Source: Olivibacter jilunii (GTDB lineage: Bacteria > Bacteroidota > Bacteroidia > Sphingobacteriales > Sphingobacteriaceae). From it: DNA of 64,000 nt. Positions 1 to 64,000 of this stretch are shown in pieces. Where the stretch lies: positions 124,001-188,000 of the forward strand of contig NZ_LR027849.1 of the NCBI RefSeq assembly GCF_900607235.1. The letters run 5' to 3'. A program made the translations under genes and the position numbers. The notes beneath the pieces were generated by a model, which saw only the letters and a list, made by a program, of their open reading frames with translations, did not search any database and had not been told where the DNA came from. Position 1 is the stretch's first letter; every line of letters starts with the position of its first letter.

Positions 1-2082
1 TATTCTGCCGTCTTTCCAAGAATAATCCAAAGCTTGATTAGCTTTTAATAGGTGAACCCCTGTCGGTTTTTCAGCTAAGGCAATATCAAGGTTTATACCA
101 TGCAAATCGTTCGGCTTAAAGTAGGTATTCCCGCTGAAACCAGTTAGGTTGATCAGGTGCAAGATATGCCCTTCTGCCTGAAAATCGACCAAATGATTTG
201 CATCATCATTGCGTGCATATTGTTTCCATATCATTTCTACACGTTCGGGAGCGTCGGTCTTTAATAAGCTTTGGGCTGCTGGATAGATCGCCGATAAGGT
301 GTTTAGAAATATCGCTTTATGTTGCTCATAGCCTTTTAGGTAATAATGGCGCCCAATGGCGGGCACTAGAAGGGCATTTTTTTGTTTTTCAACGGTGTTG
401 ATGGCCAGTGCTTGATGACCGATGGGTTCATGCCCGCCTACAATCTCCGGTGGGCCCGGGCGACCTTTACTAAGGATGGGCAGGTAGTTGCTAACCGATG
501 AACTGAAGGTGTAAAGCGGCATTGGATAGGCTAAATGAATCATTTGCTGACCGCCCAATGTCTTAAAAATGCTGCTGTCATCAACCTGTAGGTAATTGCC
601 GGCGGCATCATGGTTTATTGTTGTTAAAGAGGCTCCAAATTGCGCCTTCAGAAAGGCGGGATGATGTGAAAAAGCAGCTCCGGTTGCAAATAATCGGGTA
701 CCTTTTTTTACGGCAACCGATAAGGCATGTAAATCTAAGCTGTCAAGCGAGGGTATGCCAGGGATAATGATAACTTTATATTGCCCAAGTCTTTCGGTTT
801 GCGCATGGGGGCGGCGGTATTCCATCACATCGAAGGGAATATGGGTCTCTTTTAACATCAGCTGGATGCCTCTGTATTCTTCTCCCTCTGCGCCGTGGGC
901 CCATAAGCTGGGGGAGAGAATCAATACCTTGGCCGTGGAGCGGTAATTGCCATAATAGGGTTCATGTGTTTTATGGAACTGGTAAATGGAACGAATAATG
1001 GGGAAGTTGCGCGGATCGGTATTGTTATTGAATTCGCCCATCATGCTGATATCTAACCCGGATCCATTGGCAATGTTTTCATATAGCCTGATGCGAACTT
1101 CTTCAGGACCTACACTGTTAAAGCGCGATTGAAAGGAAATCTGTTGGATGGATGCATTGCTGATAATGTGCGATGGATAAGAACCCATGGCATTACTGAC
1201 ATTGTCTGATGCATTGTAAGGCCAATAAGGGAGGCTGGTATTACTTTGCGATTCGTGGCGGATAATATCTACATATTGATCGGTGTAGGTGCAAATAGCG
1301 ACGGCTGGATTTTTGGTTTTAACCAGTTTGTGTAATCGCTGTGCCCAGTCGTCTAAAGTCATCTGTTTAAAGGCCTGGTACTTTTTAAATACGGGGTCTT
1401 GTGTGTCTTCTTTTTCCGGTAAATCCATGCCACTGAATGCTTTAAAACGTTTCTGATCATAGGGGTTGTGATCGATACCGTAGTACTTTCCGATGTAAGC
1501 ATTGTTGGTTTGATAACCGGGCATGTTCAGAAAAATACCATCAATGGGAAAGCGGTCCATGATTTCGCTTACGATTTCAAACGACTTTTCCTGTACATAA
1601 GGCGCATTGATAGATACGACGTAAATATCATCATTAAACATACGTTCTCCTTTGTTAGATAGGTAGCACCAATCGGGATGCGCTTCAAAAACGGATTTAT
1701 GTAATCTGCTGAAATCTACGCGTACGATGACACGGATGCCCTGTGCATGGCAACGATCAATGATTTCGCCCAATAGGGTGTCGGTGGCATAGGGATTTCG
1801 ATAATGATAGGGGAGCGCGGTGGGGTAAAAGGCCATGATGCCACCGGCGTTGATGATCAACGTGTTGGCTGATGCTTCAACGAGTTGGTCTACAAAGGCC
1901 TTCGGTTCGATACGTTCGGCGGTAAAGGCAGGAAGATTTGTTTGAATAACCCGCAGGTTATTGCGGCTCCACCAGGGGGTATCGGCTGTTTGGCCTGAGG
2001 CTATACCCTGGCTTATAAATAACAGTATGAGAAAGATGAAATGATAAGATGTGTTTAAATTCTTTGCGGATACGCTCATCAT
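1..2082 (-). CDS. Secreted glycosidase-like protein with beta-galactosidase-trimerisation-like domain (3' end missing)
   Basis: The minus-strand frame stays open from an ATG ATG pair at 2082 to the left edge, 694 codons, so the C-terminus lies outside the window. The N-terminus has a signal peptide (hydrophobic FIFLILLFIS, residues about 16-25, then ASGQ). Residues about 40-370 read as a TIM-barrel glycosidase-like domain (AFVDQLVEASANTLIINAGG; then FPIDGIFLNMPGYQ). Residues about 390-600 resemble the beta-galactosidase trimerisation/glutaminase-like domain (KVLILSPSLWAHG, VIIIPGIPSLD). Similar proteins in Bacteroidota are annotated as putative glycosyl hydrolases; activity and substrate are unknown. 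It probably acts in the periplasm or at the cell surface on glycans. The first ATG is chosen because it directly precedes the signal peptide. No clear promoter is seen; TAACTTTA upstream on the minus strand is a weak -7 candidate. Confidence 0.75.
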   Translation of the reverse strand, partial: MMSVSAKNLNTSYHFIFLILLFISQGIASGQTADTPWWSRNNLRVIQTNLPAFTAERIEPKAFVDQLVEASANTLIINAGGIMAFYPTALPYHYRNPYATDTLLGEIIDRCHAQGIRVIVRVDFSRLHKSVFEAHPDWCYLSNKGERMFNDDIYVVSINAPYVQEKSFEIVSEIMDRFPIDGIFLNMPGYQTNNAYIGKYYGIDHNPYDQKRFKAFSGMDLPEKEDTQDPVFKKYQAFKQMTLDDWAQRLHKLVKTKNPAVAICTYTDQYVDIIRHESQSNTSLPYWPYNASDNVSNAMGSYPSHIISNASIQQISFQSRFNSVGPEEVRIRLYENIANGSGLDISMMGEFNNNTDPRNFPIIRSIYQFHKTHEPYYGNYRSTAKVLILSPSLWAHGAEGEEYRGIQLMLKETHIPFDVMEYRRPHAQTERLGQYKVIIIPGIPSLDSLDLHALSVAVKKGTRLFATGAAFSHHPAFLKAQFGASLTTINHDAAGNYLQVDDSSIFKTLGGQQMIHLAYPMPLYTFSSSVSNYLPILSKGRPGPPEIVGGHEPIGHQALAINTVEKQKNALLVPAIGRHYYLKGYEQHKAIFLNTLSAIYPAAQSLLKTDAPERVEMIWKQYARNDDANHLVDFQAEGHILHLINLTGFSGNTYFKPNDLHGINLDIALAEKPTGVHLLKANQALDYSWKDGRI

Positions 2083-2263
2083 AATTAGTTTAAAGGGCTA
2101 TACGTCATTTCTGACCTTGGGCTTTAGATTTATTGCTAGATTGGTAAAGTTAATAAATTTGAAGGTTTTTTCTTTGTATAATTATGCTGGTTACTTTCAA
2201 AGGCACTTTTAGTTTCTGTCGCTTTTCAGGGTAGGATGAAAGAGGATTGTTGCCATTACATTG

Positions 2264-2278
2264 GTTTGATTTTTGTAA
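2264..2278 (+). promoter_or_regulatory. Candidate AraC half-site upstream of its own gene
   Basis: GTTTGATTTTTGTAA lies 9 bp before the AraC start codon. It differs by one base from the half-site at 3170-3184 in front of the neighbouring SDR and from the one at 28744-28758 in front of the HbpS-like gene. Autoregulation is inferred. No second 21-bp-spaced copy is obvious here. Confidence 0.45.
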
Positions 2279-2287
2279 TTTTAGGAC

Positions 2288-3175
2288 ATGGAAAGAATTG
2301 ATATGAACCACTTCCTGCGCTCGCAAAATAAATTGGTGAATAAGGATTTGGGTAATTTCAACCTTTTTTGGGTACAGGAATTGGATACGTGCTCCGTACA
2401 GCCTATTCCTTACAACCGACGGGATTTTTACAAAATAAACTTGCTCAAGGGCGCGTATACAATTCATCTCGCAGATAAAACCTATGAAATTCAAAAGCGG
2501 GGTTTGTTCTTTGGCAATCCTTCTTATCCCTATAACTGGATTCCGAAGGGAGCGGATTCGCACAGTGGGGTGTATTGTATTTTTAACAAAGAGTTTTTTC
2601 ATCATTTTGGCAATATCGACTCTTACCAAATGTTTCGGCCTGAAGGGGATAATGTTATTGAATTGACGGAAGGGTTGTACGATGAAATTGAAGCTATTTT
2701 TGAGAAAATGGACGTGGCTTTCCGATCGGCGTATCAACATAAATATGATAAAATCCGGAATTTGATTTTTGAGGTGTTACACAGTGTCAATGAAGTGTCT
2801 ACTAAAGAAACACGGATTAACCGGCACGATGCAGCCGCTAGCAGGATTACCGGCTCATTTTTGGAGTTATTGGAAAGACAGTTTCCGCTTGAATTGAAAA
2901 ACCAGCAGGTGCCCCTTCGGAACGCAGCGGATTTTGCGGATACGCTAGCGATTCACGAAAACTACTTGAACAGGGTTTTGAAAAAAACGATGGGAAGTAC
3001 AACTACCCAGTTAATACAGCAACGCTTCTTACAGGAGGCGCGCGTTCTCATCAAGCATAGTTCCATTGATATTTCGGAAATTGCCTATCTCTTGGGCTTT
3101 AAAGAAGTTAGCCATTTTTCCAACTTTTTCAAGAAATATGAAGGGCTTTCGCCATTGCAATACCGAAAGGTTTGA
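2288..3175 (+). CDS. AraC-family transcriptional regulator
   Basis: A 295-residue regulator. The N-terminal two thirds form a cupin-like ligand-binding domain (RRDFYKINLLKGAYTIHLAD, about residues 40-60). The C-terminal 100 residues carry the double helix-turn-helix of the AraC/XylS family (FADTLAIHENYLNRVLKK; then ISEIAYLLGFKEVSHFSNFFKKYEG). It belongs to the same subfamily as the regulator at 27772-28710, sharing the RRDFYKI motif. It sits 84 bp upstream of an SDR gene whose promoter carries 21-bp-spaced repeats; the first repeat overlaps this gene's stop codon. Control of that SDR is likely. The start is ATG 2288, with ATG 2303 as an alternative. The inducer is unknown. Confidence 0.9.
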   Translation: MERIDMNHFLRSQNKLVNKDLGNFNLFWVQELDTCSVQPIPYNRRDFYKINLLKGAYTIHLADKTYEIQKRGLFFGNPSYPYNWIPKGADSHSGVYCIFNKEFFHHFGNIDSYQMFRPEGDNVIELTEGLYDEIEAIFEKMDVAFRSAYQHKYDKIRNLIFEVLHSVNEVSTKETRINRHDAAASRITGSFLELLERQFPLELKNQQVPLRNAADFADTLAIHENYLNRVLKKTMGSTTTQLIQQRFLQEARVLIKHSSIDISEIAYLLGFKEVSHFSNFFKKYEGLSPLQYRKV

Positions 3176-3205
3176 TTTTCGTAAATGATGGTTTGCTTTC
3201 TGTAA
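3170..3205 (+). promoter_or_regulatory. AraC-type direct-repeat operator upstream of SDR
   Basis: Two half-sites, GTTTGATTTTCGTAA (3170-3184) and GTTTGCTTTCTGTAA (3191-3205), are spaced exactly 21 bp, two helical turns, as usual for AraC-family activators. A near-consensus Bacteroidota -7 box, GAACTTTG, follows at 3227-3234, so the proximal half-site sits near the -35 position. The SDR start codon is at 3260. Confidence 0.65.
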
Positions 3206-3259
3206 AAAAATGGCTTAACGATCCACGAACTTTGTCGTGTAAATAATACGTATAAAATT

Positions 3260-4063
3260 ATGACAAAGAACTGGTTTATCACAGGCACATCAAGCGGTAT
3301 TGGCCGTATTCTTACCGAGCACTTATTGGCATCCGGGCATACTGTTTTTGCGACACTACGGCAAACGGAACAATTGTTGGAATTGAAAGAAAGATATCCT
3401 AAACAACTCCATGTTGGTTATTTAGAACTGACAGATACAGAGAGTATTCATAATGCAGTGGAAGCAGCGCTGGCGGAAATGGGACGAATAGATGTTGCGG
3501 TGAGCAATGCCGGACTGGGTGTTTTCGGAGCGGTGGAAGAATTGGATGATCATGTCATCTCGAAGCAGATTGAAGTCAATTTGTTAGGATCAATCCGATT
3601 GATAAAAGCACTGATTCCGGTAATGCGTCAACAGCGGGATGGGGGGCATATTATACAGGTGTCTTCAGAAGGCGGTCAGATTGCTTATCCGGGCTTCAGC
3701 TTGTATCATGCATCTAAATGGGGAATAGAGGGCTTCATCGAGTCGACCGCACAGGATGTACGACCTTTTAATATTAGGTTTACAATTGCCGAACCGGGGC
3801 CAACGGGAACTAACTTCGGCAGTAGCCTGCTCATAGCGCCTGCTTTGGATGTATACCAAGACACACCGGTAAACGATCTACGCAAATTTATCGATGAGGG
3901 TTTTGGTGAACTGGACAATGTGCATGATGTTGCGCAAGCTATAATCGATTGTGCCGTCCATGCGCAACCTCCGTTTAGATTGCCGATCGGAAAAGTGGCC
4001 ATACAACATGTTCAGGACGGATTACAAAAACGCTTAGACGCTGTGCGTAGCGCTATACAGTAA
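3260..4063 (+). CDS. SDR-family NAD(P)-dependent oxidoreductase
   Basis: A 267-residue classical short-chain dehydrogenase/reductase. The cofactor motif TGTSSGIG is at residues 8-15, SNAG at 82-85, the catalytic Ser at about 135, and YHASK (Tyr149/Lys153) completes the active site. An Arg after the glycine motif region (ATLRQ, residue 34) suggests NADP(H) preference. It is a soluble cytoplasmic enzyme; substrate unknown. It follows the AraC gene and its operator, and converges with the ABC permease gene that ends 13 bp away. Confidence 0.9.
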   Translation: MTKNWFITGTSSGIGRILTEHLLASGHTVFATLRQTEQLLELKERYPKQLHVGYLELTDTESIHNAVEAALAEMGRIDVAVSNAGLGVFGAVEELDDHVISKQIEVNLLGSIRLIKALIPVMRQQRDGGHIIQVSSEGGQIAYPGFSLYHASKWGIEGFIESTAQDVRPFNIRFTIAEPGPTGTNFGSSLLIAPALDVYQDTPVNDLRKFIDEGFGELDNVHDVAQAIIDCAVHAQPPFRLPIGKVAIQHVQDGLQKRLDAVRSAIQ

Positions 4064-4076
4064 AAAAACCATTTAC

Positions 4077-6437
4077 TTACTCATCCCTTAATGAATCAAT
4101 CGGATTGGCTATTGCCGCTTTAATGGCTTGTGAACTCACAGTGAGTAAAGCCAGTATAAGCGCCCCCAATCCTGCGATGATAAATAAACCCCAACCGAGG
4201 GAAATACGGTACGTGTAAGCTTCCAGGAATTTATCCATCGCCCAATAGGCAATTGGAAAAGCTACCAAACAAGAAATGATGACTAACCAGGCAAATTCTT
4301 TGGACAGCAAGCGTGTAATGGAAAAAACCGACGCACCGAGTACTTTGCGGACTCCAATTTCTTTCGTCCGATTTTCGGCCATATAGGCGGCAAGTCCAAA
4401 TAAACCCAGGCAGGAAATAAAGATGGTGAGAAAAGCAAATAAAGCTGCCATGGTGCCGGTTTGCTCGGATTCCTTGAATTTAGCGGCGTAAGCTTTGTCT
4501 ACAAAGTTGTAGGCGAAAGGATAATTGGGGTTGTAGCGCTTAAAAATGGCTTCTGTTTTAGCAAGCGCAGTAGCCGTAGATAAGGCAGGATTGAACTTGA
4601 TATGCATGACGTTAAACCATCCTTTCGCTCCTTCGATGACAGCAGGTTCCACGGGTTCATAGGGTGAACGCGAAATAAAATCGGCCACCACCCCCACTAC
4701 GTGCCATTCAATGCCATTATCTTTGATCAACTGGCCAATGGGGTCTTTGAAGCCCATAAGTCTTACGGCTGATTCATTTAAAAGGATGGCTGTGGAATCG
4801 GTAGGGTACTGCGTCAGGTCCATGTCCCTACCGGCCACTAAACGAAGACCGGCTGTTTTTACAATGTGCTCGTCAGCACACATACGGTCGATAAGTGTTT
4901 TATCGTTTGGTGCTTTTCCCTGCCACCAAAATCCATTACTGTTACTCCAACTTTCGGTAATTGGAGAATTGGATCGCGTGACCGATACGGCTACACCTCC
5001 TTGGAGCAGCTCATTTTTGATCAGCTTGCTGTTCTTGGCGACCTCGCCCTCCTCCGAAATATAAACGACATTGTTTTTGTCATAACCATTTTCCCTGTCT
5101 TTTGCGTATTGGATTTGTTTATGAACAGCCAAGGTGCTTATAATAAGAATGATGGCAATTGTGAACTGAATAACTACCAGGATTTTACGAAGACTAAAAG
5201 TGGCTTTTGCTTGTTTAAAGGTGCCTTTTAACACCTTAACAGGCTGAAAGGAGGAAAGGAAAAATGCCGGGAAACTGCCGGCGAGCAAGCCTGTTATTAA
5301 AATAAAGCCTACGGCGTTTAACCAAAACTGGAAATGACCAAAATCAACAGCTAAACGCCTGCTGATTAAATTGCCGAAGGAGGGTAGGGCTAACCAGGTA
5401 ATAAACAGGGCGATGACGCCGGAGATGGCGGCAATCAAAATGGATTCGCTTAAAAACTGGCCGATCAGCGACACGCGATAGGCGCCCGCTACTTTTCGGA
5501 TGCCGACTTCCTTGGCCCGTTTCTCACTTCGGGCGGTGCTAATGTTCATGAAGTTAATGCAGGCAATTACTAAGATGAAAACGGCGATCAGCGTGAAGAG
5601 GTTGACCATATCAATGCGCCCGCCCACTATCTTTCCATTTTCAAATTTGGAGCGGAGCCACCAGTCGGGGAGTGCATGCAGCAGGACTTCCGTGTCTTCC
5701 TCCGGTCCATTATGCCGCTTGGTGATGTCCTTAATCTTCCTGTCCATTGCCTCTTTGCTAATGCCCGGATTTAATTCTACATAGGTCTGCACGGAATTGT
5801 TGCTCCAGTAGTCGTCACTATAACCGATCTTTTCCATGTATTTCCAGGGAAGCAGGAACTCCACGTCTGTGAACCGGGTATTGCCGGGCATATCGGCTAG
5901 AACACCGGAGACGGTCACTACATCTACACTATCTATTTTGAGCGTCTTCCCCAGTGCTTCTTCTTTGCCAAATAAGCGTTTAGCCAGGCTTTGGCTAATG
6001 ACAATTTCGGTGGGGGTTTTTAAGATATGCTCTTTATCGCCTTCCAGCAACGGAAAATCGAACATGGAAAGGAAAGCGGAATCAACGAAGGCGCCCTGAC
6101 CCTTTAGTTTCTTGTCGCCCACGGAGAACAGAAAACTATTATCGGAGTAGCGGCTGTAATGGGCTATTTCCGGAAATTCCGCTTTGGCGGCCGGCCCTAA
6201 AGGCTTGGGCGTGTAGAACCACACCTGAAGTTTATCGCCCCAATTGGCTCGGTTTCCTACTAAAAAGAGTTGGTCTTTTTTATGGTGAAATAGGTCAAAA
6301 CTCCGTTCGTTTTGTACCCAGGAAAGGATCAACATGGCAGCTGCCATACCGATAGCCAAGCCTGTTATGTTCAAGATGGAATACCCTTTGTTTTTAAGTA
6401 GATTGCGCCAAGCAATTTTGATGTAGTTCTTTATCAT
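4077..6437 (-). CDS. FtsX-like (MacB-type) ABC transporter permease
   Basis: A 786-residue inner-membrane protein with the Bacteroidota double FtsX layout. It has an N-terminal membrane segment (GYSILNITGLAIGMAAAMLILSW), a large periplasmic MacB_PCD-like domain, three membrane helices near residues 285-420 after STARSEKRAKEVGIRKVAGA, a second periplasmic domain, and three C-terminal helices after MAENRTKEIGVRKVLGAS. No ATP-binding subunit is encoded anywhere in this window, so it must pair with one elsewhere or act without a linked one. The roles of such permeases in Bacteroidota are mostly unknown; MacB relatives transduce force to export or lipoprotein-handling systems. It is preceded by tandem TGTTCG-N4-CGNACA palindromes like the permeases at 32290 and 36164. 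Confidence 0.9.
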   Translation of the reverse strand: MIKNYIKIAWRNLLKNKGYSILNITGLAIGMAAAMLILSWVQNERSFDLFHHKKDQLFLVGNRANWGDKLQVWFYTPKPLGPAAKAEFPEIAHYSRYSDNSFLFSVGDKKLKGQGAFVDSAFLSMFDFPLLEGDKEHILKTPTEIVISQSLAKRLFGKEEALGKTLKIDSVDVVTVSGVLADMPGNTRFTDVEFLLPWKYMEKIGYSDDYWSNNSVQTYVELNPGISKEAMDRKIKDITKRHNGPEEDTEVLLHALPDWWLRSKFENGKIVGGRIDMVNLFTLIAVFILVIACINFMNISTARSEKRAKEVGIRKVAGAYRVSLIGQFLSESILIAAISGVIALFITWLALPSFGNLISRRLAVDFGHFQFWLNAVGFILITGLLAGSFPAFFLSSFQPVKVLKGTFKQAKATFSLRKILVVIQFTIAIILIISTLAVHKQIQYAKDRENGYDKNNVVYISEEGEVAKNSKLIKNELLQGGVAVSVTRSNSPITESWSNSNGFWWQGKAPNDKTLIDRMCADEHIVKTAGLRLVAGRDMDLTQYPTDSTAILLNESAVRLMGFKDPIGQLIKDNGIEWHVVGVVADFISRSPYEPVEPAVIEGAKGWFNVMHIKFNPALSTATALAKTEAIFKRYNPNYPFAYNFVDKAYAAKFKESEQTGTMAALFAFLTIFISCLGLFGLAAYMAENRTKEIGVRKVLGASVFSITRLLSKEFAWLVIISCLVAFPIAYWAMDKFLEAYTYRISLGWGLFIIAGLGALILALLTVSSQAIKAAIANPIDSLRDE

Positions 6438-6466
6438 ACCGAGCCCTTTAATTGAATATTAACTAA

Positions 6467-6482
6467 ACATAAATGGAGCCAT
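6467..6482 (-). promoter_or_regulatory. Weak sigma-54-like -24/-12 element
   Basis: On the minus strand the bases read ATGGC-N7-ATGT, a degenerate match to TTGGC-N7-TTGC. Its value lies in position. It starts 53 bases after the proximal palindrome (6535-6550), almost exactly as in the two other permease promoters (54 bases). Confidence 0.4.
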
Positions 6483-6534
6483 AATTTTATCAATTTGATT
6501 ATTAGTTGTTTGTGTCTTTGGTTTTAACAGCAAG

Positions 6535-6571
6535 TGTTCGTTTTCGAACAGTGATTGTTCATTGGCGCACA
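6535..6571 (-). promoter_or_regulatory. Tandem palindromes (candidate enhancer sites) of ABC permease gene
   Basis: Two 16-bp palindromes: TGTTCGTTTTCGAACA (6535-6550, perfect) and TGTTCATTGGCGCACA (6556-6571), starting 21 bp apart. The proximal one lies 97 bp upstream of the permease start codon. The same pair is seen upstream of the permeases at 32290 and 36164. This suits a dimeric sigma-54 enhancer-binding protein of the NtrC type; none is encoded in this window. Confidence 0.65.
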
Positions 6572-6578
6572 GCTTTCA

Positions 6579-6618
6579 TCTCACTTTACCTTGATGCAAA
6601 GTGAGACAAACATCAAGG
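6579..6618. other. Interleaved inverted repeats able to form an H-type pseudoknot
   Basis: TCTCACTTT (6579-6587) pairs with AAAGTGAGA (6598-6606). The loop of that hairpin, CCTTGATG (6589-6596), pairs perfectly with CATCAAGG (6611-6618). The two stems interleave as in an H-type pseudoknot. Function is unknown. It may be an RNA element, or DNA inverted repeats of a decayed mobile element. Confidence 0.5.
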
Positions 6619-6656
6619 CTGTCCAGTTCTCGCTAAAAATTCGATTTCATACCCGC

Positions 6657-6761
6657 CGTTATGCGGAGCCGCCCCATATCTCAATCCTTTCCTTCGCTTT
6701 TTCGCATAACGTTTTTTCGGCCCTTCCAATCGAATTTTCTTTACGCTCACCCTGGAAGGCC
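6657..6761. repeat. Structured intergenic patch with two further inverted repeats
   Basis: CGTTATGCG (6657-6665) and CGCATAACG (6703-6711) are perfect 9-bp arms, followed by six T. GGCCCTTCCA (6719-6728) and TGGAAGGCC (6753-6761) form another pair with one bulge. The minus strand of about 6612-6800 is open in one frame, very rich in Lys/Arg, without a start codon. Together with the pseudoknot this fills most of the 530-bp gap between the permease and the Crp-like gene. It may be a mobile-element remnant. 6800-6915 shows nothing I can name. Confidence 0.35.
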
Positions 6762-6919
6762 GTCCTTCCCTAGGCGCTACAGCCCCTTTGCATTGAGGTT
6801 CTGAAATGCTTAAATGGCCTTGGACGATATTGAAGCAACGAGCAGCGACATCAAAATAAAAAAAATGTTCTTTTAAACAGGTTCCTAGCCATTGATAAAT
6901 TAGGCAGCGAAAAAACTTT

Positions 6920-6933
6920 TTACCATATGGTAA
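6920..6933 (+). promoter_or_regulatory. Palindromic operator TTACCATATGGTAA upstream of Crp-like gene
   Basis: A perfect 14-bp palindrome lies 34 bp before the start codon of the Crp-like regulator. Near-identical TTACCAAATGGTAA at 7547-7560 stands before the next gene, an SDR. In both cases a T-run precedes the site and TTCCTC follows within 12 bases. The half-site TTACC-N4-GGTAA suits a Crp/Fnr-type dimer. Confidence 0.6.
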
Positions 6934-6967
6934 GCGGATTCCTCATAATAAGTTCGAAATTTAAAGT

Positions 6968-7537
6968 ATGAAAGAGTTTATCAACTACGTATTACAGTTT
7001 GGAAATTTGAACAAACAGCAAATCGATTTCATTCTGAGCAAAGCGGAAACGTTGGAACTTCATAAGGATGACTATTTTTCGGAAGCTGGAAAGATCCCCA
7101 GACACGTTGGGTTTATTCTTGAAGGGATCGTTCGTTTCTGCTATTACAACAACAAAGGCGAAGAGATCACACACTCATTCGTAGACGAGAACAATTTTGT
7201 TTCTGACCAACAAAAGTTTGAGGCACAAGTGGTGGCCTCCGATTATGTACAGGCCGTTACACCTTGCAAAATGCTCGTTTTTTCAAAGAAAAGTTGGGAC
7301 GAGATCGGCAATACGATTGTTGGCTGGGACGCTATTATAACTCAGATTACAAAAAATTGTTTGTTAAAAGCGATTGAAAGAAGGAGCCCACTGGTTTCTG
7401 AGGATGCAACTACGCGCTATTTATCGTTCATTGAACAATTTCCCGGTCTTGTTAACCGTGTGCCGCTTTCTCATGTCGCTTCTTATCTTGGGATCACTCA
7501 ACAATCCTTGAGCCGAATACGAAGAAATATCCGTTGA
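6968..7537 (+). CDS. Crp/Fnr-family transcriptional regulator
   Basis: A 189-residue protein with an N-terminal cyclic-nucleotide-binding-like barrel (residues about 20-115; IPRHVGFILEGIVRFCYYNNKGEEITHSF) and a short C-terminal winged helix (VPLSHVASYLGITQQSLSRIRRNIR, about 164-189). This Bacteroidota subgroup lacks the residues usually needed for cAMP, so the ligand is uncertain. Its own promoter and that of the SDR 77 bp downstream share a palindrome, which suggests autoregulation plus control of the SDR. The start ATG follows TAAGTTCG (6949-6956), a poor -7 match. Confidence 0.88.
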   Translation: MKEFINYVLQFGNLNKQQIDFILSKAETLELHKDDYFSEAGKIPRHVGFILEGIVRFCYYNNKGEEITHSFVDENNFVSDQQKFEAQVVASDYVQAVTPCKMLVFSKKSWDEIGNTIVGWDAIITQITKNCLLKAIERRSPLVSEDATTRYLSFIEQFPGLVNRVPLSHVASYLGITQQSLSRIRRNIR

Positions 7538-7546
7538 GCGCACTTT

Positions 7547-7560
7547 TTACCAAATGGTAA
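7547..7560 (+). promoter_or_regulatory. Palindromic operator TTACCAAATGGTAA upstream of SDR
   Basis: The second copy of the Crp-like operator, 13 of 14 bases identical to that at 6920-6933, 54 bp before the SDR start codon. It lies between the regulator stop (7537) and the SDR. Confidence 0.6.
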
Positions 7561-7614
7561 ATGCTTCCTCTTTTTTGATACCGAGCTTTGTATCATTAAT
7601 TTAAATGAATAGCA

Positions 7615-8481
7615 ATGAGCAAAAAAGTTGTATTAATTACAGGAACAAATAGTGGGTTTGGATGGCTTACCGCTAATAGTGTAGCCGCTTTGGGGCATAA
7701 AGTATATGCCACCATGAGAGACACCCAAGGAAAGAATGCAGATAAGGCAAATGCGCTATCACAGGTAGCCAATATCACCGTTTTGGATGTTACGCTAACA
7801 GATGAAACCAGTGTTAAGGAGGCTTTTGACACTGTTATAGCGAAGGAAGGTACCATCGATGTATTGGTAAATAATGCGGGTGTTGCCCTATTCGGGGTGG
7901 CTGAAAGTGCTACTACGGCCGATGTGCAACGAGTTTTTGATGTGAATGTGATCGCTCCCTGGAGATTAATGAAATTGACCTTGCCTTTTATGCGTAAACA
8001 GTCGGAAGGTTTGATCATCAACGTCTCGAGTGGGTGGGGTAGGTTCTCGCCCCCTTTTTCAGCGGTGTATGGTGCTTCAAAATTCGCTTTGGAAGGTTTA
8101 AGCGAAGGCTTGCATTATGAGGTACGACCTTTAGGGGTAGATGTTGCAATTATTCAACCGGGGGCTTTCCCGACTGAGATGTCTCAAAAGATTCAAGCTG
8201 GATCTGACACATCGGTTGTTGACGATTATAAATTGATAGCGGAAGTTCCGGAAAAAATGTTCAATGCCCTTAGTCAGATGTTTGAAACTGTAAAACCGGA
8301 TCCTCAAAACATTGCAGATGCCGTGGTAAAGCTAATCAATCTACCAAAAGGACAACGCCCGTTAAGAACCGTGGTTGACCCATCTACGGGAGAGATTGTC
8401 AAAACGGCTAATGAAGCCGTTCAGGTTGAATACGACCGAGTACTAACAGCATTTGGAATGAAAGATTTATTGAGTTTGTAG
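7615..8481 (+). CDS. SDR-family oxidoreductase
   Basis: A 288-residue classical SDR. Cofactor motif TGTNSGFG is at residues 9-16, NNAG at 86-89, Ser at about 138, YGASK at 152-156. The region ATMRDTQGK after the second strand has the basic residue typical of NADPH users. The C-terminal extension (residues 250-288) is longer than in minimal SDRs. It is probably controlled by the preceding Crp-like regulator through the shared palindrome. Substrate unknown. It converges on the HxlR gene ending 47 bp away. Confidence 0.9.
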   Translation: MSKKVVLITGTNSGFGWLTANSVAALGHKVYATMRDTQGKNADKANALSQVANITVLDVTLTDETSVKEAFDTVIAKEGTIDVLVNNAGVALFGVAESATTADVQRVFDVNVIAPWRLMKLTLPFMRKQSEGLIINVSSGWGRFSPPFSAVYGASKFALEGLSEGLHYEVRPLGVDVAIIQPGAFPTEMSQKIQAGSDTSVVDDYKLIAEVPEKMFNALSQMFETVKPDPQNIADAVVKLINLPKGQRPLRTVVDPSTGEIVKTANEAVQVEYDRVLTAFGMKDLLSL

Positions 8482-8528
8482 GTATAAAAGGTGATGCTTG
8501 TTCAGCAAGTTGTTCAAAGCACTTCCAC

Positions 8529-8918
8529 CTAAACTTTTTCCTGTCTCATGCCTTTGAGAATACGTGCGCGGTGTTGAAGTCCCCATTCGGCAATGGTTTG
8601 CGTCAATTGCTTTAATGATTTTCCGTACTCTGTAATCTTATAGGCTACCGAGACAGGAGAAGTGGCCAATACATTTCTTTCAATCAATCCGTTTACTTCA
8701 AGCTCCTTCAGCTCCCGACTTAACATCTTACCGGAGATGCCCTGAACTTTCTTCAGTAATTCGGAATAGCGCATGGATTGGTAACACAGGCAGGCGATAA
8801 TAAGCACCTTCCACTTTCCACCTAAGATTTCCATGGTGTCGTTTATAGCCAATACGGTTTGGCTACAGTCTTCGATTAGTATACTTTCTGATTTCATTTT
8901 TGTCCCTTGGTTACCCAA
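8529..8918 (-). CDS. HxlR-family winged-helix regulator
   Basis: A 129-residue MarR-like protein of the HxlR group: CSQTVLAINDTMEILGGKWKVLIIACLCYQSMRYSELLKKVQGISGKMLSRELKELEVNGLIERNV is the winged helix, with the group's Cys near the N-terminus (about residue 18) and the invariant GGKWK. It is divergent from the nitroreductase gene at 9003; the 84-bp gap carries the likely operator. HxlR proteins often sense electrophiles or oxidants through Cys, and a paired nitroreductase fits that. Confidence 0.9.
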   Translation of the reverse strand: MGNQGTKMKSESILIEDCSQTVLAINDTMEILGGKWKVLIIACLCYQSMRYSELLKKVQGISGKMLSRELKELEVNGLIERNVLATSPVSVAYKITEYGKSLKQLTQTIAEWGLQHRARILKGMRQEKV

Positions 8919-8919
8919 A

Positions 8920-8955
8920 TGTCACTGTTACTTTTTGTCACTTAGTGGCAAATTT
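8920..8955. promoter_or_regulatory. HxlR operator candidate
   Basis: GTCACT occurs at 8921-8926 and 8937-8942, 16 bp apart. The second copy is also the left arm of an imperfect palindrome GTCAC-TTA-GTGGC (8937-8949). It sits between divergent HxlR and nitroreductase genes. Confidence 0.5.
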
Positions 8956-8969
8956 AAACAATTCTGCTT

Positions 8970-8977
8970 TACCTTTG
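8970..8977 (+). promoter_or_regulatory. -7 promoter element TACCTTTG of nitroreductase gene
   Basis: A perfect match to the Bacteroidota TAnnTTTG element, 25 bp before the start codon. No matching TTG -33 element is clear, which would suit dependence on a bound regulator. Confidence 0.6.
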
Positions 8978-9002
8978 CATCGCAAACATAAAAATTTATA
9001 CA

Positions 9003-9632
9003 ATGGAACTTATTAATCATTTAAAATGGCGTTACGCCACCAAAAAATATAGTACAGAAAAAGTTAGCGAGGAAAAGATCAACCAAATTTTAGAAGCCAT
9101 CAACCTAACCGCTTCTTCATGCGGAATACAGCCCTATCGGGTTTTGGTAGTTTCTAATCCGGAGATAAGGGCCAAATTGGGCGCAGGTTCGTTTAACGGA
9201 CAGATTGTAAATTCTTCTCATTTATTGGTGTTTGCGGCTTTCAACGAGATATCCACAACATATATTGAAGAATATATAAAAATGGCCGAAAAGCAACGGA
9301 ATTTACCGGAAGGTGGGATGGCTAATTTTACAGAAAAACTAGTTAACTATTTCAGTGCAAATACAGCGGAAGCAAATGCCGTCTGGGCTAGTAAACAGGC
9401 TTATATTGGCTTGGGTACTGCCTTGCTGGCGGCTGCGGAATTGAAGATAGATTCTACGCCCATGGAGGGTTTTGATGCTGCCCAATTTGATGAGGTTTTA
9501 GGGCTAAAGGAGAAGGGATTGCATACGGCGGTGATCCTTTCGTTGGGCTATCGGGATGCGGAAAATGATTACCTGGTTGATATGCCAAAAGTAAGGTTGC
9601 CCATAGAAGAATTTTCTGCTTTTGTAGCATAA
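9003..9632 (+). CDS. Nitroreductase-family NAD(P)H oxidoreductase (NfsB-like)
   Basis: A 209-residue FMN enzyme of the oxygen-insensitive nitroreductase family. The N-terminal KWRYATKKYSTEKVSEEKINQILEAI and LTASSCGIQPYRVLVVS contain the FMN-contacting Arg/Lys and SS..QPY segments. The C-terminal GLHTAVILSLGYRD is the usual FMN phosphate region. Length matches NfsB and dihydropteridine-reductase-type enzymes (about 210-217). It reduces quinones or nitro compounds in the cytoplasm. Divergent from the HxlR gene and very likely its target. Confidence 0.92.
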   Translation: MELINHLKWRYATKKYSTEKVSEEKINQILEAINLTASSCGIQPYRVLVVSNPEIRAKLGAGSFNGQIVNSSHLLVFAAFNEISTTYIEEYIKMAEKQRNLPEGGMANFTEKLVNYFSANTAEANAVWASKQAYIGLGTALLAAAELKIDSTPMEGFDAAQFDEVLGLKEKGLHTAVILSLGYRDAENDYLVDMPKVRLPIEEFSAFVA

Positions 9633-9633
9633 A

Positions 9634-9711
9634 CGATTTAATCTGGCTGTAGGGGCGCTTGCTATTGCTGCGCAACACTTCCATGAGCTGGAAATTGACA
9701 AGTTGGCTTAA
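9634..9711 (+). pseudogene. Possible C-terminal remnant of a lost gene
   Basis: A 25-codon open stretch without a start codon, ending in TAA at 9709-9711, reads RFNLAVGALAIAAQHFHELEIDKLA. Its composition looks like a helical C-terminus rather than random sequence. It begins directly after the nitroreductase stop codon. I cannot name the parent family. Confidence 0.3.
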
Positions 9712-9725
9712 AAGATCAGGGACGG

Positions 9726-10811
9726 TTAGCCAACCACGGGAAGATTCTTATAACGCCATTCACTCGGGGAGTAGTTTACCGGCAGTTGCTGTAGATGCTC
9801 GATGCGAATCTTTTTTCTGTGCTGTTTGATATGTGTAAAGAGGAGGTGACTGTCATAGGTGACTTCGAAAGGTTGTGACAGGTTAACCGGTTCGGTTGTT
9901 TCGCCAAGGATCACATACTCCAATTTTCCTTCCGAAGTGAACCGCTTAATGATGACATTGTCGCCAGTAGTGGCTTGTATACTGAACCATGCTCCATCAC
10001 CCACGCCTCCAAGATACTGTGCCTCTTTAGGCACAGTAATGGGTTTTGAGGGTGCGTTCATGCGGCCAACCGAGTGGTCGGCGGGTAAAAGACGGGCTTT
10101 TCTTTGGCTTACATTCTCTCCTAGCTTTTTCAGTAAAAAACGAACGGACTGCCAACGGTTCATCTTAACATGTTTTAAGCCCTCATGGGGTGTAAATGAG
10201 TAAATCATTCTATCTGGCACTACATTAACTAAATTACTGATGGGACTTGCTTTAATTGTTTCGGGGAAATTGATAGTATGTCGCCAGCTGTAGCGCTTGG
10301 AACACCGAGCAAGCATGCGGACAATAAATCGTGAACAATTATTGTTGTTGCGGGCGATGGCACCGTAAGGATATGCACCTTGAAGTACGCAATCGTCTCC
10401 GTAAGCTTTGGCGCGTTCGAAATTAATACCACGAGCAATAGCGAAATAAAGAATACCTTCTCCATACATGGCAGGTTTCAATGCTTCAAACTGTGTTGCG
10501 ATTTCTTCAAGGTTGTCAATATAACAACCTTCAAATTTCGCCTTAATCGTAATCGCTAGGCGAGGGTCTGAAAATTTAGAACGAGCTCGACCATATTGCC
10601 GGGGCGTGATATATCGTCCGAAGTCATAGAAGAGCATTTCGCCGGTTTCTCGTTTAATGATAACAATACCGGTATGACCTACTTTAAAATTTAAGTTTTT
10701 TACGATGCCAATTTTCTTTAAAAACAACATCCACTTTTCGTCTCCACGGATAGTGGTATCCGGCCATGTTAAAATAAGGGCCATATCATTGTAGGTGATC
10801 GTTGACTGCAT
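9726..10811 (-). CDS. Conserved protein with permuted papain-like (NlpC/LRAT-type) core
   Basis: A 361-residue protein without signal peptide. I believe it matches an uncharacterised Bacteroidota family (DUF6695), from memory. The layout suggests a circularly permuted papain-like fold: His46 in KVGHTGIVII followed by a strand and FYDFGRY, then Cys159 in NNNNCSRFIVRML. In such proteins His precedes Cys. The C-terminal third (about 230-361) is a separate beta-rich region. It may be an amidase or acyltransferase; inferred only. The neighbouring gene at 10836-11276, 24 bp upstream, is probably co-transcribed. Confidence 0.7.
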   Translation of the reverse strand: MQSTITYNDMALILTWPDTTIRGDEKWMLFLKKIGIVKNLNFKVGHTGIVIIKRETGEMLFYDFGRYITPRQYGRARSKFSDPRLAITIKAKFEGCYIDNLEEIATQFEALKPAMYGEGILYFAIARGINFERAKAYGDDCVLQGAYPYGAIARNNNNCSRFIVRMLARCSKRYSWRHTINFPETIKASPISNLVNVVPDRMIYSFTPHEGLKHVKMNRWQSVRFLLKKLGENVSQRKARLLPADHSVGRMNAPSKPITVPKEAQYLGGVGDGAWFSIQATTGDNVIIKRFTSEGKLEYVILGETTEPVNLSQPFEVTYDSHLLFTHIKQHRKKIRIEHLQQLPVNYSPSEWRYKNLPVVG

Positions 10812-10835
10812 GATATTCTCTTTTTATGTTAGACT

Positions 10836-11276
10836 TTAAAGGAAGATGAAGTTTCGGTAACCCCTATGCGGTGAATGTTTGATAAATAGATTTAATTTCG
10901 TGCCCCAACGGAAGAAACGGCTTAATTCTTTTTTGTTCAAGTGCTCAAAATGGAAAATTTTATGTGGAAATGGAATCGCATTGGTATAGACACCATTTTT
11001 GGAAAAAACCAGCATAATTTTTTTGTGAAGCTTTTTCGTTAGGCCAACATGTTCATATACTGCCTGCCCGTGTTCGAAGAATGATGCTGTTGGATAATCT
11101 CGAAAGGTCAGCAAAACGATATAGTCACAGCATGTTAGCATGTTTTGATAATTGATTTCATTGCCTAAACTGGTACGGCTATACACTTCGTGTCCATTGT
11201 TCCAAAAAAACGCTGCAAGATGGTCGAGTAACATTTGTTCTTCTTGTCCGCTATCTCCAACTAATAAATATTTCAT
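10836..11276 (-). CDS. Small Rossmann-like protein, possibly nucleoside 2-deoxyribosyltransferase-like
   Basis: A 146-residue protein starting MKYLLVGDSGQEEQMLLDHLAAFFWNNGHEVYSR, a beta-alpha-beta opening, followed by CCDYIVLLTFRDYPTASFFEHGQAVYEH. This resembles the D..G...E.G.A segment of nucleoside 2-deoxyribosyltransferase and TIR-like folds. The match is weak. The last 25 residues are basic. It is probably in an operon with the permuted papain-like gene that follows. No function is assigned. Confidence 0.6.
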   Translation of the reverse strand: MKYLLVGDSGQEEQMLLDHLAAFFWNNGHEVYSRTSLGNEINYQNMLTCCDYIVLLTFRDYPTASFFEHGQAVYEHVGLTKKLHKKIMLVFSKNGVYTNAIPFPHKIFHFEHLNKKELSRFFRWGTKLNLFIKHSPHRGYRNFIFL

Positions 11277-11406
11277 CTGTTTATTTTTTGTTTTTAGTTG
11301 TCAGATGGAGCCTTTGATGATTAAAATAATCATTGCCCTGTGTGCTTAATGATTATTTTTAATCATGTCGGGTTCATATGTAAATGACTTCTCTTTTAAA
11401 GGCCAT

Positions 11407-11428
11407 ACCTGCCTACCGGCAGGCAGGT
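11407..11428. repeat. REP-like palindrome ACCTGCCT-N6-AGGCAGGT
   Basis: Perfect 8-bp arms around ACCGGC in the gap 11277-11550. GC-rich CCTGCCTGCCGGTAGGCAGG-type palindromes are, to my knowledge, dispersed in many Bacteroidota genomes. Only one copy is seen in this window. The rest of the gap shows nothing. Confidence 0.6.
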
Positions 11429-11550
11429 GGAATATCCGGATTATTTTATGTTTGTCTTTGGTAATCATGGATATTTCATTATCAAAAATGTTTTATGCTA
11501 AAGATTTTTAGCCGCTGCTATCTGGAATGCTATAAATTTAATGGTGGACA

Positions 11551-12438
11551 TCAGCTAGATGGAGATCCTTTCCATCGCTTGTGTGTCCATAACCAACCAT
11601 AGGGTTCTTCTTTGATGTTTTCGGTTAAGAGGCTTACATATTTTTGGGTTATCTCGCCCTCTCGCGTAGCTGAAGCTTCGGAACAGATTGGTAAACAGGT
11701 TATTTTGTAATGCCCTTTAGATAGCTGTGTAATATGTAAGTAGATGACGGCCGATCGACTCGTGCGTGCCAATTTCTCCATGCCTGAAAAGACGTATGTG
11801 TCCTGGTGCAAGAAAGTGAACCTGAATTTTTCTTCTTTTATCGGCGGACATTGGTCGGCAAGGAATAGATAGACGGCCGGACCTGAACTTTTAGCTAGTA
11901 TTTGGCGTACAACCGCTTTATCAGGTAATAACTTCATGCCAAAACGAGACCGGAATCTAATCATCAGCTTATTCATCGTGGTTGAGCGAAGGGGTTTGTA
12001 AACGGCATATATGTCGTATTGCATCTTAAAAGGCATAAAATTCAGCATCTCCCAATTTCCGCAATGGCCCAGGCAAGCAATAACGTCTCGTCCGGAGGCT
12101 ATGTACTGATCAATTAATTCTTGATTCTCAAATACAATTTTCTTGTCAAGCACTTCAGCCGAAACGGAAATGCTTTTGATGATTTCGGCAAAATAGGCGG
12201 TAAAGCAAGTGTAGAACTTTTTTACAATTGCATGGACTTCTCCGTATCGCTTATCCGGAAAGGCACGTGCTATATTCTGGATAACGACTTCTTTTCTGTA
12301 ACCGATGATATAATAAGCAAGAAAATAAGTGATGGAACCCAATGCATATAGAAAGGTCATCGGTAGCAGGCTTATTATGTATAGGCCGGCATAAGCACTT
12401 CTATAAGCAAGTTGTTTTAGTATCTGCTTCGGGTTCAT
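11551..12438 (-). CDS. LpxL/HtrB-like lipid A acyltransferase
   Basis: A 295-residue membrane-anchored acyltransferase. An N-terminal hydrophobic segment (SAYAGLYIISLLPMTFLYALGSITYFLAYYIIGYR) precedes VIQNIARAFPDKR, typical of the family. The catalytic H-X4-E motif is in GHCGNWEML (about residues 124-132). VYLFLADQCPP and a C-terminal WLWTHKRWK are also family hallmarks. It adds an acyl chain to lipid A precursors at the inner membrane; Bacteroidota relatives also handle other lipids. It starts 2 bp after the outer-membrane protein gene upstream, so the two form an operon. Confidence 0.88.
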   Translation of the reverse strand: MNPKQILKQLAYRSAYAGLYIISLLPMTFLYALGSITYFLAYYIIGYRKEVVIQNIARAFPDKRYGEVHAIVKKFYTCFTAYFAEIIKSISVSAEVLDKKIVFENQELIDQYIASGRDVIACLGHCGNWEMLNFMPFKMQYDIYAVYKPLRSTTMNKLMIRFRSRFGMKLLPDKAVVRQILAKSSGPAVYLFLADQCPPIKEEKFRFTFLHQDTYVFSGMEKLARTSRSAVIYLHITQLSKGHYKITCLPICSEASATREGEITQKYVSLLTENIKEEPYGWLWTHKRWKGSPSS

Positions 12439-12440
12439 AT

Positions 12441-13361
12441 TTAGAGTTTCATCTTTAAGCCAACCGATGCATAAGGGGAAACAGAAAAAAAGTAATCATT
12501 ATCGGATGCAAATACACCCTTCAAGGTTCTGTCGCTGTACGCAGCCGGACGGTATAGGTTTAGTCCCACCATACCGGTCATGGTTAACCCGGTTTTACCG
12601 AGCTTGAGCTCGGGACGAAAGCCTGTAACGATATACTGGTGCGAGAAGATCACGTCTTTGCCGTCTTTTTTCAATAAGGCGACCTGCCCGTTCATTTCAA
12701 TGGCATAAGATAGTTTGAACCGATCGTTGAAATCGTAACCTGCCGATAATTCAAGGCCTTCGATTACTTCTACATTGACATCGTATTTTCCGTGAAGCTT
12801 CCATTTAACATAAACCGCCGGAAATATCATGGGGTACCCTAAAGAACTATTGATCGATACGCCACCGCCTATATCCAGATTCGGTTTCAGGTGCCGGATA
12901 AAAACAAGGCCCCCACTTCCCAGCACATTTTTAAATGTCAGCTTGGAGAAATCGGTAGTGGGAGCAAATATACCGGCTCCTAGGCTGGCCCGCATCGACC
13001 ATCGGTCATTTAACGGACGTAGATGGTAAACCCCGAGTTGTATATTCATGATTTCGGAAACCATTTCATCTGAAAAATTTCGGTTTTTCAAAGAGACGTA
13101 TGATCCGCCAAGGCCAATCCCCCAAGCTGTGGGACGATTCTTTTCATTCATTTTCATGGATAAGGGAATGTTGACGGCTCCTTGGTAAACCATGGCGGAA
13201 CCTTTGCTATTACCGATTTTTTCTCGTGGTTTTTCACCCGGAGGCAGATAATAATAGCCCGAATTTCCAATATACTCGGTTCTGAAAGACACTTGTTGCG
13301 CGTTGCCTTCGAGATAGAGTAGTATGGCTAACGTTGTTAAGCAGAATGATATGAACTTCAT
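12441..13361 (-). CDS. Putative outer-membrane protein
   Basis: A 306-residue secreted protein with a signal peptide (FISFCLTTLAILLYLEGNAQ, cleavage near residue 22). The mature part alternates short amphipathic strands (GIGLGGSYVSLKN, MRASLGAGIFAP, LDIGGGVSINSS, VGLNLYRPAAY) and ends VSPYASVGLKMKL with terminal alternating residues. This suits an outer-membrane beta-barrel. No named family is recognised. It is the first gene of a pair with the LpxL-like acyltransferase, which fits an envelope role. Confidence 0.7.
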   Translation of the reverse strand: MKFISFCLTTLAILLYLEGNAQQVSFRTEYIGNSGYYYLPPGEKPREKIGNSKGSAMVYQGAVNIPLSMKMNEKNRPTAWGIGLGGSYVSLKNRNFSDEMVSEIMNIQLGVYHLRPLNDRWSMRASLGAGIFAPTTDFSKLTFKNVLGSGGLVFIRHLKPNLDIGGGVSINSSLGYPMIFPAVYVKWKLHGKYDVNVEVIEGLELSAGYDFNDRFKLSYAIEMNGQVALLKKDGKDVIFSHQYIVTGFRPELKLGKTGLTMTGMVGLNLYRPAAYSDRTLKGVFASDNDYFFSVSPYASVGLKMKL

Positions 13362-13453
13362 ATGATTTTTAAATTTTTATTTGCACTTATTTATTATATA
13401 GGAAGCAAAAGAAGGGTGAATGAAGTGATGTCGAAAGCAATAGATGGCAGACT

Positions 13454-13597
13454 TCAGCATCTGGTGGATGAAGTGTAGTATGAACCGGATAAAATGAATT
13501 CGAAAAAAGCCATTGCGTACAGAAATTCAGGTGTATTAAATTGCACGGCATAACCTATTTTTAAATAACCGGCTTGACCCTTGTTGTTTGTTTTCAT
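13454..13597 (-). CDS. Possible small ORF (47 residues)
   Basis: ATG at 13597 reads MKTNNKGQAGYLKIGYAVQF... to TGA at 13454-13456, preceded by AGGAAG. Composition resembles a barrel strand, so a remnant of an outer-membrane gene is possible. A 12-bp inverted repeat, TATAGGAAGCAA, flanks it (13397-13408 and, inverted, 13601-13612). The rest of 13362-13733 shows nothing. Confidence 0.25.
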   Translation of the reverse strand: MKTNNKGQAGYLKIGYAVQFNTPEFLYAMAFFEFILSGSYYTSSTRC

Positions 13598-13733
13598 CGC
13601 TTGCTTCCTATAATTAATGTCTTGTATAACGCTAAGACAATTATGAAATGGAAGACCCTACGTTTATTTGCTGTTTTCTTTAGGGGCATATATTTACACT
13701 GCTGTACGCAACCTGTTCTATGGCTTGGCTTTT

Positions 13734-14354
13734 TTAAAATTTATAGGCTATTCCGATGGCTGCACGTTGGTTTTTCATGGAGCCTCCCTGGGCTTTATGC
13801 AGGTCGGCCAACCCGTATTGATAACTGGCATTTATTTGCCAGTTTTTATCAAACTGGTATCCTATAATGCCGCCGACACCATAATCGAAACGTTTTAGGG
13901 CAGGTCTTCCGGTCTCCCCATTCGTTTTGAACAGGTTCACGCCACCGGCTTTTGCCAGGACGCCATAACCGACATAAGGGCCTACGCCTATAAAGGCTTT
14001 CCCACTGCCTAGCTGCCCTTGAACCATTCCATAGAGCGGAATTTCTACACCAACGGATTTGAACTTGGTAGTTGATTGAGTTGATTTGGATTCTAGGTTC
14101 GAGATGTCATAATACACATCAATCCCGGATTGCAAGGCAAAATTGGTACTCAGATCGTATTTAACGAAACCGCCAAAGGAACCGCCTATTTTCCTTTTAC
14201 TTTTAAAGTTTTTCATATCACCACCTAAGCGGTAATTAGATAGATTTGGTCCGGTTTTAATACCGAATGATACAGGTTTGTCCTGAGCTGACATTTGTAG
14301 GGAAAGAAATAGGGCGCCGGCTGCTAGGAAAAATGTGATTGCGTTCTTGTTCAT
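13734..14354 (-). CDS. PorT-family outer-membrane beta-barrel protein
   Basis: A 206-residue protein. ATG 14354 is chosen because it begins the signal peptide (MNKNAITFFLAAGALFLSLQMSAQ); a longer frame from 14426 has no sensible leader. The mature protein opens with VSFGIKTGPNLSNYRL and continues GGFVKYDLSTNFALQSGIDVYYD, typical of the outer-membrane beta-barrel family (PorT-like, PF13568). It ends RAAIGIAYKF with a terminal aromatic, as expected for BAM insertion. Function unknown. Confidence 0.85.
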   Translation of the reverse strand: MNKNAITFFLAAGALFLSLQMSAQDKPVSFGIKTGPNLSNYRLGGDMKNFKSKRKIGGSFGGFVKYDLSTNFALQSGIDVYYDISNLESKSTQSTTKFKSVGVEIPLYGMVQGQLGSGKAFIGVGPYVGYGVLAKAGGVNLFKTNGETGRPALKRFDYGVGGIIGYQFDKNWQINASYQYGLADLHKAQGGSMKNQRAAIGIAYKF

Positions 14355-14493
14355 CGTTCTAAAATTTAATTTTGTTTTTAATGTTGAACAAAAGAACGAT
14401 GGATGATCCGCTATTGAAAGGTGCAAGCGACAGACCTAAGAATTTGCCCTATGAACTATAGAATGGAAGGGATGAAGTTTTCCGTGTTTGGAG

Positions 14494-15249
14494 CTATTCC
14501 ACAATCCCGTCCATCCATCGCAGAAAGTCGGGGACGCGTACACGACTGACTAGCACCTCATGTGGACATGCGGGTACAAAGGAAAGTTTCAGTCGGCTGT
14601 TAAAATATTTGTTAACACTTTCAATAGCTTTTACGTTCGCAATGCAGTTACGTGATACGCGGAAAAACAAGCGGCTGTCAACTTGCTGTTCTAGCTGATC
14701 TAAAGTATAATTAATAATATACCGTTTATCGTGAAGGGTGTGGAGAAAAACGACGCCGTCTTCACTATAAAAATGCGCGATATCAGTGGTTTCTATGTAG
14801 TGATAATTTTCTCCCTTCGATATCAGGAAACGATTTTTGGTTTTAACCGGTAGGATTTGCTCAAAACGCTTGGGGTCGGTTATATAGTGGTGGTTATGAA
14901 AGATGTTTTCGAATTTGATTAAGGCCGCTTCTAACTCCTTCTCATCAAAAGGTTTTAACAGGTAATCGATGCTGTTCAGCTTAAAGGCTTTGATGGCATG
15001 TTCATCGTAAGCGGTGGTGAATATGACAGGCGTGTTGACCTTTACATGGTTGAATATTTCGAAGCAATTGCCATCGGCCAGACGGATATCCATCAAAATT
15101 AAATCGACAGAAGATGCTTTCAGGAAACCAATGGTATCGATAACTGTTTTGGTTTGCTTCTCCAGGAGATAACCGGAGCGTAGTTTCGCCATCATCCGTT
15201 TTAATTCTTCGTATGCAAATCGTTCGTCTTCTACTATTAGGTATTTCAT
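14494..15249 (-). CDS. LytTR-family response regulator
   Basis: A 251-residue regulator. Receiver domain at residues 1-120 has the acidic pocket near Asp8 and the phosphoacceptor Asp54 (ILMDIRL), with Lys at about 103 in YLLKPF. The LytTR DNA-binding domain spans about 150-250 (HYIETTDIAHFYSEDGVVFLHT...FFRVSRNCIANVKAIESVNKYF). Its start codon overlaps the end of the histidine kinase gene by 4 bp, so the pair is translationally coupled. Targets are unknown. Confidence 0.95.
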   Translation of the reverse strand: MKYLIVEDERFAYEELKRMMAKLRSGYLLEKQTKTVIDTIGFLKASSVDLILMDIRLADGNCFEIFNHVKVNTPVIFTTAYDEHAIKAFKLNSIDYLLKPFDEKELEAALIKFENIFHNHHYITDPKRFEQILPVKTKNRFLISKGENYHYIETTDIAHFYSEDGVVFLHTLHDKRYIINYTLDQLEQQVDSRLFFRVSRNCIANVKAIESVNKYFNSRLKLSFVPACPHEVLVSRVRVPDFLRWMDGIVE

Positions 15250-16277
15250 TGTTGGATATAAGGGATTTTTACAATAAATAGATCGCCGGTATGCGTCACG
15301 ACGACGTCTTTGGCATACAGCTTATATTGCTTGGTAATGTACTTGAGTCCTATACCGCCTTTATCCACATCGTTAGACGGTTGAATGTTGTTTTCAATCG
15401 TAATATAATCAGGGTCGACCGTAATTTTTATGTGCAACAGTGATTCTTCGGTTGCGATATTATGCTTAAAAGCATTCTCTATCAGCAGTTGCAAAGTGAG
15501 CGGAATAATTTTGTTCTTTTCACAGTCCGCTATTTTATCTACCGTAAAAGTGAATGAGTTTTCGAACCGCATCCGCATAAGGAAAAGATACGAATCCAAG
15601 GCATCTAATTCTTCCGCTACCGAAACAACCGGCTGCCGGGTAAGAGAAAGTACATACCGATAGGTCTTGGAGAGGGCTTTGGTGAATTTATTGGCATTGT
15701 CGGGATTGATATAGATTAATGAAGAAAGTACATTCAACGAATTGAAGAGGAAGTGTGGGTTTATCTGTGACCTTAAGGTTTCGTGCTGGAATAACAGCAC
15801 TTTGCGCTTGGCTGTTTCGGAGTCGGCTATAGCTTTTTGTTCCGACTGAAAATAATAGATTAATTCAAATACCAACAGAATCGGGATATTGGTTGTCATG
15901 GCAAATGCAAATTTCACCAGGAAGGGGGGAAGACCTTCCTCAGGTATATGAAATACGTCGTAGATCATGTAATTAAACATCCACAGAATGACCAAACAGA
16001 TCAATGTGATGCCTATAAGGCCCGCCACAATACGATAAAATATATTTTTGGAATAAGGTAGATATTTATTTAAAAGTAGCAGTAAGCCATAATCAGCAAA
16101 ACACATGATGAAGATAACGATATAATGTGCTGATAACTGTATGTGGAAATTAGCCCATAAATCTTCCTTCATGAGAATAATGCTGAAAAGCATTTGACAC
16201 AAAGCATAAATCAGTGTGGAGAAGAAAAAAATGAACAGTTTTTTTATATTTATTCTTTTCACCCGAGGCATGCTCAA
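15246..16277 (-). CDS. LytS-type sensor histidine kinase
   Basis: A 343-residue kinase. Four hydrophobic segments occupy residues about 13-145. The PF06580-type dimerisation/phosphoacceptor motif LRSQINPHFLFNSLNVLSSL has His175. The ATPase domain has LTLQLLIENAFKHN and a short GGIGLKY glycine box. There is no extracytoplasmic sensor domain, so it probably senses through the membrane helices. It pairs with the LytTR regulator that overlaps it. Confidence 0.93.
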   Translation of the reverse strand: MSMPRVKRINIKKLFIFFFSTLIYALCQMLFSIILMKEDLWANFHIQLSAHYIVIFIMCFADYGLLLLLNKYLPYSKNIFYRIVAGLIGITLICLVILWMFNYMIYDVFHIPEEGLPPFLVKFAFAMTTNIPILLVFELIYYFQSEQKAIADSETAKRKVLLFQHETLRSQINPHFLFNSLNVLSSLIYINPDNANKFTKALSKTYRYVLSLTRQPVVSVAEELDALDSYLFLMRMRFENSFTFTVDKIADCEKNKIIPLTLQLLIENAFKHNIATEESLLHIKITVDPDYITIENNIQPSNDVDKGGIGLKYITKQYKLYAKDVVVTHTGDLFIVKIPYIQQ

Positions 16278-16494
16278 AAATAAAGTTTCCAGCGAAGATT
16301 TATTACTAAATCTACTCCTTTTCTGATGAACTTCATTTTTTAAGGGATGAATTTAACTGGTTATATTCTTTTTGTGAATATTTTCTGAATGGGTATCATT
16401 GGTAGCCACTTAAGGTCAGTTAATTTTTACAACATATGCAAGAAACTGAACGTTATTTTAACGCGAGCGGCGGCGGGGTCGGCCGTCGTGCAAA

Positions 16495-17424
16495 TTATTG
16501 TGGAGCGCTTGTTGCCTTAATACTTGCTCGAAATTCAAGAGGCGTTAGTTTTGTGCGTTTTTTGAACAGCTTACTAAAGGATTGTGGATGTTCAAAACCC
16601 AAGCCATAGGCAATCTCGCTTACGGAAGCCGATGTGGTCGATAATTTTTCTTTAGCCATTTCAATGACTTTATCCTGTATATGTTGACGAGTGTTTTGTC
16701 CGGTAATATGCCGCAACATCGTGCTGAGGTAATCTGGTGTGATATGAAGTTTTTCACTGATATAGGACACCGTTGGCAAGCCCTGCCGAGTCAGTAGCTC
16801 GCTGCTACAATAGTCCACTAGAATTTTTTCAAAACGGGTGAGAATTTCGTGGTTGTTTTTTTCCCGGGTGAGGAACTGTCTTTTATAGAATCGTTGTGAA
16901 TAGTTCAATAACAACCCGATCTGTGAGATGATGATGCCTTTGCTAAATTCGTCCATATTTGAAGCGTATTCGTGTTGTATATTCGCAAAAATTTGGGCAA
17001 TAATCGTTTCTTCTTTTTCTGATAGGAAAAGTGCTTCATTGATCGCGTAATTGAAAAAATCGTATTGTCTGAATTTTTGCGATAGCTCGGTATTCCATAG
17101 GAAATCAGGATGGATAAGTAAAATCCATCCTGATGGTTTATTCTTCAACTGTTGTTCGTCAATCGTAACATCCAGTACCTGATTAGGAGCAAAAAAAGAC
17201 ATGAGTCCTTCATCAAAGTCATAATCCTGCCGTCCGTACTGCCATTTACCGATAACATTCTTTTTAAAGGCAATGGAATAAAATCCCTGCGTAAAATGCA
17301 ATAGCATTTCATCGTGGTACATTTGACCGTAGTCTACCAAGCTGATCAGGGGATGCTCCGGCTTGGACAACCGATTTCGCTGATGAAATTCGCTAATTGT
17401 TTTAATATGCGTGAATGTTTTCAT
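16495..17424 (-). CDS. AraC-family regulator (SDR-linked paralogue 1)
   Basis: A 309-residue protein of a subfamily present four times here (also 19687, 44333, 60221). All open with a KxIxxISEFHxxxxLxxPxHPLISxxDY motif, have RYDFDEGxMxFxAPxQ and end in AraC helices (ISEKLHITPDYLSTMLRHITGQN; SVSEIAYGLGFEHPQSFSKLFKKRT). The N-terminal part is a cupin-like sensor. It lies 20 bp downstream of an SDR gene in the same direction, so SDR-AraC form an operon, driven by a promoter with 21-bp direct repeats at 18258-18291. Confidence 0.9.
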   Translation of the reverse strand: MKTFTHIKTISEFHQRNRLSKPEHPLISLVDYGQMYHDEMLLHFTQGFYSIAFKKNVIGKWQYGRQDYDFDEGLMSFFAPNQVLDVTIDEQQLKNKPSGWILLIHPDFLWNTELSQKFRQYDFFNYAINEALFLSEKEETIIAQIFANIQHEYASNMDEFSKGIIISQIGLLLNYSQRFYKRQFLTREKNNHEILTRFEKILVDYCSSELLTRQGLPTVSYISEKLHITPDYLSTMLRHITGQNTRQHIQDKVIEMAKEKLSTTSASVSEIAYGLGFEHPQSFSKLFKKRTKLTPLEFRASIKATSAPQ

Positions 17425-17444
17425 TACCCAAAAATACGAAGAAA

Positions 17445-18209
17445 TTAAAGATTCATTCCACCGGATATTTCAATACGTTGTGCATTGATCCAGTACGCTT
17501 CATCGGTACATAAAAAGGCAACCACAGCACCAATATCGGTGGGTAAACCAACGCGTCCTAATGCTGTATCGGCAGCCAGTGCTTTGTTAAGGGTTGAATT
17601 ATCTCGCACTGCGCCGCCCATAATGTCGGTTTCAATGGCACCTGGCGCTACCACATTGGCACGAATTTTACGGGCGCCCAGTTCTTTTGCCTGATATTTG
17701 GTTAGTACCTCCAAACCGCCCTTCATTGCTGCGTAGGTTGCAAATCCAGGGGTTGTAAAGCGGGTAAGCCCACTGGAAATGTTAATAATGCCACCGCCAT
17801 TGTTCATAATTTTTAAGGCATGTTGTGTAAGAAAGAATGGCGCCATTAAATGGATGTGTATCATGTCTTTAAACTCGCTGATGCTCGCGGTCTCAAAGGG
17901 TGCGGGTGCAATTTGTCCGGCGTTGTGTACGAGATAATCAATAGTCGAAGCCTGAAAATGGTTGTTTAATGCCGGCAGTAGTTTATCCGAAAAGAAGGGT
18001 TCGTAATTTTCATAGATGCTCACATCTAAAGGTAAGGCCAATGCTTTCTGTCCTATTTTTTCAATTTCAGATACCACACTGTCAGCAGCAGTTTGGTTAG
18101 ATTGATAAGTTATCACTACATCTAATCCTTTTTTGGCGATATTGATGGCCATATCTCTTCCCAAGCCACGACTTCCGCCGGTAACCAATGCAATTTTATT
18201 TGTACTCAT
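17445..18209 (-). CDS. SDR-family oxidoreductase (FabG-like)
   Basis: A 254-residue classical SDR. TGGSRGLG is at residues 10-17, HNAG at 95-98, Ser at about 145, and YAAMK (Tyr159/Lys163). ATG 18209 (MSTNKIALVTGG) is chosen over an upstream in-frame ATG at 18290, because the upstream part would contain the promoter repeats. The C-terminal INAQRIEISGGMNL has the FabG-type GG. It is first in an operon with the AraC gene downstream. Substrate unknown. Confidence 0.9.
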   Translation of the reverse strand: MSTNKIALVTGGSRGLGRDMAINIAKKGLDVVITYQSNQTAADSVVSEIEKIGQKALALPLDVSIYENYEPFFSDKLLPALNNHFQASTIDYLVHNAGQIAPAPFETASISEFKDMIHIHLMAPFFLTQHALKIMNNGGGIINISSGLTRFTTPGFATYAAMKGGLEVLTKYQAKELGARKIRANVVAPGAIETDIMGGAVRDNSTLNKALAADTALGRVGLPTDIGAVVAFLCTDEAYWINAQRIEISGGMNL

Positions 18210-18231
18210 GATTTTAATTTTTTTCTTGATA

Positions 18232-18239
18232 CAAATTTC
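18232..18239 (-). promoter_or_regulatory. -7 element (GAAATTTG) of SDR-AraC operon
   Basis: On the minus strand GAAATTTG matches TAnnTTTG except the first base. It starts 46 bases beyond the C of the distal CTACA repeat (18285), the same distance as in the promoters at 42691 and 59297. Confidence 0.55.
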
Positions 18240-18257
18240 AGGATGTAATGAATTTGA

Positions 18258-18291
18258 TTTGTAGCCCAACCCCGACACTTTGTAGCCCAAT
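18258..18291 (-). promoter_or_regulatory. AraC direct-repeat operator (TTGGGCTACAAA x2, 21-bp period)
   Basis: On the minus strand TTGGGCTACAAA occurs twice without mismatch (18269-18258 and 18290-18279), exactly 21 bp apart. Related repeats precede the SDR/AraC operons at 42720 and 59326, and a weaker pair precedes 18809. Confidence 0.75.
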
Positions 18292-18329
18292 CAGTATTGC
18301 AGGCGTTGGCCTGTATCAGCACGGAATCA

Positions 18330-18443
18330 TTATAGCCAAAAATTTAAGAGGGGAGGGCGTTTGAAAAAAACTTGCTGAGATATATTAAGCAGTCCGAAGC
18401 CGCGATTTCCACGCGTAACCAATGCAATATTATTTGCATTCAT
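18330..18443 (-). pseudogene. Fragment of an SDR gene (N-terminus only)
   Basis: ATG 18443 reads MNANNIALVTRGNRGFGLLNISQQVFFKRP and stops at 18330. It mirrors the SDR opening MSTNKIALVTGGSRGLG, but the first cofactor glycine is Arg and homology is lost after about 28 residues. It lies between two intact SDR/AraC modules and looks like a duplicated, decayed copy. The rest of 18444-18720 shows no gene. A stretch at 18663-18710 resembles 16338-16385, suggesting the whole intergenic segment was duplicated. Confidence 0.6.
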
Positions 18444-18723
18444 GATACAATTTGCGATGATAGTGCAGATGTTTATGGATTGGTACGGCATAGGGCCTAA
18501 ATCGCTAAAATGCCAAGACATAAACCATATTCAAAAGAAACAAACCTGTTGGTGGGACGGAAAATCGGGGGCCGCTGTTTTAATCCGTGACGTGAAGAGG
18601 AAATAGCACTGCCCAGAGTGTTGAAAGAAAATCCGATAGTAAATGAAGAGTCATGACCTTCCTTTTTAAAGAATGAATTTAACGGTCTATGCTCTTTTTT
18701 TGTTATCGCGGAGAAATACGTCA

Positions 18724-18783
18724 TTTTGGCTTACAATATTTCAGTTTAGATTAATTTTAGGTTTATAGTAATGTCCACTTTTG
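18724..18783 (+). promoter_or_regulatory. Degenerate AraC repeats and -7 element of SDR promoter
   Basis: TTTTGGCTTACAA (18724-18736) and the weaker TTTAGATTAAT (from 18745) are 21 bp apart and resemble the CTACAAA repeats of the sister operons. CACTTTTG (18776-18783) is a -7 candidate with one mismatch, 46 bases from the C at 18730. Confidence 0.45.
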
Positions 18784-18808
18784 CATAGTACAATTAAAGC
18801 AAATAAAT

Positions 18809-19615
18809 ATGCAAAAGGCAATTTTTATTACCGGAGCCTCATCCGGATTGGGAAAAGCGACAGCCAAATTATTTCAAGCTAAAGGCTGGCAAGTAATTGC
18901 CACCATGAGGAGCCCGGAGAAGGAAACCGAACTGGCCCAGCTTCCAAATGTAATCTTATTACCAATGGATGTTACGGATACCGCACAAATCCAAAAAACG
19001 GTAAGAGAAATTTTGAAATCCCATTCTGTTGATGTGGTCTTGAACAATGCAGGTTATGGCCTCATCGGTCCTTTAGAAGCGTTCAGCGATGAGCAGATCG
19101 ATGCTCAGCTGCAGACCAATCTATTCGGTGTCATCCACGTTACAAAAGCATTCGTCCCTTATTTTCGGGAAAGGAAAAGCGGGACATTCATCAACATTAC
19201 TTCTACATTTGGCCTGTTAGGCTATCCAACTTGCTCTGTTTACAATGCTAGCAAGTTTGCCGTAGATGGTTTTTCAGAGGGCCTCGCTTATGAGTTAGCT
19301 AATTTTGGCGTCAAGGTTAAAGTGGTAGCACCAGGTGGTATGCAAACCGATTTCGCAGGAAGGTCCTTGCAGGGAGGGATGCACAAGGCTTACAATCACT
19401 TGGTGGCCAAGGTAAGTGAGGGCTACAGCGAAGAACAGGTTGCCAATTACACAAAAGCAGCAGATGTGTCGCAGATTATTTATGACGCGGCCACGGATGA
19501 GAAAGATCAACTGAGGTATATAGCTGGTAATGATGCTATAACCTTGTATAAGGAACGCATTGAAGCCACACCCGAGGGACAGTTTAAGAAAATCCGTTCC
19601 CAGTTCATCTTTTAA
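18809..19615 (+). CDS. SDR-family oxidoreductase
   Basis: A 268-residue classical SDR. TGASSGLG at residues 8-15, NNAG at 79-82, Ser at about 132, YNASK (Tyr145/Lys149). ATMRSPEKE after strand two suggests NADPH. The TSTFGLLGYPTCSVYNASKFAVDGFSEGLAYEL region is typical of the DltE-like group common in Bacteroidota. It is followed after about 70 bp by an AraC paralogue with its own -7 box. Substrate unknown. Confidence 0.9.
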   Translation: MQKAIFITGASSGLGKATAKLFQAKGWQVIATMRSPEKETELAQLPNVILLPMDVTDTAQIQKTVREILKSHSVDVVLNNAGYGLIGPLEAFSDEQIDAQLQTNLFGVIHVTKAFVPYFRERKSGTFINITSTFGLLGYPTCSVYNASKFAVDGFSEGLAYELANFGVKVKVVAPGGMQTDFAGRSLQGGMHKAYNHLVAKVSEGYSEEQVANYTKAADVSQIIYDAATDEKDQLRYIAGNDAITLYKERIEATPEGQFKKIRSQFIF

Positions 19616-19662
19616 ATATTCATTTTGCTCCTGTCAAATCTTTATTGTCTCTCAGCAGGAAT

Positions 19663-19670
19663 TAAATTTG
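19663..19670 (+). promoter_or_regulatory. -7 element TAAATTTG of AraC gene
   Basis: A perfect TAnnTTTG match. Transcription would begin near 19677, which makes the TTG at 19678 an unlikely start and favours GTG 19687. Confidence 0.5.
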
Positions 19671-19686
19671 ATTAAGTTTGTATATC

Positions 19687-20598
19687 GTGAAAAAACATCC
19701 CGTCATATTCAATTCCATATCTCAGCTGCATAAAGCGATGGGACAAGCTGCACCATCCCATCCGCTCATCAGCATCATGAATTATGGGGAAGCACGTTTT
19801 GATCCTAAAGATTTTGAAGAGGGCATTATTCTGAACTTTTACAAAATATCATTCAAAACGAGTTTTTCGGGAAAGTTGAAATACGGTCAGGGATTCTATG
19901 ATTTTGAAGAGGGGGGGATGTCTTTCATCGCGCCTGGTCAACTTTTAAAAATGCAGGACGAAGAGGCCGACTACAGTGGTATGACGCTGCATATTCATCC
20001 CGACTTTCTTAGGTCTTATCCACTAAATTCGGCCATCAAACAATATGGTTATTTTAGCTATTCCGCGGCAGAGGCTTTATATCTTTCTGAAAAAGAAAAG
20101 GCAACCATCCTCAGCATTTACAGATTTATTCAGGATGAGCTGAACGAGCGGATTGATAAATTTAGCCAGGATGTGATTATTTCACAAATTGAATTGCTGC
20201 TTAATTATGCCAATCGTTTTTATGATCGTCAATTTCTTACCCGAAAGGCGGTGAACAATGATCTTTTGGTAAGACTGGAACAACAATTGGAAGATTATTT
20301 TAAGGACGATAAGTTATTAACAGGGGGATTGCCTTCTGTTGCTACCCTTGCAGAAAACCTGCATGTTACGCCACGTTACCTGAGTGATTTGTTGCGAAAC
20401 CTGATCGGTTTGAACGCACAACAGTTCATCCACGAAAAGGTGATTGAAAAAGCAAAGGAATATCTCGCAAAAAATGACCTAACGGTGGCCCAAATCGCTT
20501 ATCACTTGGGCTTTGAACACCCGCAGTCTTTCAATAAATTGTTCAAAAGCAAAACATCTTTATCTCCTTCAGGCTATAAAAAAAGTTTACGGAATTAG
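19687..20598 (+). CDS. AraC-family regulator (SDR-linked paralogue 2), GTG start
   Basis: A 303-residue AraC protein of the same subfamily as 16495-17424. There is no ATG in reach. GTG 19687 is chosen because it aligns the N-terminus (KKHPVIFNSISQLHK) with the paralogue's MKTFTHIKTISEFHQ; a TTG at 19678 would be nearly leaderless. It has HPLISIMNYG, FYDFEEGGMSFIAPGQ and the AraC helices (LAENLHVTPRYLSDLLRNLIGLN; TVAQIAYHLGFEHPQSFNKLF). It probably controls the SDR at 18809. Confidence 0.88.
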   Translation: MKKHPVIFNSISQLHKAMGQAAPSHPLISIMNYGEARFDPKDFEEGIILNFYKISFKTSFSGKLKYGQGFYDFEEGGMSFIAPGQLLKMQDEEADYSGMTLHIHPDFLRSYPLNSAIKQYGYFSYSAAEALYLSEKEKATILSIYRFIQDELNERIDKFSQDVIISQIELLLNYANRFYDRQFLTRKAVNNDLLVRLEQQLEDYFKDDKLLTGGLPSVATLAENLHVTPRYLSDLLRNLIGLNAQQFIHEKVIEKAKEYLAKNDLTVAQIAYHLGFEHPQSFNKLFKSKTSLSPSGYKKSLRN

Positions 20599-20739
20599 AC
20601 TAAAGGCCTTGGATGCCAGGCTTCCCGTAGAGTTATAGCACTACTTGGTGCGTATGGATACCTGACGAAGGTCTAACGGATAATAAGGCAAAAAACTTTC
20701 CTAAAATTAACTTAAGTAAAAATCTGATAAATTAAATCA

Positions 20740-20756
20740 GCGGAATTTTGTTCCGC
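20740..20756 (+). promoter_or_regulatory. Palindrome GCGGAA-TTTTG-TTCCGC over a -7-like element
   Basis: Perfect 6-bp arms with a 5-base loop. The sequence GAATTTTG (20743-20750) inside it resembles TAnnTTTG. On the minus strand it contains GGAACAAA, the left half of the TetR-type sites at 22363 and 23027, so it may be a further site of that regulator. The rest of 20599-20805 shows nothing. Confidence 0.35.
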
Positions 20757-20805
20757 AATAAAAAATATAGAAAAATGAATACAGTTTAAAAACAAGACAA
20801 GAAAT

Positions 20806-21633
20806 GTGATCAGGCTTTTTTCAATATCAAGTTTGGTAGTGGTAGTAGGCATGATGATTTTGGCATCCTGCTCAAAGGACGATGATGCAGGTCAGCATGA
20901 ACAGAAATCTCCCGTTGTATTGGTACACGGTGCATGGCAGACATCTTACGCATGGGAGCAGGTGCAAGCGAACTTGCTGTCCGACGGATTTCAAATGACA
21001 GTGATCAACCTCAAAGGAGATGGCGAAGATAATACACCGGTTAACGAACTTAGTTTCGCTGGATATATCGATCAGGTAAAAGCTGTCATTAATTCATTTA
21101 ATGAACCGGTAATCTTGGTGGGGCATAGTTTAGGTGGTGCAATTATCACGCAAACGACATCTGAGATACCCGGTAAAATAGCCAAGCTGGTGTACGTTGC
21201 CGGCTTCATTCCGCAGACCGGAAAAAGTGTGCTGGATTATGCTTTAGATGCAGGCTCAATTTTGGGACCGGTATTGACGTTTAATGCAGATCAAACATTG
21301 GCAGGCTTAGTTAACCCGGAAGTAAATTTCCCAACTGTATTTATCCAGGACGGAACTGACGAGCAAAAGCAGTTTGTGCTAGACCATTACAGAGCCGAAC
21401 CTGTTATTCCGCTAGCTACATCGCTAAACTACACTGCTGAAAGTTACACTGCTATTGAAAAAAAATACTATGTATTTACTATTGAAGACAATGCCATCAG
21501 CTATCCTTTTCAGCAACAAATGGCAACTGATGCGAGCATTACCAAAACTTTTACCATTAACACAGGACATAGCCCCTTTATTTCGAAACCGACCGAACTG
21601 ACTGCTATCCTTAACACTATAGCAAAAGATTAA
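20806..21633 (+). CDS. Alpha/beta-hydrolase lipoprotein, GTG start or frameshifted start
   Basis: A 275-residue protein. Lipoprotein signal SLVVVVGMMILASC with lipobox LASC, then an alpha/beta-hydrolase fold: VVLVHGAWQTSYAWEQV (oxyanion region), nucleophile Ser in LVGHSLGG, and a final His in INTGHSPFISKP. It resembles the salicylate esterase/HNL-like group of hydrolases. The frame opens at GTG 20806. An ATG at 20775 is one base out of frame; removing one T from the run at 20785-20787 would give MNTVKNKTRNVIRLFSI joined to the signal peptide. The true start is therefore uncertain. Substrate unknown. It precedes the TetR gene. Confidence 0.82.
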   Translation: MIRLFSISSLVVVVGMMILASCSKDDDAGQHEQKSPVVLVHGAWQTSYAWEQVQANLLSDGFQMTVINLKGDGEDNTPVNELSFAGYIDQVKAVINSFNEPVILVGHSLGGAIITQTTSEIPGKIAKLVYVAGFIPQTGKSVLDYALDAGSILGPVLTFNADQTLAGLVNPEVNFPTVFIQDGTDEQKQFVLDHYRAEPVIPLATSLNYTAESYTAIEKKYYVFTIEDNAISYPFQQQMATDASITKTFTINTGHSPFISKPTELTAILNTIAKD

Positions 21634-21724
21634 TGCGAAGAGCACAAAAAAGAAAATAACGATAGGCCTACCGAAAAGGAATTCGCGGGTACCAGTCAAG
21701 AAAATGACCTTAAGCGGATAATTC

Positions 21725-21740
21725 TGGAACGTATGTTCTA
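21725..21740 (+). promoter_or_regulatory. TetR operator site 1 (TGGAACGTATGTTCTA)
   Basis: First of four 16-bp sites of the form YGRAAC-N4-GTTYYA. It lies 10 bp upstream of the -7 box TATCTTTG (21751-21758) of the TetR gene, over the -33 region, which suits autorepression. Confidence 0.7.
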
Positions 21741-21750
21741 AATATCTTAT

Positions 21751-21758
21751 TATCTTTG
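21751..21758 (+). promoter_or_regulatory. -7 element TATCTTTG of tetR-type gene
   Basis: A perfect TAnnTTTG match 9 bp before the start codon, so the transcript is nearly leaderless. Confidence 0.6.
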
Positions 21759-21767
21759 CAATAATTT

Positions 21768-22346
21768 ATGGCAAGAAGCGTAGAATTTGATGAACAATTG
21801 GCAATTTCCAGAGCAATGGATGTTTTCTGGAAAAAGGGTTATAATGGAACCACTATGCGCGATTTGACCGAAGCGATGGGTATCAGCAGCAGCAGTCTTT
21901 ACAATACGATCGGCGATAAACATCAACTTTTTTTAAAATCCATTAAGTACTATACCGAGTCGAGAATGGCTGCCGCCAGAAAACAATTGCAGCCTATCAA
22001 GTCTCCTTTAAAAGCGATAGAAAAATTTATTCTTTCGTCTGTTTATGCCATTACAAATGAACCTAATAGTTGTTTGGCTATCAAAACAACTTTTGAAGTG
22101 GCTACTACTGATGAGCAGGTGCAGAAAATTATAAAGGCTGATAACGAATTTACCTATAATCTTTTGATAAATCTGGTTGAGAAAGCGATTGAAGCAAAGG
22201 AAATCAAGGTGAGCCAGGATGCGGAAATGCTGACAGACTACATCATCAACCATTTTTCTGGCTGGCATGAATCTTTCATTATTCACCGAGACAAAACACG
22301 GATCAAGAAAATGGCTGCCTTCTTGATAAGGCAAATAAATCAATAA
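21768..22346 (+). CDS. TetR/AcrR-family regulator
   Basis: A 192-residue repressor. N-terminal helix-turn-helix MDVFWKKGYNGTTMRDLTEAMGISSSSLYNTIGDKHQLFLKSIKYY (about residues 16-60), typical of the YxaF/DUF1956-like TetR group. The C-terminal helical domain includes a conserved Cys in NEPNSCLAIKT. It heads a run of co-directional genes; near-identical 16-bp sites precede this gene and the next three (22384, 23059, 23908). The inducer is unknown but is probably a substrate of the SDRs or of the GyrI-like protein. Confidence 0.93.
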   Translation: MARSVEFDEQLAISRAMDVFWKKGYNGTTMRDLTEAMGISSSSLYNTIGDKHQLFLKSIKYYTESRMAAARKQLQPIKSPLKAIEKFILSSVYAITNEPNSCLAIKTTFEVATTDEQVQKIIKADNEFTYNLLINLVEKAIEAKEIKVSQDAEMLTDYIINHFSGWHESFIIHRDKTRIKKMAAFLIRQINQ

Positions 22347-22362
22347 TTTTTTTACTTTTTTT

Positions 22363-22378
22363 TGGAACAAATGTTCTA
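22363..22378 (+). promoter_or_regulatory. TetR operator site 2 (TGGAACAAATGTTCTA)
   Basis: Same flanks as site 1 (TGGAAC and GTTCTA) with a different 4-base centre. It is 5 bp before the start codon of the GyrI-like gene. Confidence 0.7.
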
Positions 22379-22383
22379 TAATT

Positions 22384-23010
22384 ATGAATAAACTAAATAT
22401 ACATCAGGAGTATAAAACCTATTATACGGCAAGGGAGCAACCCGAAATTGTGGAGATAGATAGAGCAGCCTATATTTCTATTCTTGGAAAAGGAAGCCCA
22501 GGTACTGTTGTTTTCTATGAAAAGAAAAAAGCAATCGCGGCATTTGCAGCAGCACTGGAAGACAAGTATGTAAGGACAAGCAGTGCATTTACAAGTAATA
22601 TTGTGGAAATATTTTACTGGTTTAATGAGGAAGAGGTTGGATACGTAGATATCGGCCATTTCTATACAACAGTTGATCTTGAATTACTATACTACCGAAT
22701 TGCAATACGCATTCCGGATTTTATTACCGATAAGGAAATTAAAAAGGTTGCCAAAGAAAGACCTGATATTTCATTCGCGAATGACTTTCAATATTTCAGC
22801 TATACAGCAGGAACCTGCGTACAGCTTCTCCATATGGGGCCTTTTGCAGGAGAATTAGAGACACTACCTGTTTTGCAACAATTTGCGGCGGACAATGGTT
22901 TTAGAAAATCAGGTATGCACCAGGAGATCCATTTAACAAATTTTGAAGTAGGGCAAAGTCAGACACATCTGCAAACCATCCTGCGTGATTGTGTAACAAA
23001 GCAAAACTAA
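22384..23010 (+). CDS. GyrI-like small-molecule-binding protein
   Basis: A 208-residue protein of the GyrI-like/SOUL-type superfamily. It starts NKLNIHQEYKTYYTAREQPEIVEIDRAAYISILGKGSPG and contains WFNEEEVGYVDIG and TAGTCVQLLHMGPFAGELETLPVLQQFAADNGF, the usual ligand-binding core. In this family free-standing members bind or hydrolyse small hydrophobic or drug-like molecules; this one may sequester the effector of the TetR regulator. It lies under operator site 2. Confidence 0.85.
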   Translation: MNKLNIHQEYKTYYTAREQPEIVEIDRAAYISILGKGSPGTVVFYEKKKAIAAFAAALEDKYVRTSSAFTSNIVEIFYWFNEEEVGYVDIGHFYTTVDLELLYYRIAIRIPDFITDKEIKKVAKERPDISFANDFQYFSYTAGTCVQLLHMGPFAGELETLPVLQQFAADNGFRKSGMHQEIHLTNFEVGQSQTHLQTILRDCVTKQN

Positions 23011-23026
23011 TTTTTTTAATCATATC

Positions 23027-23042
23027 TGGAACAAATGTTTCA
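23027..23042 (+). promoter_or_regulatory. TetR operator site 3 (TGGAACAAATGTTTCA)
   Basis: Left half identical to site 2, right half GTTTCA as in site 4. It is 16 bp before the SDR start codon. Confidence 0.7.
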
Positions 23043-23058
23043 GTAATAATAATTATTT

Positions 23059-23844
23059 ATGGAAAAATCAACGAAAGAATTATCGGGTAAAATTGCCTTA
23101 GTAACGGGTGGTACTAAAGGTATCGGAAAAGCCATCGTAGATGAACTTGCTCAACTTGGTGCTACCGTGATTATTACAGCAAGAAGCAAACCTGATGGAA
23201 ACCTCAGACACGCATTTATAGCAGCAGACCTTACTAAGCCCGAAGACAATGAGCAGTTGGCGAAAGAAATTATAGCAGAATACCGCGGACTGGATATTTT
23301 AATTAATAATGTAGGTGGTACCTCTGCGCCGGCAGGTGGCTTTAGCGTTTTGTCTGATGCCGACTGGGAAAATGACCTGCAATTGAATTTATTGGCAGCA
23401 ATTAAGTTAGACAAAGCACTTGTTCCATTAATGATTGAACGTAACACCGGTGTGGTTATCCATATTTCCTCCCTCAATGGTAAGTTACCGCTTTATGCTT
23501 CTAATTTTTCTTACGGTGTTACCAAAGCAGCTCTTAATAATTATAGCAAGGCATTAGCTAATGAAGTTGCCCCCAAAGGTGTCCGGGTGATAACCGTTTC
23601 ACCTGGTATGGTAAAAACCACGGCCATGGAAACTTTTCTGAATAGCTATGGTACCTCCATTGGAAAAAATTTGGACGAAACTGCGCAGTTGGTAATGAAC
23701 AGTTTGGGCGGTGTACCCATGAACAGACTGGCCCAACCCGAAGAAATAGCACATCTGGTGGGCTTTCTGGTTTCGCCAAAAGCCTCTTACATCACTGGAA
23801 CCAACTATGTGATTGATGGCGGAACTATTCCTACTACTTTTTAG
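23059..23844 (+). CDS. SDR-family oxidoreductase (tandem copy 1)
   Basis: A 261-residue SDR. TGGTKGIG at residues 16-23, INNVGG instead of the usual NNAG, Ser at about 137, YGVTK (Tyr152/Lys156), and a C-terminal VIDGGTIPTTF. It has the same length and layout as the next gene (MEKSTKEL and MEKFAKEL starts), so they arose by tandem duplication. Each copy keeps its own operator. FabG-like; substrate unknown. Confidence 0.92.
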   Translation: MEKSTKELSGKIALVTGGTKGIGKAIVDELAQLGATVIITARSKPDGNLRHAFIAADLTKPEDNEQLAKEIIAEYRGLDILINNVGGTSAPAGGFSVLSDADWENDLQLNLLAAIKLDKALVPLMIERNTGVVIHISSLNGKLPLYASNFSYGVTKAALNNYSKALANEVAPKGVRVITVSPGMVKTTAMETFLNSYGTSIGKNLDETAQLVMNSLGGVPMNRLAQPEEIAHLVGFLVSPKASYITGTNYVIDGGTIPTTF

Positions 23845-23876
23845 GTCTCTAGTTTAAAAAAAAGTAAAAAATAAAA

Positions 23877-23892
23877 CGAAACAGATGTTTCA
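23877..23892 (+). promoter_or_regulatory. TetR operator site 4 (CGAAACAGATGTTTCA)
   Basis: A perfect GAAAC-N4-GTTTC palindrome, 15 bp before the second SDR start codon. Half-sites differ from site 1 at the G/A and C/T positions only. Confidence 0.7.
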
Positions 23893-23907
23893 ATACAACA
23901 ATCAATA

Positions 23908-24693
23908 ATGGAAAAATTTGCAAAAGAACTAACCGGGAAATTAGCGTTAGTAACGGGTGGTACTAAAGGTATCGGAAGAGCAATTGCCGACAGATTGCTT
24001 GAAGCGGGTGCCACGGTGGTAGTGACTGCCAGAAATCATCCAGGCGACGAAAATTTGAAGTCTTATTTTATCCCAACAGATTTGACTATTCCTAGTGAAA
24101 CCGATAAAGTAGTGCGGGAAATCAACAAAAAATTTGGAACCATCGATATTTTGGTCAATAACATGGGTGGATCTACCAGTCCGTCGGGAGGATTTGCTGC
24201 TCTTACTGATGAACATTGGGAAAATGATCTGCAATTAAATTTGCAATCTTCTATTCGGATTGACAGGGCAATTTTACCCCAAATGGTAGAACAGAAAGGG
24301 GGTGTTATTATCCATATTTCATCACTAAGTGGTATTTTACCCTTATATGAATCGCTTGGAGCGTATGCCGTTGCAAAAGCTGCCTTAAATAACTATAGCA
24401 AAAGCCTGTCAAAAGAATTTACCCCTAGGGGCATACGCGTTGCTGCGGTTTCTCCGGGGATGGTAAAAACCGACACAATGGGTGCTTATTTACAATCATT
24501 ATCTGATACCTCAGGACGCAGTGTTGAAGAAGTTACACAGGATTTGATGACCTCTCTAGGTGGTGTACCGATGGGCAGAATGGCCCTTCCTGAAGAAATA
24601 GCAGAGCTGGTTGGGTTTCTTGTATCCCCGAGAGCCTCCTATATTACTGGTGTAAACTATATTATTGACGGAGGAGCAAATCCGTCATTTTAA
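23908..24693 (+). CDS. SDR-family oxidoreductase (tandem copy 2)
   Basis: A 261-residue paralogue of the preceding gene. TGGTKGIG at residues 16-23, VNNMGG, Ser at about 138, YAVAK (Tyr153/Lys157), and a final YIIDGGANPSF. Conserved HISSL and PQMVE/PLMIE blocks mark the pair. Regulated, by inference, through operator site 4. The gap after it (24694-24807) shows a perfect AACAT-CTA-ATGTT palindrome but no further copy of the TetR site. Confidence 0.92.
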   Translation: MEKFAKELTGKLALVTGGTKGIGRAIADRLLEAGATVVVTARNHPGDENLKSYFIPTDLTIPSETDKVVREINKKFGTIDILVNNMGGSTSPSGGFAALTDEHWENDLQLNLQSSIRIDRAILPQMVEQKGGVIIHISSLSGILPLYESLGAYAVAKAALNNYSKSLSKEFTPRGIRVAAVSPGMVKTDTMGAYLQSLSDTSGRSVEEVTQDLMTSLGGVPMGRMALPEEIAELVGFLVSPRASYITGVNYIIDGGANPSF

Positions 24694-24807
24694 GATAACT
24701 GATGGGTTCACCTGGGCTGCGAAAAATATTGCCTCGGTTGCGCTTCCACCAAAAAACAAATAGATCATAAATAACATCTAATGTTGAAATTAAGGTTTTA
24801 AATAGAA

Positions 24808-25827
24808 ATGAACAATAAACGCAAATTGCTGATTTACGGAGCCACGGGATATACTGGTAAAATTATTACTGCCAGAGCAAAAGCACTAAACTTAGATTTT
24901 GAGATAGCTGGAAGATCGGAAGATAAGATCAAAGCGATGGCACGGGAGTTAAATATACCCTACCATATTTTTACGGTAGACGACTCTAAAGCTTGGGAAA
25001 GGGCATTGACGGACAAACAAGTACTCATAAATGCGGCTGGCCCTTTTCTACTTACAGCGGAGCTAGCTATGAATGCCTGCCTTGACGCTGGCGTCCATTA
25101 TCTTGATATAAGTGCAGAACTAGACACCTACCGACTGGCAGAATCTTTGGATGATAAAGCAAGGGTAGCAGGCATTCAGTTGATATCGGGTGCAGGGCTA
25201 TTTGTCAGTTATGATGCATTGGTGGTGCACCTGTCAAAGTTAGTGGTCAAACCCGAATATTTGAAGGTAGGGTTCCGTCATTATGGTGGATTCTCCAGAG
25301 GCTCGGTTTTAAGTAGTAAGAACATTGCCGATTTGGGCATATTAATCCGTAAAAATGGAGAAATCCTTAATAACCCACACCCAAGGTCTAAAGTGTTTTC
25401 ATTCGGGGAAGAAGCGGTGGAATGTATGCCAACGCCATTGGGGGGAATTATTTTGAGCTATAAAGCTACGGGTATTCCCAATATCGAAGAATTTTTCTCT
25501 TTGAAACTGCCGGCCACAGAGCTGTCTGATTTAACAAACGAAAATCTGCCGGACGGGCCAACAAAGGAGGAACGTGCGGCGGGGCGAAATGGGATAGCAG
25601 CCGAGATTACGGGCAAAGACGGTACCGTTGTAAAAGCGTATGTAGATGCACCATCGGGCTATGACCTTACTCCGCTTTCGGTAGTAGCGGTGGCACACCG
25701 CATCTTAAATAATGATTTTAAGATCGGTTATCAATCGCCCGGATCTGCTTACGGAGAAGAGATCATAAAAGATATTCCTGATACCCATCTAATTGATATT
25801 AGGCAACCAACACAAACATTTCTATAA
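24808..25827 (+). CDS. Saccharopine dehydrogenase-like / trans-acting enoyl reductase family protein
   Basis: A 339-residue NAD(P)-binding protein. The N-terminal Rossmann motif LLIYGATGYTGKIIT (residues 6-20) and AGRSEDKIKAMA are typical of the saccharopine dehydrogenase NADP-binding family. LINAAGPF follows at about 72-79. A glycine-rich GFRHYGGFSRGSVLS is near the middle. Actinobacterial relatives act as trans enoyl reductases in lipid synthesis; the substrate here is unknown. The SnoaL-like gene begins immediately after the stop codon, so the two are co-translated. Confidence 0.85.
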   Translation: MNNKRKLLIYGATGYTGKIITARAKALNLDFEIAGRSEDKIKAMARELNIPYHIFTVDDSKAWERALTDKQVLINAAGPFLLTAELAMNACLDAGVHYLDISAELDTYRLAESLDDKARVAGIQLISGAGLFVSYDALVVHLSKLVVKPEYLKVGFRHYGGFSRGSVLSSKNIADLGILIRKNGEILNNPHPRSKVFSFGEEAVECMPTPLGGIILSYKATGIPNIEEFFSLKLPATELSDLTNENLPDGPTKEERAAGRNGIAAEITGKDGTVVKAYVDAPSGYDLTPLSVVAVAHRILNNDFKIGYQSPGSAYGEEIIKDIPDTHLIDIRQPTQTFL

Positions 25828-26247
25828 ATGAAAAATCAAAAAATGAGTAGCGAACAACAAATTTTGAATTTAATCGCCCAATATACACACTACGTGGATC
25901 AGGCTAAATTTGATAAAGTGGGTGAACTCTTTGCCAACGGGAAAATAATTACCCCCGGCGGCACCATGGAAGGAAAAGATGACGTTTCAAAGCATTTGGA
26001 GAAGAACCTTCAGGTATATGCTGATGGTACACCGAGAACGGCACATGTGACCACCAATAGTCTTTTAGATATTCTGGAAGATAACGACGAGGCGATAGCA
26101 GTTTCATACCTCACTATTTTTCAGCAGGATGCAGATCGTGATTTTTCATTGCAACCGATAGCTATCGGACGTTATCACGACCTATTCAAAAGAATGGATG
26201 GGAAATGGTATTTCTTGATTCGTGAGCTTATTATTACATTGGCGTGA
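25828..26247 (+). CDS. SnoaL-like / NTF2-fold protein
   Basis: A 139-residue protein of the SnoaL_4 group: QQILNLIAQYTHYVDQAKFDKVGELFANGKIITPGG, then a histidine-containing KRMDGKWYFLIRELIITLA strand. The fold is a cone-shaped barrel used by isomerases, dehydratases and ring hydroxylase subunits. Adjacent to the stop codon of the preceding reductase (no gap), which suggests a shared pathway. ATG 25843 (MSSEQQ) is an alternative start. Confidence 0.85.
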   Translation: MKNQKMSSEQQILNLIAQYTHYVDQAKFDKVGELFANGKIITPGGTMEGKDDVSKHLEKNLQVYADGTPRTAHVTTNSLLDILEDNDEAIAVSYLTIFQQDADRDFSLQPIAIGRYHDLFKRMDGKWYFLIRELIITLA

Positions 26248-26302
26248 GATCTTTCCCATCACGCTAAACCAAACACGATAGATCTAAGCACGATCGAAAA
26301 CA

Positions 26303-26392
26303 ATGGAAAATAAAAACTTGCCTGTGAACTTTAACAATGAAGATTCGTCAAAACGACAACAGATCGCTCCGTTTTGGCGAACCTTATATTGA
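26303..26392 (+). CDS. Possible small ORF, perhaps an N-terminal remnant
   Basis: Thirty codons reading MENKNLPVNFNNEDSSKRQQ... to TGA at 26390-26392. It has a protein-like, hydrophilic composition and ends just upstream of the tag promoter region. It could be a truncated gene start or chance. Confidence 0.25.
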   Translation: MENKNLPVNFNNEDSSKRQQIAPFWRTLY

Positions 26393-26435
26393 TAATTTGT
26401 TTCATTTTTGTACATCAATTAAAAGTATAAATAAA

Positions 26436-26984
26436 ATGAGTTATTGCGATTATATACCCATGATGAAAGAGCCTAGCCGTAGCCTTCATCAAAACTATCA
26501 TGACAACTATTATGGTTTTCCTATTCATGATGATAATGAGCTTTTCGGACGCCTGATTATGGAAATCAATCAGGCGGGACTGAGTTGGGAAACCATTTTG
26601 AAAAAAGAAGAAGGCTTCCGAAAAGCATACAACGATTTTAATATTGAAACGATTGCCAACTACACAGAAGCAGATCGGGAAAGGCTGTTGGCAGATGCCG
26701 GTATCATCCGCAGCAAACTGAAGGTAAATGCAGCCATCGAAAATGCCAAAACTATTTTAGCCTTGCAAAAAGAATATGGCAGTTTTGAAAAATGGCTGGA
26801 ACATCATCATCCGAAAACCAAAGAGGAGTGGGTAAAGTTGTTTAAGAAAACCTTCCGTTTTACTGGTGGCGAAATCGTAAATGAGTTTTTGATGAGCATC
26901 GGCTATCTACCGGGGGCACACGCTGAAACCTGTTCTGTCCATAAAACAATTCTAAAAACCAAACCCATGTGGTTAAAAAAATAA
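26436..26984 (+). CDS. tag: DNA-3-methyladenine glycosylase I
   Basis: A 182-residue Tag enzyme that excises 3-methyladenine from alkylated DNA. ATG 26436 (MSYCDYIPM) fits the family start CxW/CDY; the frame extends upstream to 26337 without family similarity. Motifs: YHDNYYGFPIHDDNELFGRLIMEINQAGLSWETILKKEEGFRKAYNDF and the zinc-ligand region GYLPGAHAETCSVHKTI (His/Cys near the C-terminus). Its presence among redox genes may mean an alkylating or electrophile-stress role. Its TAA overlaps the next ATG (TAATG). Confidence 0.93.
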   Translation: MSYCDYIPMMKEPSRSLHQNYHDNYYGFPIHDDNELFGRLIMEINQAGLSWETILKKEEGFRKAYNDFNIETIANYTEADRERLLADAGIIRSKLKVNAAIENAKTILALQKEYGSFEKWLEHHHPKTKEEWVKLFKKTFRFTGGEIVNEFLMSIGYLPGAHAETCSVHKTILKTKPMWLKK

Positions 26985-27328
26985 TGAATATCAAGATACA
27001 AACTTTGATCGATCAATGGATTGCTGCCAGCAACGCATTCGACATAGAAAAATACCTTGAATTTTATTTGCCCGAAGCGATCTTAGATGATCCATCAGTA
27101 GGCAAGACGTTCAATGGTCATGAGGGCATTAAAGAGTATTTCTACCATTACTTTATCGGCTACAACACGCATACCAAACAAGTAGGGCTAAGGATAACCG
27201 ACGAAGAAAATGCCCATCTGGAAGTTGAATTTACAGGCGATTTCCCCGAAGGTAAAATTGGGGGAACGTTTGATTTCAATTTCAAGAATGGCAAAATAGC
27301 TTTAGCTAAAGCGGATTTGATTCACTAA
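26984..27328 (+). CDS. SnoaL-like / NTF2-fold protein
   Basis: A 114-residue protein beginning at the ATG that overlaps the tag stop codon. QTLIDQWIAASNAFDIEKYLEFYLPEAILDDPSVGKTFNGHEGIKEYFYHYFIG is the typical NTF2-like opening with the FxxDavl region. An upstream GTG in frame is ignored in favour of the coupled ATG. Function unknown; possibly binds a small organic ligand. Confidence 0.82.
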   Translation: MNIKIQTLIDQWIAASNAFDIEKYLEFYLPEAILDDPSVGKTFNGHEGIKEYFYHYFIGYNTHTKQVGLRITDEENAHLEVEFTGDFPEGKIGGTFDFNFKNGKIALAKADLIH

Positions 27329-27340
27329 AATAATATAACA

Positions 27341-27661
27341 ATGAATAAAGAAGATTTTGACGAGATCATTCGTCGCTCTATGAAAATTAGACAGGAATAC
27401 CACGAACTGGAACTGCAACATCACGGCAGCAAATGGACGGTGGAAGAAGATGCCTTGGCGTATCTTACCGATGCAGGATTAGTAGGGCGTAATATCATGT
27501 CTGAGCAGCAACGCTGGCCGAAAGCAGGTTCAAAAGATGAATTAGAACATAAGCTAGGTGAAAATATCTGGTGGCTTATTGTTTTGGCTGAAAGATCTGG
27601 TATCGATATCAAAGATGCAATTAATAACTTTTTAACGAAAACAGATGCTGCATTGGGGTAA
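27341..27661 (+). CDS. MazG-like protein
   Basis: A 106-residue all-alpha protein: EYHELELQHHGSKWTVEEDALAYLTDAGLVGRNIM and HKLGENIWWLIVLAERSGIDIKDAI resemble small MazG-like nucleotide pyrophosphohydrolases. The canonical EExxE metal-binding motif is not clear (EED at about 32-34, E/H near 69-73), so catalysis is uncertain. It is the last gene of the run starting with tag, 12 bp after the SnoaL-like gene. Confidence 0.75.
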   Translation: MNKEDFDEIIRRSMKIRQEYHELELQHHGSKWTVEEDALAYLTDAGLVGRNIMSEQQRWPKAGSKDELEHKLGENIWWLIVLAERSGIDIKDAINNFLTKTDAALG

Positions 27662-27694
27662 ATATTTGTAAATAAGTCTTTCGTGCATGTTTAT

Positions 27695-27743
27695 AAAAAT
27701 TACTCAATGTACTGAGTAATTTTTAGCAGTACATTGAGTAATT
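27695..27743. terminator. Nested inverted repeats between convergent genes (bidirectional terminator or TetR-type operator)
   Basis: AAAAATTACTCA (27695-27706) pairs perfectly with TGAGTAATTTTT (27713-27724). AATTACTCAATGTACT (27698-27713) also pairs perfectly with AGTACATTGAGTAATT (27728-27743). The two folds exclude each other. A U-run ends the hairpin on both strands, so it can terminate the MazG-like gene and the convergent AraC gene. The half-site TTACTCA occurs three times, which also suits a protein-binding site. Confidence 0.6.
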
Positions 27744-27771
27744 CCAAAATTAACCGATATATAAAGCAATA

Positions 27772-28710
27772 TCATTGCGACACACCTCTCCTAAATGCGT
27801 TGGGGGTACATCCCGTGTTCCTTTTGAAGAAAAAATTAAAATTAGGTTGATCAGAAAAACCCACCGCGTAGCTAATTTGATCCAAGGTCCAGGTAGTTTG
27901 TATTAAAAGCGCTTTGCATTCATCCAAAAGTCTTCCCTTAATATGCGTACTTACATTCTGCCCGGTTCGTTTTTTAAGAATCCGGTTTAAATAATTGGGA
28001 TGCAGATTGAGGGAGAACGCAAATTCCTGTGCAGTTCGGAGCCGGATAGGGTTTTCATAGTTGATTTGAGAGACTTCTTCTTCCAGTAAACCAAAAAAGC
28101 GATGAATATGGTCGTACTCTTCATCTGTTCGTTGCGGAACAAGGTAATTGGATTTTCGGGCACTTTCAATCATCAGTAGTTGTATATAGGCCTGAATAGC
28201 ATCATATCCCAATTCATTACCTTGCTCTTGATACATGCTTTCCCAAAGACGGTTAAAGCCGGGAAGGTCTCTGTCTTCTATCCGGATGACTGATTTTGAC
28301 TTGTCTTTAAATAAGTTCAGTCGCTCTAATGTTGCTTTCAACATGGGGTGGTGATTGATAAAATCCCTTTTGAAAAGCAGGTAATATCCGGCCGATTCTC
28401 CTGAAGTCTTCTGCCATGAGATAATGTCATTGGGATGAATAAAAAGTAGAGTCGGCGTATCGATTAAATACTTGTTGAGCCCTAAGGTGAAAACTCCTTT
28501 TCCGCCGGCGATCATCAGAATTTTATAGAAGTCTCGTCGATTAGCGGAGAGGTAATTACGGCAGTCTTCAATCTCACGATTGAACACTTTGATGGGGGGA
28601 CGGTCGTGGGCTTCCCGGTATATAGGTGTAAGTTCCGGGAAATCACGAAGCCGATCTATTGCTTTGTGGTCCATGCTCATTTTCATAGACGTGGTTAGTT
28701 TTCGTTCCAT
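27772..28710 (-). CDS. AraC-family regulator
   Basis: A 312-residue AraC protein of the RRDFYKI subfamily (NRRDFYKILMIAGGKGVFTLGLNKYLID) shared with the regulator at 2288. The C-terminal helices read FAFSLNLHPNYLNRILKKRTGQN and TLDQISYAVGFSDQPNFNFFFKRNTG. It is divergent from the HbpS-like gene at 28855, whose promoter carries GTTTGATTTTCATAA, nearly the same half-site as upstream of the SDR at 3260. It likely activates the HbpS-like/SDR/SnoaL operon. Ligand unknown. Confidence 0.9.
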   Translation of the reverse strand: MERKLTTSMKMSMDHKAIDRLRDFPELTPIYREAHDRPPIKVFNREIEDCRNYLSANRRDFYKILMIAGGKGVFTLGLNKYLIDTPTLLFIHPNDIISWQKTSGESAGYYLLFKRDFINHHPMLKATLERLNLFKDKSKSVIRIEDRDLPGFNRLWESMYQEQGNELGYDAIQAYIQLLMIESARKSNYLVPQRTDEEYDHIHRFFGLLEEEVSQINYENPIRLRTAQEFAFSLNLHPNYLNRILKKRTGQNVSTHIKGRLLDECKALLIQTTWTLDQISYAVGFSDQPNFNFFFKRNTGCTPNAFRRGVSQ

Positions 28711-28743
28711 AAAGTTATCAAAAATCTTAAAATTTTTGGTCAG

Positions 28744-28809
28744 GTTTGATTTTCATAAAATCCGGCTTTTTTTTCCTATAAGAATCCTTCCCTATCCGCT
28801 GCAACTTTG
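28744..28809 (+). promoter_or_regulatory. AraC half-site and -7 element upstream of HbpS-like gene
   Basis: GTTTGATTTTCATAA (28744-28758), a weaker second half-site from 28765, and CAACTTTG (28802-28809) as -7. The distance from the distal half-site to the -7 box is 58 bp, against 57 bp in the promoter at 3170-3234. Confidence 0.55.
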
Positions 28810-28854
28810 TCTTAACAAAACGAAATAAAAACATAACAACTAAAAAGCAATAGT

Positions 28855-29259
28855 ATGGAAATCAATCTCAATGAATCAAGACAGGTTGTGCAGCAAGCTA
28901 GGGCAAAGGCTATACAACTCAATGTAAATGTAAATATTGCGATACTGGATACGGCCGGACATCTTAAGACTTTTGAAAGGATGGATGACGCCTTCTTAGG
29001 ATCCATGGACATCGCCATCAAGAAAGCGAAAACGGCCAGCCTTTTTAGAACCAGTAGCGAAAACGTTGGCGAATACCTAAAACCTGAAGCAGGAACCTAC
29101 GGCATGGTAAACACCAACAATGGTCTGGTGGGATTTGCCGGCGGACTTCCAATTCTGAAGGATAAACGTATCATCGGCTACATCGGTGTATCAGGCGGTG
29201 CCGTTTCGGAAGACTTACAGATTGCAACCGCGGGAGCGGAAATTTTTAACCAAAATTAA
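28855..29259 (+). CDS. GlcG/HbpS-family protein
   Basis: A 134-residue protein of the GlcG/HbpS (PF03928) family: ARAKAIQLNVNVNIAILDTAGHLKTFERMDDAFLGSMDIAIKKAKTASLFRTSS and GFAGGLPILKDKRIIGYIGVSGGAVSEDLQIATAG. No signal peptide, so cytoplasmic. Members bind heme or cobalamin-like ligands or act as accessory enzymes; role here unknown. First gene of a likely operon with the SDR at 29308. Confidence 0.9.
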   Translation: MEINLNESRQVVQQARAKAIQLNVNVNIAILDTAGHLKTFERMDDAFLGSMDIAIKKAKTASLFRTSSENVGEYLKPEAGTYGMVNTNNGLVGFAGGLPILKDKRIIGYIGVSGGAVSEDLQIATAGAEIFNQN

Positions 29260-29307
29260 TTAGAACACTAATAAACATTTCATTACCAATTTTAAAACGA
29301 TAAAAAA

Positions 29308-30117
29308 ATGGAAACTAAAACAATTTTAATTACAGGAGCAGGTTCAGGATTCGGAAAAGGAGCTGCATTAGGAATGGCTAAAAACGGACACAACATCATT
29401 GCAACGGTACACGTATCATCACAAGTAACCCCGCTTCGCGAAGAAGTTGCTGCCTTAGGTTTGTCTGATAAAATCCGCGTGGAACGCTTGGACCTTACCG
29501 ATCAGTATGATATCAAACAAGCCTTAAAATGGGACTTTGATATTCTTTGGAACAATGCCGGAATGGGGGAGGCGGGGCCCGTTTGGGAGATTCCGGTAGA
29601 CCTGGTACGGAAAAACTTTGAAGTGAATGTTTTTCTCCCGCTGATTCTTACGCAAGGGGTGGTGCAGCGATGGGTGCGAGACGGCAAAAAAGGAAAAGTG
29701 GTATTCACCTCGTCGATGGGAGGTTTGTTTACACCTGCTAACTGGGGCACCTATGTTTCTACCAAACACGCGCTGGAATCTTTGGCAGAAGCCTTGCAGC
29801 AAGAGCTTGCAGGGTATGGTATCAAGGTACAGACCATTAACCCGGGTGCTTATTATACGGGATATAACGAAACCATGGCTGATAATCCGTTCCGTTGGTT
29901 GGATGATGAAGTCAACTTTACGAAAAGAGCAGACCTTCGCAAAGGTTTTGATGATTTCTTTGCTACACCGGAAGGAAAAATGGATCCGAAAGAAATGATA
30001 GATCGCATGATTGAAATCGTGCCGGCTGATGAAGGGAAATTCAGAAATGTAGTTCCTAAAGTGATTGAAGATATGCTCAAAGATCATCAATTGAAAGCTT
30101 GGGAGAATCGCATTTGA
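29308..30117 (+). CDS. SDR-family oxidoreductase
   Basis: A 269-residue SDR. TGAGSGFG at residues 9-16, NNAG at 82-85, Ser at about 135, YVSTK (Tyr149/Lys153). The long C-terminal region (GKMDPKEMIDRMIEIVPADEGKFRNVVPKVIEDMLKDHQ) is typical of this Bacteroidota SDR group. Follows the HbpS-like gene by 48 bp in the same direction. A hairpin with few T at 30132-30160 follows. Confidence 0.9.
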   Translation: METKTILITGAGSGFGKGAALGMAKNGHNIIATVHVSSQVTPLREEVAALGLSDKIRVERLDLTDQYDIKQALKWDFDILWNNAGMGEAGPVWEIPVDLVRKNFEVNVFLPLILTQGVVQRWVRDGKKGKVVFTSSMGGLFTPANWGTYVSTKHALESLAEALQQELAGYGIKVQTINPGAYYTGYNETMADNPFRWLDDEVNFTKRADLRKGFDDFFATPEGKMDPKEMIDRMIEIVPADEGKFRNVVPKVIEDMLKDHQLKAWENRI

Positions 30118-30131
30118 TTTTAAAGGAAAAT

Positions 30132-30160
30132 AAGCCTTAACCAACGTTGAGGCTTGTTTC
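30132..30160 (+). terminator. Weak terminator after SDR
   Basis: AAGCCTTAAC (30132-30141) pairs with GTTGAGGCTT (30146-30155) with one mismatch, followed by GTTTC. The T-run is short. Confidence 0.45.
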
Positions 30161-30187
30161 GATCAACTAACTAAAAGTATAATCCTA

Positions 30188-30664
30188 ATGAAACTATTAT
30201 TAATTTCTCTTTTTATGATTTCATTTTCGATAGCGTCAGCTCAAAATTACAGCGAAGCGGAATTGGCCAATAAAGAAATTATTACAAACGCTTTTCACGA
30301 CTGGCAGGAGGGGACGGGTAATTTTTTCGATTTATTGACGGACGATTTGCATTGGGAAATAACGGGGTCTACACCTTACTCAAGGGTCTATAACTCCAAA
30401 AAGGAATTTTTGGATCAGGTGATTATTCCGCTCAACAAAAAATTGAAGGTAAAAATCAAACCAACGGTACGTAATATTTTTGTTGACGGTGATATGGTAA
30501 TTGCGCTTTGGGATGGCGAAGCTACGGCGCTGGACGGAAAACCTTATCGTAGCTCGTATTCATGGTATATGAAGGTGAAAGATGGCAAAATAACCGAAGT
30601 AGTTGCTTTTCTTGACGGGATTGAATTTAGTGATATCATGGAGCGGATACCTGTTGAAGAATAA
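30188..30664 (+). CDS. Secreted SnoaL-like (NTF2-fold) protein
   Basis: A 158-residue protein with a signal peptide (LLLISLFMISFSIASAQ, cleavage near residue 19), then an NTF2-like domain: ITNAFHDWQEGTGNFFDLLTDDLHWEITGSTPYSR ... YRSSYSWYMKVKDGKITEVVAFLDGIEF. It is exported, unlike the two other SnoaL-like proteins in the window. Function unknown. It ends 27 bp before the inverted-repeat operator of the TetR locus. Confidence 0.85.
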   Translation: MKLLLISLFMISFSIASAQNYSEAELANKEIITNAFHDWQEGTGNFFDLLTDDLHWEITGSTPYSRVYNSKKEFLDQVIIPLNKKLKVKIKPTVRNIFVDGDMVIALWDGEATALDGKPYRSSYSWYMKVKDGKITEVVAFLDGIEFSDIMERIPVEE

Positions 30665-30691
30665 AAACCTCAATTGTCATGACTTCTTCAT

Positions 30692-30731
30692 ATAACACCT
30701 AATTAGACCAATTAGTCTAATTAGGTGTTAT
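30692..30731 (+). promoter_or_regulatory. TetR operator: perfect 17-bp inverted repeat
   Basis: ATAACACCTAATTAGAC (30692-30708), loop CAATTA, and its exact complement (30715-30731). The right arm overlaps the first three bases of the -7 box TATCTTTG (30729-30736). The core TTAGAC-N6-GTCTAA resembles TetR/AcrR operators. The TetR gene at 31561 is the likely binder. Confidence 0.75.
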
Positions 30732-30736
30732 CTTTG
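30729..30736 (+). promoter_or_regulatory. -7 element TATCTTTG of interrupted SDR gene
   Basis: A perfect TAnnTTTG match overlapping the right arm of the 17-bp inverted repeat. The predicted transcript start near 30743 supports ATG 30757 as the start codon. Confidence 0.6.
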
Positions 30737-30756
30737 TGGACCAAATGGTTCAATAT

Positions 30757-31506
30757 ATGAAAAAATTAGAAAATAAGGTTGCGCTGGTTACAGGCGCTTC
30801 AAAAGGGATCGGCGCCGCTATTGCCAAAAAGTTGGCAACAGAAGGTGCTGCGGTGGTGGTTAACTATGGTGCTGCGCAAGCGGATGCAGAAAAAGTAGTT
30901 GCCGAAATTGTAAGCAATGGAGGTAAAGCGATTGCCATTCAAGCGGATGTATCCAAGGCCGCGGATGTGGATCGTCTCTTTGCGGAAGCGCTTAGCCGGT
31001 ACGGCAGCTTGGATGTGTTGGTAAACAATGCAGGGATCTATGAGTGGGCTCCCATTGAAGCGTTTACAGAAGAAAGTTTTCACCGTCAGTTTAATATCAA
31101 TGTATTGGGACTAATTTTAGCATCGAAAATTGCCGTGAATAGTTTTGGAGAAAAAGGAGGGAGCATCATCAATATTGGTTCGGTCGTATCGAGCGCTACA
31201 CCTGCCGGCAGTGCCGTGTATACGGCGACTAAAAGTGCCGTTGATTGAATTACTCGTGTGTTGTCAAAAGAATTGGGCCCTCGAAATATCCGCGTAAACT
31301 CGATCAATCCAGGGGTGGTGGCTACGGAAGGTTCACGCGCTGCCGGTTTTGTGGGAAGCGAATTTGCAGAGGCCATGGCGAATGAGACACCGCTGCGTCG
31401 TATTGGTGAGCCTGATGACATTGCGGCCGTGGCGGCGTTTTTGGCATCTGACGATTCAAAATGGTTAACCGGAGAGCTTATCCTGGCGAGTGGTGGCTTG
31501 CGGTAA
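30757..31506 (+). pseudogene. SDR gene interrupted by an in-frame TGA
   Basis: A FabG-like SDR reading frame of 249 residues (TGASKGIG at 12-19, NNAG, YTATK at about 155-159), broken by TGA at 31246-31248, codon 164. The frame continues at once with [24 protein letters not shown] and ends [10 protein letters not shown], with no other defect. A single-base change (for example TCA or GGA to TGA) explains it. The truncated product keeps the catalytic Tyr and Lys but lacks the substrate region. Its strong TetR-type operator is intact, so the lesion may be recent. Sequencing error is the other explanation. Confidence 0.85.
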
Positions 31507-31524
31507 TGTTTTTTCTATTAAAAT

Positions 31525-31560
31525 CAATAGCTTTGCCTCTGTTGGGTAAGGCTATTTTTT
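31525..31560 (+). terminator. Intrinsic terminator ending at the TetR start codon
   Basis: AATAGCTTTGC pairs with GTAAGGCTATT (two mismatches) and is followed by six T that end at 31560, one base before the ATG of the TetR gene. Confidence 0.6.
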
Positions 31561-32139
31561 ATGAGAACAAAAGACTTTGATGAGAACGAGATATTAAAGA
31601 AAGCGATTTCTATTTTTTGGGAGAAAGGTTATCATGCGACTTCCCTGTATGATTTAATAGAAGGCCTCGGCATCGGGCGGTCAAGTATTTACCATGCCTT
31701 CGGCGACAAACATAAGCTGTTTGTAAAAGCGCTTGAGCGATATCAGGAGGAAGCCACCGCACGTATTGAAGCCGCCCTGAACGATGCATCCTCCGTTAAA
31801 GAGGGAATTAAGGCACTCTTGCGTATCGGTGTTGTGGATAGGCTAGACAGTGCATGCCCTAAAGGATGTTTTAAGGTGAATACGGAGGTAGAGCTTGCTA
31901 CCCATGATGAATTGATCAGGAAGGTGCTGCGCGAGGATGAACGGCTAATTGAAGAGGCACTGATCAAAGCGATTAAAAAAGGACAGGCTGACAGGCAGAT
32001 CAACGCTTCCAAAGATCCAAAGGTACTTGCGCATTTTTTATGTAACACCATCACGGGGTTGCGCGTGTATTCCAAAGTTCGGAGCGATCGTTCATTTTTC
32101 GAAGGCGTCATCGAAACGGCCTTGTCGGTGTTGGATTAA
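31561..32139 (+). CDS. TetR/AcrR-family regulator
   Basis: A 192-residue repressor. Helix-turn-helix AISIFWEKGYHATSLYDLIEGLGIGRSSIYHAFGDKHKLFVKALERYQ (about residues 13-60). The C-terminal domain has DSACPKGCFKVNTEVELATHD, with two Cys that could sense oxidants or electrophiles. It is paralogous in layout to the TetR at 21768. It follows the interrupted SDR and is the likely ligand-responsive repressor of the 17-bp inverted repeat at 30692. Its ATG directly abuts the T-run of a terminator, so it is either leaderless from a cryptic promoter or dependent on read-through. Confidence 0.92.
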   Translation: MRTKDFDENEILKKAISIFWEKGYHATSLYDLIEGLGIGRSSIYHAFGDKHKLFVKALERYQEEATARIEAALNDASSVKEGIKALLRIGVVDRLDSACPKGCFKVNTEVELATHDELIRKVLREDERLIEEALIKAIKKGQADRQINASKDPKVLAHFLCNTITGLRVYSKVRSDRSFFEGVIETALSVLD

Positions 32140-32150
32140 CCATGTATATC

Positions 32151-32188
32151 TGTTCGCAAGCGTACACCTAGGTGTTCGTAATCGCACA
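32151..32188 (+). promoter_or_regulatory. Tandem palindromes (candidate enhancer sites) of ABC permease gene
   Basis: TGTTCGCAAGCGTACA (32151-32166) and TGTTCGTAATCGCACA (32173-32188), 22 bp apart, each with one mismatched arm base. Same motif, order and distance as at 6535-6571 and 36033-36069. Confidence 0.65.
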
Positions 32189-32241
32189 TTGATTAGCGGG
32201 GAAAGGGGCCGCTGGATGTCTTTTATCAACAAATAAGTAAT

Positions 32242-32257
32242 TTGGCAGCTTTATTGA
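32242..32257 (+). promoter_or_regulatory. Sigma-54-like promoter (TTGGC-N7-TTGA)
   Basis: TTGGC (32242-32246), 7 bp, TTGA (32254-32257), close to the -24/-12 consensus TTGGC-N7-TTGC. It starts 54 bp after the proximal palindrome, as at 36123. Predicted start of transcription near 32268; ATG at 32290. Confidence 0.55.
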
Positions 32258-32289
32258 AGGTGATGGTTACACCCGATAATCTGCATACG

Positions 32290-34674
32290 ATGTTAAAAAA
32301 TTATCTCAAGGTAGCTTGGCGAAATCTGGTTAGAAACAAGGTACATGCCATGATCAATATTTTTGGTCTGGCATTCGGTATGACCATTAGTATCTTGATT
32401 GCTTTATGGATTTGGGATGAGGTGTCATTTAACAAGCGCTTCAAAGATAATGAGCGTATTGTCAAGGTATTACACCATTCTTCCGACGGCCTTCATATCA
32501 ATACCTTTAATACGATATCCATTCCGACAGCCGAAGAACTCAAAGATAAGTTTGCGCAGGATTTTGAGGGAATCGCCTTGTATCGTAATGGGCGAGCAAC
32601 GCTGACAAAAGAGAATGGGGAGGAGAAAGCCATTAGCCAGGGTTTTTATGCTGAACCTGCATTCCCTGCTATTTTATCTCTGAACTTAACAAGGGGATCT
32701 CTTGGTGATTTCACCGACCCATCCACCATCTTAATCAGTGAACGCCTTGCGGCGGTTCTTTTTAACCAAGAGGATCCAATAAATCAGACTATTAAAATAA
32801 ACAATGAATCGTCTGCAAAAGTTATTGGTGTTTACCGGAACTTTGCACCCAATACCGATTTTAATAAACGGGACTTTATTCTTCCCTGGAGTCATTTGCT
32901 TGCGACGAGACCATGGGTTAAAAGGGCTTATAACCAATGGAATAATAATTCCTTTTATATTCTAGCTAAAATAGCGAAGCGTGCTGATTTAAAAAAGGTA
33001 ACTAATAAAGTAAAGAACCTGCTGCTGGGTAAGCCTAATCGGGATGATCATCCCGAGATTATCCTTCAACCTGCTTCTGAATGGCATCTGTACAATGAGT
33101 TCAAAAATGGCAAAAATGTGGGCGGTAATATCCAGTTTGTGTGGATGTTTGGATTAATCGGCGTTTTTGTATGTCTATTGGCCTGTATTAATTTCATGAA
33201 CCTCAGTACTGCGCGATCTCAGAAGCGGGCAACCGAGGTGGGGATTCGAAAGACAGTTGGATCTTCGAAAGCGTATTTGATTATTCAGTTTTTAAGCGAA
33301 TCTGTACTGATTGCATTTTTTTCGGCTCTTGTAGCCATCGTATTGGTTTGGCTAGCCTTGCCTTGGTTCAATAACCTAGCTAATAAGGAGATTGTTTTTC
33401 CATTGCAGGCTCCGCTATTTTGGTTGGCCATTTTTCTGTTTGCACTGTTGGCCGGGCTGTTATCCGGAAGTTATCCGGCGCTATACCTGTCTTCATTTAA
33501 ACCGGTGGGGGTGTTAAAAGGCGTGATGAAGGTGGGACGCTTTGCGGAGATATCGAGGCGCTCGCTAGTTGTTTTTCAGTTTACGGTTTCGCTTTCGCTG
33601 ATTATCGGAACGGTAATCATTTATCAGCAGATAAACTATGTCAAAAACCGACCGTTGGGTTATAATCAAGACGGCTTGATCAGTGTGGAAATAAATACAC
33701 CGGATTTAAGGTTGCCAGGTGTTTATAATGTTTTGCGGAACGAGCTGCTGAATTCGGGGTATGTAGAGAACATGGCTGCGGCCTCTAATACTGCCACCGG
33801 CATCAATAACCATTTTGATGGCTTTGATTGGCCGGGGAAACAGCCTCATATCAATCAAAGTTTTGGCGTCTCTTACGTGACGCATGATTTTGGAAATACG
33901 GTAGCATGGGAATTTAAGGAGGGACGGGGTTTTTCAAGGGATTTTCCGACCGATAGCAATGCGGTTATTCTGAACGAAGCTGCGGTGCGGTATATGGCTT
34001 TACAGCATCCGGTGGGAGAGACGATAAAATTCGAGGATGTGCCCTATAAGGTAATTGGTGTGATTAAGAATGTGTTAATGGAATCGCCTTTTGAGGAAGT
34101 ATACCCCAACGTATTTATGCTGAGTTACAATAACCTGGAAGCGATAACGATTAAGATCAAACCTAACGTAAGCACTGCGAAGGCGCTCAAAGCAATTGAG
34201 GTCGTACTAAAAAAATATGATCCGGCATCGCCATTTGCCTATAGTTTTGTGGATACAGACTATGCAGATAAGTTTTCCTTTGAGCAGAAAATAGGGAGCC
34301 TGGCTTCTTTATTTGCCGGCTTTGCTATTTTTATCAGTTGCTTGGGCATTTTCGGTTTAGCAGCGTTCATGGCCGAACAACGGACCAAGGAGATTGGCGT
34401 ACGGAAGGTGCTGGGAGCGACGGTGTTCAATCTCTGGATTTTACTATCAACGAACTTTTTGCTGTTGGTCGTCATTTCCTTTTGTTTGGCGATTCCTATT
34501 TCGTGGTATATGATGGAAAATTGGTTGGCCGATTATGATTATCGTACGAATATTTCCATATGGGTCTTTGTTTTAACTGCGGTTGGGGCGGTGGTTCTTA
34601 CCCTGGCTACCGTGAGTTTTCAAACGATAAAGGCAGCCTTGGCAAATCCGGTAAAATCGCTGAGGAGTGAATAG
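32290..34674 (+). CDS. FtsX-like (MacB-type) ABC transporter permease
   Basis: A 794-residue inner-membrane protein, paralogue of 4077-6437 and 36164-38551. Start ATG 32290 (MLKNYLKVAWRNLVRNK) matches the family start; an upstream TTG extension would cover the -24/-12 element. N-terminal helix MINIFGLAFGMTISILIALWIW, first FtsX helices after STARSQKRATEVGIRKTVGSS, second after MAEQRTKEIGVRKVLGAT, and the C-terminal ANPVKSLRSE. No ATPase gene adjoins it. Export or envelope role by family; substrate unknown. Confidence 0.92.
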   Translation: MLKNYLKVAWRNLVRNKVHAMINIFGLAFGMTISILIALWIWDEVSFNKRFKDNERIVKVLHHSSDGLHINTFNTISIPTAEELKDKFAQDFEGIALYRNGRATLTKENGEEKAISQGFYAEPAFPAILSLNLTRGSLGDFTDPSTILISERLAAVLFNQEDPINQTIKINNESSAKVIGVYRNFAPNTDFNKRDFILPWSHLLATRPWVKRAYNQWNNNSFYILAKIAKRADLKKVTNKVKNLLLGKPNRDDHPEIILQPASEWHLYNEFKNGKNVGGNIQFVWMFGLIGVFVCLLACINFMNLSTARSQKRATEVGIRKTVGSSKAYLIIQFLSESVLIAFFSALVAIVLVWLALPWFNNLANKEIVFPLQAPLFWLAIFLFALLAGLLSGSYPALYLSSFKPVGVLKGVMKVGRFAEISRRSLVVFQFTVSLSLIIGTVIIYQQINYVKNRPLGYNQDGLISVEINTPDLRLPGVYNVLRNELLNSGYVENMAAASNTATGINNHFDGFDWPGKQPHINQSFGVSYVTHDFGNTVAWEFKEGRGFSRDFPTDSNAVILNEAAVRYMALQHPVGETIKFEDVPYKVIGVIKNVLMESPFEEVYPNVFMLSYNNLEAITIKIKPNVSTAKALKAIEVVLKKYDPASPFAYSFVDTDYADKFSFEQKIGSLASLFAGFAIFISCLGIFGLAAFMAEQRTKEIGVRKVLGATVFNLWILLSTNFLLLVVISFCLAIPISWYMMENWLADYDYRTNISIWVFVLTAVGAVVLTLATVSFQTIKAALANPVKSLRSE

Positions 34675-34707
34675 ATTTTGTTTGCAGCGCTATATGGCGT
34701 GTCAGTT

Positions 34708-35064
34708 TCAGTTTTTCTTTCCGATCCAGCCTAAGTGAGTATGTTTAAAATCGTCATTAAACTTTAATCCATAGCCAAGCGCCCGATCCATGGCCGAATG
34801 TCCAAATAAAATGATGCCGGATAAGCCGAGCATCTGACTATCCAACCAATATGCCAAAATTAAAACGACAATGGCTAGTAATTTATGATGAAAAAAGTTA
34901 TAAAGTGCGGCACCTACCCGTGGGTTGATCACATAACCAAGCATAGAAAGGTCCGGTAAGAGCAAACAGGCAGGGAAAACCCACCAGCTATAGTCCAGTT
35001 GGCTGAATAGGAGTATGGAAAGTAAAAGCTGTCCTAGTTCTTCCAGTTTTAATAGCGTATTCAT
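34708..35064 (-). CDS. DUF4260 membrane protein
   Basis: A 118-residue protein with about four membrane segments (LLLSILLFSQLDYSWWVFPACLLLPDLSMLGYVINPRVGAALYNFFHHKLLAIVVLILAYWL). The D.SM.GY..N...GA..YN..H and GHSAMDRALGYGLKF signatures are those of the DUF4260 family. Start ATG 35064. No function known. Convergent with the permease gene; divergent from the VOC gene at 35329. Confidence 0.88.
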   Translation of the reverse strand: MNTLLKLEELGQLLLSILLFSQLDYSWWVFPACLLLPDLSMLGYVINPRVGAALYNFFHHKLLAIVVLILAYWLDSQMLGLSGIILFGHSAMDRALGYGLKFNDDFKHTHLGWIGKKN

Positions 35065-35328
35065 CAAGGTTTTTATCTTGTTTAGGAACTACCCAATGTG
35101 TCGAGTAAACTTACTTAATACTGTGCATAAATCAAAACTGTCGAAAGCTCAATTTTTCCATTAAAACTTGTTTAAGCTACTAATCCGTTGTCTATTGATT
35201 TTTGTCTTTTACCTTTTATTTCTAACTTTACAATGGTTGTAATCTTCTTTTGCGACCGCCTACACAAGGTGTCTTGATTTTCGTAGTCAATGAAATCTTG
35301 TTTAGAAATGAATTACATGTTTTGAATA

Positions 35329-35772
35329 ATGATTAGAGGACTTTACGAGACGCATATACAGGTGCGTGATCTAGAAATGGCAACCAAGTTTTATACAGAA
35401 GTATTGGGACTTAAGTTTGCACATCGTGATGAAACAAGGCCAATCGTTTTTCTATGGATTGGCCAAGATAAGGAATATATGTTGGGGCTTTGGGAAACCA
35501 AAGAAAACTTTCAGCCACGGCATTTTGCATTTAGGAGTACGAAGGAAGATATCTTAAACCGGGCACAACAGTTTTTAACAGACAGAAGGCTTCAGCCTTA
35601 CAATTTTCTTAACGATGGAAGTGTGCAACCTATGGTGTTTGCTTGGATGCCGGCTTTGGCGATCTATTTCAATGATCCGGATGGCAATCAGCTGGAATTT
35701 ATTTCAATTTTAGATGGTGATGGAAAACCTGAATTGGGGGTAATCTCGTATAAGGATTGGTTAAACCAATAA
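35329..35772 (+). CDS. VOC (glyoxalase/bleomycin-resistance) family protein
   Basis: A 147-residue protein with two beta-alpha-beta-beta-beta modules: LYETHIQVRDLEMATKFYTEVLGLKFAHRDETRPIVFLWIG and FAWMPALAIYFNDPDGNQLEFISIL. His at about 8 and Glu in NQLEFI are the usual metal-ligand positions. Family members are lyases, dioxygenases or resistance proteins; the function here is open. Upstream (35193-35207 and 35272-35286) are sequences resembling the GTTTGATTTTCGTAA AraC half-site, but spaced differently. Confidence 0.88.
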   Translation: MIRGLYETHIQVRDLEMATKFYTEVLGLKFAHRDETRPIVFLWIGQDKEYMLGLWETKENFQPRHFAFRSTKEDILNRAQQFLTDRRLQPYNFLNDGSVQPMVFAWMPALAIYFNDPDGNQLEFISILDGDGKPELGVISYKDWLNQ

Positions 35773-35906
35773 GACCTCCTTAAGCATCTCTAAAGACCGG
35801 AAAGTAAGCCACCGAAGAATCACTTATGATGCTTTCTGTTTTTTCTTATTTAATAACAAGTGTATGTTGGTGTTAGATAAGAAATTTAATTTACTACGAC
35901 GATATC

Positions 35907-35937
35907 TTGCATCTAAAAAAGAAAATAAGTAAATTTG
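35907..35937 (+). promoter_or_regulatory. Promoter TTG-N20-TAAATTTG
   Basis: TTG (35907-35909), 20 bp, and a perfect -7 TAAATTTG (35930-35937). The only thing downstream before the terminator at 35956-36002 is about 15-20 bases, so it would drive a very short transcript. Confidence 0.5.
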
Positions 35938-35942
35938 AATAT

Positions 35943-36002
35943 AGGTTTAGGTTTTAAACCCCTCCTTACCGCCCGGTACAACATGGAGGGGTTTTATTTT
36001 TT
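35943..36002 (+). ncRNA. Candidate small RNA, about 60 nt
   Basis: Inferred from a promoter directly followed by a strong terminator hairpin, with no gene between. No known RNA family is recognised. Lies in the 390-bp gap between the VOC and permease genes. Confidence 0.35.
35956..36002 (+). terminator. Strong intrinsic terminator
   Basis: AAACCCCTCC (35956-35965) pairs with GGAGGGGTTT (35985-35994), followed by TATTTTTTTT. The 19-base loop contains CCGCCCGG. Confidence 0.8.
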
Positions 36003-36032
36003 CAGCATTTTCATAGCGCTACTTAAACAAAC

Positions 36033-36069
36033 TGTACATTACCGCACAGTAGTTGTTCGTATCCGAACA
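36033..36069 (+). promoter_or_regulatory. Tandem palindromes (candidate enhancer sites) of ABC permease gene
   Basis: TGTACATTACCGCACA (36033-36048) and TGTTCGTATCCGAACA (36054-36069, perfect), 21 bp apart. Same arrangement as at 6535 and 32151. Confidence 0.65.
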
Positions 36070-36122
36070 TGATTTAAATGCCTAAATAGGGTTTTGTGAG
36101 CTACAGGAAGGCAATTTGGCTT

Positions 36123-36138
36123 TTGGCTTTGTAATTGT
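36123..36138 (+). promoter_or_regulatory. Sigma-54-like promoter (TTGGC-N7-TTGT)
   Basis: TTGGC (36123-36127), 7 bp, TTGT (36135-36138). It starts 54 bp after the proximal palindrome, exactly as in the promoter at 32242. ATG at 36164. Confidence 0.55.
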
Positions 36139-36163
36139 GCGTTTCTGTAGTAATCCGTTCATT

Positions 36164-38551
36164 ATGCTTATTAACTACTTAAAATCTGCCTGGCGTACAC
36201 TGTGGAAAGATAGGTATTATGCCCTTATCAATGTCTTTGGCTTAGCGGTATCGACCGCCGTATTTCTATTGTTAATTCATTTTGTCCGCTTTGAATATAG
36301 CTATGAGAACTTTATTAAAAAAGCAGATGATTTGTACCGCGTAACGTTGGACAATTATAACGGATCTGAATATGTGGATACCGATTGTGAAACTTTCCCG
36401 CCCTTAGGGCCATTTTTAAAACGGGAAATGCCGGAGGTGCTGGATTTTGCCCGGTTACAAATGTTGGAGGATAATAATGAGATTCAGTATAAGCATCGAG
36501 CTTTCCGGATTGAGCATATTTATGCGGCGGATCCTTCTACTTTTTCTTTATTTGAAGTGCCTTTCGTTAAAGGAGATGCCGACAGTTTTCATCGACCCTA
36601 TCAATTAGTCTTATCTGAAACGGAAGCAAAGCGAATTTTTGGATCGGAAGATCCCATTGGAAAAACTGTTAAGCAAGAAAATACGCTATATACGGTTACC
36701 GGTGTTTTTCAGGACTCACCGGCAAACACACACCTTAAGCTGGATGTATTGGTTTCTTTCTCTTCATTGAATGCATTAGGCTGGTCAATCGATGATAATT
36801 GGGGAGGAAATAACAATTATCTATATATACAATTGCCGCCAAAAATAGATGTCAACGCCTTTAATGCAAAACTACATGCGCTGACGAAGAGCAAGTTAAA
36901 TGAAAGGGTCAGAAACGTTTTTAATGCGGAACCGATTAAATCAATCCACTTGCATTCGCATAAATTCTTCGAACCGGAGGTGAATGGCGATGTTAAAGCG
37001 GTTAATTTTCTGGCCGTTATTGCGCTGTTGATCTTGTTGGTGGGATCGGTGAATTATGTGAACCTTACCACGGCAAGAGCGTCTGATCGGGTGAAAGAGA
37101 TTGGTATGCGTAAATTGTTGGGCTCTTCCAAAGGACTGCTCATTCGCCAACTGCTCTTAGAAACGTTGATTATTAATGTGGCAGCTATAGGTTTTGCGAT
37201 GTTGTTGATCGTTACAGTCTTACCTTTTTATAGACAGCTGATTGGGCGGGATAATCCGGTTGACCTGCCGGGTACTGGATTCTTTTGGTTGAGCATCGCC
37301 TCTTTACTTTTGTTTAATTGCGTTATTTCGGGACTGTATCCGGCTTTTCAATTGGCGGCTACTAAACCGATTAAGGTGGTAGGCCGAGTCTTTACGACCG
37401 ATAAAGAGGGTAGTTTCTTTCGTAAAGCGCTTATTGTGGGGCAGTTTGTAGCTGCCATGGTGGTGCTATCAGCCACCTTAATCGTTTTTCAACAATTGAA
37501 ATTTTTAAAAAACCAGGATATCGGTTTAAACCCCTCGGAACTATTGGTAATCCGTGGGCCAAAAACTGGTGCTGATTCGCTACGTAGCCAAAAAGGTCTG
37601 GCCTTTAAGAATAGCTTGCTCGCCTTGCCCGAAGTGGAGAAGGTCGCACTTTCCGATGCGGTGCCTACAGCGCTGTATGATGTTAGCACTTCTGTGGGAA
37701 TCACACGTTACGGTGCTACCGACAAAAATCGATATAACTACAATCTCTATGGCATAGACGAAGACTTTGTTCCTACCAATGATATCAAATTATCAGCAGG
37801 TAAGAACTTTGAAAAAGGGTCACTAAATGAAAATAAACTCATTATTAACGAAACGGCGGCAAAATTGTTGGGCTTTGAAAGTCCGGCAGCCGCGGTAGGT
37901 GGACTGATCGATTTATGGGGAGCCAAAAGAACGGTTATAGGTGTAATACGTGATTTTCATCAGCATTCTTTAAAGGAAGCCGTGCCACCAATGATCCATT
38001 GGTATAGCACAAGAAGTGATTTCTTTACCGTAAAGCTACAGACCGACCATGTTGCGAGCAGTTTGCTGACGATTGAGAAAGAATGGAAAGCTGTCTACCC
38101 TGAATATGCCCTGAATTATCATTTTATGGACGAACTATTGGATCAGCAGTATCAATCTGACCGTCGATTTGGCGAGGTAGTGGGTGTTTTCTCCGTATTG
38201 GTGCTTCTGATTACCTGTTTGGGTGTTCTGGGTTTAACTACCTATACTATTCATAAACGTACCAAAGAGATCGGTATTCGAAAAGTGCTGGGCGCTTCGA
38301 TACCTGATATCGTAAGCTTATTGTCGTTTGAATTTGTAAGATTGATTGCACTGGCTTTGGTAGTGGCAATTCCCATAACCTGGTATGCCATGAACAACTG
38401 GCTGCAAAATTATGCGCTGCATATCCAGATCCCTTGGTGGGTGTTTGGGCTGGTCGGTTTATTTGCAGTAGGTATCACAATATTAACCTTAAGCTATCAG
38501 ACGGTTAAAGCCGCTTGGATGAATCCGGTTGAGTCCTTAAAAAAGGAATAA
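36164..38551 (+). CDS. FtsX-like (MacB-type) ABC transporter permease
   Basis: A 795-residue permease. Start ATG 36164 (MLINYLKSAWRTLWKDRYYALINVFGLAV); an upstream TTG extension would cover the promoter. It has the same two-module layout as the paralogues: TTARASDRVKEIGMRKLLGSS before the first helix set, THKRTKEIGIRKVLGAS (with YTI before) before the second, and NPVESLKKE at the end. It is more divergent in the first periplasmic domain. Orphan, with no ATPase nearby. Confidence 0.92.
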   Translation: MLINYLKSAWRTLWKDRYYALINVFGLAVSTAVFLLLIHFVRFEYSYENFIKKADDLYRVTLDNYNGSEYVDTDCETFPPLGPFLKREMPEVLDFARLQMLEDNNEIQYKHRAFRIEHIYAADPSTFSLFEVPFVKGDADSFHRPYQLVLSETEAKRIFGSEDPIGKTVKQENTLYTVTGVFQDSPANTHLKLDVLVSFSSLNALGWSIDDNWGGNNNYLYIQLPPKIDVNAFNAKLHALTKSKLNERVRNVFNAEPIKSIHLHSHKFFEPEVNGDVKAVNFLAVIALLILLVGSVNYVNLTTARASDRVKEIGMRKLLGSSKGLLIRQLLLETLIINVAAIGFAMLLIVTVLPFYRQLIGRDNPVDLPGTGFFWLSIASLLLFNCVISGLYPAFQLAATKPIKVVGRVFTTDKEGSFFRKALIVGQFVAAMVVLSATLIVFQQLKFLKNQDIGLNPSELLVIRGPKTGADSLRSQKGLAFKNSLLALPEVEKVALSDAVPTALYDVSTSVGITRYGATDKNRYNYNLYGIDEDFVPTNDIKLSAGKNFEKGSLNENKLIINETAAKLLGFESPAAAVGGLIDLWGAKRTVIGVIRDFHQHSLKEAVPPMIHWYSTRSDFFTVKLQTDHVASSLLTIEKEWKAVYPEYALNYHFMDELLDQQYQSDRRFGEVVGVFSVLVLLITCLGVLGLTTYTIHKRTKEIGIRKVLGASIPDIVSLLSFEFVRLIALALVVAIPITWYAMNNWLQNYALHIQIPWWVFGLVGLFAVGITILTLSYQTVKAAWMNPVESLKKE

Positions 38552-38583
38552 ATATACTGATAGGTCCTGATAAACCCCGAAGG

Positions 38584-40836
38584 CTATGTCTTTAAATACT
38601 GATTTAAGTAGCTTGCAGTAACACTGGTTTTGTTTTTTAATAGCTGTTCTACGGTTCCTTCAAATACAATTTCACCGCCGTATTTTCCGGCCCCGGGCCC
38701 AATATCAATAATCCAATCTGCTCTGGCAATGATGTCGAGGTTATGTTCAATTACAATAAGCGTATTGTTTTGATCAACCAGCTGGTTCAGAAAAATCAAT
38801 AATTTTTCGGTGTCGCTAGGATGGAGGCCTGTGCTCGGCTCATCCAAAATAAGGATATTGCCGGAACCACTCAGCTCTTTTGTTAATTTCAGGCGTTGTC
38901 TTTCTCCACCTGAAAAAGTATCTAACCGTTGACCAAGCGTTAAGTATTCCAATCCCAACTGAATTAACAAGTTAAAAGCTTTTGAAAACAGGGGTTCAGG
39001 AAAAAGGGAAATTGCATCGGTGATGGTCAGCTTCATCACATCGGCAATGCTCAACTTGCGGTAAGTATATTGCAAAACTTCGGGGTCATATCCCGAACCG
39101 CCACATACCTCGCATGGTTGTTCGATGTCGTCTATAAATGCAAGATCAATCTTTTCTACTCCCAAGCCTTTGCAGTTTTTGCAGGCCCCTTCGCTGTTTC
39201 TGCTAAATAGTTTTTCTGATACCTGATTGGCGTCAGCAAAGAGCTTTCTAAGGGCATCAGATAAATGAAGGTAGGTTAATACATTGGATCGGACATTGCT
39301 TACGAAGGCCGATTGATCAATGATGGTGGCTTGGGGATAAAAATCCGGTAGTACACCATGAATTAAGGTGCTTTTTCCGGAGCCGGCTACACCGGCGACA
39401 ACGGTAAAGACACCTTCGGGAATGCGCACGGAAACGTTTTTTAAATTATTTTTGGTGGCATTTTTGATTTCCAGATATCCCTTAGCCTTGCGTGGATTTT
39501 TATTGAACGAAGGACGCTGTGCGAAATAGCGGCCCGTTTTTCCATCCGATTGCTTGAGACCTGCAAAGCCGCCCTGGTAGATGATTTCGCCGCCATTGCT
39601 GCCCGATCCCGGCCCCATGTCTACTACTTGATCGGCTATTTTAATGAGATCCGGATCGTGTTCTACGATCAGCACGGTATTTCCTTTGTCTTTTATCTGA
39701 TGGATGATCGAAGCGATATGTTGAACGTCCTTTGGATGCAAACCAATACTGGGTTCATCAAAAATATAAAGTAAATCGACCAAACTACTGCCAAGGTATT
39801 TCACCATTTTAATCCGCTGCGACTCGCCACCGGATAATGTGTCTGTTCGCCGGTCCAGCGTTAAGTATTGCAAACCAATATCGCAGATGTTTTGGAGCTT
39901 TTTGGTTATTTCCTGAAGAATGACGGCATAGGCTTCGGATTGTAGGTTATTAATGAAATGCAATAACTCATCGATAGCTAATGCGGTGCAATCTGCTATA
40001 TTTTTTCCGCCTATTTTACAAGAGAGTACCTTCTTATTTAATCGTTGTCCTTTACAGGAAGGGCAAGTTTGTATACTTATTATCTGCTTTAAGGCCTGTT
40101 TACGTGTATGATATTCCTTGGCATCTTTTCGTAAAAAAGCTTGTTCAATTCGCGGGATTACGCCCTCATACTTTACCGTCTTGCCCCAGTTTTTATCGGG
40201 GTGCGGAGGTTTATGCTCCGAAGCATAAAGTAACCTATTCCACTCGTCTTCGGTATAGTCCTTCAGTTTTTTATCGTTGTCAAAATAACCGGCATATACA
40301 TAGCGGGTCCAACGCCAGCCACCAGGCTGGAAGGTTGGAAATAAAATAGCGCCTTCGTTTAACGACTTCTCCTTATCGATGAGTGCGGATACGTTGACGG
40401 TCTGAACAAAGCCTAATCCCTCACATTGTGGGCACATGCCCTGGGGGTTATTAAAAGAAAAGACATTAGAATACCCTACAAAAGGCTGGCCCATCCGCGA
40501 AAACAGAAGCCGTAAAGGAGCATATACATCGGTTGCTGTGCCGACCGTAGAACGTGCATTGCCCCCTAATCTTTTTTGATTGATAATGACCGGAACATTG
40601 AGATTTTCAATCCGATCTACATCGGCAACGCCATAGTGCTGTAAGCGATTTCGGATAAAACTACTCTGCGTTTCATTGATCTGCCGTTGTGCCTCTGCAC
40701 CAATGGTTTCAAACACCAAGGATGATTTGCCGGAGCCTGAGACACCCGTAAAAACGGTGATACTTTTTTTTGGAATCTCGAGTGAAATATTTTTAAGGTT
40801 ATTTTGCCGTGCATGGATGATTTTGATAGAAGACAT
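38584..40836 (-). CDS. UvrA-like ABC protein (short UvrA paralogue)
   Basis: A 750-residue protein with two ABC ATPase modules of UvrA type. First Walker A GVSGSGKSS (residues 31-39), zinc-finger CPSCKGQRL, signature LSGGESQRI; second Walker A GVAGSGKST, CKNCKGLGV and CEVCGGSGYDP, signature FSGGERQRL. Canonical UvrA is about 940 residues; this one lacks the UvrB-binding region, like the short class II UvrA proteins linked to drug tolerance. It is divergent from a MarR gene and shares its palindromic operators, so it may be an inducible defence against DNA-binding toxins; inferred. Confidence 0.88.
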   Translation of the reverse strand: MSSIKIIHARQNNLKNISLEIPKKSITVFTGVSGSGKSSLVFETIGAEAQRQINETQSSFIRNRLQHYGVADVDRIENLNVPVIINQKRLGGNARSTVGTATDVYAPLRLLFSRMGQPFVGYSNVFSFNNPQGMCPQCEGLGFVQTVNVSALIDKEKSLNEGAILFPTFQPGGWRWTRYVYAGYFDNDKKLKDYTEDEWNRLLYASEHKPPHPDKNWGKTVKYEGVIPRIEQAFLRKDAKEYHTRKQALKQIISIQTCPSCKGQRLNKKVLSCKIGGKNIADCTALAIDELLHFINNLQSEAYAVILQEITKKLQNICDIGLQYLTLDRRTDTLSGGESQRIKMVKYLGSSLVDLLYIFDEPSIGLHPKDVQHIASIIHQIKDKGNTVLIVEHDPDLIKIADQVVDMGPGSGSNGGEIIYQGGFAGLKQSDGKTGRYFAQRPSFNKNPRKAKGYLEIKNATKNNLKNVSVRIPEGVFTVVAGVAGSGKSTLIHGVLPDFYPQATIIDQSAFVSNVRSNVLTYLHLSDALRKLFADANQVSEKLFSRNSEGACKNCKGLGVEKIDLAFIDDIEQPCEVCGGSGYDPEVLQYTYRKLSIADVMKLTITDAISLFPEPLFSKAFNLLIQLGLEYLTLGQRLDTFSGGERQRLKLTKELSGSGNILILDEPSTGLHPSDTEKLLIFLNQLVDQNNTLIVIEHNLDIIARADWIIDIGPGAGKYGGEIVFEGTVEQLLKNKTSVTASYLNQYLKT

Positions 40837-40844
40837 GTTTTTTT

Positions 40845-40875
40845 ATTAACTTTGTTAATAGTTAACTAAGTTAAC
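40845..40875. promoter_or_regulatory. Two tandem MarR-type palindromes
   Basis: ATTAAC-TTT-GTTAAT (40845-40859) and GTTAAC-TAA-GTTAAC (40861-40875), 16 bp apart, fill the gap between divergent uvrA-like and marR-like genes. TAACTTTG (40847-40854), a perfect -7 box for the MarR gene, lies inside the first palindrome; TTTTG (40821-40825) is a possible -33 element. Confidence 0.7.
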
Positions 40876-40888
40876 CTTTTTTTGTTTT

Positions 40889-41311
40889 ATGACAAACGCG
40901 CAGAAACGGTTTTTTGAAGTTTTTACGGATCTTCAGTGTTATATATTAGCTAATATGAACAAAGGTGATTTTAATGGAGTCACCGCAACGCACTATAACT
41001 TAGTGGAGTATATATACCGCAAAGGGAAGACAACGGGAAAGAAATTGACGATGGATTTCGGGATCAGTGCACCGGCCATATCCCGACAGGTTAAGTTTTT
41101 ACTGGAAAATGATTTGCTATCTCAGGAGCAAAGCGATGAAGATCGGCGGGTTTTTTATCTCAAAGCAACCGACAAAGGGAAGTTGTTAATAGATGCTTCA
41201 GAAAGCTTCCGTGAGCACGTTACCAAACAAGCAAGCGTTATATTGTCGAAAAAAGAGTTGGAAGATTTAGCGTATTTATTGAATAAAGTATTGACTAAAA
41301 TTAAATTGTGA
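40889..41311 (+). CDS. MarR-family regulator
   Basis: A 140-residue winged-helix protein: FTDLQCYILANMNKGDFNGVTATHYNLVEYIYRKGKTTGKKLTMDFGISAPAISRQVKFLLENDLLSQEQSDEDRRVFYLKATDKG has the recognition helix and the DxRR wing. It is divergent from the UvrA-like gene with paired palindromes between them, so both genes are likely repressed together. Ligand unknown. Confidence 0.93.
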   Translation: MTNAQKRFFEVFTDLQCYILANMNKGDFNGVTATHYNLVEYIYRKGKTTGKKLTMDFGISAPAISRQVKFLLENDLLSQEQSDEDRRVFYLKATDKGKLLIDASESFREHVTKQASVILSKKELEDLAYLLNKVLTKIKL

Positions 41312-41401
41312 ACACCGACAATATAATTGACTGTGCAAACAAAAATAAAGGCAATATTCCATATGTTGTTAAAAATCAATTTATGAAATGATGAAGCGTT
41401 T

Positions 41402-41920
41402 ATGAAGACGAAAATTATTGTTGCGATAGGTGGCATGCTGGTACTTGCTTCCTGCAAACCAACGGAAGCTATTGACCTAAGGAACACGATTAGCGCCAAT
41501 GACGAATACCTAAAAGATATCATACTAAGTGAGCGAAGCCCGGAAGAGGCGAAATTGAATTGCTTGGTAAACGACGATTTTAAGGGCGCCTTATCAGCGA
41601 TTGATAAACAGGAAGCGCAATTTGATTCCTTGATACAAAGAACTTCTGCTATTTCTGTTAGGAACGTGAAGGAAGGGGAGGCCTTAAAACGAGCGGCGGT
41701 TGATTATTATCAAGCGTTGAAGTTGCTACATATGGCCGATCGGGAAGAGGTTATGCAACAAGTAATAACGCATGGCGTGGATACCACAAAAATTAGGCTA
41801 GCGCAAGATAAAATCTTGGAATTGTTGGAGCGAAAAGGAAAGTTATTTCAGCAGGTATACGATAAAGATGAAAAAATGCGTAAGGCACTCGATCATTTTA
41901 ATAAAGAAAATGGCTTATAA
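41402..41920 (+). CDS. Hypothetical lipoprotein
   Basis: A 172-residue protein with lipobox LASC (residues about 15-18) and an almost wholly helical mature part with charged heptads (KQEAQFDSLIQRTSAI; LERKGKLFQQVYDKDEKMRKALDHF). I recognise no family; layout resembles small four-helix lipoproteins of Bacteroidota. A strong terminator follows directly. Confidence 0.75.
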   Translation: MKTKIIVAIGGMLVLASCKPTEAIDLRNTISANDEYLKDIILSERSPEEAKLNCLVNDDFKGALSAIDKQEAQFDSLIQRTSAISVRNVKEGEALKRAAVDYYQALKLLHMADREEVMQQVITHGVDTTKIRLAQDKILELLERKGKLFQQVYDKDEKMRKALDHFNKENGL

Positions 41921-41962
41921 AGATACCCCTTGGCGCAGTAGGTCATGGGGTATCTTATTTTA
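41920..41962 (+). terminator. Intrinsic terminator
   Basis: AAGATACCCC (41920-41929) and GGGGTATCTT (41947-41956) are perfect 10-bp arms with a 17-base loop, followed by ATTTT. Confidence 0.8.
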
Positions 41963-41999
41963 CAGCGTTTTACGCTAATAATCACTACATTAAAGCACA

Positions 42000-42524
42000 T
42001 TAATCATCCCAGTAGTCTTCTTCATAGTCATCGTAAAAGTCCTCGGGGTGCCTGCTTATCGGAACATCCTTCACAACCATTATATTGGCGCGGCCAAGGT
42101 CGACATTGATCATGAAGGAAGGTATTTCTGCTGAAAAACGCCAATTCCCGCCGTTTAAATAAACATAGCCACCGCGATAGGGATCATAAAAGGTATGATA
42201 ATCGCGAAAATATACATGGCGACTTGCGTCGTAGTGATGTGCCAATGCCCAGCTAGGTAGCCCATGCTTGCGGCGTTCTTTTAAGTATTCTTTACGACGT
42301 TTAGCCGACTCACGATAGTACTCTTTTTCTCTCTTTCTTTCTTCACGCGCATATTCTGCCCGCTTTTTGTCGCGCTCACGATAATATTCATATCTTTTTT
42401 TATCTGCTTCTTTACGTCGCTCCCAATACTTATCGTCCTTTTCGTGACGTTGCGCATGTACTTGGCTTTGTCCCACAATTACCACCGTGAAGGCGGCAAC
42501 TGCTAATAATATTGCTCTTTTCAT
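42000..42524 (-). CDS. Secreted, highly charged hypothetical protein
   Basis: A 174-residue protein. Signal peptide LLAVAAFTVVIVGQSQVHAQ (cleavage near residue 25). Residues 26-88 are a single Lys/Arg/Glu/Tyr-rich helix with repeating RRKEADKKRYEYYRERDKKRAEY-type units, likely a charged alpha-helix or coiled coil. The C-terminal half is beta-rich and ends in an acidic tail (EDFYDDYEEDYWDD). Similar proteins occur in Bacteroidota without known function; the periplasm or surface is likely. Confidence 0.75.
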   Translation of the reverse strand: MKRAILLAVAAFTVVIVGQSQVHAQRHEKDDKYWERRKEADKKRYEYYRERDKKRAEYAREERKREKEYYRESAKRRKEYLKERRKHGLPSWALAHHYDASRHVYFRDYHTFYDPYRGGYVYLNGGNWRFSAEIPSFMINVDLGRANIMVVKDVPISRHPEDFYDDYEEDYWDD

Positions 42525-42636
42525 GTTTGCTCAATTTAATGAAAGCGTCAAAGCGAAAAATCGTTCCAGCTTAATGGCGCTTTTAGTTTTGACTTTAGAA
42601 CATAGGAAAGGTTTATTGTGCCCGCGTACATTTCGC

Positions 42637-42698
42637 CCTTTTGGCTACGACGATGTTCCTTTTGGTTAAATTCGCTAGCTAATGATGCCTGATCTTTG
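42637..42698 (+). promoter_or_regulatory. AraC direct-repeat promoter of SDR operon
   Basis: CCTTTTGGCTACGA (42637-42650) and CCTTTTGGTTAAA (42658-42670) are 21 bp apart. GATCTTTG (42691-42698) is the -7 box with one mismatch, 46 bp from the C of the distal CTAC (42645), matching the promoters at 18232 and 59297. Confidence 0.65.
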
Positions 42699-42719
42699 CT
42701 GAAACGATACATCAGCAAA

Positions 42720-43508
42720 ATGAACGTGCAAAAGAATACGATCTTAATTACTGGCGGAACGGGAGGTTTCGGCTACACCTTTGCTTCTAAACTGATTGCA
42801 CTGGGTAACACGGTTATCATTACCGGGAGAAATGAACAGAAACTCCAAGACATAAAACGTAGACTTCCAGCTGTACACGTGATAAAGAGTGATGTGGCTC
42901 AAGTGGAGGACATTTGCGAGCTGTATGATCATATTGCAGTACAATTTCCAAATCTGAATATGCTTATTAACAATGCAGGAGAAATGCGTAAAATAAGTCT
43001 ACAGCAGGCGCAGGATCTGAACGACATTACCCGTGAGGTGGAAATCAACCTAATGGGGCCGATCCGGATGATACAAGCTTTTTTGCCTTTACTTAAAAAG
43101 CAACAAAAGGCACTTATTCTCAATGTAACTTCGGGTATTGCACTCTCGCCTTTTGCGATATCGCCCATATACAGCGCGAGTAAAGCTGGCTTACGTTCGT
43201 ATACACAAGCATTAAGGGTGCAGTTAAAAAATACAGATATCAAAGTAATGGAATTAGTGGCTCCCGGTTCCTCGACATCATTGAACGATAAGTTTATGCA
43301 GGAGGATGGTTTTAATGCGAAGATGCTGATGGCACCGGAGAAAATTGTGGACGCCGCTATCAAAGGAATACGGCAAAATAAAGAGGAAGTGTTCCCTGGT
43401 CTTGCTAAAGTGATGCGTATGGTAAGCCGACTCGCCCCGAAGTTAATGATTGCACAGGCGGGCAAAATGGGAGCTTCATTTATGTATGGAACTAATCGCA
43501 CGAAATAA
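42720..43508 (+). CDS. SDR-family oxidoreductase (DltE-like)
   Basis: A 262-residue SDR. TGGTGGFG at residues 11-18, NNAG at 84-87, Ser at about 138, YSASK (Tyr151/Lys155). Start ATG 42720 is chosen over an upstream TTG that would place the -7 box inside the gene. ATTGRNEQKLQ-like IITGRNEQKLQDIKRRLP is typical of DltE-like SDRs. Its TAA overlaps the ATG of the DUF2147 gene (TAATG), showing an operon that runs through to AraC paralogue 3. Confidence 0.9.
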   Translation: MNVQKNTILITGGTGGFGYTFASKLIALGNTVIITGRNEQKLQDIKRRLPAVHVIKSDVAQVEDICELYDHIAVQFPNLNMLINNAGEMRKISLQQAQDLNDITREVEINLMGPIRMIQAFLPLLKKQQKALILNVTSGIALSPFAISPIYSASKAGLRSYTQALRVQLKNTDIKVMELVAPGSSTSLNDKFMQEDGFNAKMLMAPEKIVDAAIKGIRQNKEEVFPGLAKVMRMVSRLAPKLMIAQAGKMGASFMYGTNRTK

Positions 43509-43954
43509 TGAGAAATTTACTTTTTACGACTGCCTTGATCTGGATGGCATTTGCGGCATCTGCTCAAAATTTACCTGCCGATAAAATAATAGGCGTTTGG
43601 TTTAGTGAAGATTCAGATGTAAAGCTTAAATTTGAGATATATAGATCGGAAGGTAAATACTTTGGGAAGCTGCTATGGGCTTCGACGATGTTTGAAGCGG
43701 ATGGAAAAACACCCAAAAAGGATTCGAAGAATCCGGATAAGAATTTGCGAAACAGATCTCGACAGAACATCGTCAATCTTCGTGATCTTCGCTACTATCA
43801 GGGTGAATATGAGGAGGGAACGTTATACAATCCGGACGATGGACGAACATATAACGTGAAAGCGAAATTAAAAAGTGCCAATGAATTGGAATTCCGGGGT
43901 TATGTAGGCATTTCGCTGCTGGGTAGAACGAGGCAATTTAAAAGAATTCAATAA
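43508..43954 (+). CDS. DUF2147 secreted protein
   Basis: A 148-residue protein. Signal peptide LLFTTALIWMAFAASAQ, then IIGVWFSEDSDVKLKFEIYRSEGKYFGKLLWAS ... DLRYYQGEYEEGTLYNPDDGRTYNVKAKLKSANELEFRGYVGISLLGRTRQFKRI, the full DUF2147 lipocalin-like domain. Its start codon overlaps the SDR stop. Role unknown; periplasmic ligand binding is a guess. Confidence 0.9.
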   Translation: MRNLLFTTALIWMAFAASAQNLPADKIIGVWFSEDSDVKLKFEIYRSEGKYFGKLLWASTMFEADGKTPKKDSKNPDKNLRNRSRQNIVNLRDLRYYQGEYEEGTLYNPDDGRTYNVKAKLKSANELEFRGYVGISLLGRTRQFKRIQ

Positions 43955-43970
43955 GCTAAATGATTTGATC

Positions 43971-44324
43971 ATGATAAAGCATATTATATCACTCATCCTA
44001 CTATTAATCTCTGTCTTCCTGTCTTTTAAACATGGATGGGATTCATTACATGTCAAAGATCATCCGGAATCTGCCAAGATGATGGCTGAGTTGGGTATCA
44101 AAGAGTCTTATGTCCCGATCATGGGAATCGTGATGATCCTTATAGGGCTTTTGCTGTTGTTTCCGAGAACTTTCTTTCTCGGGAATGTGCTGAACACGGT
44201 GTCCATTCTTTTAATTATGGCCTTGGCGTTAAACGCAGGAAACACAAAAATGGCTTTGATCGAAATACCGTTTTTAATCATGCCCTTAATATTGATTTGG
44301 CTGAAGTATCCATTTGAAAGCTAA
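43971..44324 (+). CDS. Small membrane protein, DoxX-like in layout
   Basis: A 117-residue protein with about four helices (HIISLILLLISVFLSF; YVPIMGIVMILIGLLLLFP; LNTVSILLIMALALNAG; IPFLIMPLILIWLKY). Start ATG 43971, 16 bp after the DUF2147 gene. Layout resembles DoxX-like proteins but no decisive motif is seen. Third gene of the SDR-AraC operon. Confidence 0.75.
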   Translation: MIKHIISLILLLISVFLSFKHGWDSLHVKDHPESAKMMAELGIKESYVPIMGIVMILIGLLLLFPRTFFLGNVLNTVSILLIMALALNAGNTKMALIEIPFLIMPLILIWLKYPFES

Positions 44325-44332
44325 ACTCTGTT

Positions 44333-45241
44333 ATGTCAAGTTCAAAACCTGTCAGAATAAAATCAATTACGGAGGGGCATCGCTTATCCGGACTACCCAA
44401 ACCTCATCACCCGCTTATTAGTATCGTTGATTGTGCGGACTTAAAGGGAAATTCGTCTGTAACGGCGGCGGTTTTTGATTTTTATATGATATCGCTGAAA
44501 AGAGGTTGTGATAAGTTGATTTATGGGCAGCAGCGATATGATTTTGATGAGGGGGTGATGGCTTTTATTGCGCCTGGGCAAATTTTGCGCGGAGAAGAGG
44601 GGAGCACACCACCGAACTTAGAAGGTTGGATGTTATTTATTGATCCTGCTTTTTTTTGGGGCACTTCGCTGGCAAAAAAAATCAAACAATATGAATATTT
44701 TGGTTATGCCGCTAACGAGGCTTTGTTTCTTTCGGATAAGGAAGAGGCCCTTATTAACAGTATTATTGACCATATTAAGCAGGAATACCATACAAATATT
44801 GATAAATTTAGCCAGGATGTGATTATCGCTCAATTGGAATTGTTGTTTGCTTATGTGCAACGCTTTTACGAGCGGCAATTTATTACCCGAAAAATTACCA
44901 ATCATAAAATCCTGGAACGTCTGGAAGATGTGTTAGCATCTTCTTTCAATAAGGAAGATTTACTTTCTAAAGGTCTGCCGACCGTCGGTTACATCGCAAG
45001 CGAACTTCATATTTCGACGAAATATTTAAGCAGTTTGCTGAAACAGCTGACGGGGCAGACCACCCAACAGCATATTCACGAAAAACTGATTGAAAAAGCG
45101 AAAGAGCAGCTTTCTACTTCCGATTTGTCCGTCAGTGAAATCGCCTATGCACTAGGTTTTGAACATGCTCAGTCGTTCAGCAAACTATTCAAAGCCAAGA
45201 CCAAACAAAGCCCCCTGGAGTTTCGACAGTCTTTCAGCTGA
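44333..45241 (+). CDS. AraC-family regulator (SDR-linked paralogue 3)
   Basis: A 302-residue AraC protein of the four-member subfamily. RIKSITEGHRLSGLPKPHHPLISIVDCADL, RYDFDEGVMAFIAPGQ, and helices IASELHISTKYLSSLLKQLTGQT and SVSEIAYALGFEHAQSFSKLFKAKT. It begins 8 bp after the membrane protein gene and is last in the operon starting at 42720, so it probably senses the operon's substrate and activates its own operon. Confidence 0.92.
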   Translation: MSSSKPVRIKSITEGHRLSGLPKPHHPLISIVDCADLKGNSSVTAAVFDFYMISLKRGCDKLIYGQQRYDFDEGVMAFIAPGQILRGEEGSTPPNLEGWMLFIDPAFFWGTSLAKKIKQYEYFGYAANEALFLSDKEEALINSIIDHIKQEYHTNIDKFSQDVIIAQLELLFAYVQRFYERQFITRKITNHKILERLEDVLASSFNKEDLLSKGLPTVGYIASELHISTKYLSSLLKQLTGQTTQQHIHEKLIEKAKEQLSTSDLSVSEIAYALGFEHAQSFSKLFKAKTKQSPLEFRQSFS

Positions 45242-45251
45242 TGATTATACG

Positions 45252-45662
45252 TTAAAGACGCCGCTCCTGTTCCGTAATAGGACAATCGTTAATGCTAGCG
45301 TAGCGTTTCCGCATCAACCCATTTTCATCGAATTCCCACATTTCATTTCCGTAACTTCGATACCATTGTCCTTCGGCCTGATGCCATTCATATTCAAAAC
45401 GGACGGCAATGCGGTTCTCTTGAAAGCTCCAGAGCTCTTTCTTAAGCTTATAATCTAATTCCCGCGCCCACTTTCGGGCAAGAAAAGCTTTCACCTCTTC
45501 GCGTCCATTGATGAACTCCGAACGGTTGCGCCATTCGGTATCGATGGTATAGGCAAGGCACACCTTTTCGGGATCGCGACTGTTCCACGCGTCTTCTGCT
45601 AATTGTACCTTTTGAAGTGCTGTTTCGTAGGTGAATGGCGGTAAAGGATGTTTCTGTTCCAT
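45252..45662 (-). CDS. DUF1348 NTF2-fold protein
   Basis: A 136-residue protein: [117 protein letters not shown] is the full DUF1348 (nuclear transport factor 2 family) pattern. Cytoplasmic; function unknown. It follows the hydrolase gene by 30 bp in the same direction. Confidence 0.93.
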
Positions 45663-45692
45663 ATATTATCAATTTAAAAACTATGTATTAGG

Positions 45693-46562
45693 CTATTGGG
45701 GCAGGCTGTCTAAAAAGGCCAGTATATCTGCGCCGATCTCGTTCACATGGGTTTCGAGCGCAAAGTGGCCGGTGTCATAAAATTTTACGCTTGCATCGGG
45801 AATGTCTCTTTTATAAGCCTCTGCGCCGGGTGGCAAAAAGAAAGGATCCTTGTTGCCCCAAACAGCTAAAAGCTTGGGTTGATAGGTTCTGAAGTATTCC
45901 TGAAAGCTTGGATATAAAGCAACGTTATTTTTGTAATCTCTTAACAGATCGAGCTGGATTTCATCTGATTCGGGGCGATCAAGAAAATACTGATCCAGGG
46001 TGTACGATTCAGGGGCTATTAAGCTTGGATCGGATACACCGCTAAAATACTGAAACTTGGTTCCTTCTAATGTAACGAAGCCTCGGAGTGCATCTCTGTT
46101 TTCCAGCGTATCTTCTTTCCAGTACTTTTGAATAGGTCCCCAATCGGAGCCTAAACCTTCTTCATACGCATTGCCATTTTGAGAGATGATACCGGTGATT
46201 TTTTCAGGATTGGCGAGTGCCAGACGATAACCCGTAGGCGCGCCGTAATCGAATACATAGATGGCAAATCTTTTAAGGTTTAATTTGTCAATAAAAGCCT
46301 GCATGGTTTTCGCCAGATTATCAAATGTATACGTAAATACCGTTCTGCTAGGTGCATCGGAGTAGCCAAAGCCGGGAAGATCAGGCGCGATTAGGTGATA
46401 ACGATCAGCTAAAATCGGGATCAAACTCCGGAACATGTGTGATGAAGTTGGATAACCGTGTAGCAATAAAAGCGTTGGCGCTTCTGTCGGGCCGGCTTCA
46501 CGGTAAAAAATATTGATGCCGTTAGCGCTCAGGGTATGGTAATGAATCGAATTTGTTTTCAT
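45693..46562 (-). CDS. Alpha/beta hydrolase (epoxide hydrolase / haloalkane dehalogenase-like)
   Basis: A 289-residue hydrolase. LLLLHGYPTSSHMFRSLIPILADRYHLIAPDLPGFGYSD is the HG oxyanion and lid start. The nucleophile elbow YVFDYGAPTG has Asp (about residue 107) as in epoxide hydrolases and dehalogenases, rather than Ser. The catalytic His is in YDTGHFALETH near the C-terminus. Cytoplasmic. Divergent from a LysR gene, with an operator-like palindrome between. Operon with the DUF1348 gene. Confidence 0.9.
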   Translation of the reverse strand: MKTNSIHYHTLSANGINIFYREAGPTEAPTLLLLHGYPTSSHMFRSLIPILADRYHLIAPDLPGFGYSDAPSRTVFTYTFDNLAKTMQAFIDKLNLKRFAIYVFDYGAPTGYRLALANPEKITGIISQNGNAYEEGLGSDWGPIQKYWKEDTLENRDALRGFVTLEGTKFQYFSGVSDPSLIAPESYTLDQYFLDRPESDEIQLDLLRDYKNNVALYPSFQEYFRTYQPKLLAVWGNKDPFFLPPGAEAYKRDIPDASVKFYDTGHFALETHVNEIGADILAFLDSLPQ

Positions 46563-46615
46563 GTTCTATTGTTTTGCTTATCCAAAATTATTTCAGATAT
46601 TTGATTATTAAAAAC

Positions 46616-46638
46616 GATTTATTATGATGTAATAAATC
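46616..46638. promoter_or_regulatory. LysR-type palindromic operator
   Basis: GATTTATTA (46616-46624) and TAATAAATC (46630-46638) are perfect 9-bp arms around TGATG, in the 90-bp gap between divergent hydrolase and LysR genes. It contains a T-N11-A core. Confidence 0.65.
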
Positions 46639-46652
46639 ATTATTTATGATTT

Positions 46653-47549
46653 ATGAATACAAATGACCTAAGGATATTTGAGGCCGTGGCATTGCATAGT
46701 AGCTTTACACGGGCCGCAGAAGCGATGTTTACCGTGCAGTCGAACGTAACGGCGCGTATTCGCAGCTTGGAAGAGGAGTTTGGTACATCGCTTTTTGAAC
46801 GAAATGCAAAAAAGGTGGCATTGACACCGGCAGGTGAAGTGCTGATGCAATATGCTAAAGAGATTACTCACCTGCTGGATGAAGCGAAAAGAGAGGTCAA
46901 AAATATTGATGTCTTGACGGGATCATTGAAAATCGGATGCATTGAAACCACCATGGCGCTTCGTGTTCCGACGATTCTGCATGATTTTGGTGCGGCCTAC
47001 CCACATGTAGAGTTGGAATTCAAATCAGCCATGCGACCGGAATTGGTGCAGGATGTACTTGACTATAAGCTAGACGCGGCTTTTGTTTCGGGTCCTATTA
47101 GCATCTCCGGTCTAACGCAGGAAATCATTCACGAAGAGCAATTGGTTATCTTGGCGCATAGGAAGGCCGCCTCCTTATCATCGGAATTAAGCCGGCATGC
47201 AATCCCTAAGATTGTTGTATTTGATCAAGGCTGCGTATTCCGGGAAAGATTGGAATCGCTATTAAGCGCAAAAGGCATCGTACAGTATAGGCCTATTGTA
47301 GTGAATTCCATTGAGGGCATTATAAATTTTGTAGAGGCGGGTTTGGGCATTAGCATCTTGCCCGAGCAGATTGTCAGTTCCTATTATGCAGCGAGAGAGA
47401 TCAAGACTTTCCCGCTGAGCAAGTCGCTCGGAACGATGACAACAGTCCTGATCTCGCGTAGCAACCGCCGTTCATCCAAGCTGATGCAAGTGTTTATTGA
47501 TATGTATAAAAATCAATCGAAGCATTCGAACGTGGAGCAATCAATATGA
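46653..47549 (+). CDS. LysR-family regulator
   Basis: A 298-residue LysR protein. N-terminal helix-turn-helix NDLRIFEAVALHSSFTRAAEAMFTVQSNVTARIRSLEEEFGTSLFERNAKKVALTPAGEVL (residues 3-62), then a periplasmic-binding-like effector domain (GSLKIGCIETTMALRVPTILHDF...GLGISILPEQIV). It probably controls the divergent hydrolase/DUF1348 pair. Its 3' end overlaps the small minus-strand gene at 47541 by 9 bp. Confidence 0.93.
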   Translation: MNTNDLRIFEAVALHSSFTRAAEAMFTVQSNVTARIRSLEEEFGTSLFERNAKKVALTPAGEVLMQYAKEITHLLDEAKREVKNIDVLTGSLKIGCIETTMALRVPTILHDFGAAYPHVELEFKSAMRPELVQDVLDYKLDAAFVSGPISISGLTQEIIHEEQLVILAHRKAASLSSELSRHAIPKIVVFDQGCVFRERLESLLSAKGIVQYRPIVVNSIEGIINFVEAGLGISILPEQIVSSYYAAREIKTFPLSKSLGTMTTVLISRSNRRSSKLMQVFIDMYKNQSKHSNVEQSI

Positions 47550-47753
47550 CAGCTCTTCACATTGAAAACCATTCGTATGCAACACGCGAATGATGCTAAA
47601 AGCATCATTGCGCGGGGTATCGACCCGTAAGATTTTATCGCAATCCTCTAGATCAAAATTCCATTTCGCCCACGGTTGAATGCTATCTAAATAGGGCTTT
47701 AGTTGCCGGATATCCTCTTCGCGCTGTACGGAAGTTTTAAATATGTAAATCAT
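47541..47753 (-). CDS. Small conserved protein, HMA-like fold without metal cysteines
   Basis: A 70-residue protein, MIYIFKTSVQREEDIRQLKPYLDSIQPWAKWNFDLEDCDKILRVDT, ending IIRVLHTNGFQCEELSY. The beta-alpha-beta-beta-alpha-beta pattern resembles heavy-metal-associated domains, but the CxxC is missing. ATG 47753 is preferred over a longer frame from 47795 that would overlap the SIP gene. It is last in the AraC-SIP operon. Confidence 0.65.
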   Translation of the reverse strand: MIYIFKTSVQREEDIRQLKPYLDSIQPWAKWNFDLEDCDKILRVDTPRNDAFSIIRVLHTNGFQCEELSY

Positions 47754-47767
47754 CTGATAAAATTTTA

Positions 47768-48484
47768 TTATAAACCCTTTTTTCCTTCCAGCCAATAACC
47801 GTGTGAGACTATTTTACCCGCGTTTCTGGCTTTCAAAACCTTCCGGAATGTTCGGACCGATTTGGCGTTCCCGGTTAGGACAAAGTTGGATTGCTGCCAT
47901 TCGGTCGATTGGACAACGGGTAGCGCGTCCACCCATTTCTCATCACTAAATGCGTCGTTCTTATCAAATACGGTGCAATTGCTCAATGGCAACAGCGAGA
48001 CGATGTCGTGATTTTCTTTTTCCAGTTCCAAATAGAATTGAAACTGATGCCGGTTTTGTATAAGCACCGGTAAGAAAGAACAGGCAAGTCCTAAGGATGT
48101 TTCATCGCCAAAAACGACGTACTTTGCGGCTGTTGGCTCATAATACTTGTACTCTCGGGGCGGATTGATGTTAACCGTGTCGCCAATATCGAGCTTACGC
48201 ATAAAGCAGCTTCCGGGTGCTTCACCATGTATATGCGCAATGAGTTCAAGTCTTTCGCGCATATCGTCAACATAAGAAACGGTATATCGCCTGGCCTCTG
48301 TATCACTTACCCGGAAATCGATAAAACTTCCTACACCGAAATTGAACTTTCTAAAATTTCCTGTAAATTGAATTCTCTTGACGGTATCGGATAGGTATTC
48401 GACCTTGGTTACCTCCATCGTTGATGACTTAGACGATAAAACACGGTCGAAAACATCGAATACCCATTTGGGAGCGCTTGGCAT
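47768..48484 (-). CDS. Siderophore-interacting protein (ferric-siderophore reductase-like)
   Basis: A 238-residue flavoprotein-like protein. ATG 48484 (MPSAPKWVFDVFDR) is chosen over an extension overlapping the AraC gene. RRYTVSYVD is the FAD-binding motif, HIHGEAPGSCFMRKLDIGDTVNINPP the second FAD/NAD region, and GYWLEGKKGL the C-terminal family signature. Such proteins reduce ferric siderophores to release iron in the cytoplasm. It lies downstream of an AraC gene in the same direction, so iron- or siderophore-responsive control is plausible. Confidence 0.88.
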   Translation of the reverse strand: MPSAPKWVFDVFDRVLSSKSSTMEVTKVEYLSDTVKRIQFTGNFRKFNFGVGSFIDFRVSDTEARRYTVSYVDDMRERLELIAHIHGEAPGSCFMRKLDIGDTVNINPPREYKYYEPTAAKYVVFGDETSLGLACSFLPVLIQNRHQFQFYLELEKENHDIVSLLPLSNCTVFDKNDAFSDEKWVDALPVVQSTEWQQSNFVLTGNAKSVRTFRKVLKARNAGKIVSHGYWLEGKKGL

Positions 48485-48557
48485 AATCTTTATTTTTTTG
48501 AACAAAGAAACCACGAAACGACCGCGCAAAGAAGGTTGAAACAGGGTAAGTATTGGA

Positions 48558-49415
48558 CTAATCAAGGTTTTTCTTTCGAAAGCTTAATGCCGTCATACCA
48601 ACTATTTTGGTGAACAAACGAGAAAAGTAGGGATAATCGTCATAACCTAGCTCGAACGCGATTTCTTTTACCGATTTGTTGGAATGATAAAGTAAACGTT
48701 TCGCTTCAAGTATGATACGTTGCTGAATGTGATAGCGTACGGGTTGGCCGGTGCTTTTTTTGACACACTCGTTTAGGTAAACAGTGGAGACCTTTAATCG
48801 CCTGGCGTAATCAGTGGGTCGTTTTATGAGCGTGAAGTCCTTTTCCAGGATGGATTTGAATGTTTTGGTAATTACATCGAAGCGGGAAAGGGTTTCCGTT
48901 GGTTTGGTAAGTGCTGAATATTGAGAGGTAATTAAGGCGACTAAAGCATTGCAGCTCTCTCTGAGTATGATGTGATATAATTTTTCCTGTTTCCGTTGAA
49001 AATGTTTGATGCAGAGCGACATGCTTTCGGAGACGAGACTAAAAGCTTCCTGACTCAATCTTAGCGGCTTTGCGGGTGCTATTTCTTGCAGTGTATTGAG
49101 AATTTCGGGGTGAAGGTTGTCATGACTGATGATAAGTACACGGAAGTTCGCTTTCTCAACGCCGATTACCCGATGTACCTGATTGGGCTGTATATACATG
49201 AGCGCAGCGCCGACGACTTCATAGCGTTGAAAGTCGATCTCGAACGTGGTTGTTCCCTGGTCCTGAATGCAAAATAAATGATAGTCGTCCCGATGCGCTT
49301 CTGCCGCGGGCTTATGTAATTCTACATCCCTCGACGAGGCCGTTTCGAGGAAAATACCCGTTCCGAATGTACTGGCCATCGTATTTAAAGGAATGGTATG
49401 GGCACGTCGGTTCAT
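48558..49415 (-). CDS. AraC-family regulator (siderophore locus)
   Basis: A 285-residue AraC protein from a different subfamily than the SDR-linked ones. N-terminal cupin-like RDDYHLFCIQDQGTTTFEIDFQRYEVVGAALMYIQPNQVHRVI, C-terminal helices YARRLKVSTVYLNECVKKSTGQPVRYHIQQRI and SVKEIAFELGYDDYPYFSRLFTKIVG. First gene of a likely operon with the siderophore-interacting protein and the small HMA-like protein. Confidence 0.9.
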   Translation of the reverse strand: MNRRAHTIPLNTMASTFGTGIFLETASSRDVELHKPAAEAHRDDYHLFCIQDQGTTTFEIDFQRYEVVGAALMYIQPNQVHRVIGVEKANFRVLIISHDNLHPEILNTLQEIAPAKPLRLSQEAFSLVSESMSLCIKHFQRKQEKLYHIILRESCNALVALITSQYSALTKPTETLSRFDVITKTFKSILEKDFTLIKRPTDYARRLKVSTVYLNECVKKSTGQPVRYHIQQRIILEAKRLLYHSNKSVKEIAFELGYDDYPYFSRLFTKIVGMTALSFRKKNLD

Positions 49416-49489
49416 GGCTTTTTAGCGTATGTATTGTTCTGACAAAACTAATAGATGTTTCTTTTATTCGGGATAGAATACGCAATTTT

Positions 49490-50977
49490 TTATGGCTTAT
49501 CTTCTATCTTTCGCTTAATCCAATCGATAAAATCGGCGTATTTAAGGAGTTGGCGCTCGCGTTTATCCAATCGTAAGTCATCCAGCTGGGTAAACCACTT
49601 CTCGGCAATGGCTTTTCTCTTTGGCATGCTGCAGCGTCCGGGGTCTAGTTGGACCAGCTTAAAAATAAACTTCTCTATTTTGAACATCCCACCTTGCTTA
49701 CTGAATGCCCGTTTATAGGTCCGGATTTCGTAGTGAAGGTATTCGAGATTATCCAGTTCCATGTGTACCAGTAGATGCAGTAGCCATGTAGAACGGTATA
49801 TGAGCTGACTACTTACTTCACGCTCACGAAGAGCCAGCTGCAGGTATTGGTTGGCGTCTGACCAGCGGCCTTGCTGAAAGTAAGCCAAAGCGGTAAAAAA
49901 CAGTAAGGCATTGTGCTCGTCGCGATAGTAAAAGTTATTCTTTAGCAATTGTTGTTTTTTGAGCGATAGTACAAGTTGAAGGGCTTCTTCGTCCTTACGC
50001 AACTGCGTGAGCATATTGAGTCGGTAAACGTGATGAGTTTGGCTTGCCTCGCGGATGAAATGCTCGGGGTATGCGCCCTGAGATAGTTTGTCTACACGAT
50101 GGATGAAATACTGCATTTCGACATAATAGCCAATGGTTCGTAGACTATCAAGAATGCCTCGTAGCGCAGAAAGATAGTCGTAGGGCGGGAAATTCCACAT
50201 ATTTTCGTGAGCCTCGATTAGCGTGTTCAATTCTTTGAACATTTTTAAGGCTGCGTGATACTCACCGGTGCGGATGAAAAAGAACGATTGGAAGAGCAAA
50301 TGAACTTTCTTTGATTCAAATTGATGACGCATCCCTCGATTGGTGATACTTAATTCGCTCAATACCAAATCAGTTATCTTCTTTTGGTCTTGGGAAACAA
50401 GCTCATGATCGTGATTTAGGCGCTGGGTTAGCAGCTGATACAGCGATTGATGCTCGTGGATCTGCTGCATGATACGCAATAGGTTCCGTCCGAGCATTTG
50501 TTGATCTACCAGTGTCTGTTCCGGTACATCGGGAAGGCCTATATCAGTTAGATAACCCAGCTCCATGCGTAAAGATTGATATTGAATGTAGGGATCTTCC
50601 GCTTCTATTGCAAGTTTCCTGGCTTTCTTCAATTCTTTTAAGGCCATCGAAGGAAGTGAACGCTCAAAGCATAAACGAGCTTTCATGAGCGCTTGATAAC
50701 GTGCATACCAGGTATCTTGTTCAATTCGTGTTTGGATGAGCATATTGCTGAGTACCTTGTATAAATAAGCTGCGGTATTTTCAAAAGATTTTCCAGGGAA
50801 GCGCGCAGCAAACAAACTTTCAGCCTGCTGGTCAGGTGCTACCCGATATTGTGTCAGCAGATCGAATAAAGCTACATATTCTTTGTGAGCCCTTTGCCCG
50901 GCGCAGTGTTGTTTGAACTGCTTCCGCTCCGAAACAGATAGTCCACCGATCAATTTTTCCAGTTCAAGCTTCAGCAT
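49490..50977 (-). CDS. Helical TPR-like protein, candidate RusR-like regulator of ribose locus
   Basis: A 495-residue, almost entirely alpha-helical protein (MLKLELEKLIGGLSVSERKQFKQHCAGQRAHKEYVALFDLLTQY; TPR-like ALKELKKARKLAIEAEDPYIQYQSLRMELGYL; ALKMFKELNTLIEA). No signal peptide, membrane helix or recognisable helix-turn-helix. It is divergent from the ribokinase gene, as rusR is in the ribose-scavenging locus of B. thetaiotaomicron, whose product is an unusual regulator. Calling this one a homologue rests on position and my recollection, not on an alignment. Confidence 0.6.
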   Translation of the reverse strand: MLKLELEKLIGGLSVSERKQFKQHCAGQRAHKEYVALFDLLTQYRVAPDQQAESLFAARFPGKSFENTAAYLYKVLSNMLIQTRIEQDTWYARYQALMKARLCFERSLPSMALKELKKARKLAIEAEDPYIQYQSLRMELGYLTDIGLPDVPEQTLVDQQMLGRNLLRIMQQIHEHQSLYQLLTQRLNHDHELVSQDQKKITDLVLSELSITNRGMRHQFESKKVHLLFQSFFFIRTGEYHAALKMFKELNTLIEAHENMWNFPPYDYLSALRGILDSLRTIGYYVEMQYFIHRVDKLSQGAYPEHFIREASQTHHVYRLNMLTQLRKDEEALQLVLSLKKQQLLKNNFYYRDEHNALLFFTALAYFQQGRWSDANQYLQLALREREVSSQLIYRSTWLLHLLVHMELDNLEYLHYEIRTYKRAFSKQGGMFKIEKFIFKLVQLDPGRCSMPKRKAIAEKWFTQLDDLRLDKRERQLLKYADFIDWIKRKIEDKP

Positions 50978-51103
50978 ATTAATAAATTCAGGAAAATAAA
51001 ATAATAGTCTGTTTACAAATGGTTGTTAGTGAGTGTTATGTGGTAAATATAGAGATTAAAAAATAAAATTACGATTCAGGAATTATATGAATTTGTGTCT
51101 ATT

Positions 51104-51129
51104 TTGAAACTGTTAAGGGACTATCTTTG
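51104..51129 (+). promoter_or_regulatory. Promoter of ribose locus (-7 TATCTTTG)
   Basis: A perfect -7 element TATCTTTG (51122-51129) with TTG at 51104-51106. The spacing of 15 bp is shorter than the usual 17-20, suggesting activator dependence. The ribokinase start is at 51191, leaving a leader of about 55 bases. No other signal is seen in 50978-51190. Confidence 0.5.
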
Positions 51130-51190
51130 AAAATAGATAAAGCTGCACAAGGCAGTTGATCAAATTATAAACTTTTTCCTTAGATCATAT

Positions 51191-52105
51191 ATGAAGAAAA
51201 TTATCGTAGCAGGTAGTATGAACATGGACATGGTGGTCAAAACAAGTCATATTCCCCGACCGGGAGAGACTGTATTAGGCGGGTCTTTTTTTATGAACCC
51301 CGGTGGCAAGGGCGCCAATCAGGCCATCGCGGTAGCACGCTTGGGTGGGGATGTTGCTTTTATTGGAAAGATGGGCGATGATATCTTCGGCAAACAGTCA
51401 GCCCAATTATTCGAGGAAGAAGGAGTGAACACGCAGGGTATTGTTTCGGATGCTGCGCTGCCTTCCGGCATTGCCTTGATAACCGTTGATCAAAAGGGAG
51501 AAAACAGCATTGTGGTGGCACCGGGAGCGAATGCGAACTTGAAAGCGACCGATGTGGAAAAGGCGCTTACCTATTATCCCGATGCGGCATTGCTGCTTAT
51601 TCAGCTCGAAATACCCATGGACACTGTGGCTTACACAGCCAAAAGGGCCAAAGAGAAAGGGATGAAGATCATCCTGAATCCAGCGCCCGCAAATGAACTG
51701 CCTAAGGAAGTGTTTGAATTGATGGATATCATAACACCGAATGAAAGTGAAGCCGAAATGTTATCGGGTATACGGATAGCTGACCTGGACAGTGCCGGGC
51801 AAGCTGCTCGGAAGATACAAGCAAAAGGTCCCAAGCAGGTAATTATTACCATGGGAAAGCAGGGCGCTGCGGTGTTGGAGGATGATGCATTCTTCCATGT
51901 TCCTGCACCAAGTGTGGAAACCATCGATACTACGGCTGCGGGCGATGTATTCAACGGGGCTTTGGCCGTAGCGATCGCTGAGGGTAAGCCTCTGCGCGAA
52001 GCGACAAACTTTGCCTGTCGGGCTGCTGCTATTGCCGTAACCCGTTTGGGCGCGCAATCATCCATTCCTTATCGGAATGAGGTGCTGATGAGTATCATCA
52101 GCTAG
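51191..52105 (+). CDS. rbsK: Ribokinase
   Basis: A 304-residue PfkB-family kinase that makes ribose 5-phosphate from ribose. GSMNMDMVVKTSHIPRPGETVLGGSFFMNPGGKGANQAIAVARLGG is the N-terminal signature with the substrate-binding GGKGANQA. NPAPANELPKEVFELMDIITPNESEAEMLSG and the anion-hole/catalytic motif DTTAAGDVFNGALAVAIAEG (Asp base) complete it. Length equals E. coli RbsK (309). First gene of the ribose locus; the permease follows 36 bp later. Confidence 0.96.
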   Translation: MKKIIVAGSMNMDMVVKTSHIPRPGETVLGGSFFMNPGGKGANQAIAVARLGGDVAFIGKMGDDIFGKQSAQLFEEEGVNTQGIVSDAALPSGIALITVDQKGENSIVVAPGANANLKATDVEKALTYYPDAALLLIQLEIPMDTVAYTAKRAKEKGMKIILNPAPANELPKEVFELMDIITPNESEAEMLSGIRIADLDSAGQAARKIQAKGPKQVIITMGKQGAAVLEDDAFFHVPAPSVETIDTTAAGDVFNGALAVAIAEGKPLREATNFACRAAAIAVTRLGAQSSIPYRNEVLMSIIS

Positions 52106-52141
52106 CAATATTGAACCAATTAACCAAATTTTAAACGGATT

Positions 52142-53149
52142 ATGTTTATTGTAGAAACCTATACGCTGGCGGTCGTATGCTGCCTAATTACCATGCTCTG
52201 CTGGGGTTCATGGGCTAATACGCAAAAGTTAGTGCAGGGGCAGTGGCGGTTCGAACTGTTCTATTGGGATTATGTATTGGGCATCCTGCTGTTTGCACTG
52301 CTCGGTGCATTCACGCTAGGTAGTTATGGTGAGGGGGGAAGGTCTTTTTTACAAGACTTGGAGCAGGCAGAAGCCGCTAATATCCGGAGTGCACTGATAG
52401 GCGGTGTGGTATTTAATTTGGCAAACATCCTGCTCACAGCCGCCATCGCTCATGCGGGTATGGCGGTGGCCTTTCCACTTGGCATTGGCCTGGCCTTGAT
52501 TATTGGCGTCGTATTGAACTACGTGCTGGCGAGTAAGGGAGATCCTCTTTTGCTTTTTACGGGTGTCACCTGTGTGAGTGTGGCCATCATCCTGAACGCC
52601 TTGGCCTATCGTATGCATCGAGGTGGAAATATGGATAGTCGCGCTACGGGAAAGTGGATTGTCGTTTCGATCATTGCGGGGATATTGATGTCAACCTTTT
52701 ATCCCTTTGTAGCGGCCGGCATGGACCTCTCGGATTTTAGGACACCCGCTGTAGGAAAGATGACGCCTTATACCGCTTTTGTGATTTTCGCACTCGGAAT
52801 CGCGGTGAGCAACTTGTTTTTTAACAGCTTCTTGATGCGGAGACCCTTGGAGGGACCGCCTATCGCATATAGCATGTATTTCCGCGGCCCGCTGCGCATG
52901 CATACAGTGGGACTTCTGGGTGGCGCTATCTGGGGGCTTGGAAATCTCTTTAACCTGATTGCCGCCGGAAAGGCCGGTCCGGCGATTTCCTACGGGCTGG
53001 GACAGGGGGCTACTCTGGTTGCCGCAGTGTGGGGCGTGTTTGTCTGGAAGGAGTTTCAAGGTGGGAGCAAAACCGTTAAATTTTATATAACATCCATGTT
53101 TCTGCTTTTTATTATCGGTCTCGGATTGATAATAATGGCGGGAAACTGA
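52142..53149 (+). CDS. GRP-type sugar (ribose) permease, RusT-like
   Basis: A 335-residue inner-membrane protein with about ten helices of the drug/metabolite transporter superfamily, glucose/ribose porter (GRP) branch: TLAVVCCLITMLCWGSWANTQKLVQGQWRFELFYWDYVLGILLFALLGAFTLGS and the late GPAISYGLGQGATLVAAVWGVFVWKEFQGG. Genes of this kind sit beside ribokinase in Bacteroidota ribose loci and bring ribose from the periplasm to the cytoplasm. Substrate inferred from context. Confidence 0.88.
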   Translation: MFIVETYTLAVVCCLITMLCWGSWANTQKLVQGQWRFELFYWDYVLGILLFALLGAFTLGSYGEGGRSFLQDLEQAEAANIRSALIGGVVFNLANILLTAAIAHAGMAVAFPLGIGLALIIGVVLNYVLASKGDPLLLFTGVTCVSVAIILNALAYRMHRGGNMDSRATGKWIVVSIIAGILMSTFYPFVAAGMDLSDFRTPAVGKMTPYTAFVIFALGIAVSNLFFNSFLMRRPLEGPPIAYSMYFRGPLRMHTVGLLGGAIWGLGNLFNLIAAGKAGPAISYGLGQGATLVAAVWGVFVWKEFQGGSKTVKFYITSMFLLFIIGLGLIIMAGN

Positions 53150-53180
53150 ACCTAATTTGTAAACCTTAATTTCAAAAGAA

Positions 53181-56117
53181 ATGGAAAAGATTTCTAAGGG
53201 CTTCTTATTGCTCTGTTTTTCCTTATGGTATCTTCCCGGTTTCGCACAGTTGACCGTAAAGGGGACGGTTAAAGAACAAGGGACTGAGCGTGCGCTGGTA
53301 AAGGCCAGCATTACGGCCGTTGGTAGCGGAAAAACGGCCTTAACGGATGAAAAAGGTCGTTTTGAGTTATCGGTAGCCAATTTACAGGATACGCTTCGAA
53401 TCACGTATTTGGGCTATACTGATCGCTTGATACCTCTGCAGGGAAGGGCTTCTGTGATTGTGCAGCTCGTGCCCGACGCCTCAAAACTGGACGAGGTGGT
53501 GGTAGTAGGATATGGATCGATGAAGAAAGGCGAAGTGACCAGCGCTATTGCCAATGTAAAATCGGACGAATTTGTACAGGGTATGGTGCGGAGTCCTACG
53601 CAGCTCCTGCAAGGTAAAGTGGCGGGCCTGCAAATGTCCAATCCATCGGGCGACCCGACCGCCGGTGTTCAAATTAACATCCGAGGCGTTTCCACAATAT
53701 CGGCTTCATCGGACCCTTTAGTGGTTATTGATGGAATCCCCGGCGGGAGTCTGAACGCCATTGCACCTGAAGACGTGGAGTCTATTGATGTGTTAAAAGA
53801 CGGATCGGCTGCAGCCATTTATGGTACGCGTGGTACAAACGGGGTGATCCTTGTAACAACTAAAAAGGCAAAGGCCGGTGCAGCTTCTTTGGATTACCAT
53901 ACATATTACAGTTATGAGCAGTTGCAGAAAAAGCCGGAACTGTTGAATGCGACGGACTATCGGAGCCTATTACAGGATCCGCAGTTTGCGGACAAGGTAA
54001 GCGATGAGGGCACTTCTACGGATTGGGTGGAGGAGGTAACACGGACGCCGATCAATTTTGTGCATAATCTTTCGCTAAGAGGCGGGACGGCAAGTACAAA
54101 CTACATGCTTTCGGGAACCTATCGTTCACAGGAGGGAGTTTTACTGCGCACTTATAAGAAGCCGATTATTTTGAAAGCCAATATCAACCACAATATGTGG
54201 GACGATAAATTGAAATTCCAGTTTAATATCAGCAATTCGATGGTTACGCAGCAGGTTACTTGGTATGATGCTTTTCTGCAAGCGATGTTGTCAAATCCAA
54301 CGCGACCGGTTTATGCAGCGGACGGAACTTACAACGAATACGGGGTTTCTTACAAACCTTATAATCCGGTTGCTTTACTGAATGAGGAAACGGATAAGCA
54401 GCGGGCGAATACCTTATTAACCAGTGGACGAATAACGTATTCACCCATCAGTAATTTAAATGTAAGTGTTATGGGCGGATTTCAACGCTATGACGATACA
54501 CGTGATAAATGGAATACTTTCCGCTATTTTACGACAACGATCGAAAACAAGAACGGTGAAGTTACGAAGTGGAATAACTTGCATATGGATCGGACACTGG
54601 AACTGACGGCTGATTACGTGAAAGACATCGGATTGCATAGTATAACGGGCATGATCGGTTACAATTATCAGGATTTTAACCGGCAGGGAAGCTCCATGTA
54701 TGCCTTTGATTTTCCGACCGACTATTTTGAGGCTTGGAACATTCAATCGTCAAATGCCATCTTAGATGGGAGGGCACAGCTGTCGAGCTATCGTAATAAT
54801 AGTAAGCTCATTTCTTTCTTCGGACGGCTTACTTACAATTATGCGGATAAATATATGGTGATGACCAGTCTTCGGCGGGAAGGATCTACCAAATTCGGAA
54901 AGGATAACAAATGGGGTTTCTTTCCTGCGGTTTCAGCGGGCTGGCGAATCTCGAAGGAGCGCTTTATGGAAAACGCAAAGGCTATTGACGACCTGAAGTT
55001 ACGCGTTGGATATGGCATCACGGGTACGGAGATCGGAAGTGCCTATCAATCCCTTGTACTTTTAAATTATACCTCACCTAGTTTTCTTAATGGCGAATGG
55101 ATACGTGGGGTGGTCCCGGCATCTAACCCTAATCCAAATCTGAAGTGGGAGCGGAAAGCTGAATGGAACGTTGGTTTGGATGTAAGCTTACTGAAAAGCC
55201 GAATAAGCGCTACGTTGGATCTGTATGATCGTACGACCAGCGATCTACTGGCCGAATACCAGGTGCCAGTGCCTCCTAATTATACCAGTTCGATGTGGGC
55301 AAATGTGGGTAAAATAAATAACCGCGGAGTGGAAATCTCATTAACAGGAAAAGCTGTGCAACGTGAACAGTTTGATTTGAGTTTGACGGGCAACTTCTCC
55401 TATAATAAGAACAAGGTGGTATCCTTATCGAACGAAAGCTATCAGCGGGATTACTGGTATACGGGTTGGACCTCATCGGGTATACAACAATACACCCATA
55501 TTGTTAAACAGGGCGAACCTTTGGGTAATTTTTACGGATTGAAAGCAGTAGGTCTATCTGAGGAAGGTAGGTGGCTGGTTGAGGCATTGGACGGCGGACA
55601 AAAACTGCAGAGTGAGGCAGGACAGGAAGATAAGCAAGTGCTTGGAAACGGCCTGCCAAAGATGTATGCTTCTTTGAATGTATATATGCGCTATAGGAAG
55701 TTTGATCTAGGGATGATGGTGAGGGGTGCATTTGATTACCAGGTGTTTAATGAATACCGTGCGCATTGGGAAACGATGGGTAGGATAAGTGAGGGAAACC
55801 TCCCTAAATCAGCCCTAAATAAACCCTTTGGCAGTAATTCCTATGTATGGGAACCGCAGGTTTATAATAGCTATTTTATCGAGGATGGAGATTTTGTAAA
55901 GATTGACAACATAACTTTTGGCTACAACCTGAACCTGAACAATAAGTATTTTAAAAGGTTACGGGTCTATCTCTCGGGCCTTAACCTATATACCTTTACC
56001 GGCTACAAAGGCATGGATCCGGAGGTAAGTATAAAAGGCTTAGCGCCGGGAGTTGAAAGTAAATCGCTTTATCCTACGGTGCGATCCTATACATTGGGCT
56101 GTATGATTAACCTATAA
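53181..56117 (+). CDS. SusC/RagA-family TonB-dependent transporter
   Basis: A 978-residue outer-membrane receptor. Signal peptide FLLLCFSLWYLPGFAQ; a carboxypeptidase-regulatory-like domain (about 23-100; VKGTVKEQGTERALVKASITAV); a plug with the SusC hallmark VVVVGYGSMKKGEVTSAI and AIYGTRGTNGVILVTTKK; then the 22-strand barrel ending YTLGCMINL. Pairs with the SusD gene 10 bp downstream. By context it imports a ribose- or ADP-ribose-containing compound. Confidence 0.95.
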   Translation: MEKISKGFLLLCFSLWYLPGFAQLTVKGTVKEQGTERALVKASITAVGSGKTALTDEKGRFELSVANLQDTLRITYLGYTDRLIPLQGRASVIVQLVPDASKLDEVVVVGYGSMKKGEVTSAIANVKSDEFVQGMVRSPTQLLQGKVAGLQMSNPSGDPTAGVQINIRGVSTISASSDPLVVIDGIPGGSLNAIAPEDVESIDVLKDGSAAAIYGTRGTNGVILVTTKKAKAGAASLDYHTYYSYEQLQKKPELLNATDYRSLLQDPQFADKVSDEGTSTDWVEEVTRTPINFVHNLSLRGGTASTNYMLSGTYRSQEGVLLRTYKKPIILKANINHNMWDDKLKFQFNISNSMVTQQVTWYDAFLQAMLSNPTRPVYAADGTYNEYGVSYKPYNPVALLNEETDKQRANTLLTSGRITYSPISNLNVSVMGGFQRYDDTRDKWNTFRYFTTTIENKNGEVTKWNNLHMDRTLELTADYVKDIGLHSITGMIGYNYQDFNRQGSSMYAFDFPTDYFEAWNIQSSNAILDGRAQLSSYRNNSKLISFFGRLTYNYADKYMVMTSLRREGSTKFGKDNKWGFFPAVSAGWRISKERFMENAKAIDDLKLRVGYGITGTEIGSAYQSLVLLNYTSPSFLNGEWIRGVVPASNPNPNLKWERKAEWNVGLDVSLLKSRISATLDLYDRTTSDLLAEYQVPVPPNYTSSMWANVGKINNRGVEISLTGKAVQREQFDLSLTGNFSYNKNKVVSLSNESYQRDYWYTGWTSSGIQQYTHIVKQGEPLGNFYGLKAVGLSEEGRWLVEALDGGQKLQSEAGQEDKQVLGNGLPKMYASLNVYMRYRKFDLGMMVRGAFDYQVFNEYRAHWETMGRISEGNLPKSALNKPFGSNSYVWEPQVYNSYFIEDGDFVKIDNITFGYNLNLNNKYFKRLRVYLSGLNLYTFTGYKGMDPEVSIKGLAPGVESKSLYPTVRSYTLGCMINL

Positions 56118-56127
56118 ATCGTGTATT

Positions 56128-57690
56128 ATGAAAATGTATCTATTTCGAATAACATTTGTGTTATTAAATATATTGAGCTTTAGTGCTTGTACCAATCTGG
56201 ATGAGGAGGTGTATGATCAAATGACGGAAGAGCATTTCTATCGGGACGAGCGGGATCTGCTGGCAGCAGTGGCGCCAGTATATGGAGGATATAGGGGCTT
56301 GTTGGAATGGCGTAAATGGTGGGATTTTGAGGAGACCACAGATATTGTGGTGACGCCGAGGGCTGCGTGGTTTGACGGTGGAATTTACATCCGTTTGAAT
56401 AATCACACGTGGCGAAGTGAGGATCCGCATTTTTCCGATCTTTGGGGCCAAGCTTATGGCGGTATCAGTGATTGCAATCGCGTGATTTATCAGATCAATA
56501 AGGCCGAGTTCCCTATTCAGAACAAGGACAGATTTATTGCCGAATTAGAGCTGGCGAGAGCCTACTGGTATTATATTCTCTGCGAAGCTTTTGGAAATGT
56601 GCCGCTGATCGATCGTTTTGATGTGGAACCGGGATATTTACCGGCGACTAATACAAGGCAGGAAGTGTTCGATTTTATTGAAGCGAGTATCAAAAAAAAT
56701 GTAGATTTATTGAGTGAGGATACTCGACTTTCTTACGGAAGGTTTAATAAATTCAATGCGAAAATGCTATTGGCGCGCTTGTATTTAAATGCGGAAGCTT
56801 GGATTGGGAAACCCATGTATGATGCCTGTAAGCTTTTGTGCGATGAAATTATCGCTTCCGGGAAGTATAGCCTGGAACCGGATTATAGTGCTCCTTTTGC
56901 GGTGCGTAACGAAAACTCACCGGAGATCATATTCGCTTATCCTAACGATGAGGTAAAAACAGGTAGTACGATTTATATGGCCTTGCAGAAAACACTGCAT
57001 CCTTCTAACGTAAAGACCTTTAACTTGCAGACCTGGCTGGATAATGGGGTTTGTGCGGTCCCTTCGTTTGTTGAGCATTATGCAGCGGATGATCATCGTC
57101 TGGAGAAGACTTGGCGTATGGGCCAGCAGTATGGTAGTGACGGATCGATGCTTTATTGTACAGGAATTGTACCAGGATGGGCCGGAAAACCATTGAATTA
57201 TACTAAAGAGGTATCCAGTTTGGAGAATGGCGGCGAGGCCGAAGGCTATCGTTGCGGAAAATATGAAATCGAAATGGGAACAAGCCGAGCGATGAACAAT
57301 GACTGGGTGGCTATGCGTTACGCTGAGGTTTATTATATGAAAGCAGAGTGCATTTTACGATTGGGAGAAGATGCAAATGAAGCGGCAATCTTGGTGAATG
57401 CGGTACGCAAGCGAAGCGTGGAGTCGGCATTGAGCGCTTCAGACTTAACGGAAACCGTTCAGGTGAACGGTACAGCTGTTAGATGGGGAAATATGCTGCT
57501 CGAGTGGGGGCGTGAGTTTGCACTGGAAGGTTTGAGACGATCGCAGTTAATCCGTTTTGATAATAATTATACCCGCGGTGAATGGCGCTTTCACTCGGCC
57601 TCACAAAGTGAACATCTGAATCTTTTTCCGATTCCGTTTACGGAGATGCAGGCGAACCCGAACTTAAAACAGAACCCCGGATACAATTAA
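56128..57690 (+). CDS. SusD/RagB-family substrate-binding lipoprotein
   Basis: A 520-residue surface lipoprotein with lipobox SFSAC (Cys at about 21) and an N-terminal TPR-like SusD part (EEHFYRDERDLLAAVAPVYGGYRGLLEW), then AELELARAYWYYILCEAFGNVPLID. The C-terminal region has EWGREFALEGLRRSQLIRFDN and ends NPNLKQNPGYN, as usual. Forms the lid on the SusC barrel encoded just upstream. Confidence 0.95.
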   Translation: MKMYLFRITFVLLNILSFSACTNLDEEVYDQMTEEHFYRDERDLLAAVAPVYGGYRGLLEWRKWWDFEETTDIVVTPRAAWFDGGIYIRLNNHTWRSEDPHFSDLWGQAYGGISDCNRVIYQINKAEFPIQNKDRFIAELELARAYWYYILCEAFGNVPLIDRFDVEPGYLPATNTRQEVFDFIEASIKKNVDLLSEDTRLSYGRFNKFNAKMLLARLYLNAEAWIGKPMYDACKLLCDEIIASGKYSLEPDYSAPFAVRNENSPEIIFAYPNDEVKTGSTIYMALQKTLHPSNVKTFNLQTWLDNGVCAVPSFVEHYAADDHRLEKTWRMGQQYGSDGSMLYCTGIVPGWAGKPLNYTKEVSSLENGGEAEGYRCGKYEIEMGTSRAMNNDWVAMRYAEVYYMKAECILRLGEDANEAAILVNAVRKRSVESALSASDLTETVQVNGTAVRWGNMLLEWGREFALEGLRRSQLIRFDNNYTRGEWRFHSASQSEHLNLFPIPFTEMQANPNLKQNPGYN

Positions 57691-57708
57691 ATTTTTTAAA
57701 CCTTTAAT

Positions 57709-59241
57709 ATGATGAATACTTTATTTAAAGTGGCCGTTTTTTTACTCGCCACTTCTTCGGAACTGATAGCAAAAGTCATGGATCATCCCGGCAGGGAAGA
57801 AGTGACTATCGATAGGGCCAAATTATTGGATAAGATTAAAGGTGGTTGGGCCGGACAGACGATCGGTGTTTCTTTTGGAAGTTATACCGAATTCCGGCAT
57901 AACGGTACTTTTATCCAGGATTATCAACCGATTCCCTGGAGCGACGGCCAAATTAAGAAGCTGATGCTGGAATGGCCCGATCTCTACGATGATATATATA
58001 TGGACTTGACTTTTGTGGATGTAATCGAACGCTACGGGATTGAGGCGCCGGTGGATTCTTTTGCGCATGCTTTTGCTAATGCCGGCTATAATCTATGGCA
58101 CGCCAATCAAGCCGCGAGATATAATATATTGAACGGGCTGAAGGCGCCCGAATCGGGACATTGGCTGAATAACCCGCACGCGGATGATATCGACTTTCAA
58201 ATAGAAGCGGATTTTGCAGGCTTAATGAGTCCCGGTATGCCGAATGCTGCCTCGGCGCTCAGTGATAAGGTAGGACATATCATGAATTACGGTGATGGTT
58301 GGTATGGTGGGGTATATATGGGAGCCATGTACGCCTTGGCTTTTTTGCATGATGATGTCGGTTTTATAGTGAAGGAAGCTTTGAAGACGATTCCGGTAGA
58401 AAGCAGTTTCTATCAATGCCTCGCGGATGTGATTCGCTGGCACGACCAATATCCCGACGATTGGAAGAAAACCTGGTTTGAAATTCAACGTAAGTGGACG
58501 GAGGAGGTAGGTTGCCCGGAAGGTATTTTTGCTCCGCTTGATATTGACGCCAAGGTGAACGCTGCCTACGTGGTATTGGGCCTGCTTTATGGCAAAGGTG
58601 ATTTTACCAAAACCTTGGAAATTTCAACGCGTGCCGGCCAGGACTCGGATTGTAACCCTTCTTCTGCAGCAGGTGTACTGGGTACTATTTATGGCTATAA
58701 TAAAATTCCGGACTTCTGGAAAAAGGGCTTAAGGGATGTGGAGGATATGGATTTCAAATACACGCGCATGTCGCTCAACAAAGTATACGATATTAGTTAT
58801 AAGCACGCTTTGGAAATGCTACGTAAAAATGGAGGGGTAGTGACACCGACACAAGTAAGGATTCCGGTGGAGCCGATCAAAACCGTAAAATTGGAACAAA
58901 GCTTTGAGGGCGTGTATCCAATTGCAAAGCAAAGCATCAACCAGAGCATTTCCGATGAGTTTTCGTTCGAAGTGGAAGGTACCGGTTTTGTACTGCGGGG
59001 TGCCGCTAATCGGAACGTTGGGGTAGCAGCGGACTATGTTTTTGACGCGGAGTGTTACATTGACGGAAAGTTAATGGAACGAGCAAAGCTGCCGACTGCT
59101 TATCGCACGCGAAGGTATGAGCTTTTCTGGAAATATCAGCTGCCAACGGGAAAACATCAGGTACGTGTACGGATAAAAAACCCAAGTGATAAACATCATG
59201 TGCAGGCCTGGGATTACATTGTGTACAACGAGCGAGACTAA
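57709..59241 (+). CDS. Secreted ADP-ribosylglycohydrolase with C-terminal beta domain (RusGH-like)
   Basis: A 510-residue protein. The N-terminal hydrophobic stretch LFKVAVFLLATSSELIAK suggests export. The ADP-ribosylglycohydrolase fold (about 35-360) has KIKGGWAGQTIGVSFGS, DDIYMDLTF (metal-binding Asp cluster) and TRAGQDSDCNPSSAAGVLGTIYG. Residues about 380-510 form an extra beta-sandwich-like domain. It would release ribose or ADP-ribose outside the cytoplasm. Such a gene is part of the rus ribose-scavenging locus of B. thetaiotaomicron (recollection). Last gene of the locus. Confidence 0.88.
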   Translation: MMNTLFKVAVFLLATSSELIAKVMDHPGREEVTIDRAKLLDKIKGGWAGQTIGVSFGSYTEFRHNGTFIQDYQPIPWSDGQIKKLMLEWPDLYDDIYMDLTFVDVIERYGIEAPVDSFAHAFANAGYNLWHANQAARYNILNGLKAPESGHWLNNPHADDIDFQIEADFAGLMSPGMPNAASALSDKVGHIMNYGDGWYGGVYMGAMYALAFLHDDVGFIVKEALKTIPVESSFYQCLADVIRWHDQYPDDWKKTWFEIQRKWTEEVGCPEGIFAPLDIDAKVNAAYVVLGLLYGKGDFTKTLEISTRAGQDSDCNPSSAAGVLGTIYGYNKIPDFWKKGLRDVEDMDFKYTRMSLNKVYDISYKHALEMLRKNGGVVTPTQVRIPVEPIKTVKLEQSFEGVYPIAKQSINQSISDEFSFEVEGTGFVLRGAANRNVGVAADYVFDAECYIDGKLMERAKLPTAYRTRRYELFWKYQLPTGKHQVRVRIKNPSDKHHVQAWDYIVYNERD

Positions 59242-59244
59242 GTT

Positions 59245-59304
59245 TTTTAACTACAAAATAGATCGATTCGGCTACATCCATTTTTATGCAAATAGGGACT
59301 TTTG
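59245..59304 (+). promoter_or_regulatory. AraC direct-repeat promoter of NmrA-like SDR/AraC operon
   Basis: TTTTAACTACAAA (59245-59257) and ATTCGGCTACATC (59266-59278) are 21 bp apart. The -7 candidate GACTTTTG (59297-59304) starts 46 bp from the C of the distal CTACA (59251), the same as in the promoters at 18232 and 42637. Confidence 0.65.
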
Positions 59305-59325
59305 TACAAATAAAATGCATAAAAA

Positions 59326-60210
59326 ATGAAGATTATAGTAACAGGTTCTTTAGGACATATCGGTAGTCCGCTAACGGAACAATTAGTAAAGAGAGGACAT
59401 GCGGTAACACTTATTAGTAGCAATCCCGATAGGCAAAGGGATATTGAAACACTGGGTGCAAAAGCTGCGATCGGATCTTTGCTTGACAGTGAGTTTCTTG
59501 AACAAGTATTTCTTGGTGCGGATGCAGCCTTTTGTATGATACCGCCCGACTTTACGCAGCCCGATCAAATCGTTTATTACGAATCTACCGGAAAAATATA
59601 TGATCATGCTATACGGAAATCCGGTGTGAAAAGAATTGTTCATTTGAGCAGTTATGGAGCACATTTGCCATCGGCGACCGGCATCATTACGGGTTCTTAT
59701 CGTGTGGAGCAGATGTTGAATAAAATCCCGGCTATTAATTTAACGCATGTTCGTCCAGGTTTTTTTTATTATAATTTGGAGTCTTTTATCGGAATGATTA
59801 AGACAGCAGGATTCATAGGCGCTGTTTATGGCGGTAACGATCGATTACCGATGGTTTCGCCACTGGATATTGCAGATGCCGTAGCGGAAGAGCTAACGCT
59901 TGTAGGGGAAACAAGGCCGATCCGGTATGTGGTCAGCGATGATCGTACGTGCAATGAGGTTGCCACGATTTTGGGTAAGGCAATTGGTATGCCTGATCTG
60001 AAATGGTTAACTTTACCGGAAGATGAGGTGATGAAAAACTTGCGGGATAGAGGAATGCGTCAGGAGACAGCGGAAAAGCTGATCGAATTGGGAATGGCCA
60101 TTCATAACGGAAAATTGCGAGCGGATTTTGACGAGCATCCACCAGCATTTGGGAGGGTATCGCTTGAAAGTTATGCAGAAGAGTTTGCGCATGTTTTTCA
60201 TCGTAACTAA
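59326..60210 (+). CDS. NmrA-like atypical SDR (NAD(P)-binding)
   Basis: A 294-residue atypical SDR. MKIIVTGSLGHIGSPLTEQLVKRGHAVTLISSNPDR has the GxxGxxG cofactor motif (residues 7-13), then LGADAAFCMIPPDF and VKRIVHLSSYGAH. Tyr of the YxxxK triad is not conserved, as usual in NmrA/HSCARG proteins, which may sense NADPH/NADP or reduce quinones and azo dyes. It is 10 bp before AraC paralogue 4, in one operon. Confidence 0.9.
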   Translation: MKIIVTGSLGHIGSPLTEQLVKRGHAVTLISSNPDRQRDIETLGAKAAIGSLLDSEFLEQVFLGADAAFCMIPPDFTQPDQIVYYESTGKIYDHAIRKSGVKRIVHLSSYGAHLPSATGIITGSYRVEQMLNKIPAINLTHVRPGFFYYNLESFIGMIKTAGFIGAVYGGNDRLPMVSPLDIADAVAEELTLVGETRPIRYVVSDDRTCNEVATILGKAIGMPDLKWLTLPEDEVMKNLRDRGMRQETAEKLIELGMAIHNGKLRADFDEHPPAFGRVSLESYAEEFAHVFHRN

Positions 60211-60220
60211 TTAAAAATTT

Positions 60221-61144
60221 ATGTCTGTACCAAGGCGTATTAAATCCATTAGTGAATTTCATAAGCTGCGCAATTTGCCTGAGCCCGAACATCCATTGGT
60301 CAGCGTGGTGGATTATCGGCTCATTCAGCATGATTCTTCTTATGATTGGGACAGCTTGATATTGGACTTTTATTCCATTTCTTTAAAGCGAATGAGCAAT
60401 GCGAAGATACGCTATGGTCAACAGGTGTATGATTTTGATGAGGGGGTGCTATTTTTTATGGCACCCAATCAGGTGTTTAGTATTACGAAAAGTAGCGATG
60501 CTGCTATGCAACATGCCGGCTGGCTACTGCTATTTCATCCGGATTTCCTTTGGAATACATCTTTGGCCAAGGCGATTAAAAAATATGATTTTTTTGATTA
60601 TGCAGTGAATGAGGCTCTATTCCTCTCAGCAAAGGAGGAATCGACCTTAAATGGCATTATTCAAAACATTGAACAGGAATATCAAACGAATATCGACAAA
60701 TTCAGTCAACCTATTATTATTTCTCAAATAGAGACCTTACTTAATTACGCTGATCGCTTCTACCAAAGGCAATTTATCACCCGACAGGTAAGTAACCACC
60801 AAATACTCGATCGGTTGGAACGGCTGCTTGCCGACTATTTCGACGATGGGGATTTAATGCATAAAGGCTTGCCGACTGTAAAATATATATCCGATAGTTT
60901 GCACGTATCGCCTACCTACCTCCGCAACTTGCTCCAGCTATTAACCGGGCAAAGCACGCAATGGCATATACACCATAAAGTCATTGAAATAGCGAAAGAA
61001 CAATTGTCAACAACTGATCGGTCGGTGAGCGAAATAGCCTACAACCTGGGCTTTGAGCATCCGCAAAGCTTCAGTAAGCTCTTCAAAAGTAAAACAAACT
61101 TGACACCCCTAGCTTTTCGGGCTTCATTTAACGGATGGAGTTGA
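60221..61144 (+). CDS. AraC-family regulator (SDR-linked paralogue 4)
   Basis: A 307-residue AraC protein of the four-member subfamily. RIKSISEFHKLRNLPEPEHPLVSVVDYRLI, VYDFDEGVLFFMAPNQ, and helices ISDSLHVSPTYLRNLLQLLTGQS and SVSEIAYNLGFEHPQSFSKLFKSKT. Second gene of the operon with the NmrA-like SDR. It most likely activates its own operon through the repeats at 59245-59278. Confidence 0.93.
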   Translation: MSVPRRIKSISEFHKLRNLPEPEHPLVSVVDYRLIQHDSSYDWDSLILDFYSISLKRMSNAKIRYGQQVYDFDEGVLFFMAPNQVFSITKSSDAAMQHAGWLLLFHPDFLWNTSLAKAIKKYDFFDYAVNEALFLSAKEESTLNGIIQNIEQEYQTNIDKFSQPIIISQIETLLNYADRFYQRQFITRQVSNHQILDRLERLLADYFDDGDLMHKGLPTVKYISDSLHVSPTYLRNLLQLLTGQSTQWHIHHKVIEIAKEQLSTTDRSVSEIAYNLGFEHPQSFSKLFKSKTNLTPLAFRASFNGWS

Positions 61145-61226
61145 TAACATAATACGTTAAACTATCTTAATTGTTAATGTATTGTTAATCCGGTGGGGGA
61201 CCCGCATGACACTGAATCGGCATTTT

Positions 61227-61234
61227 TATATTTG
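61227..61234 (+). promoter_or_regulatory. -7 element TATATTTG of S41 peptidase gene
   Basis: A perfect TAnnTTTG match. Transcription would begin near 61241, which supports ATG 61252 rather than ATG 61240 as the start codon. Confidence 0.5.
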
Positions 61235-61251
61235 TTGGTATGATGTTTAAA

Positions 61252-62244
61252 ATGAACCCTATTAAAATCAAAAAAGCCTTATCAATAGCCTTATTATTGT
61301 TTAGTGCATCCGCAAGTGCACAAACCGTCGGTGTTAAAGATGTACATGATATTGTGCAAAAATTGACAGATCAGTTGGTGGAGGTATATCCGTTTCCCGA
61401 AATATCTGCCAAATATCAGCAAGCCATATTAAGAAATGAAAAGGCTGGTCGTTACGTAGGGTTATCTGAAGATTCGCTGGCTAAGAAGTTAACGGAGGAC
61501 TTACGTACTGTGCATAAAGATGTGCATCTGCGGGTCATGAAAAATGAGGAAACCTATAAGCGTTTATCGGCACCTTCAGGCCGTCGATCGGACGACAGCA
61601 CAGAACTAAAGCGTATGAAAACTCAAAATTACGGCTTTAAAAGTGTACAGATCGATGGTGCTAAATCTACCGCTTATATTGATATCCCCGGTCCGTTTTG
61701 GGGAACACAAGAATCCTTTGAAATGGCATCTGCAGCTATGAATATGGCAGCTCACAGTAAATATGTGATCCTTGATATCCGCCATAATCCAGGTGGTACC
61801 GGTCATATGGGACGTTTTATCGCTTCTTATTTCTATTCGCCCGGAAATGAAAAATTTTATCTGAACGGGTTTTACAAAAATCGTAAAATGGACGAGCAGG
61901 AGTGGACCTATTCGTATGTGCCCGGTAGGAGAAACCCGGATGCTAAAGTATACATTTTGGTGGGGCCTGGAACGGCTTCCGCATCGGAAGGCTTAGCTTA
62001 TGCCATGCAAAAGCTTGGTAGAGCAACCATTGTGGGCGATACCACGGCAGGTGCCGGTATTGCGGGGTCTTTTGTTCCGCTCAAGCGAAATCTGATCGCT
62101 TTTGTTCCGGTAAAGATGGTGGTCGCTCCACATTCCGATGAAGGATGGGAGGGTACCGGTGTCATTCCTGATGTGTTTTCAGGTGATGAGGACGCATTGG
62201 AAATAGCTCGTAAATTGATTGAAAAGGATCGAAAAGATCAATAG
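61252..62244 (+). CDS. S41-family (C-terminal processing-like) peptidase
   Basis: A 330-residue exported protease-like protein. Signal peptide IKKALSIALLLFSASASAQ, then a helical region (DVHDIVQKLTDQLVEVYPFPEISAKYQQAI), and the S41 catalytic domain: YVILDIRHNPGGTGHMGRFIASYF, VGPGTASASEGLAYAMQKLGRATIVGDTTAGAG (Ser nucleophile in ASASEG). No PDZ domain is seen, so it belongs to the short tricorn/IRBP-like group of Bacteroidota. Periplasmic. A terminator follows at 62378. Confidence 0.9.
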   Translation: MNPIKIKKALSIALLLFSASASAQTVGVKDVHDIVQKLTDQLVEVYPFPEISAKYQQAILRNEKAGRYVGLSEDSLAKKLTEDLRTVHKDVHLRVMKNEETYKRLSAPSGRRSDDSTELKRMKTQNYGFKSVQIDGAKSTAYIDIPGPFWGTQESFEMASAAMNMAAHSKYVILDIRHNPGGTGHMGRFIASYFYSPGNEKFYLNGFYKNRKMDEQEWTYSYVPGRRNPDAKVYILVGPGTASASEGLAYAMQKLGRATIVGDTTAGAGIAGSFVPLKRNLIAFVPVKMVVAPHSDEGWEGTGVIPDVFSGDEDALEIARKLIEKDRKDQ

Positions 62245-62377
62245 GATTGAGTAGATCGCCGCGATGGCGATTGCGACCATCATTTTTCTTAACGGCAAAC
62301 AATATGCATTTGGGTCGACGTGAAAATATCAACACTTCTTTGGTTTCGGTCTCAGCTTCGCGTAATAGTAGCTTAAT

Positions 62378-62405
62378 TCGCTAATTAAATCAGCGATTTT
62401 TTTTT
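62378..62405 (+). terminator. Intrinsic terminator
   Basis: TCGCT (62378-62382) and AGCGA (62392-62396) with a 9-base loop, followed by nine T (62397-62405). Confidence 0.65.
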
Positions 62406-62430
62406 GCTTGCTCAAGCTTATTAATTTTTT

Positions 62431-62446
62431 ATATATTCGAATATAT
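62431..62446 (+). promoter_or_regulatory. Perfect 16-bp AT-rich palindrome upstream of sigma factor gene
   Basis: ATATATTCGAATATAT lies 42 bp before the sigma factor start codon. It may be an operator, or it may be chance in AT-rich DNA. Confidence 0.3.
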
Positions 62447-62488
62447 TTAAGTGATCCTTAAATAGAAGCTGATATAAACCTAATCTTC

Positions 62489-63079
62489 ATGAGCGGAAAA
62501 AGAGATCGTGCCTTGTTGCAGCGCTTTATTGCAGGCGATGATTCGGCTTTTGCTGAATTGTACGATGCCTATTGGGAGCGACTTTTTCTGTGCGCCGTCC
62601 GCATTCTGGATAACGAGGATGACGCAGAGGATGCCGTTCAGGATACGTTCGTTTCATGCTGGAAGTATCGGAAATCAATAGAGCATGTTGAAAATATACA
62701 AAGCTATCTATTGGCAATTGTCCGTAACAATGCGGTCAAGATTATTAGGCGCAATATCGAAACTCGTCATTATCTAAGCTCAATTAAGTCTTTTTTTGAT
62801 GAGTTGGCAGGTGCATCGGACGAAGCTTTCATGGCAAAAGGCCTGGAGCAATTCTTTGAGTCTGAAATTGAAAAGTTGCCAACTAAAATGCGGGAGATTT
62901 TCCTGTTAAGCCGTAAAGAGGAGCTCAGTCATAAACAAATTGCCGAACGACTGGGCATATCAAATGAAACGGTAAAAAAGCAGATATACAATTCACTTAA
63001 AACGCTACGCGAAAAATTGAATAAAGACCAGTACAGCGCCTTAATACTGCTGGTGATGATCAAATTCTATTGCTTATAA
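62489..63079 (+). CDS. ECF RNA polymerase sigma-70 factor (FecI-like)
   Basis: A 196-residue ECF sigma factor of the Bacteroidota expansion. Region 2: AFAELYDAYWERLFLCAVRILDNEDDAEDAVQDTFVSCWKYR (about 18-60). Region 4: EIEKLPTKMREIFLLSRKEELSHKQIAERLGISNETVKKQIYNSLKTLREKL (about 129-182). The following gene is its FecR anti-sigma partner, so it likely directs transcription of a SusC/TonB receptor operon beyond the right edge. Confidence 0.95.
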   Translation: MSGKRDRALLQRFIAGDDSAFAELYDAYWERLFLCAVRILDNEDDAEDAVQDTFVSCWKYRKSIEHVENIQSYLLAIVRNNAVKIIRRNIETRHYLSSIKSFFDELAGASDEAFMAKGLEQFFESEIEKLPTKMREIFLLSRKEELSHKQIAERLGISNETVKKQIYNSLKTLREKLNKDQYSALILLVMIKFYCL

Positions 63080-63169
63080 ACCAAATCTTCATTTTTTTTC
63101 AAATTAATCTACCACCATTTCCATTTTTGCTACTCTTATAGGAAAGACCTTTATAAATCATAAATACCG

Positions 63170-64000
63170 ATGACCGAAGAGGAAATCAAAATCTTGCTGG
63201 AACGTTATGCCAAGGATCGATGTACGCCTGATGAAAAAAAATGGGTGGAAGCTTGGTTGCGCCATGTTGAAGAGCAATCGGATTGGTCTTGGAGTAATCG
63301 GGAACACTTGGCCGAGGTGAAGCAGCGTATTGCCGGTAAAATCGAGCAAAGCGTGTCGCTTCGGTTGCGGCGACGCGTACCCGCCTATTACCGTTTCGCT
63401 GCCATTGCGGCCTGCTTTTTAGCGGTAGTGACGGGAATTGTTTTTTGGCAGAAAGCGGAACAGCCGCAATTACAGGCGGACCATATAATCGCTTTACCGG
63501 AGCAGGTTGATGGTGCGCGGCTCACTATGTCTGATGGAACCGAAATTGACCTTGGAAGTTTAAAGGGGGGAGGCGTAAGCCAAACTGAAGCTGGTATCAT
63601 AAAAAAGGGAATGGACAATAGCATCAGTTACGCATATCGGTCAGAGACAGAAGATAGGGCTTCGGAAGAGAAATGGAATACCTTACGAATTCCTCCGGGA
63701 GCCAGCTATCACTTGCTTTTACCCGATGGTAGTAAAGTCTGGCTGAATGCCTGCTCTGAACTTTCTTTTCCTTCCGCCTTCGGGAGGGCAAGTCGAAAGG
63801 TAATATTGAGAGGAGAAGCGTATTTCGAGGTGAAGCAACAAGCACAGCAACCTTTTTTTGTGGAGGCGAATGGGACTATGATAGCGGTAATGGGCACTGC
63901 ATTCAATGTGTCCGCTTATCCGGACGAGAAGGAAGTGCTGACAACGTTAACCGATGGCGCCGTTGCCGTGTCCTTAGCTAAACAGAGAGTGGTATTAGAA
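63170..64000 (+). CDS. FecR-type anti-sigma factor (3' end missing)
   Basis: The frame from ATG 63170 is open to the right edge (277 codons). Cytoplasmic N-terminus MTEEEIKILLERYAKDRCTPDEKKWVEAWL, one membrane helix YYRFAAIAACFLAVVTGIVFWQ (about 73-94), and the periplasmic FecR domain: LRIPPGASYHLLLPDGSKVWLNACSELSFPSAFGRASRKVILRGEAYFEVKQQAQQPFFVEANGTMIAVMGTAFNVSAY. It should bind the upstream sigma factor and relay a signal from a TonB-dependent transducer. Confidence 0.95.
   Translation, partial: MTEEEIKILLERYAKDRCTPDEKKWVEAWLRHVEEQSDWSWSNREHLAEVKQRIAGKIEQSVSLRLRRRVPAYYRFAAIAACFLAVVTGIVFWQKAEQPQLQADHIIALPEQVDGARLTMSDGTEIDLGSLKGGGVSQTEAGIIKKGMDNSISYAYRSETEDRASEEKWNTLRIPPGASYHLLLPDGSKVWLNACSELSFPSAFGRASRKVILRGEAYFEVKQQAQQPFFVEANGTMIAVMGTAFNVSAYPDEKEVLTTLTDGAVAVSLAKQRVVLE

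Follow-up and report, generated by a model that had tools for sequence, protein, structure and literature searches.

NtrC-type response regulators such as AtoC, ZraR and NtrC combine a receiver, an AAA+ domain and a Fis-type helix-turn-helix, and are associated with tandem palindromes upstream of -24/-12 promoters. ADOP permeases (TIGR03434) form large paralogous families without an adjacent ATPase, and we know of no function assigned to the family. In Bce-type peptide-sensing modules of Firmicutes, MacB/FtsX-superfamily transporters are controlled by a kinase that has two N-terminal helices and hardly any external loop, and the regulators are of the OmpR type. The darobactin exporter DarBCD is built from an ATPase, an adaptor and a permease.

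Duplicated permeases without an ATPase of their own occur in large sets in several Bacteroidota, with 33 loci in the Olivibacter genome. Two Dyadobacter species carry 28 and 33 copies, given as "of unknown function" in a passage of PMC11573002. Sigma-54 promoters have been predicted upstream of COG0577 FtsX-like permeases in Bacteroidia, in passages that claim the first evidence for this link (PLoS One 2025, PMC12316311). What was predicted in print in 2025 is the sigma-54/FtsX link, and not the motif or activator. The main text of that paper lacks the words palindrome, UAS, upstream activator and orphan, and its passages on COG0577 permeases give no operator or activator, both of which are proposed here. 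Searches of the open-licence PMC literature found no operator, activator or duplicated-orphan-permease link to sigma-54, and no account of when such orphan permeases are made and what powers them.

In Olivibacter, about thirty dispersed exporter-like membrane proteins appear, from sequence, to be jointly switched on via one two-component regulator. With an operator in common, a candidate for both activator and kinase, and ATPases predicted to be co-regulated, the system becomes open to test. The regulon would offer a handle on what orphan permeases respond to, and an inducer of one promoter would address the whole permease set.

Paired palindromes and sigma-54-like elements

The window, the 64-kb stretch of Olivibacter DNA that was analysed, encodes three permeases with two MacB/FtsX units each. 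The preliminary description placed paired 16-bp palindromes before all three, and they are present as described. The permease at 36164..38551 (+, 795 aa, Pfam MacB_PCD twice and FtsX twice) is preceded by distal box TGTACATTACCGCACA (36033..36048, unstranded, one core mismatch) and proximal box TGTTCGTATCCGAACA (36054..36069, unstranded, exact), with starts 21 bp apart. The region is matched by profile R1 (G000:C2:160030-160146, itself a training sequence), and a sigma-54-like -24/-12 element, TTGGC-N7-TTGT, follows at 36123..36138 (+). Pattern matches in the window placed distal box TGTTCGCAAGCGTACA (32151..32166) and proximal box TGTTCGTAATCGCACA (32173..32188), both unstranded with starts 22 bp apart, ahead of a TTGGC-N7-TTG element, TTGGCAGCTTTATTGA (32242..32257, +), and the permease at 32290..34674 (+, 794 aa, by Pfam domains). 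On the minus strand, distal box TGTGCGCCAATGAACA (6556..6571) and proximal box TGTTCGAAAACGAACA (6535..6550), also pattern matches with starts 21 bp apart, precede a weaker element, ATGGCTCCATTTATGT (ATGGC..., 6467..6482), and the permease at 4077..6437 (786 aa, by Pfam domains). The distance from proximal box to element is 54 bp for the genes starting at 32290 and 36164 and 53 bp for the gene starting at 6437, as had been noted. A tblastn search of the window with the regulon ATPase gave no hit at 1e-6, and by that search no ATPase adjoins these three permeases; other regulon permeases do adjoin ATPase genes.

Single boxes in the window are modestly above chance (24 seen with up to two mismatches against 12.3 expected, with as many as 24 in one of 100 shuffles) and pairs are far above it. 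Genome-wide, with up to three mismatches, a gap of 5 bp gave 16 paired sites and a gap of 6 bp gave 7, and the reversed control pattern gave no match. Pairs of TGTnCG-N4-CGnACA with a downstream sigma-54-like element occur in about 30 copies in the 6.7-Mb genome. These genome-wide statements rest on searches by pattern and by profile, supplemented with fetched stretches of sequence. The profile search returned 84 matches up to E = 10, in which opposite-strand echoes of the palindromes were not counted as sites. The profile, built from 22 sites, added 10 sites (E up to 0.00101): five directly upstream of permeases without a pattern match, two upstream of PF00144 hydrolases, and three pattern-known pairs outside the training set with unclear targets.

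In a fixed window 49–54 bp past the proximal box, the sigma-54-like element scored at least 7.5 of 8.5 in 15/22 sites, versus 4/1188 control windows and 0/22 on the opposite side (binomial p ~1e-32). The GG of the -24 element is invariant in the MAFFT alignment (22/22). Sites thus carry a -24 GG and a -12 element at standard sigma-54 spacing, some more weakly than others; several -12 elements are weak, and the promoter of the HlyD operon described below has a spacing one base shorter. The pairs at C7:311460, C2:201552 and C13:112422 have no clear promoter; with the side of the promoter or its quality in doubt, they were omitted from the alignment of 22 sites. It is extremely improbable that the palindromes act in RNA, as hairpins or as terminators for adjoining genes, even with the long perfect inverted repeats at some pairs (C3:552955, C7:311460), since their position and orientation track the downstream permease and promoter with a 20–22 bp phase and the predicted transcript does not include them, being downstream of the boxes. 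Such roles were considered and dropped.

A candidate activator and kinase

An unlinked NtrC-like regulator had been predicted, to be sought beside another such permease. An NtrC-type response regulator gene is located at C1:806840-808183, divergent from an adaptor-ATPase-permease (HlyD) operon, and the intergenic region between them contains an exact box pair. The next gene (C1:808183-809502) encodes a kinase for which simple hydropathy predicts two helices at the N-terminus and next to no external loop. The genome also encodes the sigma factor, absence of which would have spoken against the prediction: one RpoN gene is clear (190 bits) and a second match is weak.

The candidate activator resembles AtoC, ZraR and NtrC in architecture, with Response_reg, Sigma54_activat, AAA_lid_14 and HTH_8 domains all over cut-off and a receiver DLVLLD motif that supplies a phosphorylatable aspartate, D54. 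Its best NCBIfam score is to AtoC, at 363 bits against a cut-off of 714. Unlike these regulators, its sigma-54-contact loop reads GAFTDA in place of the canonical GAFTGA, and GAFTDA or GAYTDA is found at 78/80 orthologue loci (best 80 of 589 candidate relatives). The Olivibacter box pair is not known to resemble the operators of AtoC, ZraR and NtrC. Bce-type modules are also distinct, as Olivibacter has a sigma-54 activator and an adaptor/TolC-type path.

The paired palindromes are probably the operator (enhancer) of this NtrC-type regulator, which would drive about 30 sigma-54 promoters. On stimulation of the membrane-anchored kinase, the regulator would bind both boxes, separated by about two helical turns and located roughly 80–115 bp upstream of the presumed start. 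The bound regulator would then drive sigma-54 RNA polymerase at each of these promoters. What was computed is the operator, with its geometry, target genes and conservation next to the regulator, and to that extent computation supports the earlier idea that an NtrC-like regulator drives the permeases as a sigma-54 regulon.

Predicted regulon genes and their resemblance to exporters

A site lies upstream of 31/33 duplicated MacB/FtsX permease loci in the Olivibacter genome, directly at 23 and behind another gene at 8; pattern and profile searches gave no site for the other two. Split-frame permeases at C4:265851, C1:1298369 and C6:246632 were counted as one locus each among the 33. None of six single-unit MacB-type genes has a site (Fisher 9e-6 versus the duplicated loci). 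The boxes are therefore not randomly placed with respect to FtsX-type genes. Other clear targets are a TolC-type gene, the adaptor-ATPase-permease operon and three PF00144 serine hydrolases. The description of a permease regulon needs widening, since the predicted set also takes in TolC-type, adaptor, ATPase and serine-hydrolase genes. The three PF00144 targets score 109, 81 and 86 bits against class C beta-lactamase NF033085, below its equivalog cut-off of 415. They are classed as PF00144 serine hydrolases of the beta-lactamase/carboxypeptidase superfamily, and not as class C beta-lactamases.

The three window permeases share with ADOP the two MacB/FtsX units and the lack of an adjacent ATPase, and match it over their full length (263, 292 and 290 bits); they are not filed as ADOP because the curated cut-off is 622 bits. 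Another difference from ADOP is that a candidate regulator and an ATPase predicted to be co-regulated are found in Olivibacter. DarBCD shares the same three kinds of parts, with the ATPase at 304, the adaptor at 178 and the permeases at 79–119 bits, all below the equivalog cut-offs of 375, 450 and 700. The adaptor comes closest to DarC of the darobactin exporter. The ATPase has further resemblances, to LolD, FtsE and bacteriocin exporters, at 223–239 bits versus 304 for DarD.

Besides about 31 duplicated permeases of the MacB/FtsX type, the induced set would comprise one membrane-fusion adaptor, two ATPases of the LolD/MacB type, a TolC-type channel and the three serine hydrolases; which downstream genes share a transcript is a prediction. 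Where a permease has no ATPase gene of its own, it may use a shared ATPase, and the trigger may be envelope or membrane-active peptide stress. We tentatively suggest that a highly conserved ATPase, adaptor and outer-membrane channel are common to about thirty interchangeable, divergent permeases, all induced together by one membrane-sensing sigma-54 two-component system. If so, the orphan permeases without ATPases that are numerous in some Bacteroidota genomes would be pooled specificities for one exporter chassis, and the ADOP families of Acidobacteria could likewise be a pooled repertoire. Conservation is highest in the HlyD-operon ATPase (median 84% identity, 60 loci), which would be expected of a protein that has to fit many partners. 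The regulator has a median of 66% identity over the best 80 of 589 candidate loci, and the permeases 32–37% over 62–64 loci, for which best matches and not strict orthologues were compared.

A possible alternative is that the permeases function in secretion or in maintaining the envelope, exporting lipoproteins or peptides and not toxic compounds, in response to a physiological rather than a stress signal. The likeness of the ATPase to LolD, FtsE and bacteriocin exporters and of the permeases to ADOP would suit this role; the co-regulated TolC-type channel, the DarC-nearest adaptor and the serine hydrolases point away from it, none of them decisively.

Conservation among relatives

A profile match (E up to 0.1) lies within 1.1 kb upstream at 59/80 regulator orthologue loci (best 80 of 589 candidates), in a zone that makes up 5.7% of the DNA searched at those loci. 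The strict pattern (up to one mismatch, 5-bp gap) matches in 69/201 family genomes, with no control match in any. The regulator was found in 66/69 genomes with the strict pattern versus 62/132 without (Fisher 2e-13, uncorrected for relatedness). That table was compiled by hand at a chosen cut-off of 1e-125, and 39 matchless genomes entered it only as a number.

Five strong Sigma54_activat proteins are encoded in the Olivibacter genome, the candidate included, and it is unlikely that one of the other four activates the regulon. Two genomes with sites and no detectable orthologue of the candidate would fit such an assignment. Olivibacter G013, a 120-contig draft, has 27 profile matches if opposite-strand echoes are counted, but searches found no orthologue of the regulator, kinase or adaptor in it, which is either a gap in the draft assembly or a real counter-example. 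In G177, with one pattern match, the same three were not found. No profile match (E < 0.1) adjoins any of the other four activators, and assignment to another activator was dropped on this ground; the regulator at C1:806840-808183 has the exact pair in its own intergenic region, a box beside most of its orthologues and near-universal presence in strict-pattern genomes.

The 13 Olivibacter and Parapedobacter genomes have 3–34 profile matches each. Among the 259 matches, opposite-strand echoes included, the downstream gene was assessed for 30 loci and is a permease (23), an adaptor (6) or an ATPase (1). In Parapedobacter G042, what is left of the regulator and kinase has been joined by a deletion; this genome has only 3 profile matches, versus 10–29 in the eight others, and several of its permeases are matched only in part.

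A script using the boxes alone found a pair at 49/80 orthologue loci (best 80 of 589 candidates). Scores of the transporter-side element there are above control but weak: at least 7 in 8/49 versus 1.4% of 1470 control windows, and at least 6.5 in 22/49 versus 7.6%; a score of 8 was never reached. On the regulator side, where a promoter would imply autoregulation, the counts are 10/49 at 6.5 or above and 0/49 at 7 or above, against the same 7.6% and 1.4% of 1470 controls. TGGYA stands at the expected place in 44/47 transporter-side promoters of relatives versus 48/892 control windows, in promoters chosen with a profile that itself includes the element. The only moderately raised promoter scores at orthologue loci, the GAFTDA loop and the weak -12 elements could be taken to mean that a repressor, or an activator independent of sigma-54, binds the boxes and that the resemblance to TTGGC-N7-TTG is incidental. 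We consider this very improbable, given the fixed position of the element on one side of the boxes at 15/22 sites, its invariant GG and, with the selection just stated, the TGGYA counts.

Mucilaginibacter has the regulator, yet the strict pattern gave 0 matches in all Mucilaginibacter genomes sampled, which initially seemed contradictory. At two loci of this genus, the regulator-side box is a variant ending TGATACA.

Paired palindromes and their promoter elements

The three duplicated MacB/FtsX permease genes of the window (4077-6437 on the reverse strand; 32290-34674 and 36164-38551 on the forward strand) are each preceded by a box pair, two 16-bp TGTnCG-N4-CGnACA palindromes, and a sigma-54-like -24/-12 element, with the coordinates and spacings given in the preliminary description. 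The informative signal is the pair, not the single box. Single boxes with ≤2 mismatches occur 24 times in the window versus 12.3 by chance (about twofold). Across the 6.70-Mb genome (21 contigs; the window is C2:124001-188000), box pairs with ≤3 mismatches number 16 at a 5-bp gap and 7 at a 6-bp gap; a reversed control pattern gives 0 matches. Two further pairs with a 4-bp gap were found by script in extracted stretches of the genome. A near-perfect pair at C7:311460-311496, a long inverted repeat, has a convincing gene or promoter at neither flank. A distance of 12 bp separates the end of a TetR-type regulator gene (window 31561-32139) from the distal box at 32151, so the permease at 32290 may have two regulators.

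For the 22 pairs whose downstream gene is clear, TTGGC-N7-TTG elements were scored 49–54 bp past the proximal box (maximum 8.5). Scores of at least 7.5 were reached at 15 of the 22 sites versus 4 of 1188 control windows (p ~1e-32), and on the opposite side of the pairs at 0 of 22. All 22 sites keep the GG of the -24 element when aligned with MAFFT, and at a few of them the aligned -24/-12 element scores poorly or falls outside the 49–54 bp window. About two helical turns separate the boxes, which are placed ~80–115 bp upstream of the presumed start, as expected of a sigma-54 enhancer. In this genome rpoN is present as one clear gene (C9:24988-25467, 190 bits), with one weak match besides. All nine scored promoter letters are present at C3:552953-553059 (L077:7953-8059), a site lying between mqo and a ROK-family gene, ~180 bp ahead of the ROK frame; its transcript could encode ROK or a short unannotated product.

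Target genes and likely role

Pfam MacB_PCD gave 67 matches in the genome, which collapse to 39 loci. Duplicated permeases account for 33 of these (30 as a single open frame of ~790–840 aa, 3 with split frames); the other 6 are single units (~410–430 aa). A site lies directly upstream of 23 duplicated permeases, and 8 stand behind another same-strand gene that follows a site and are presumably operon members, although gaps can be wide (~510 bp between HlyD and the ATPase, for example). The proposed non-random association with FtsX-type genes is thus seen at 31 of 33 duplicated loci versus 0 of 6 single units (Fisher 9e-6). The two duplicated permeases without a site are C3:391495 and C6:246632; C6:246632 contains an internal stop.

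A sequence profile of the site (R1) was trained on these 22 pairs, which therefore score by construction; they include those of a PF00144 serine hydrolase (C4:272273), a TolC-type gene (C1:715985), the HlyD adaptor-ATPase-permease operon (C1:806556) and the intergenic site before the ROK gene (C3:552955). Across the genome R1 gave 84 matches at E ≤10, many of them opposite-strand echoes. Ten sites outside the training set were found at E ≤0.00101. Seven of them are new: five immediately precede permeases lacking an earlier pattern match and two lie upstream of PF00144 hydrolases (C4:348656 and C2:639422). The other three are pattern pairs excluded from training, with ambiguous targets (C7:311461, C13:112357 and C2:201501, a partial match). 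At all three hydrolases operator and promoter are arranged as at the permeases.

A second ATPase gene, L065:18502-19167, lies downstream of a permease that carries a site. The regulon ATPase had no tblastn match in the window. Among the neighbouring window genes that were scanned, the ABC-type protein is UvrA-like (38584-40836, 750 aa, convergent with the permease at 36164); it has a UvrA DNA-binding domain and is not an exporter ATPase.

For the regulon adaptor the closest model is DarC and for the ATPase DarD, both from the darobactin exporter; the permeases come closest to the duplicated orphan permeases of TIGR03434 (ADOP). All scores stay below curated cut-offs, so the proteins are not assigned to these families. 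MacB structures matched the permease at 36164 along part of its length. The PF00144 targets are nearest to class C beta-lactamase and AmpH models, both far under cut-off. Considered with the co-regulated TolC-type channel and the serine hydrolases, which belong to the beta-lactamase/carboxypeptidase superfamily, these resemblances suggest that the regulon most likely serves to export or detoxify harmful compounds at the envelope, a reading we hold with middling confidence.

Sigma-54 two-component regulons are already known as a system type. Sigma-54 promoters were predicted upstream of COG0577 permeases in Bacteroidia and called first evidence (PMC12316311), in a main text where the words palindrome, UAS and orphan are absent. 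Searches of the open PMC literature yielded no account of this operator, activator or regulon. Among such two-component regulons, one scattered over some thirty duplicated permeases around one exporter chassis, with many of the permeases lacking their own ATPase, is to our knowledge a new form.

Candidate activator and kinase

The genome encodes five strong and seven weak Sigma54_activat matches. An NtrC-family gene had been predicted beside another such permease, and one was located at C1:806840-808183, with a kinase gene directly behind it, the HlyD operon divergent and an exact box pair in between. None of the other four strong activators in the genome adjoins an R1 match at E <0.1. The candidate has receiver (D54), AAA+ and Fis-type HTH domains and a variant sigma-54-contact loop, GAFTDA; GAFTDA or GAYTDA is found in 78 of 80 orthologue loci (best 80 of 589). 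Simple hydropathy gives the kinase two N-terminal helices and hardly any outside loop; it also has a weak PAS match and a visible H-box, and resembles intramembrane-sensing kinases.

Conservation and exceptions among relatives

The strict pattern (5-bp gap, ≤1 mismatch) is present in 69 of 201 family genomes, with a control of 0 in every row. Regulator orthologues, counted by hand as matches better than 1e-125 (a cut-off of our choosing), occur in 66 of the 69 versus 62 of 132 others (Fisher 2e-13, without kinship correction). Four Olivibacter and nine Parapedobacter genomes have 3–34 R1 matches each at E ≤1e-5 (259 in total, including echoes); directly downstream at 30 loci among the matches listed are 23 permeases, 6 adaptors and 1 ATPase.

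The best 80 orthologue loci out of 589 candidates, to which the following counts refer, include Mucilaginibacter, Sphingobacterium, Niastella, Pontibacter, Rufibacter and Cesiribacter. With several loci cut by contig ends, HlyD is present in 60, a close ATPase (64–92% identity) in 60 and permeases in 69. By median identity to the O. jilunii proteins, the ATPase is the most conserved at 84% (60 loci), followed by the regulator at 66% (80), the adaptor at 64% (60) and the kinase at 52% (78); the best-matching permeases reach 32–37% (62–64). The contrast between ATPase and permeases fits one ATPase common to many permeases, as judged from sequence conservation. In 59 loci R1, trained on one genome, has a match at E ≤0.1 in the 1.1 kb preceding the regulator, a zone making up 5.7% of the DNA searched; five Sphingobacterium loci have matches 1.4–2.1 kb upstream, with a TolC-type gene between. 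A looser boxes-only script found a pair in 49 loci, where element scores of at least 7 occur on the transporter side in 8 of 49 versus 1.4% of 1470 control windows and on the regulator side in 0 of 49. The promoter signal is weak at these distant loci. At 44 of 47 R1-picked loci TGGYA occupies the expected position, versus 48 of 892 control windows, R1 itself containing the element.

In one Parapedobacter genome (G042; C51:131262 onward, L314 and L327, and C20, L326), an in-frame deletion joins regulator residues 1–54 to kinase residues 279–439. R1 matches number 3 in this genome, versus 10–29 in the eight other Parapedobacter, and of its permease matches several are partial and one is full-length, a combination that fits regulon erosion after activator loss. 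One Olivibacter genome (G013) has 27 R1 matches, including echoes, and many full-length permease matches; regulator, kinase and adaptor orthologues were not found in its 120-contig assembly, which is either an assembly gap or a true counter-example. The same three were not found in G177, which has one pattern match. The strict pattern is absent from the sampled Mucilaginibacter genomes. Upstream of the regulator, Mucilaginibacter loci L138 and L143 carry a variant box resembling TGTACG-N4-TGATACA, ending in TGATACA rather than following TGTnCG-N4-CGnACA; despite this, the Mucilaginibacter regulator HTH is nearly identical.
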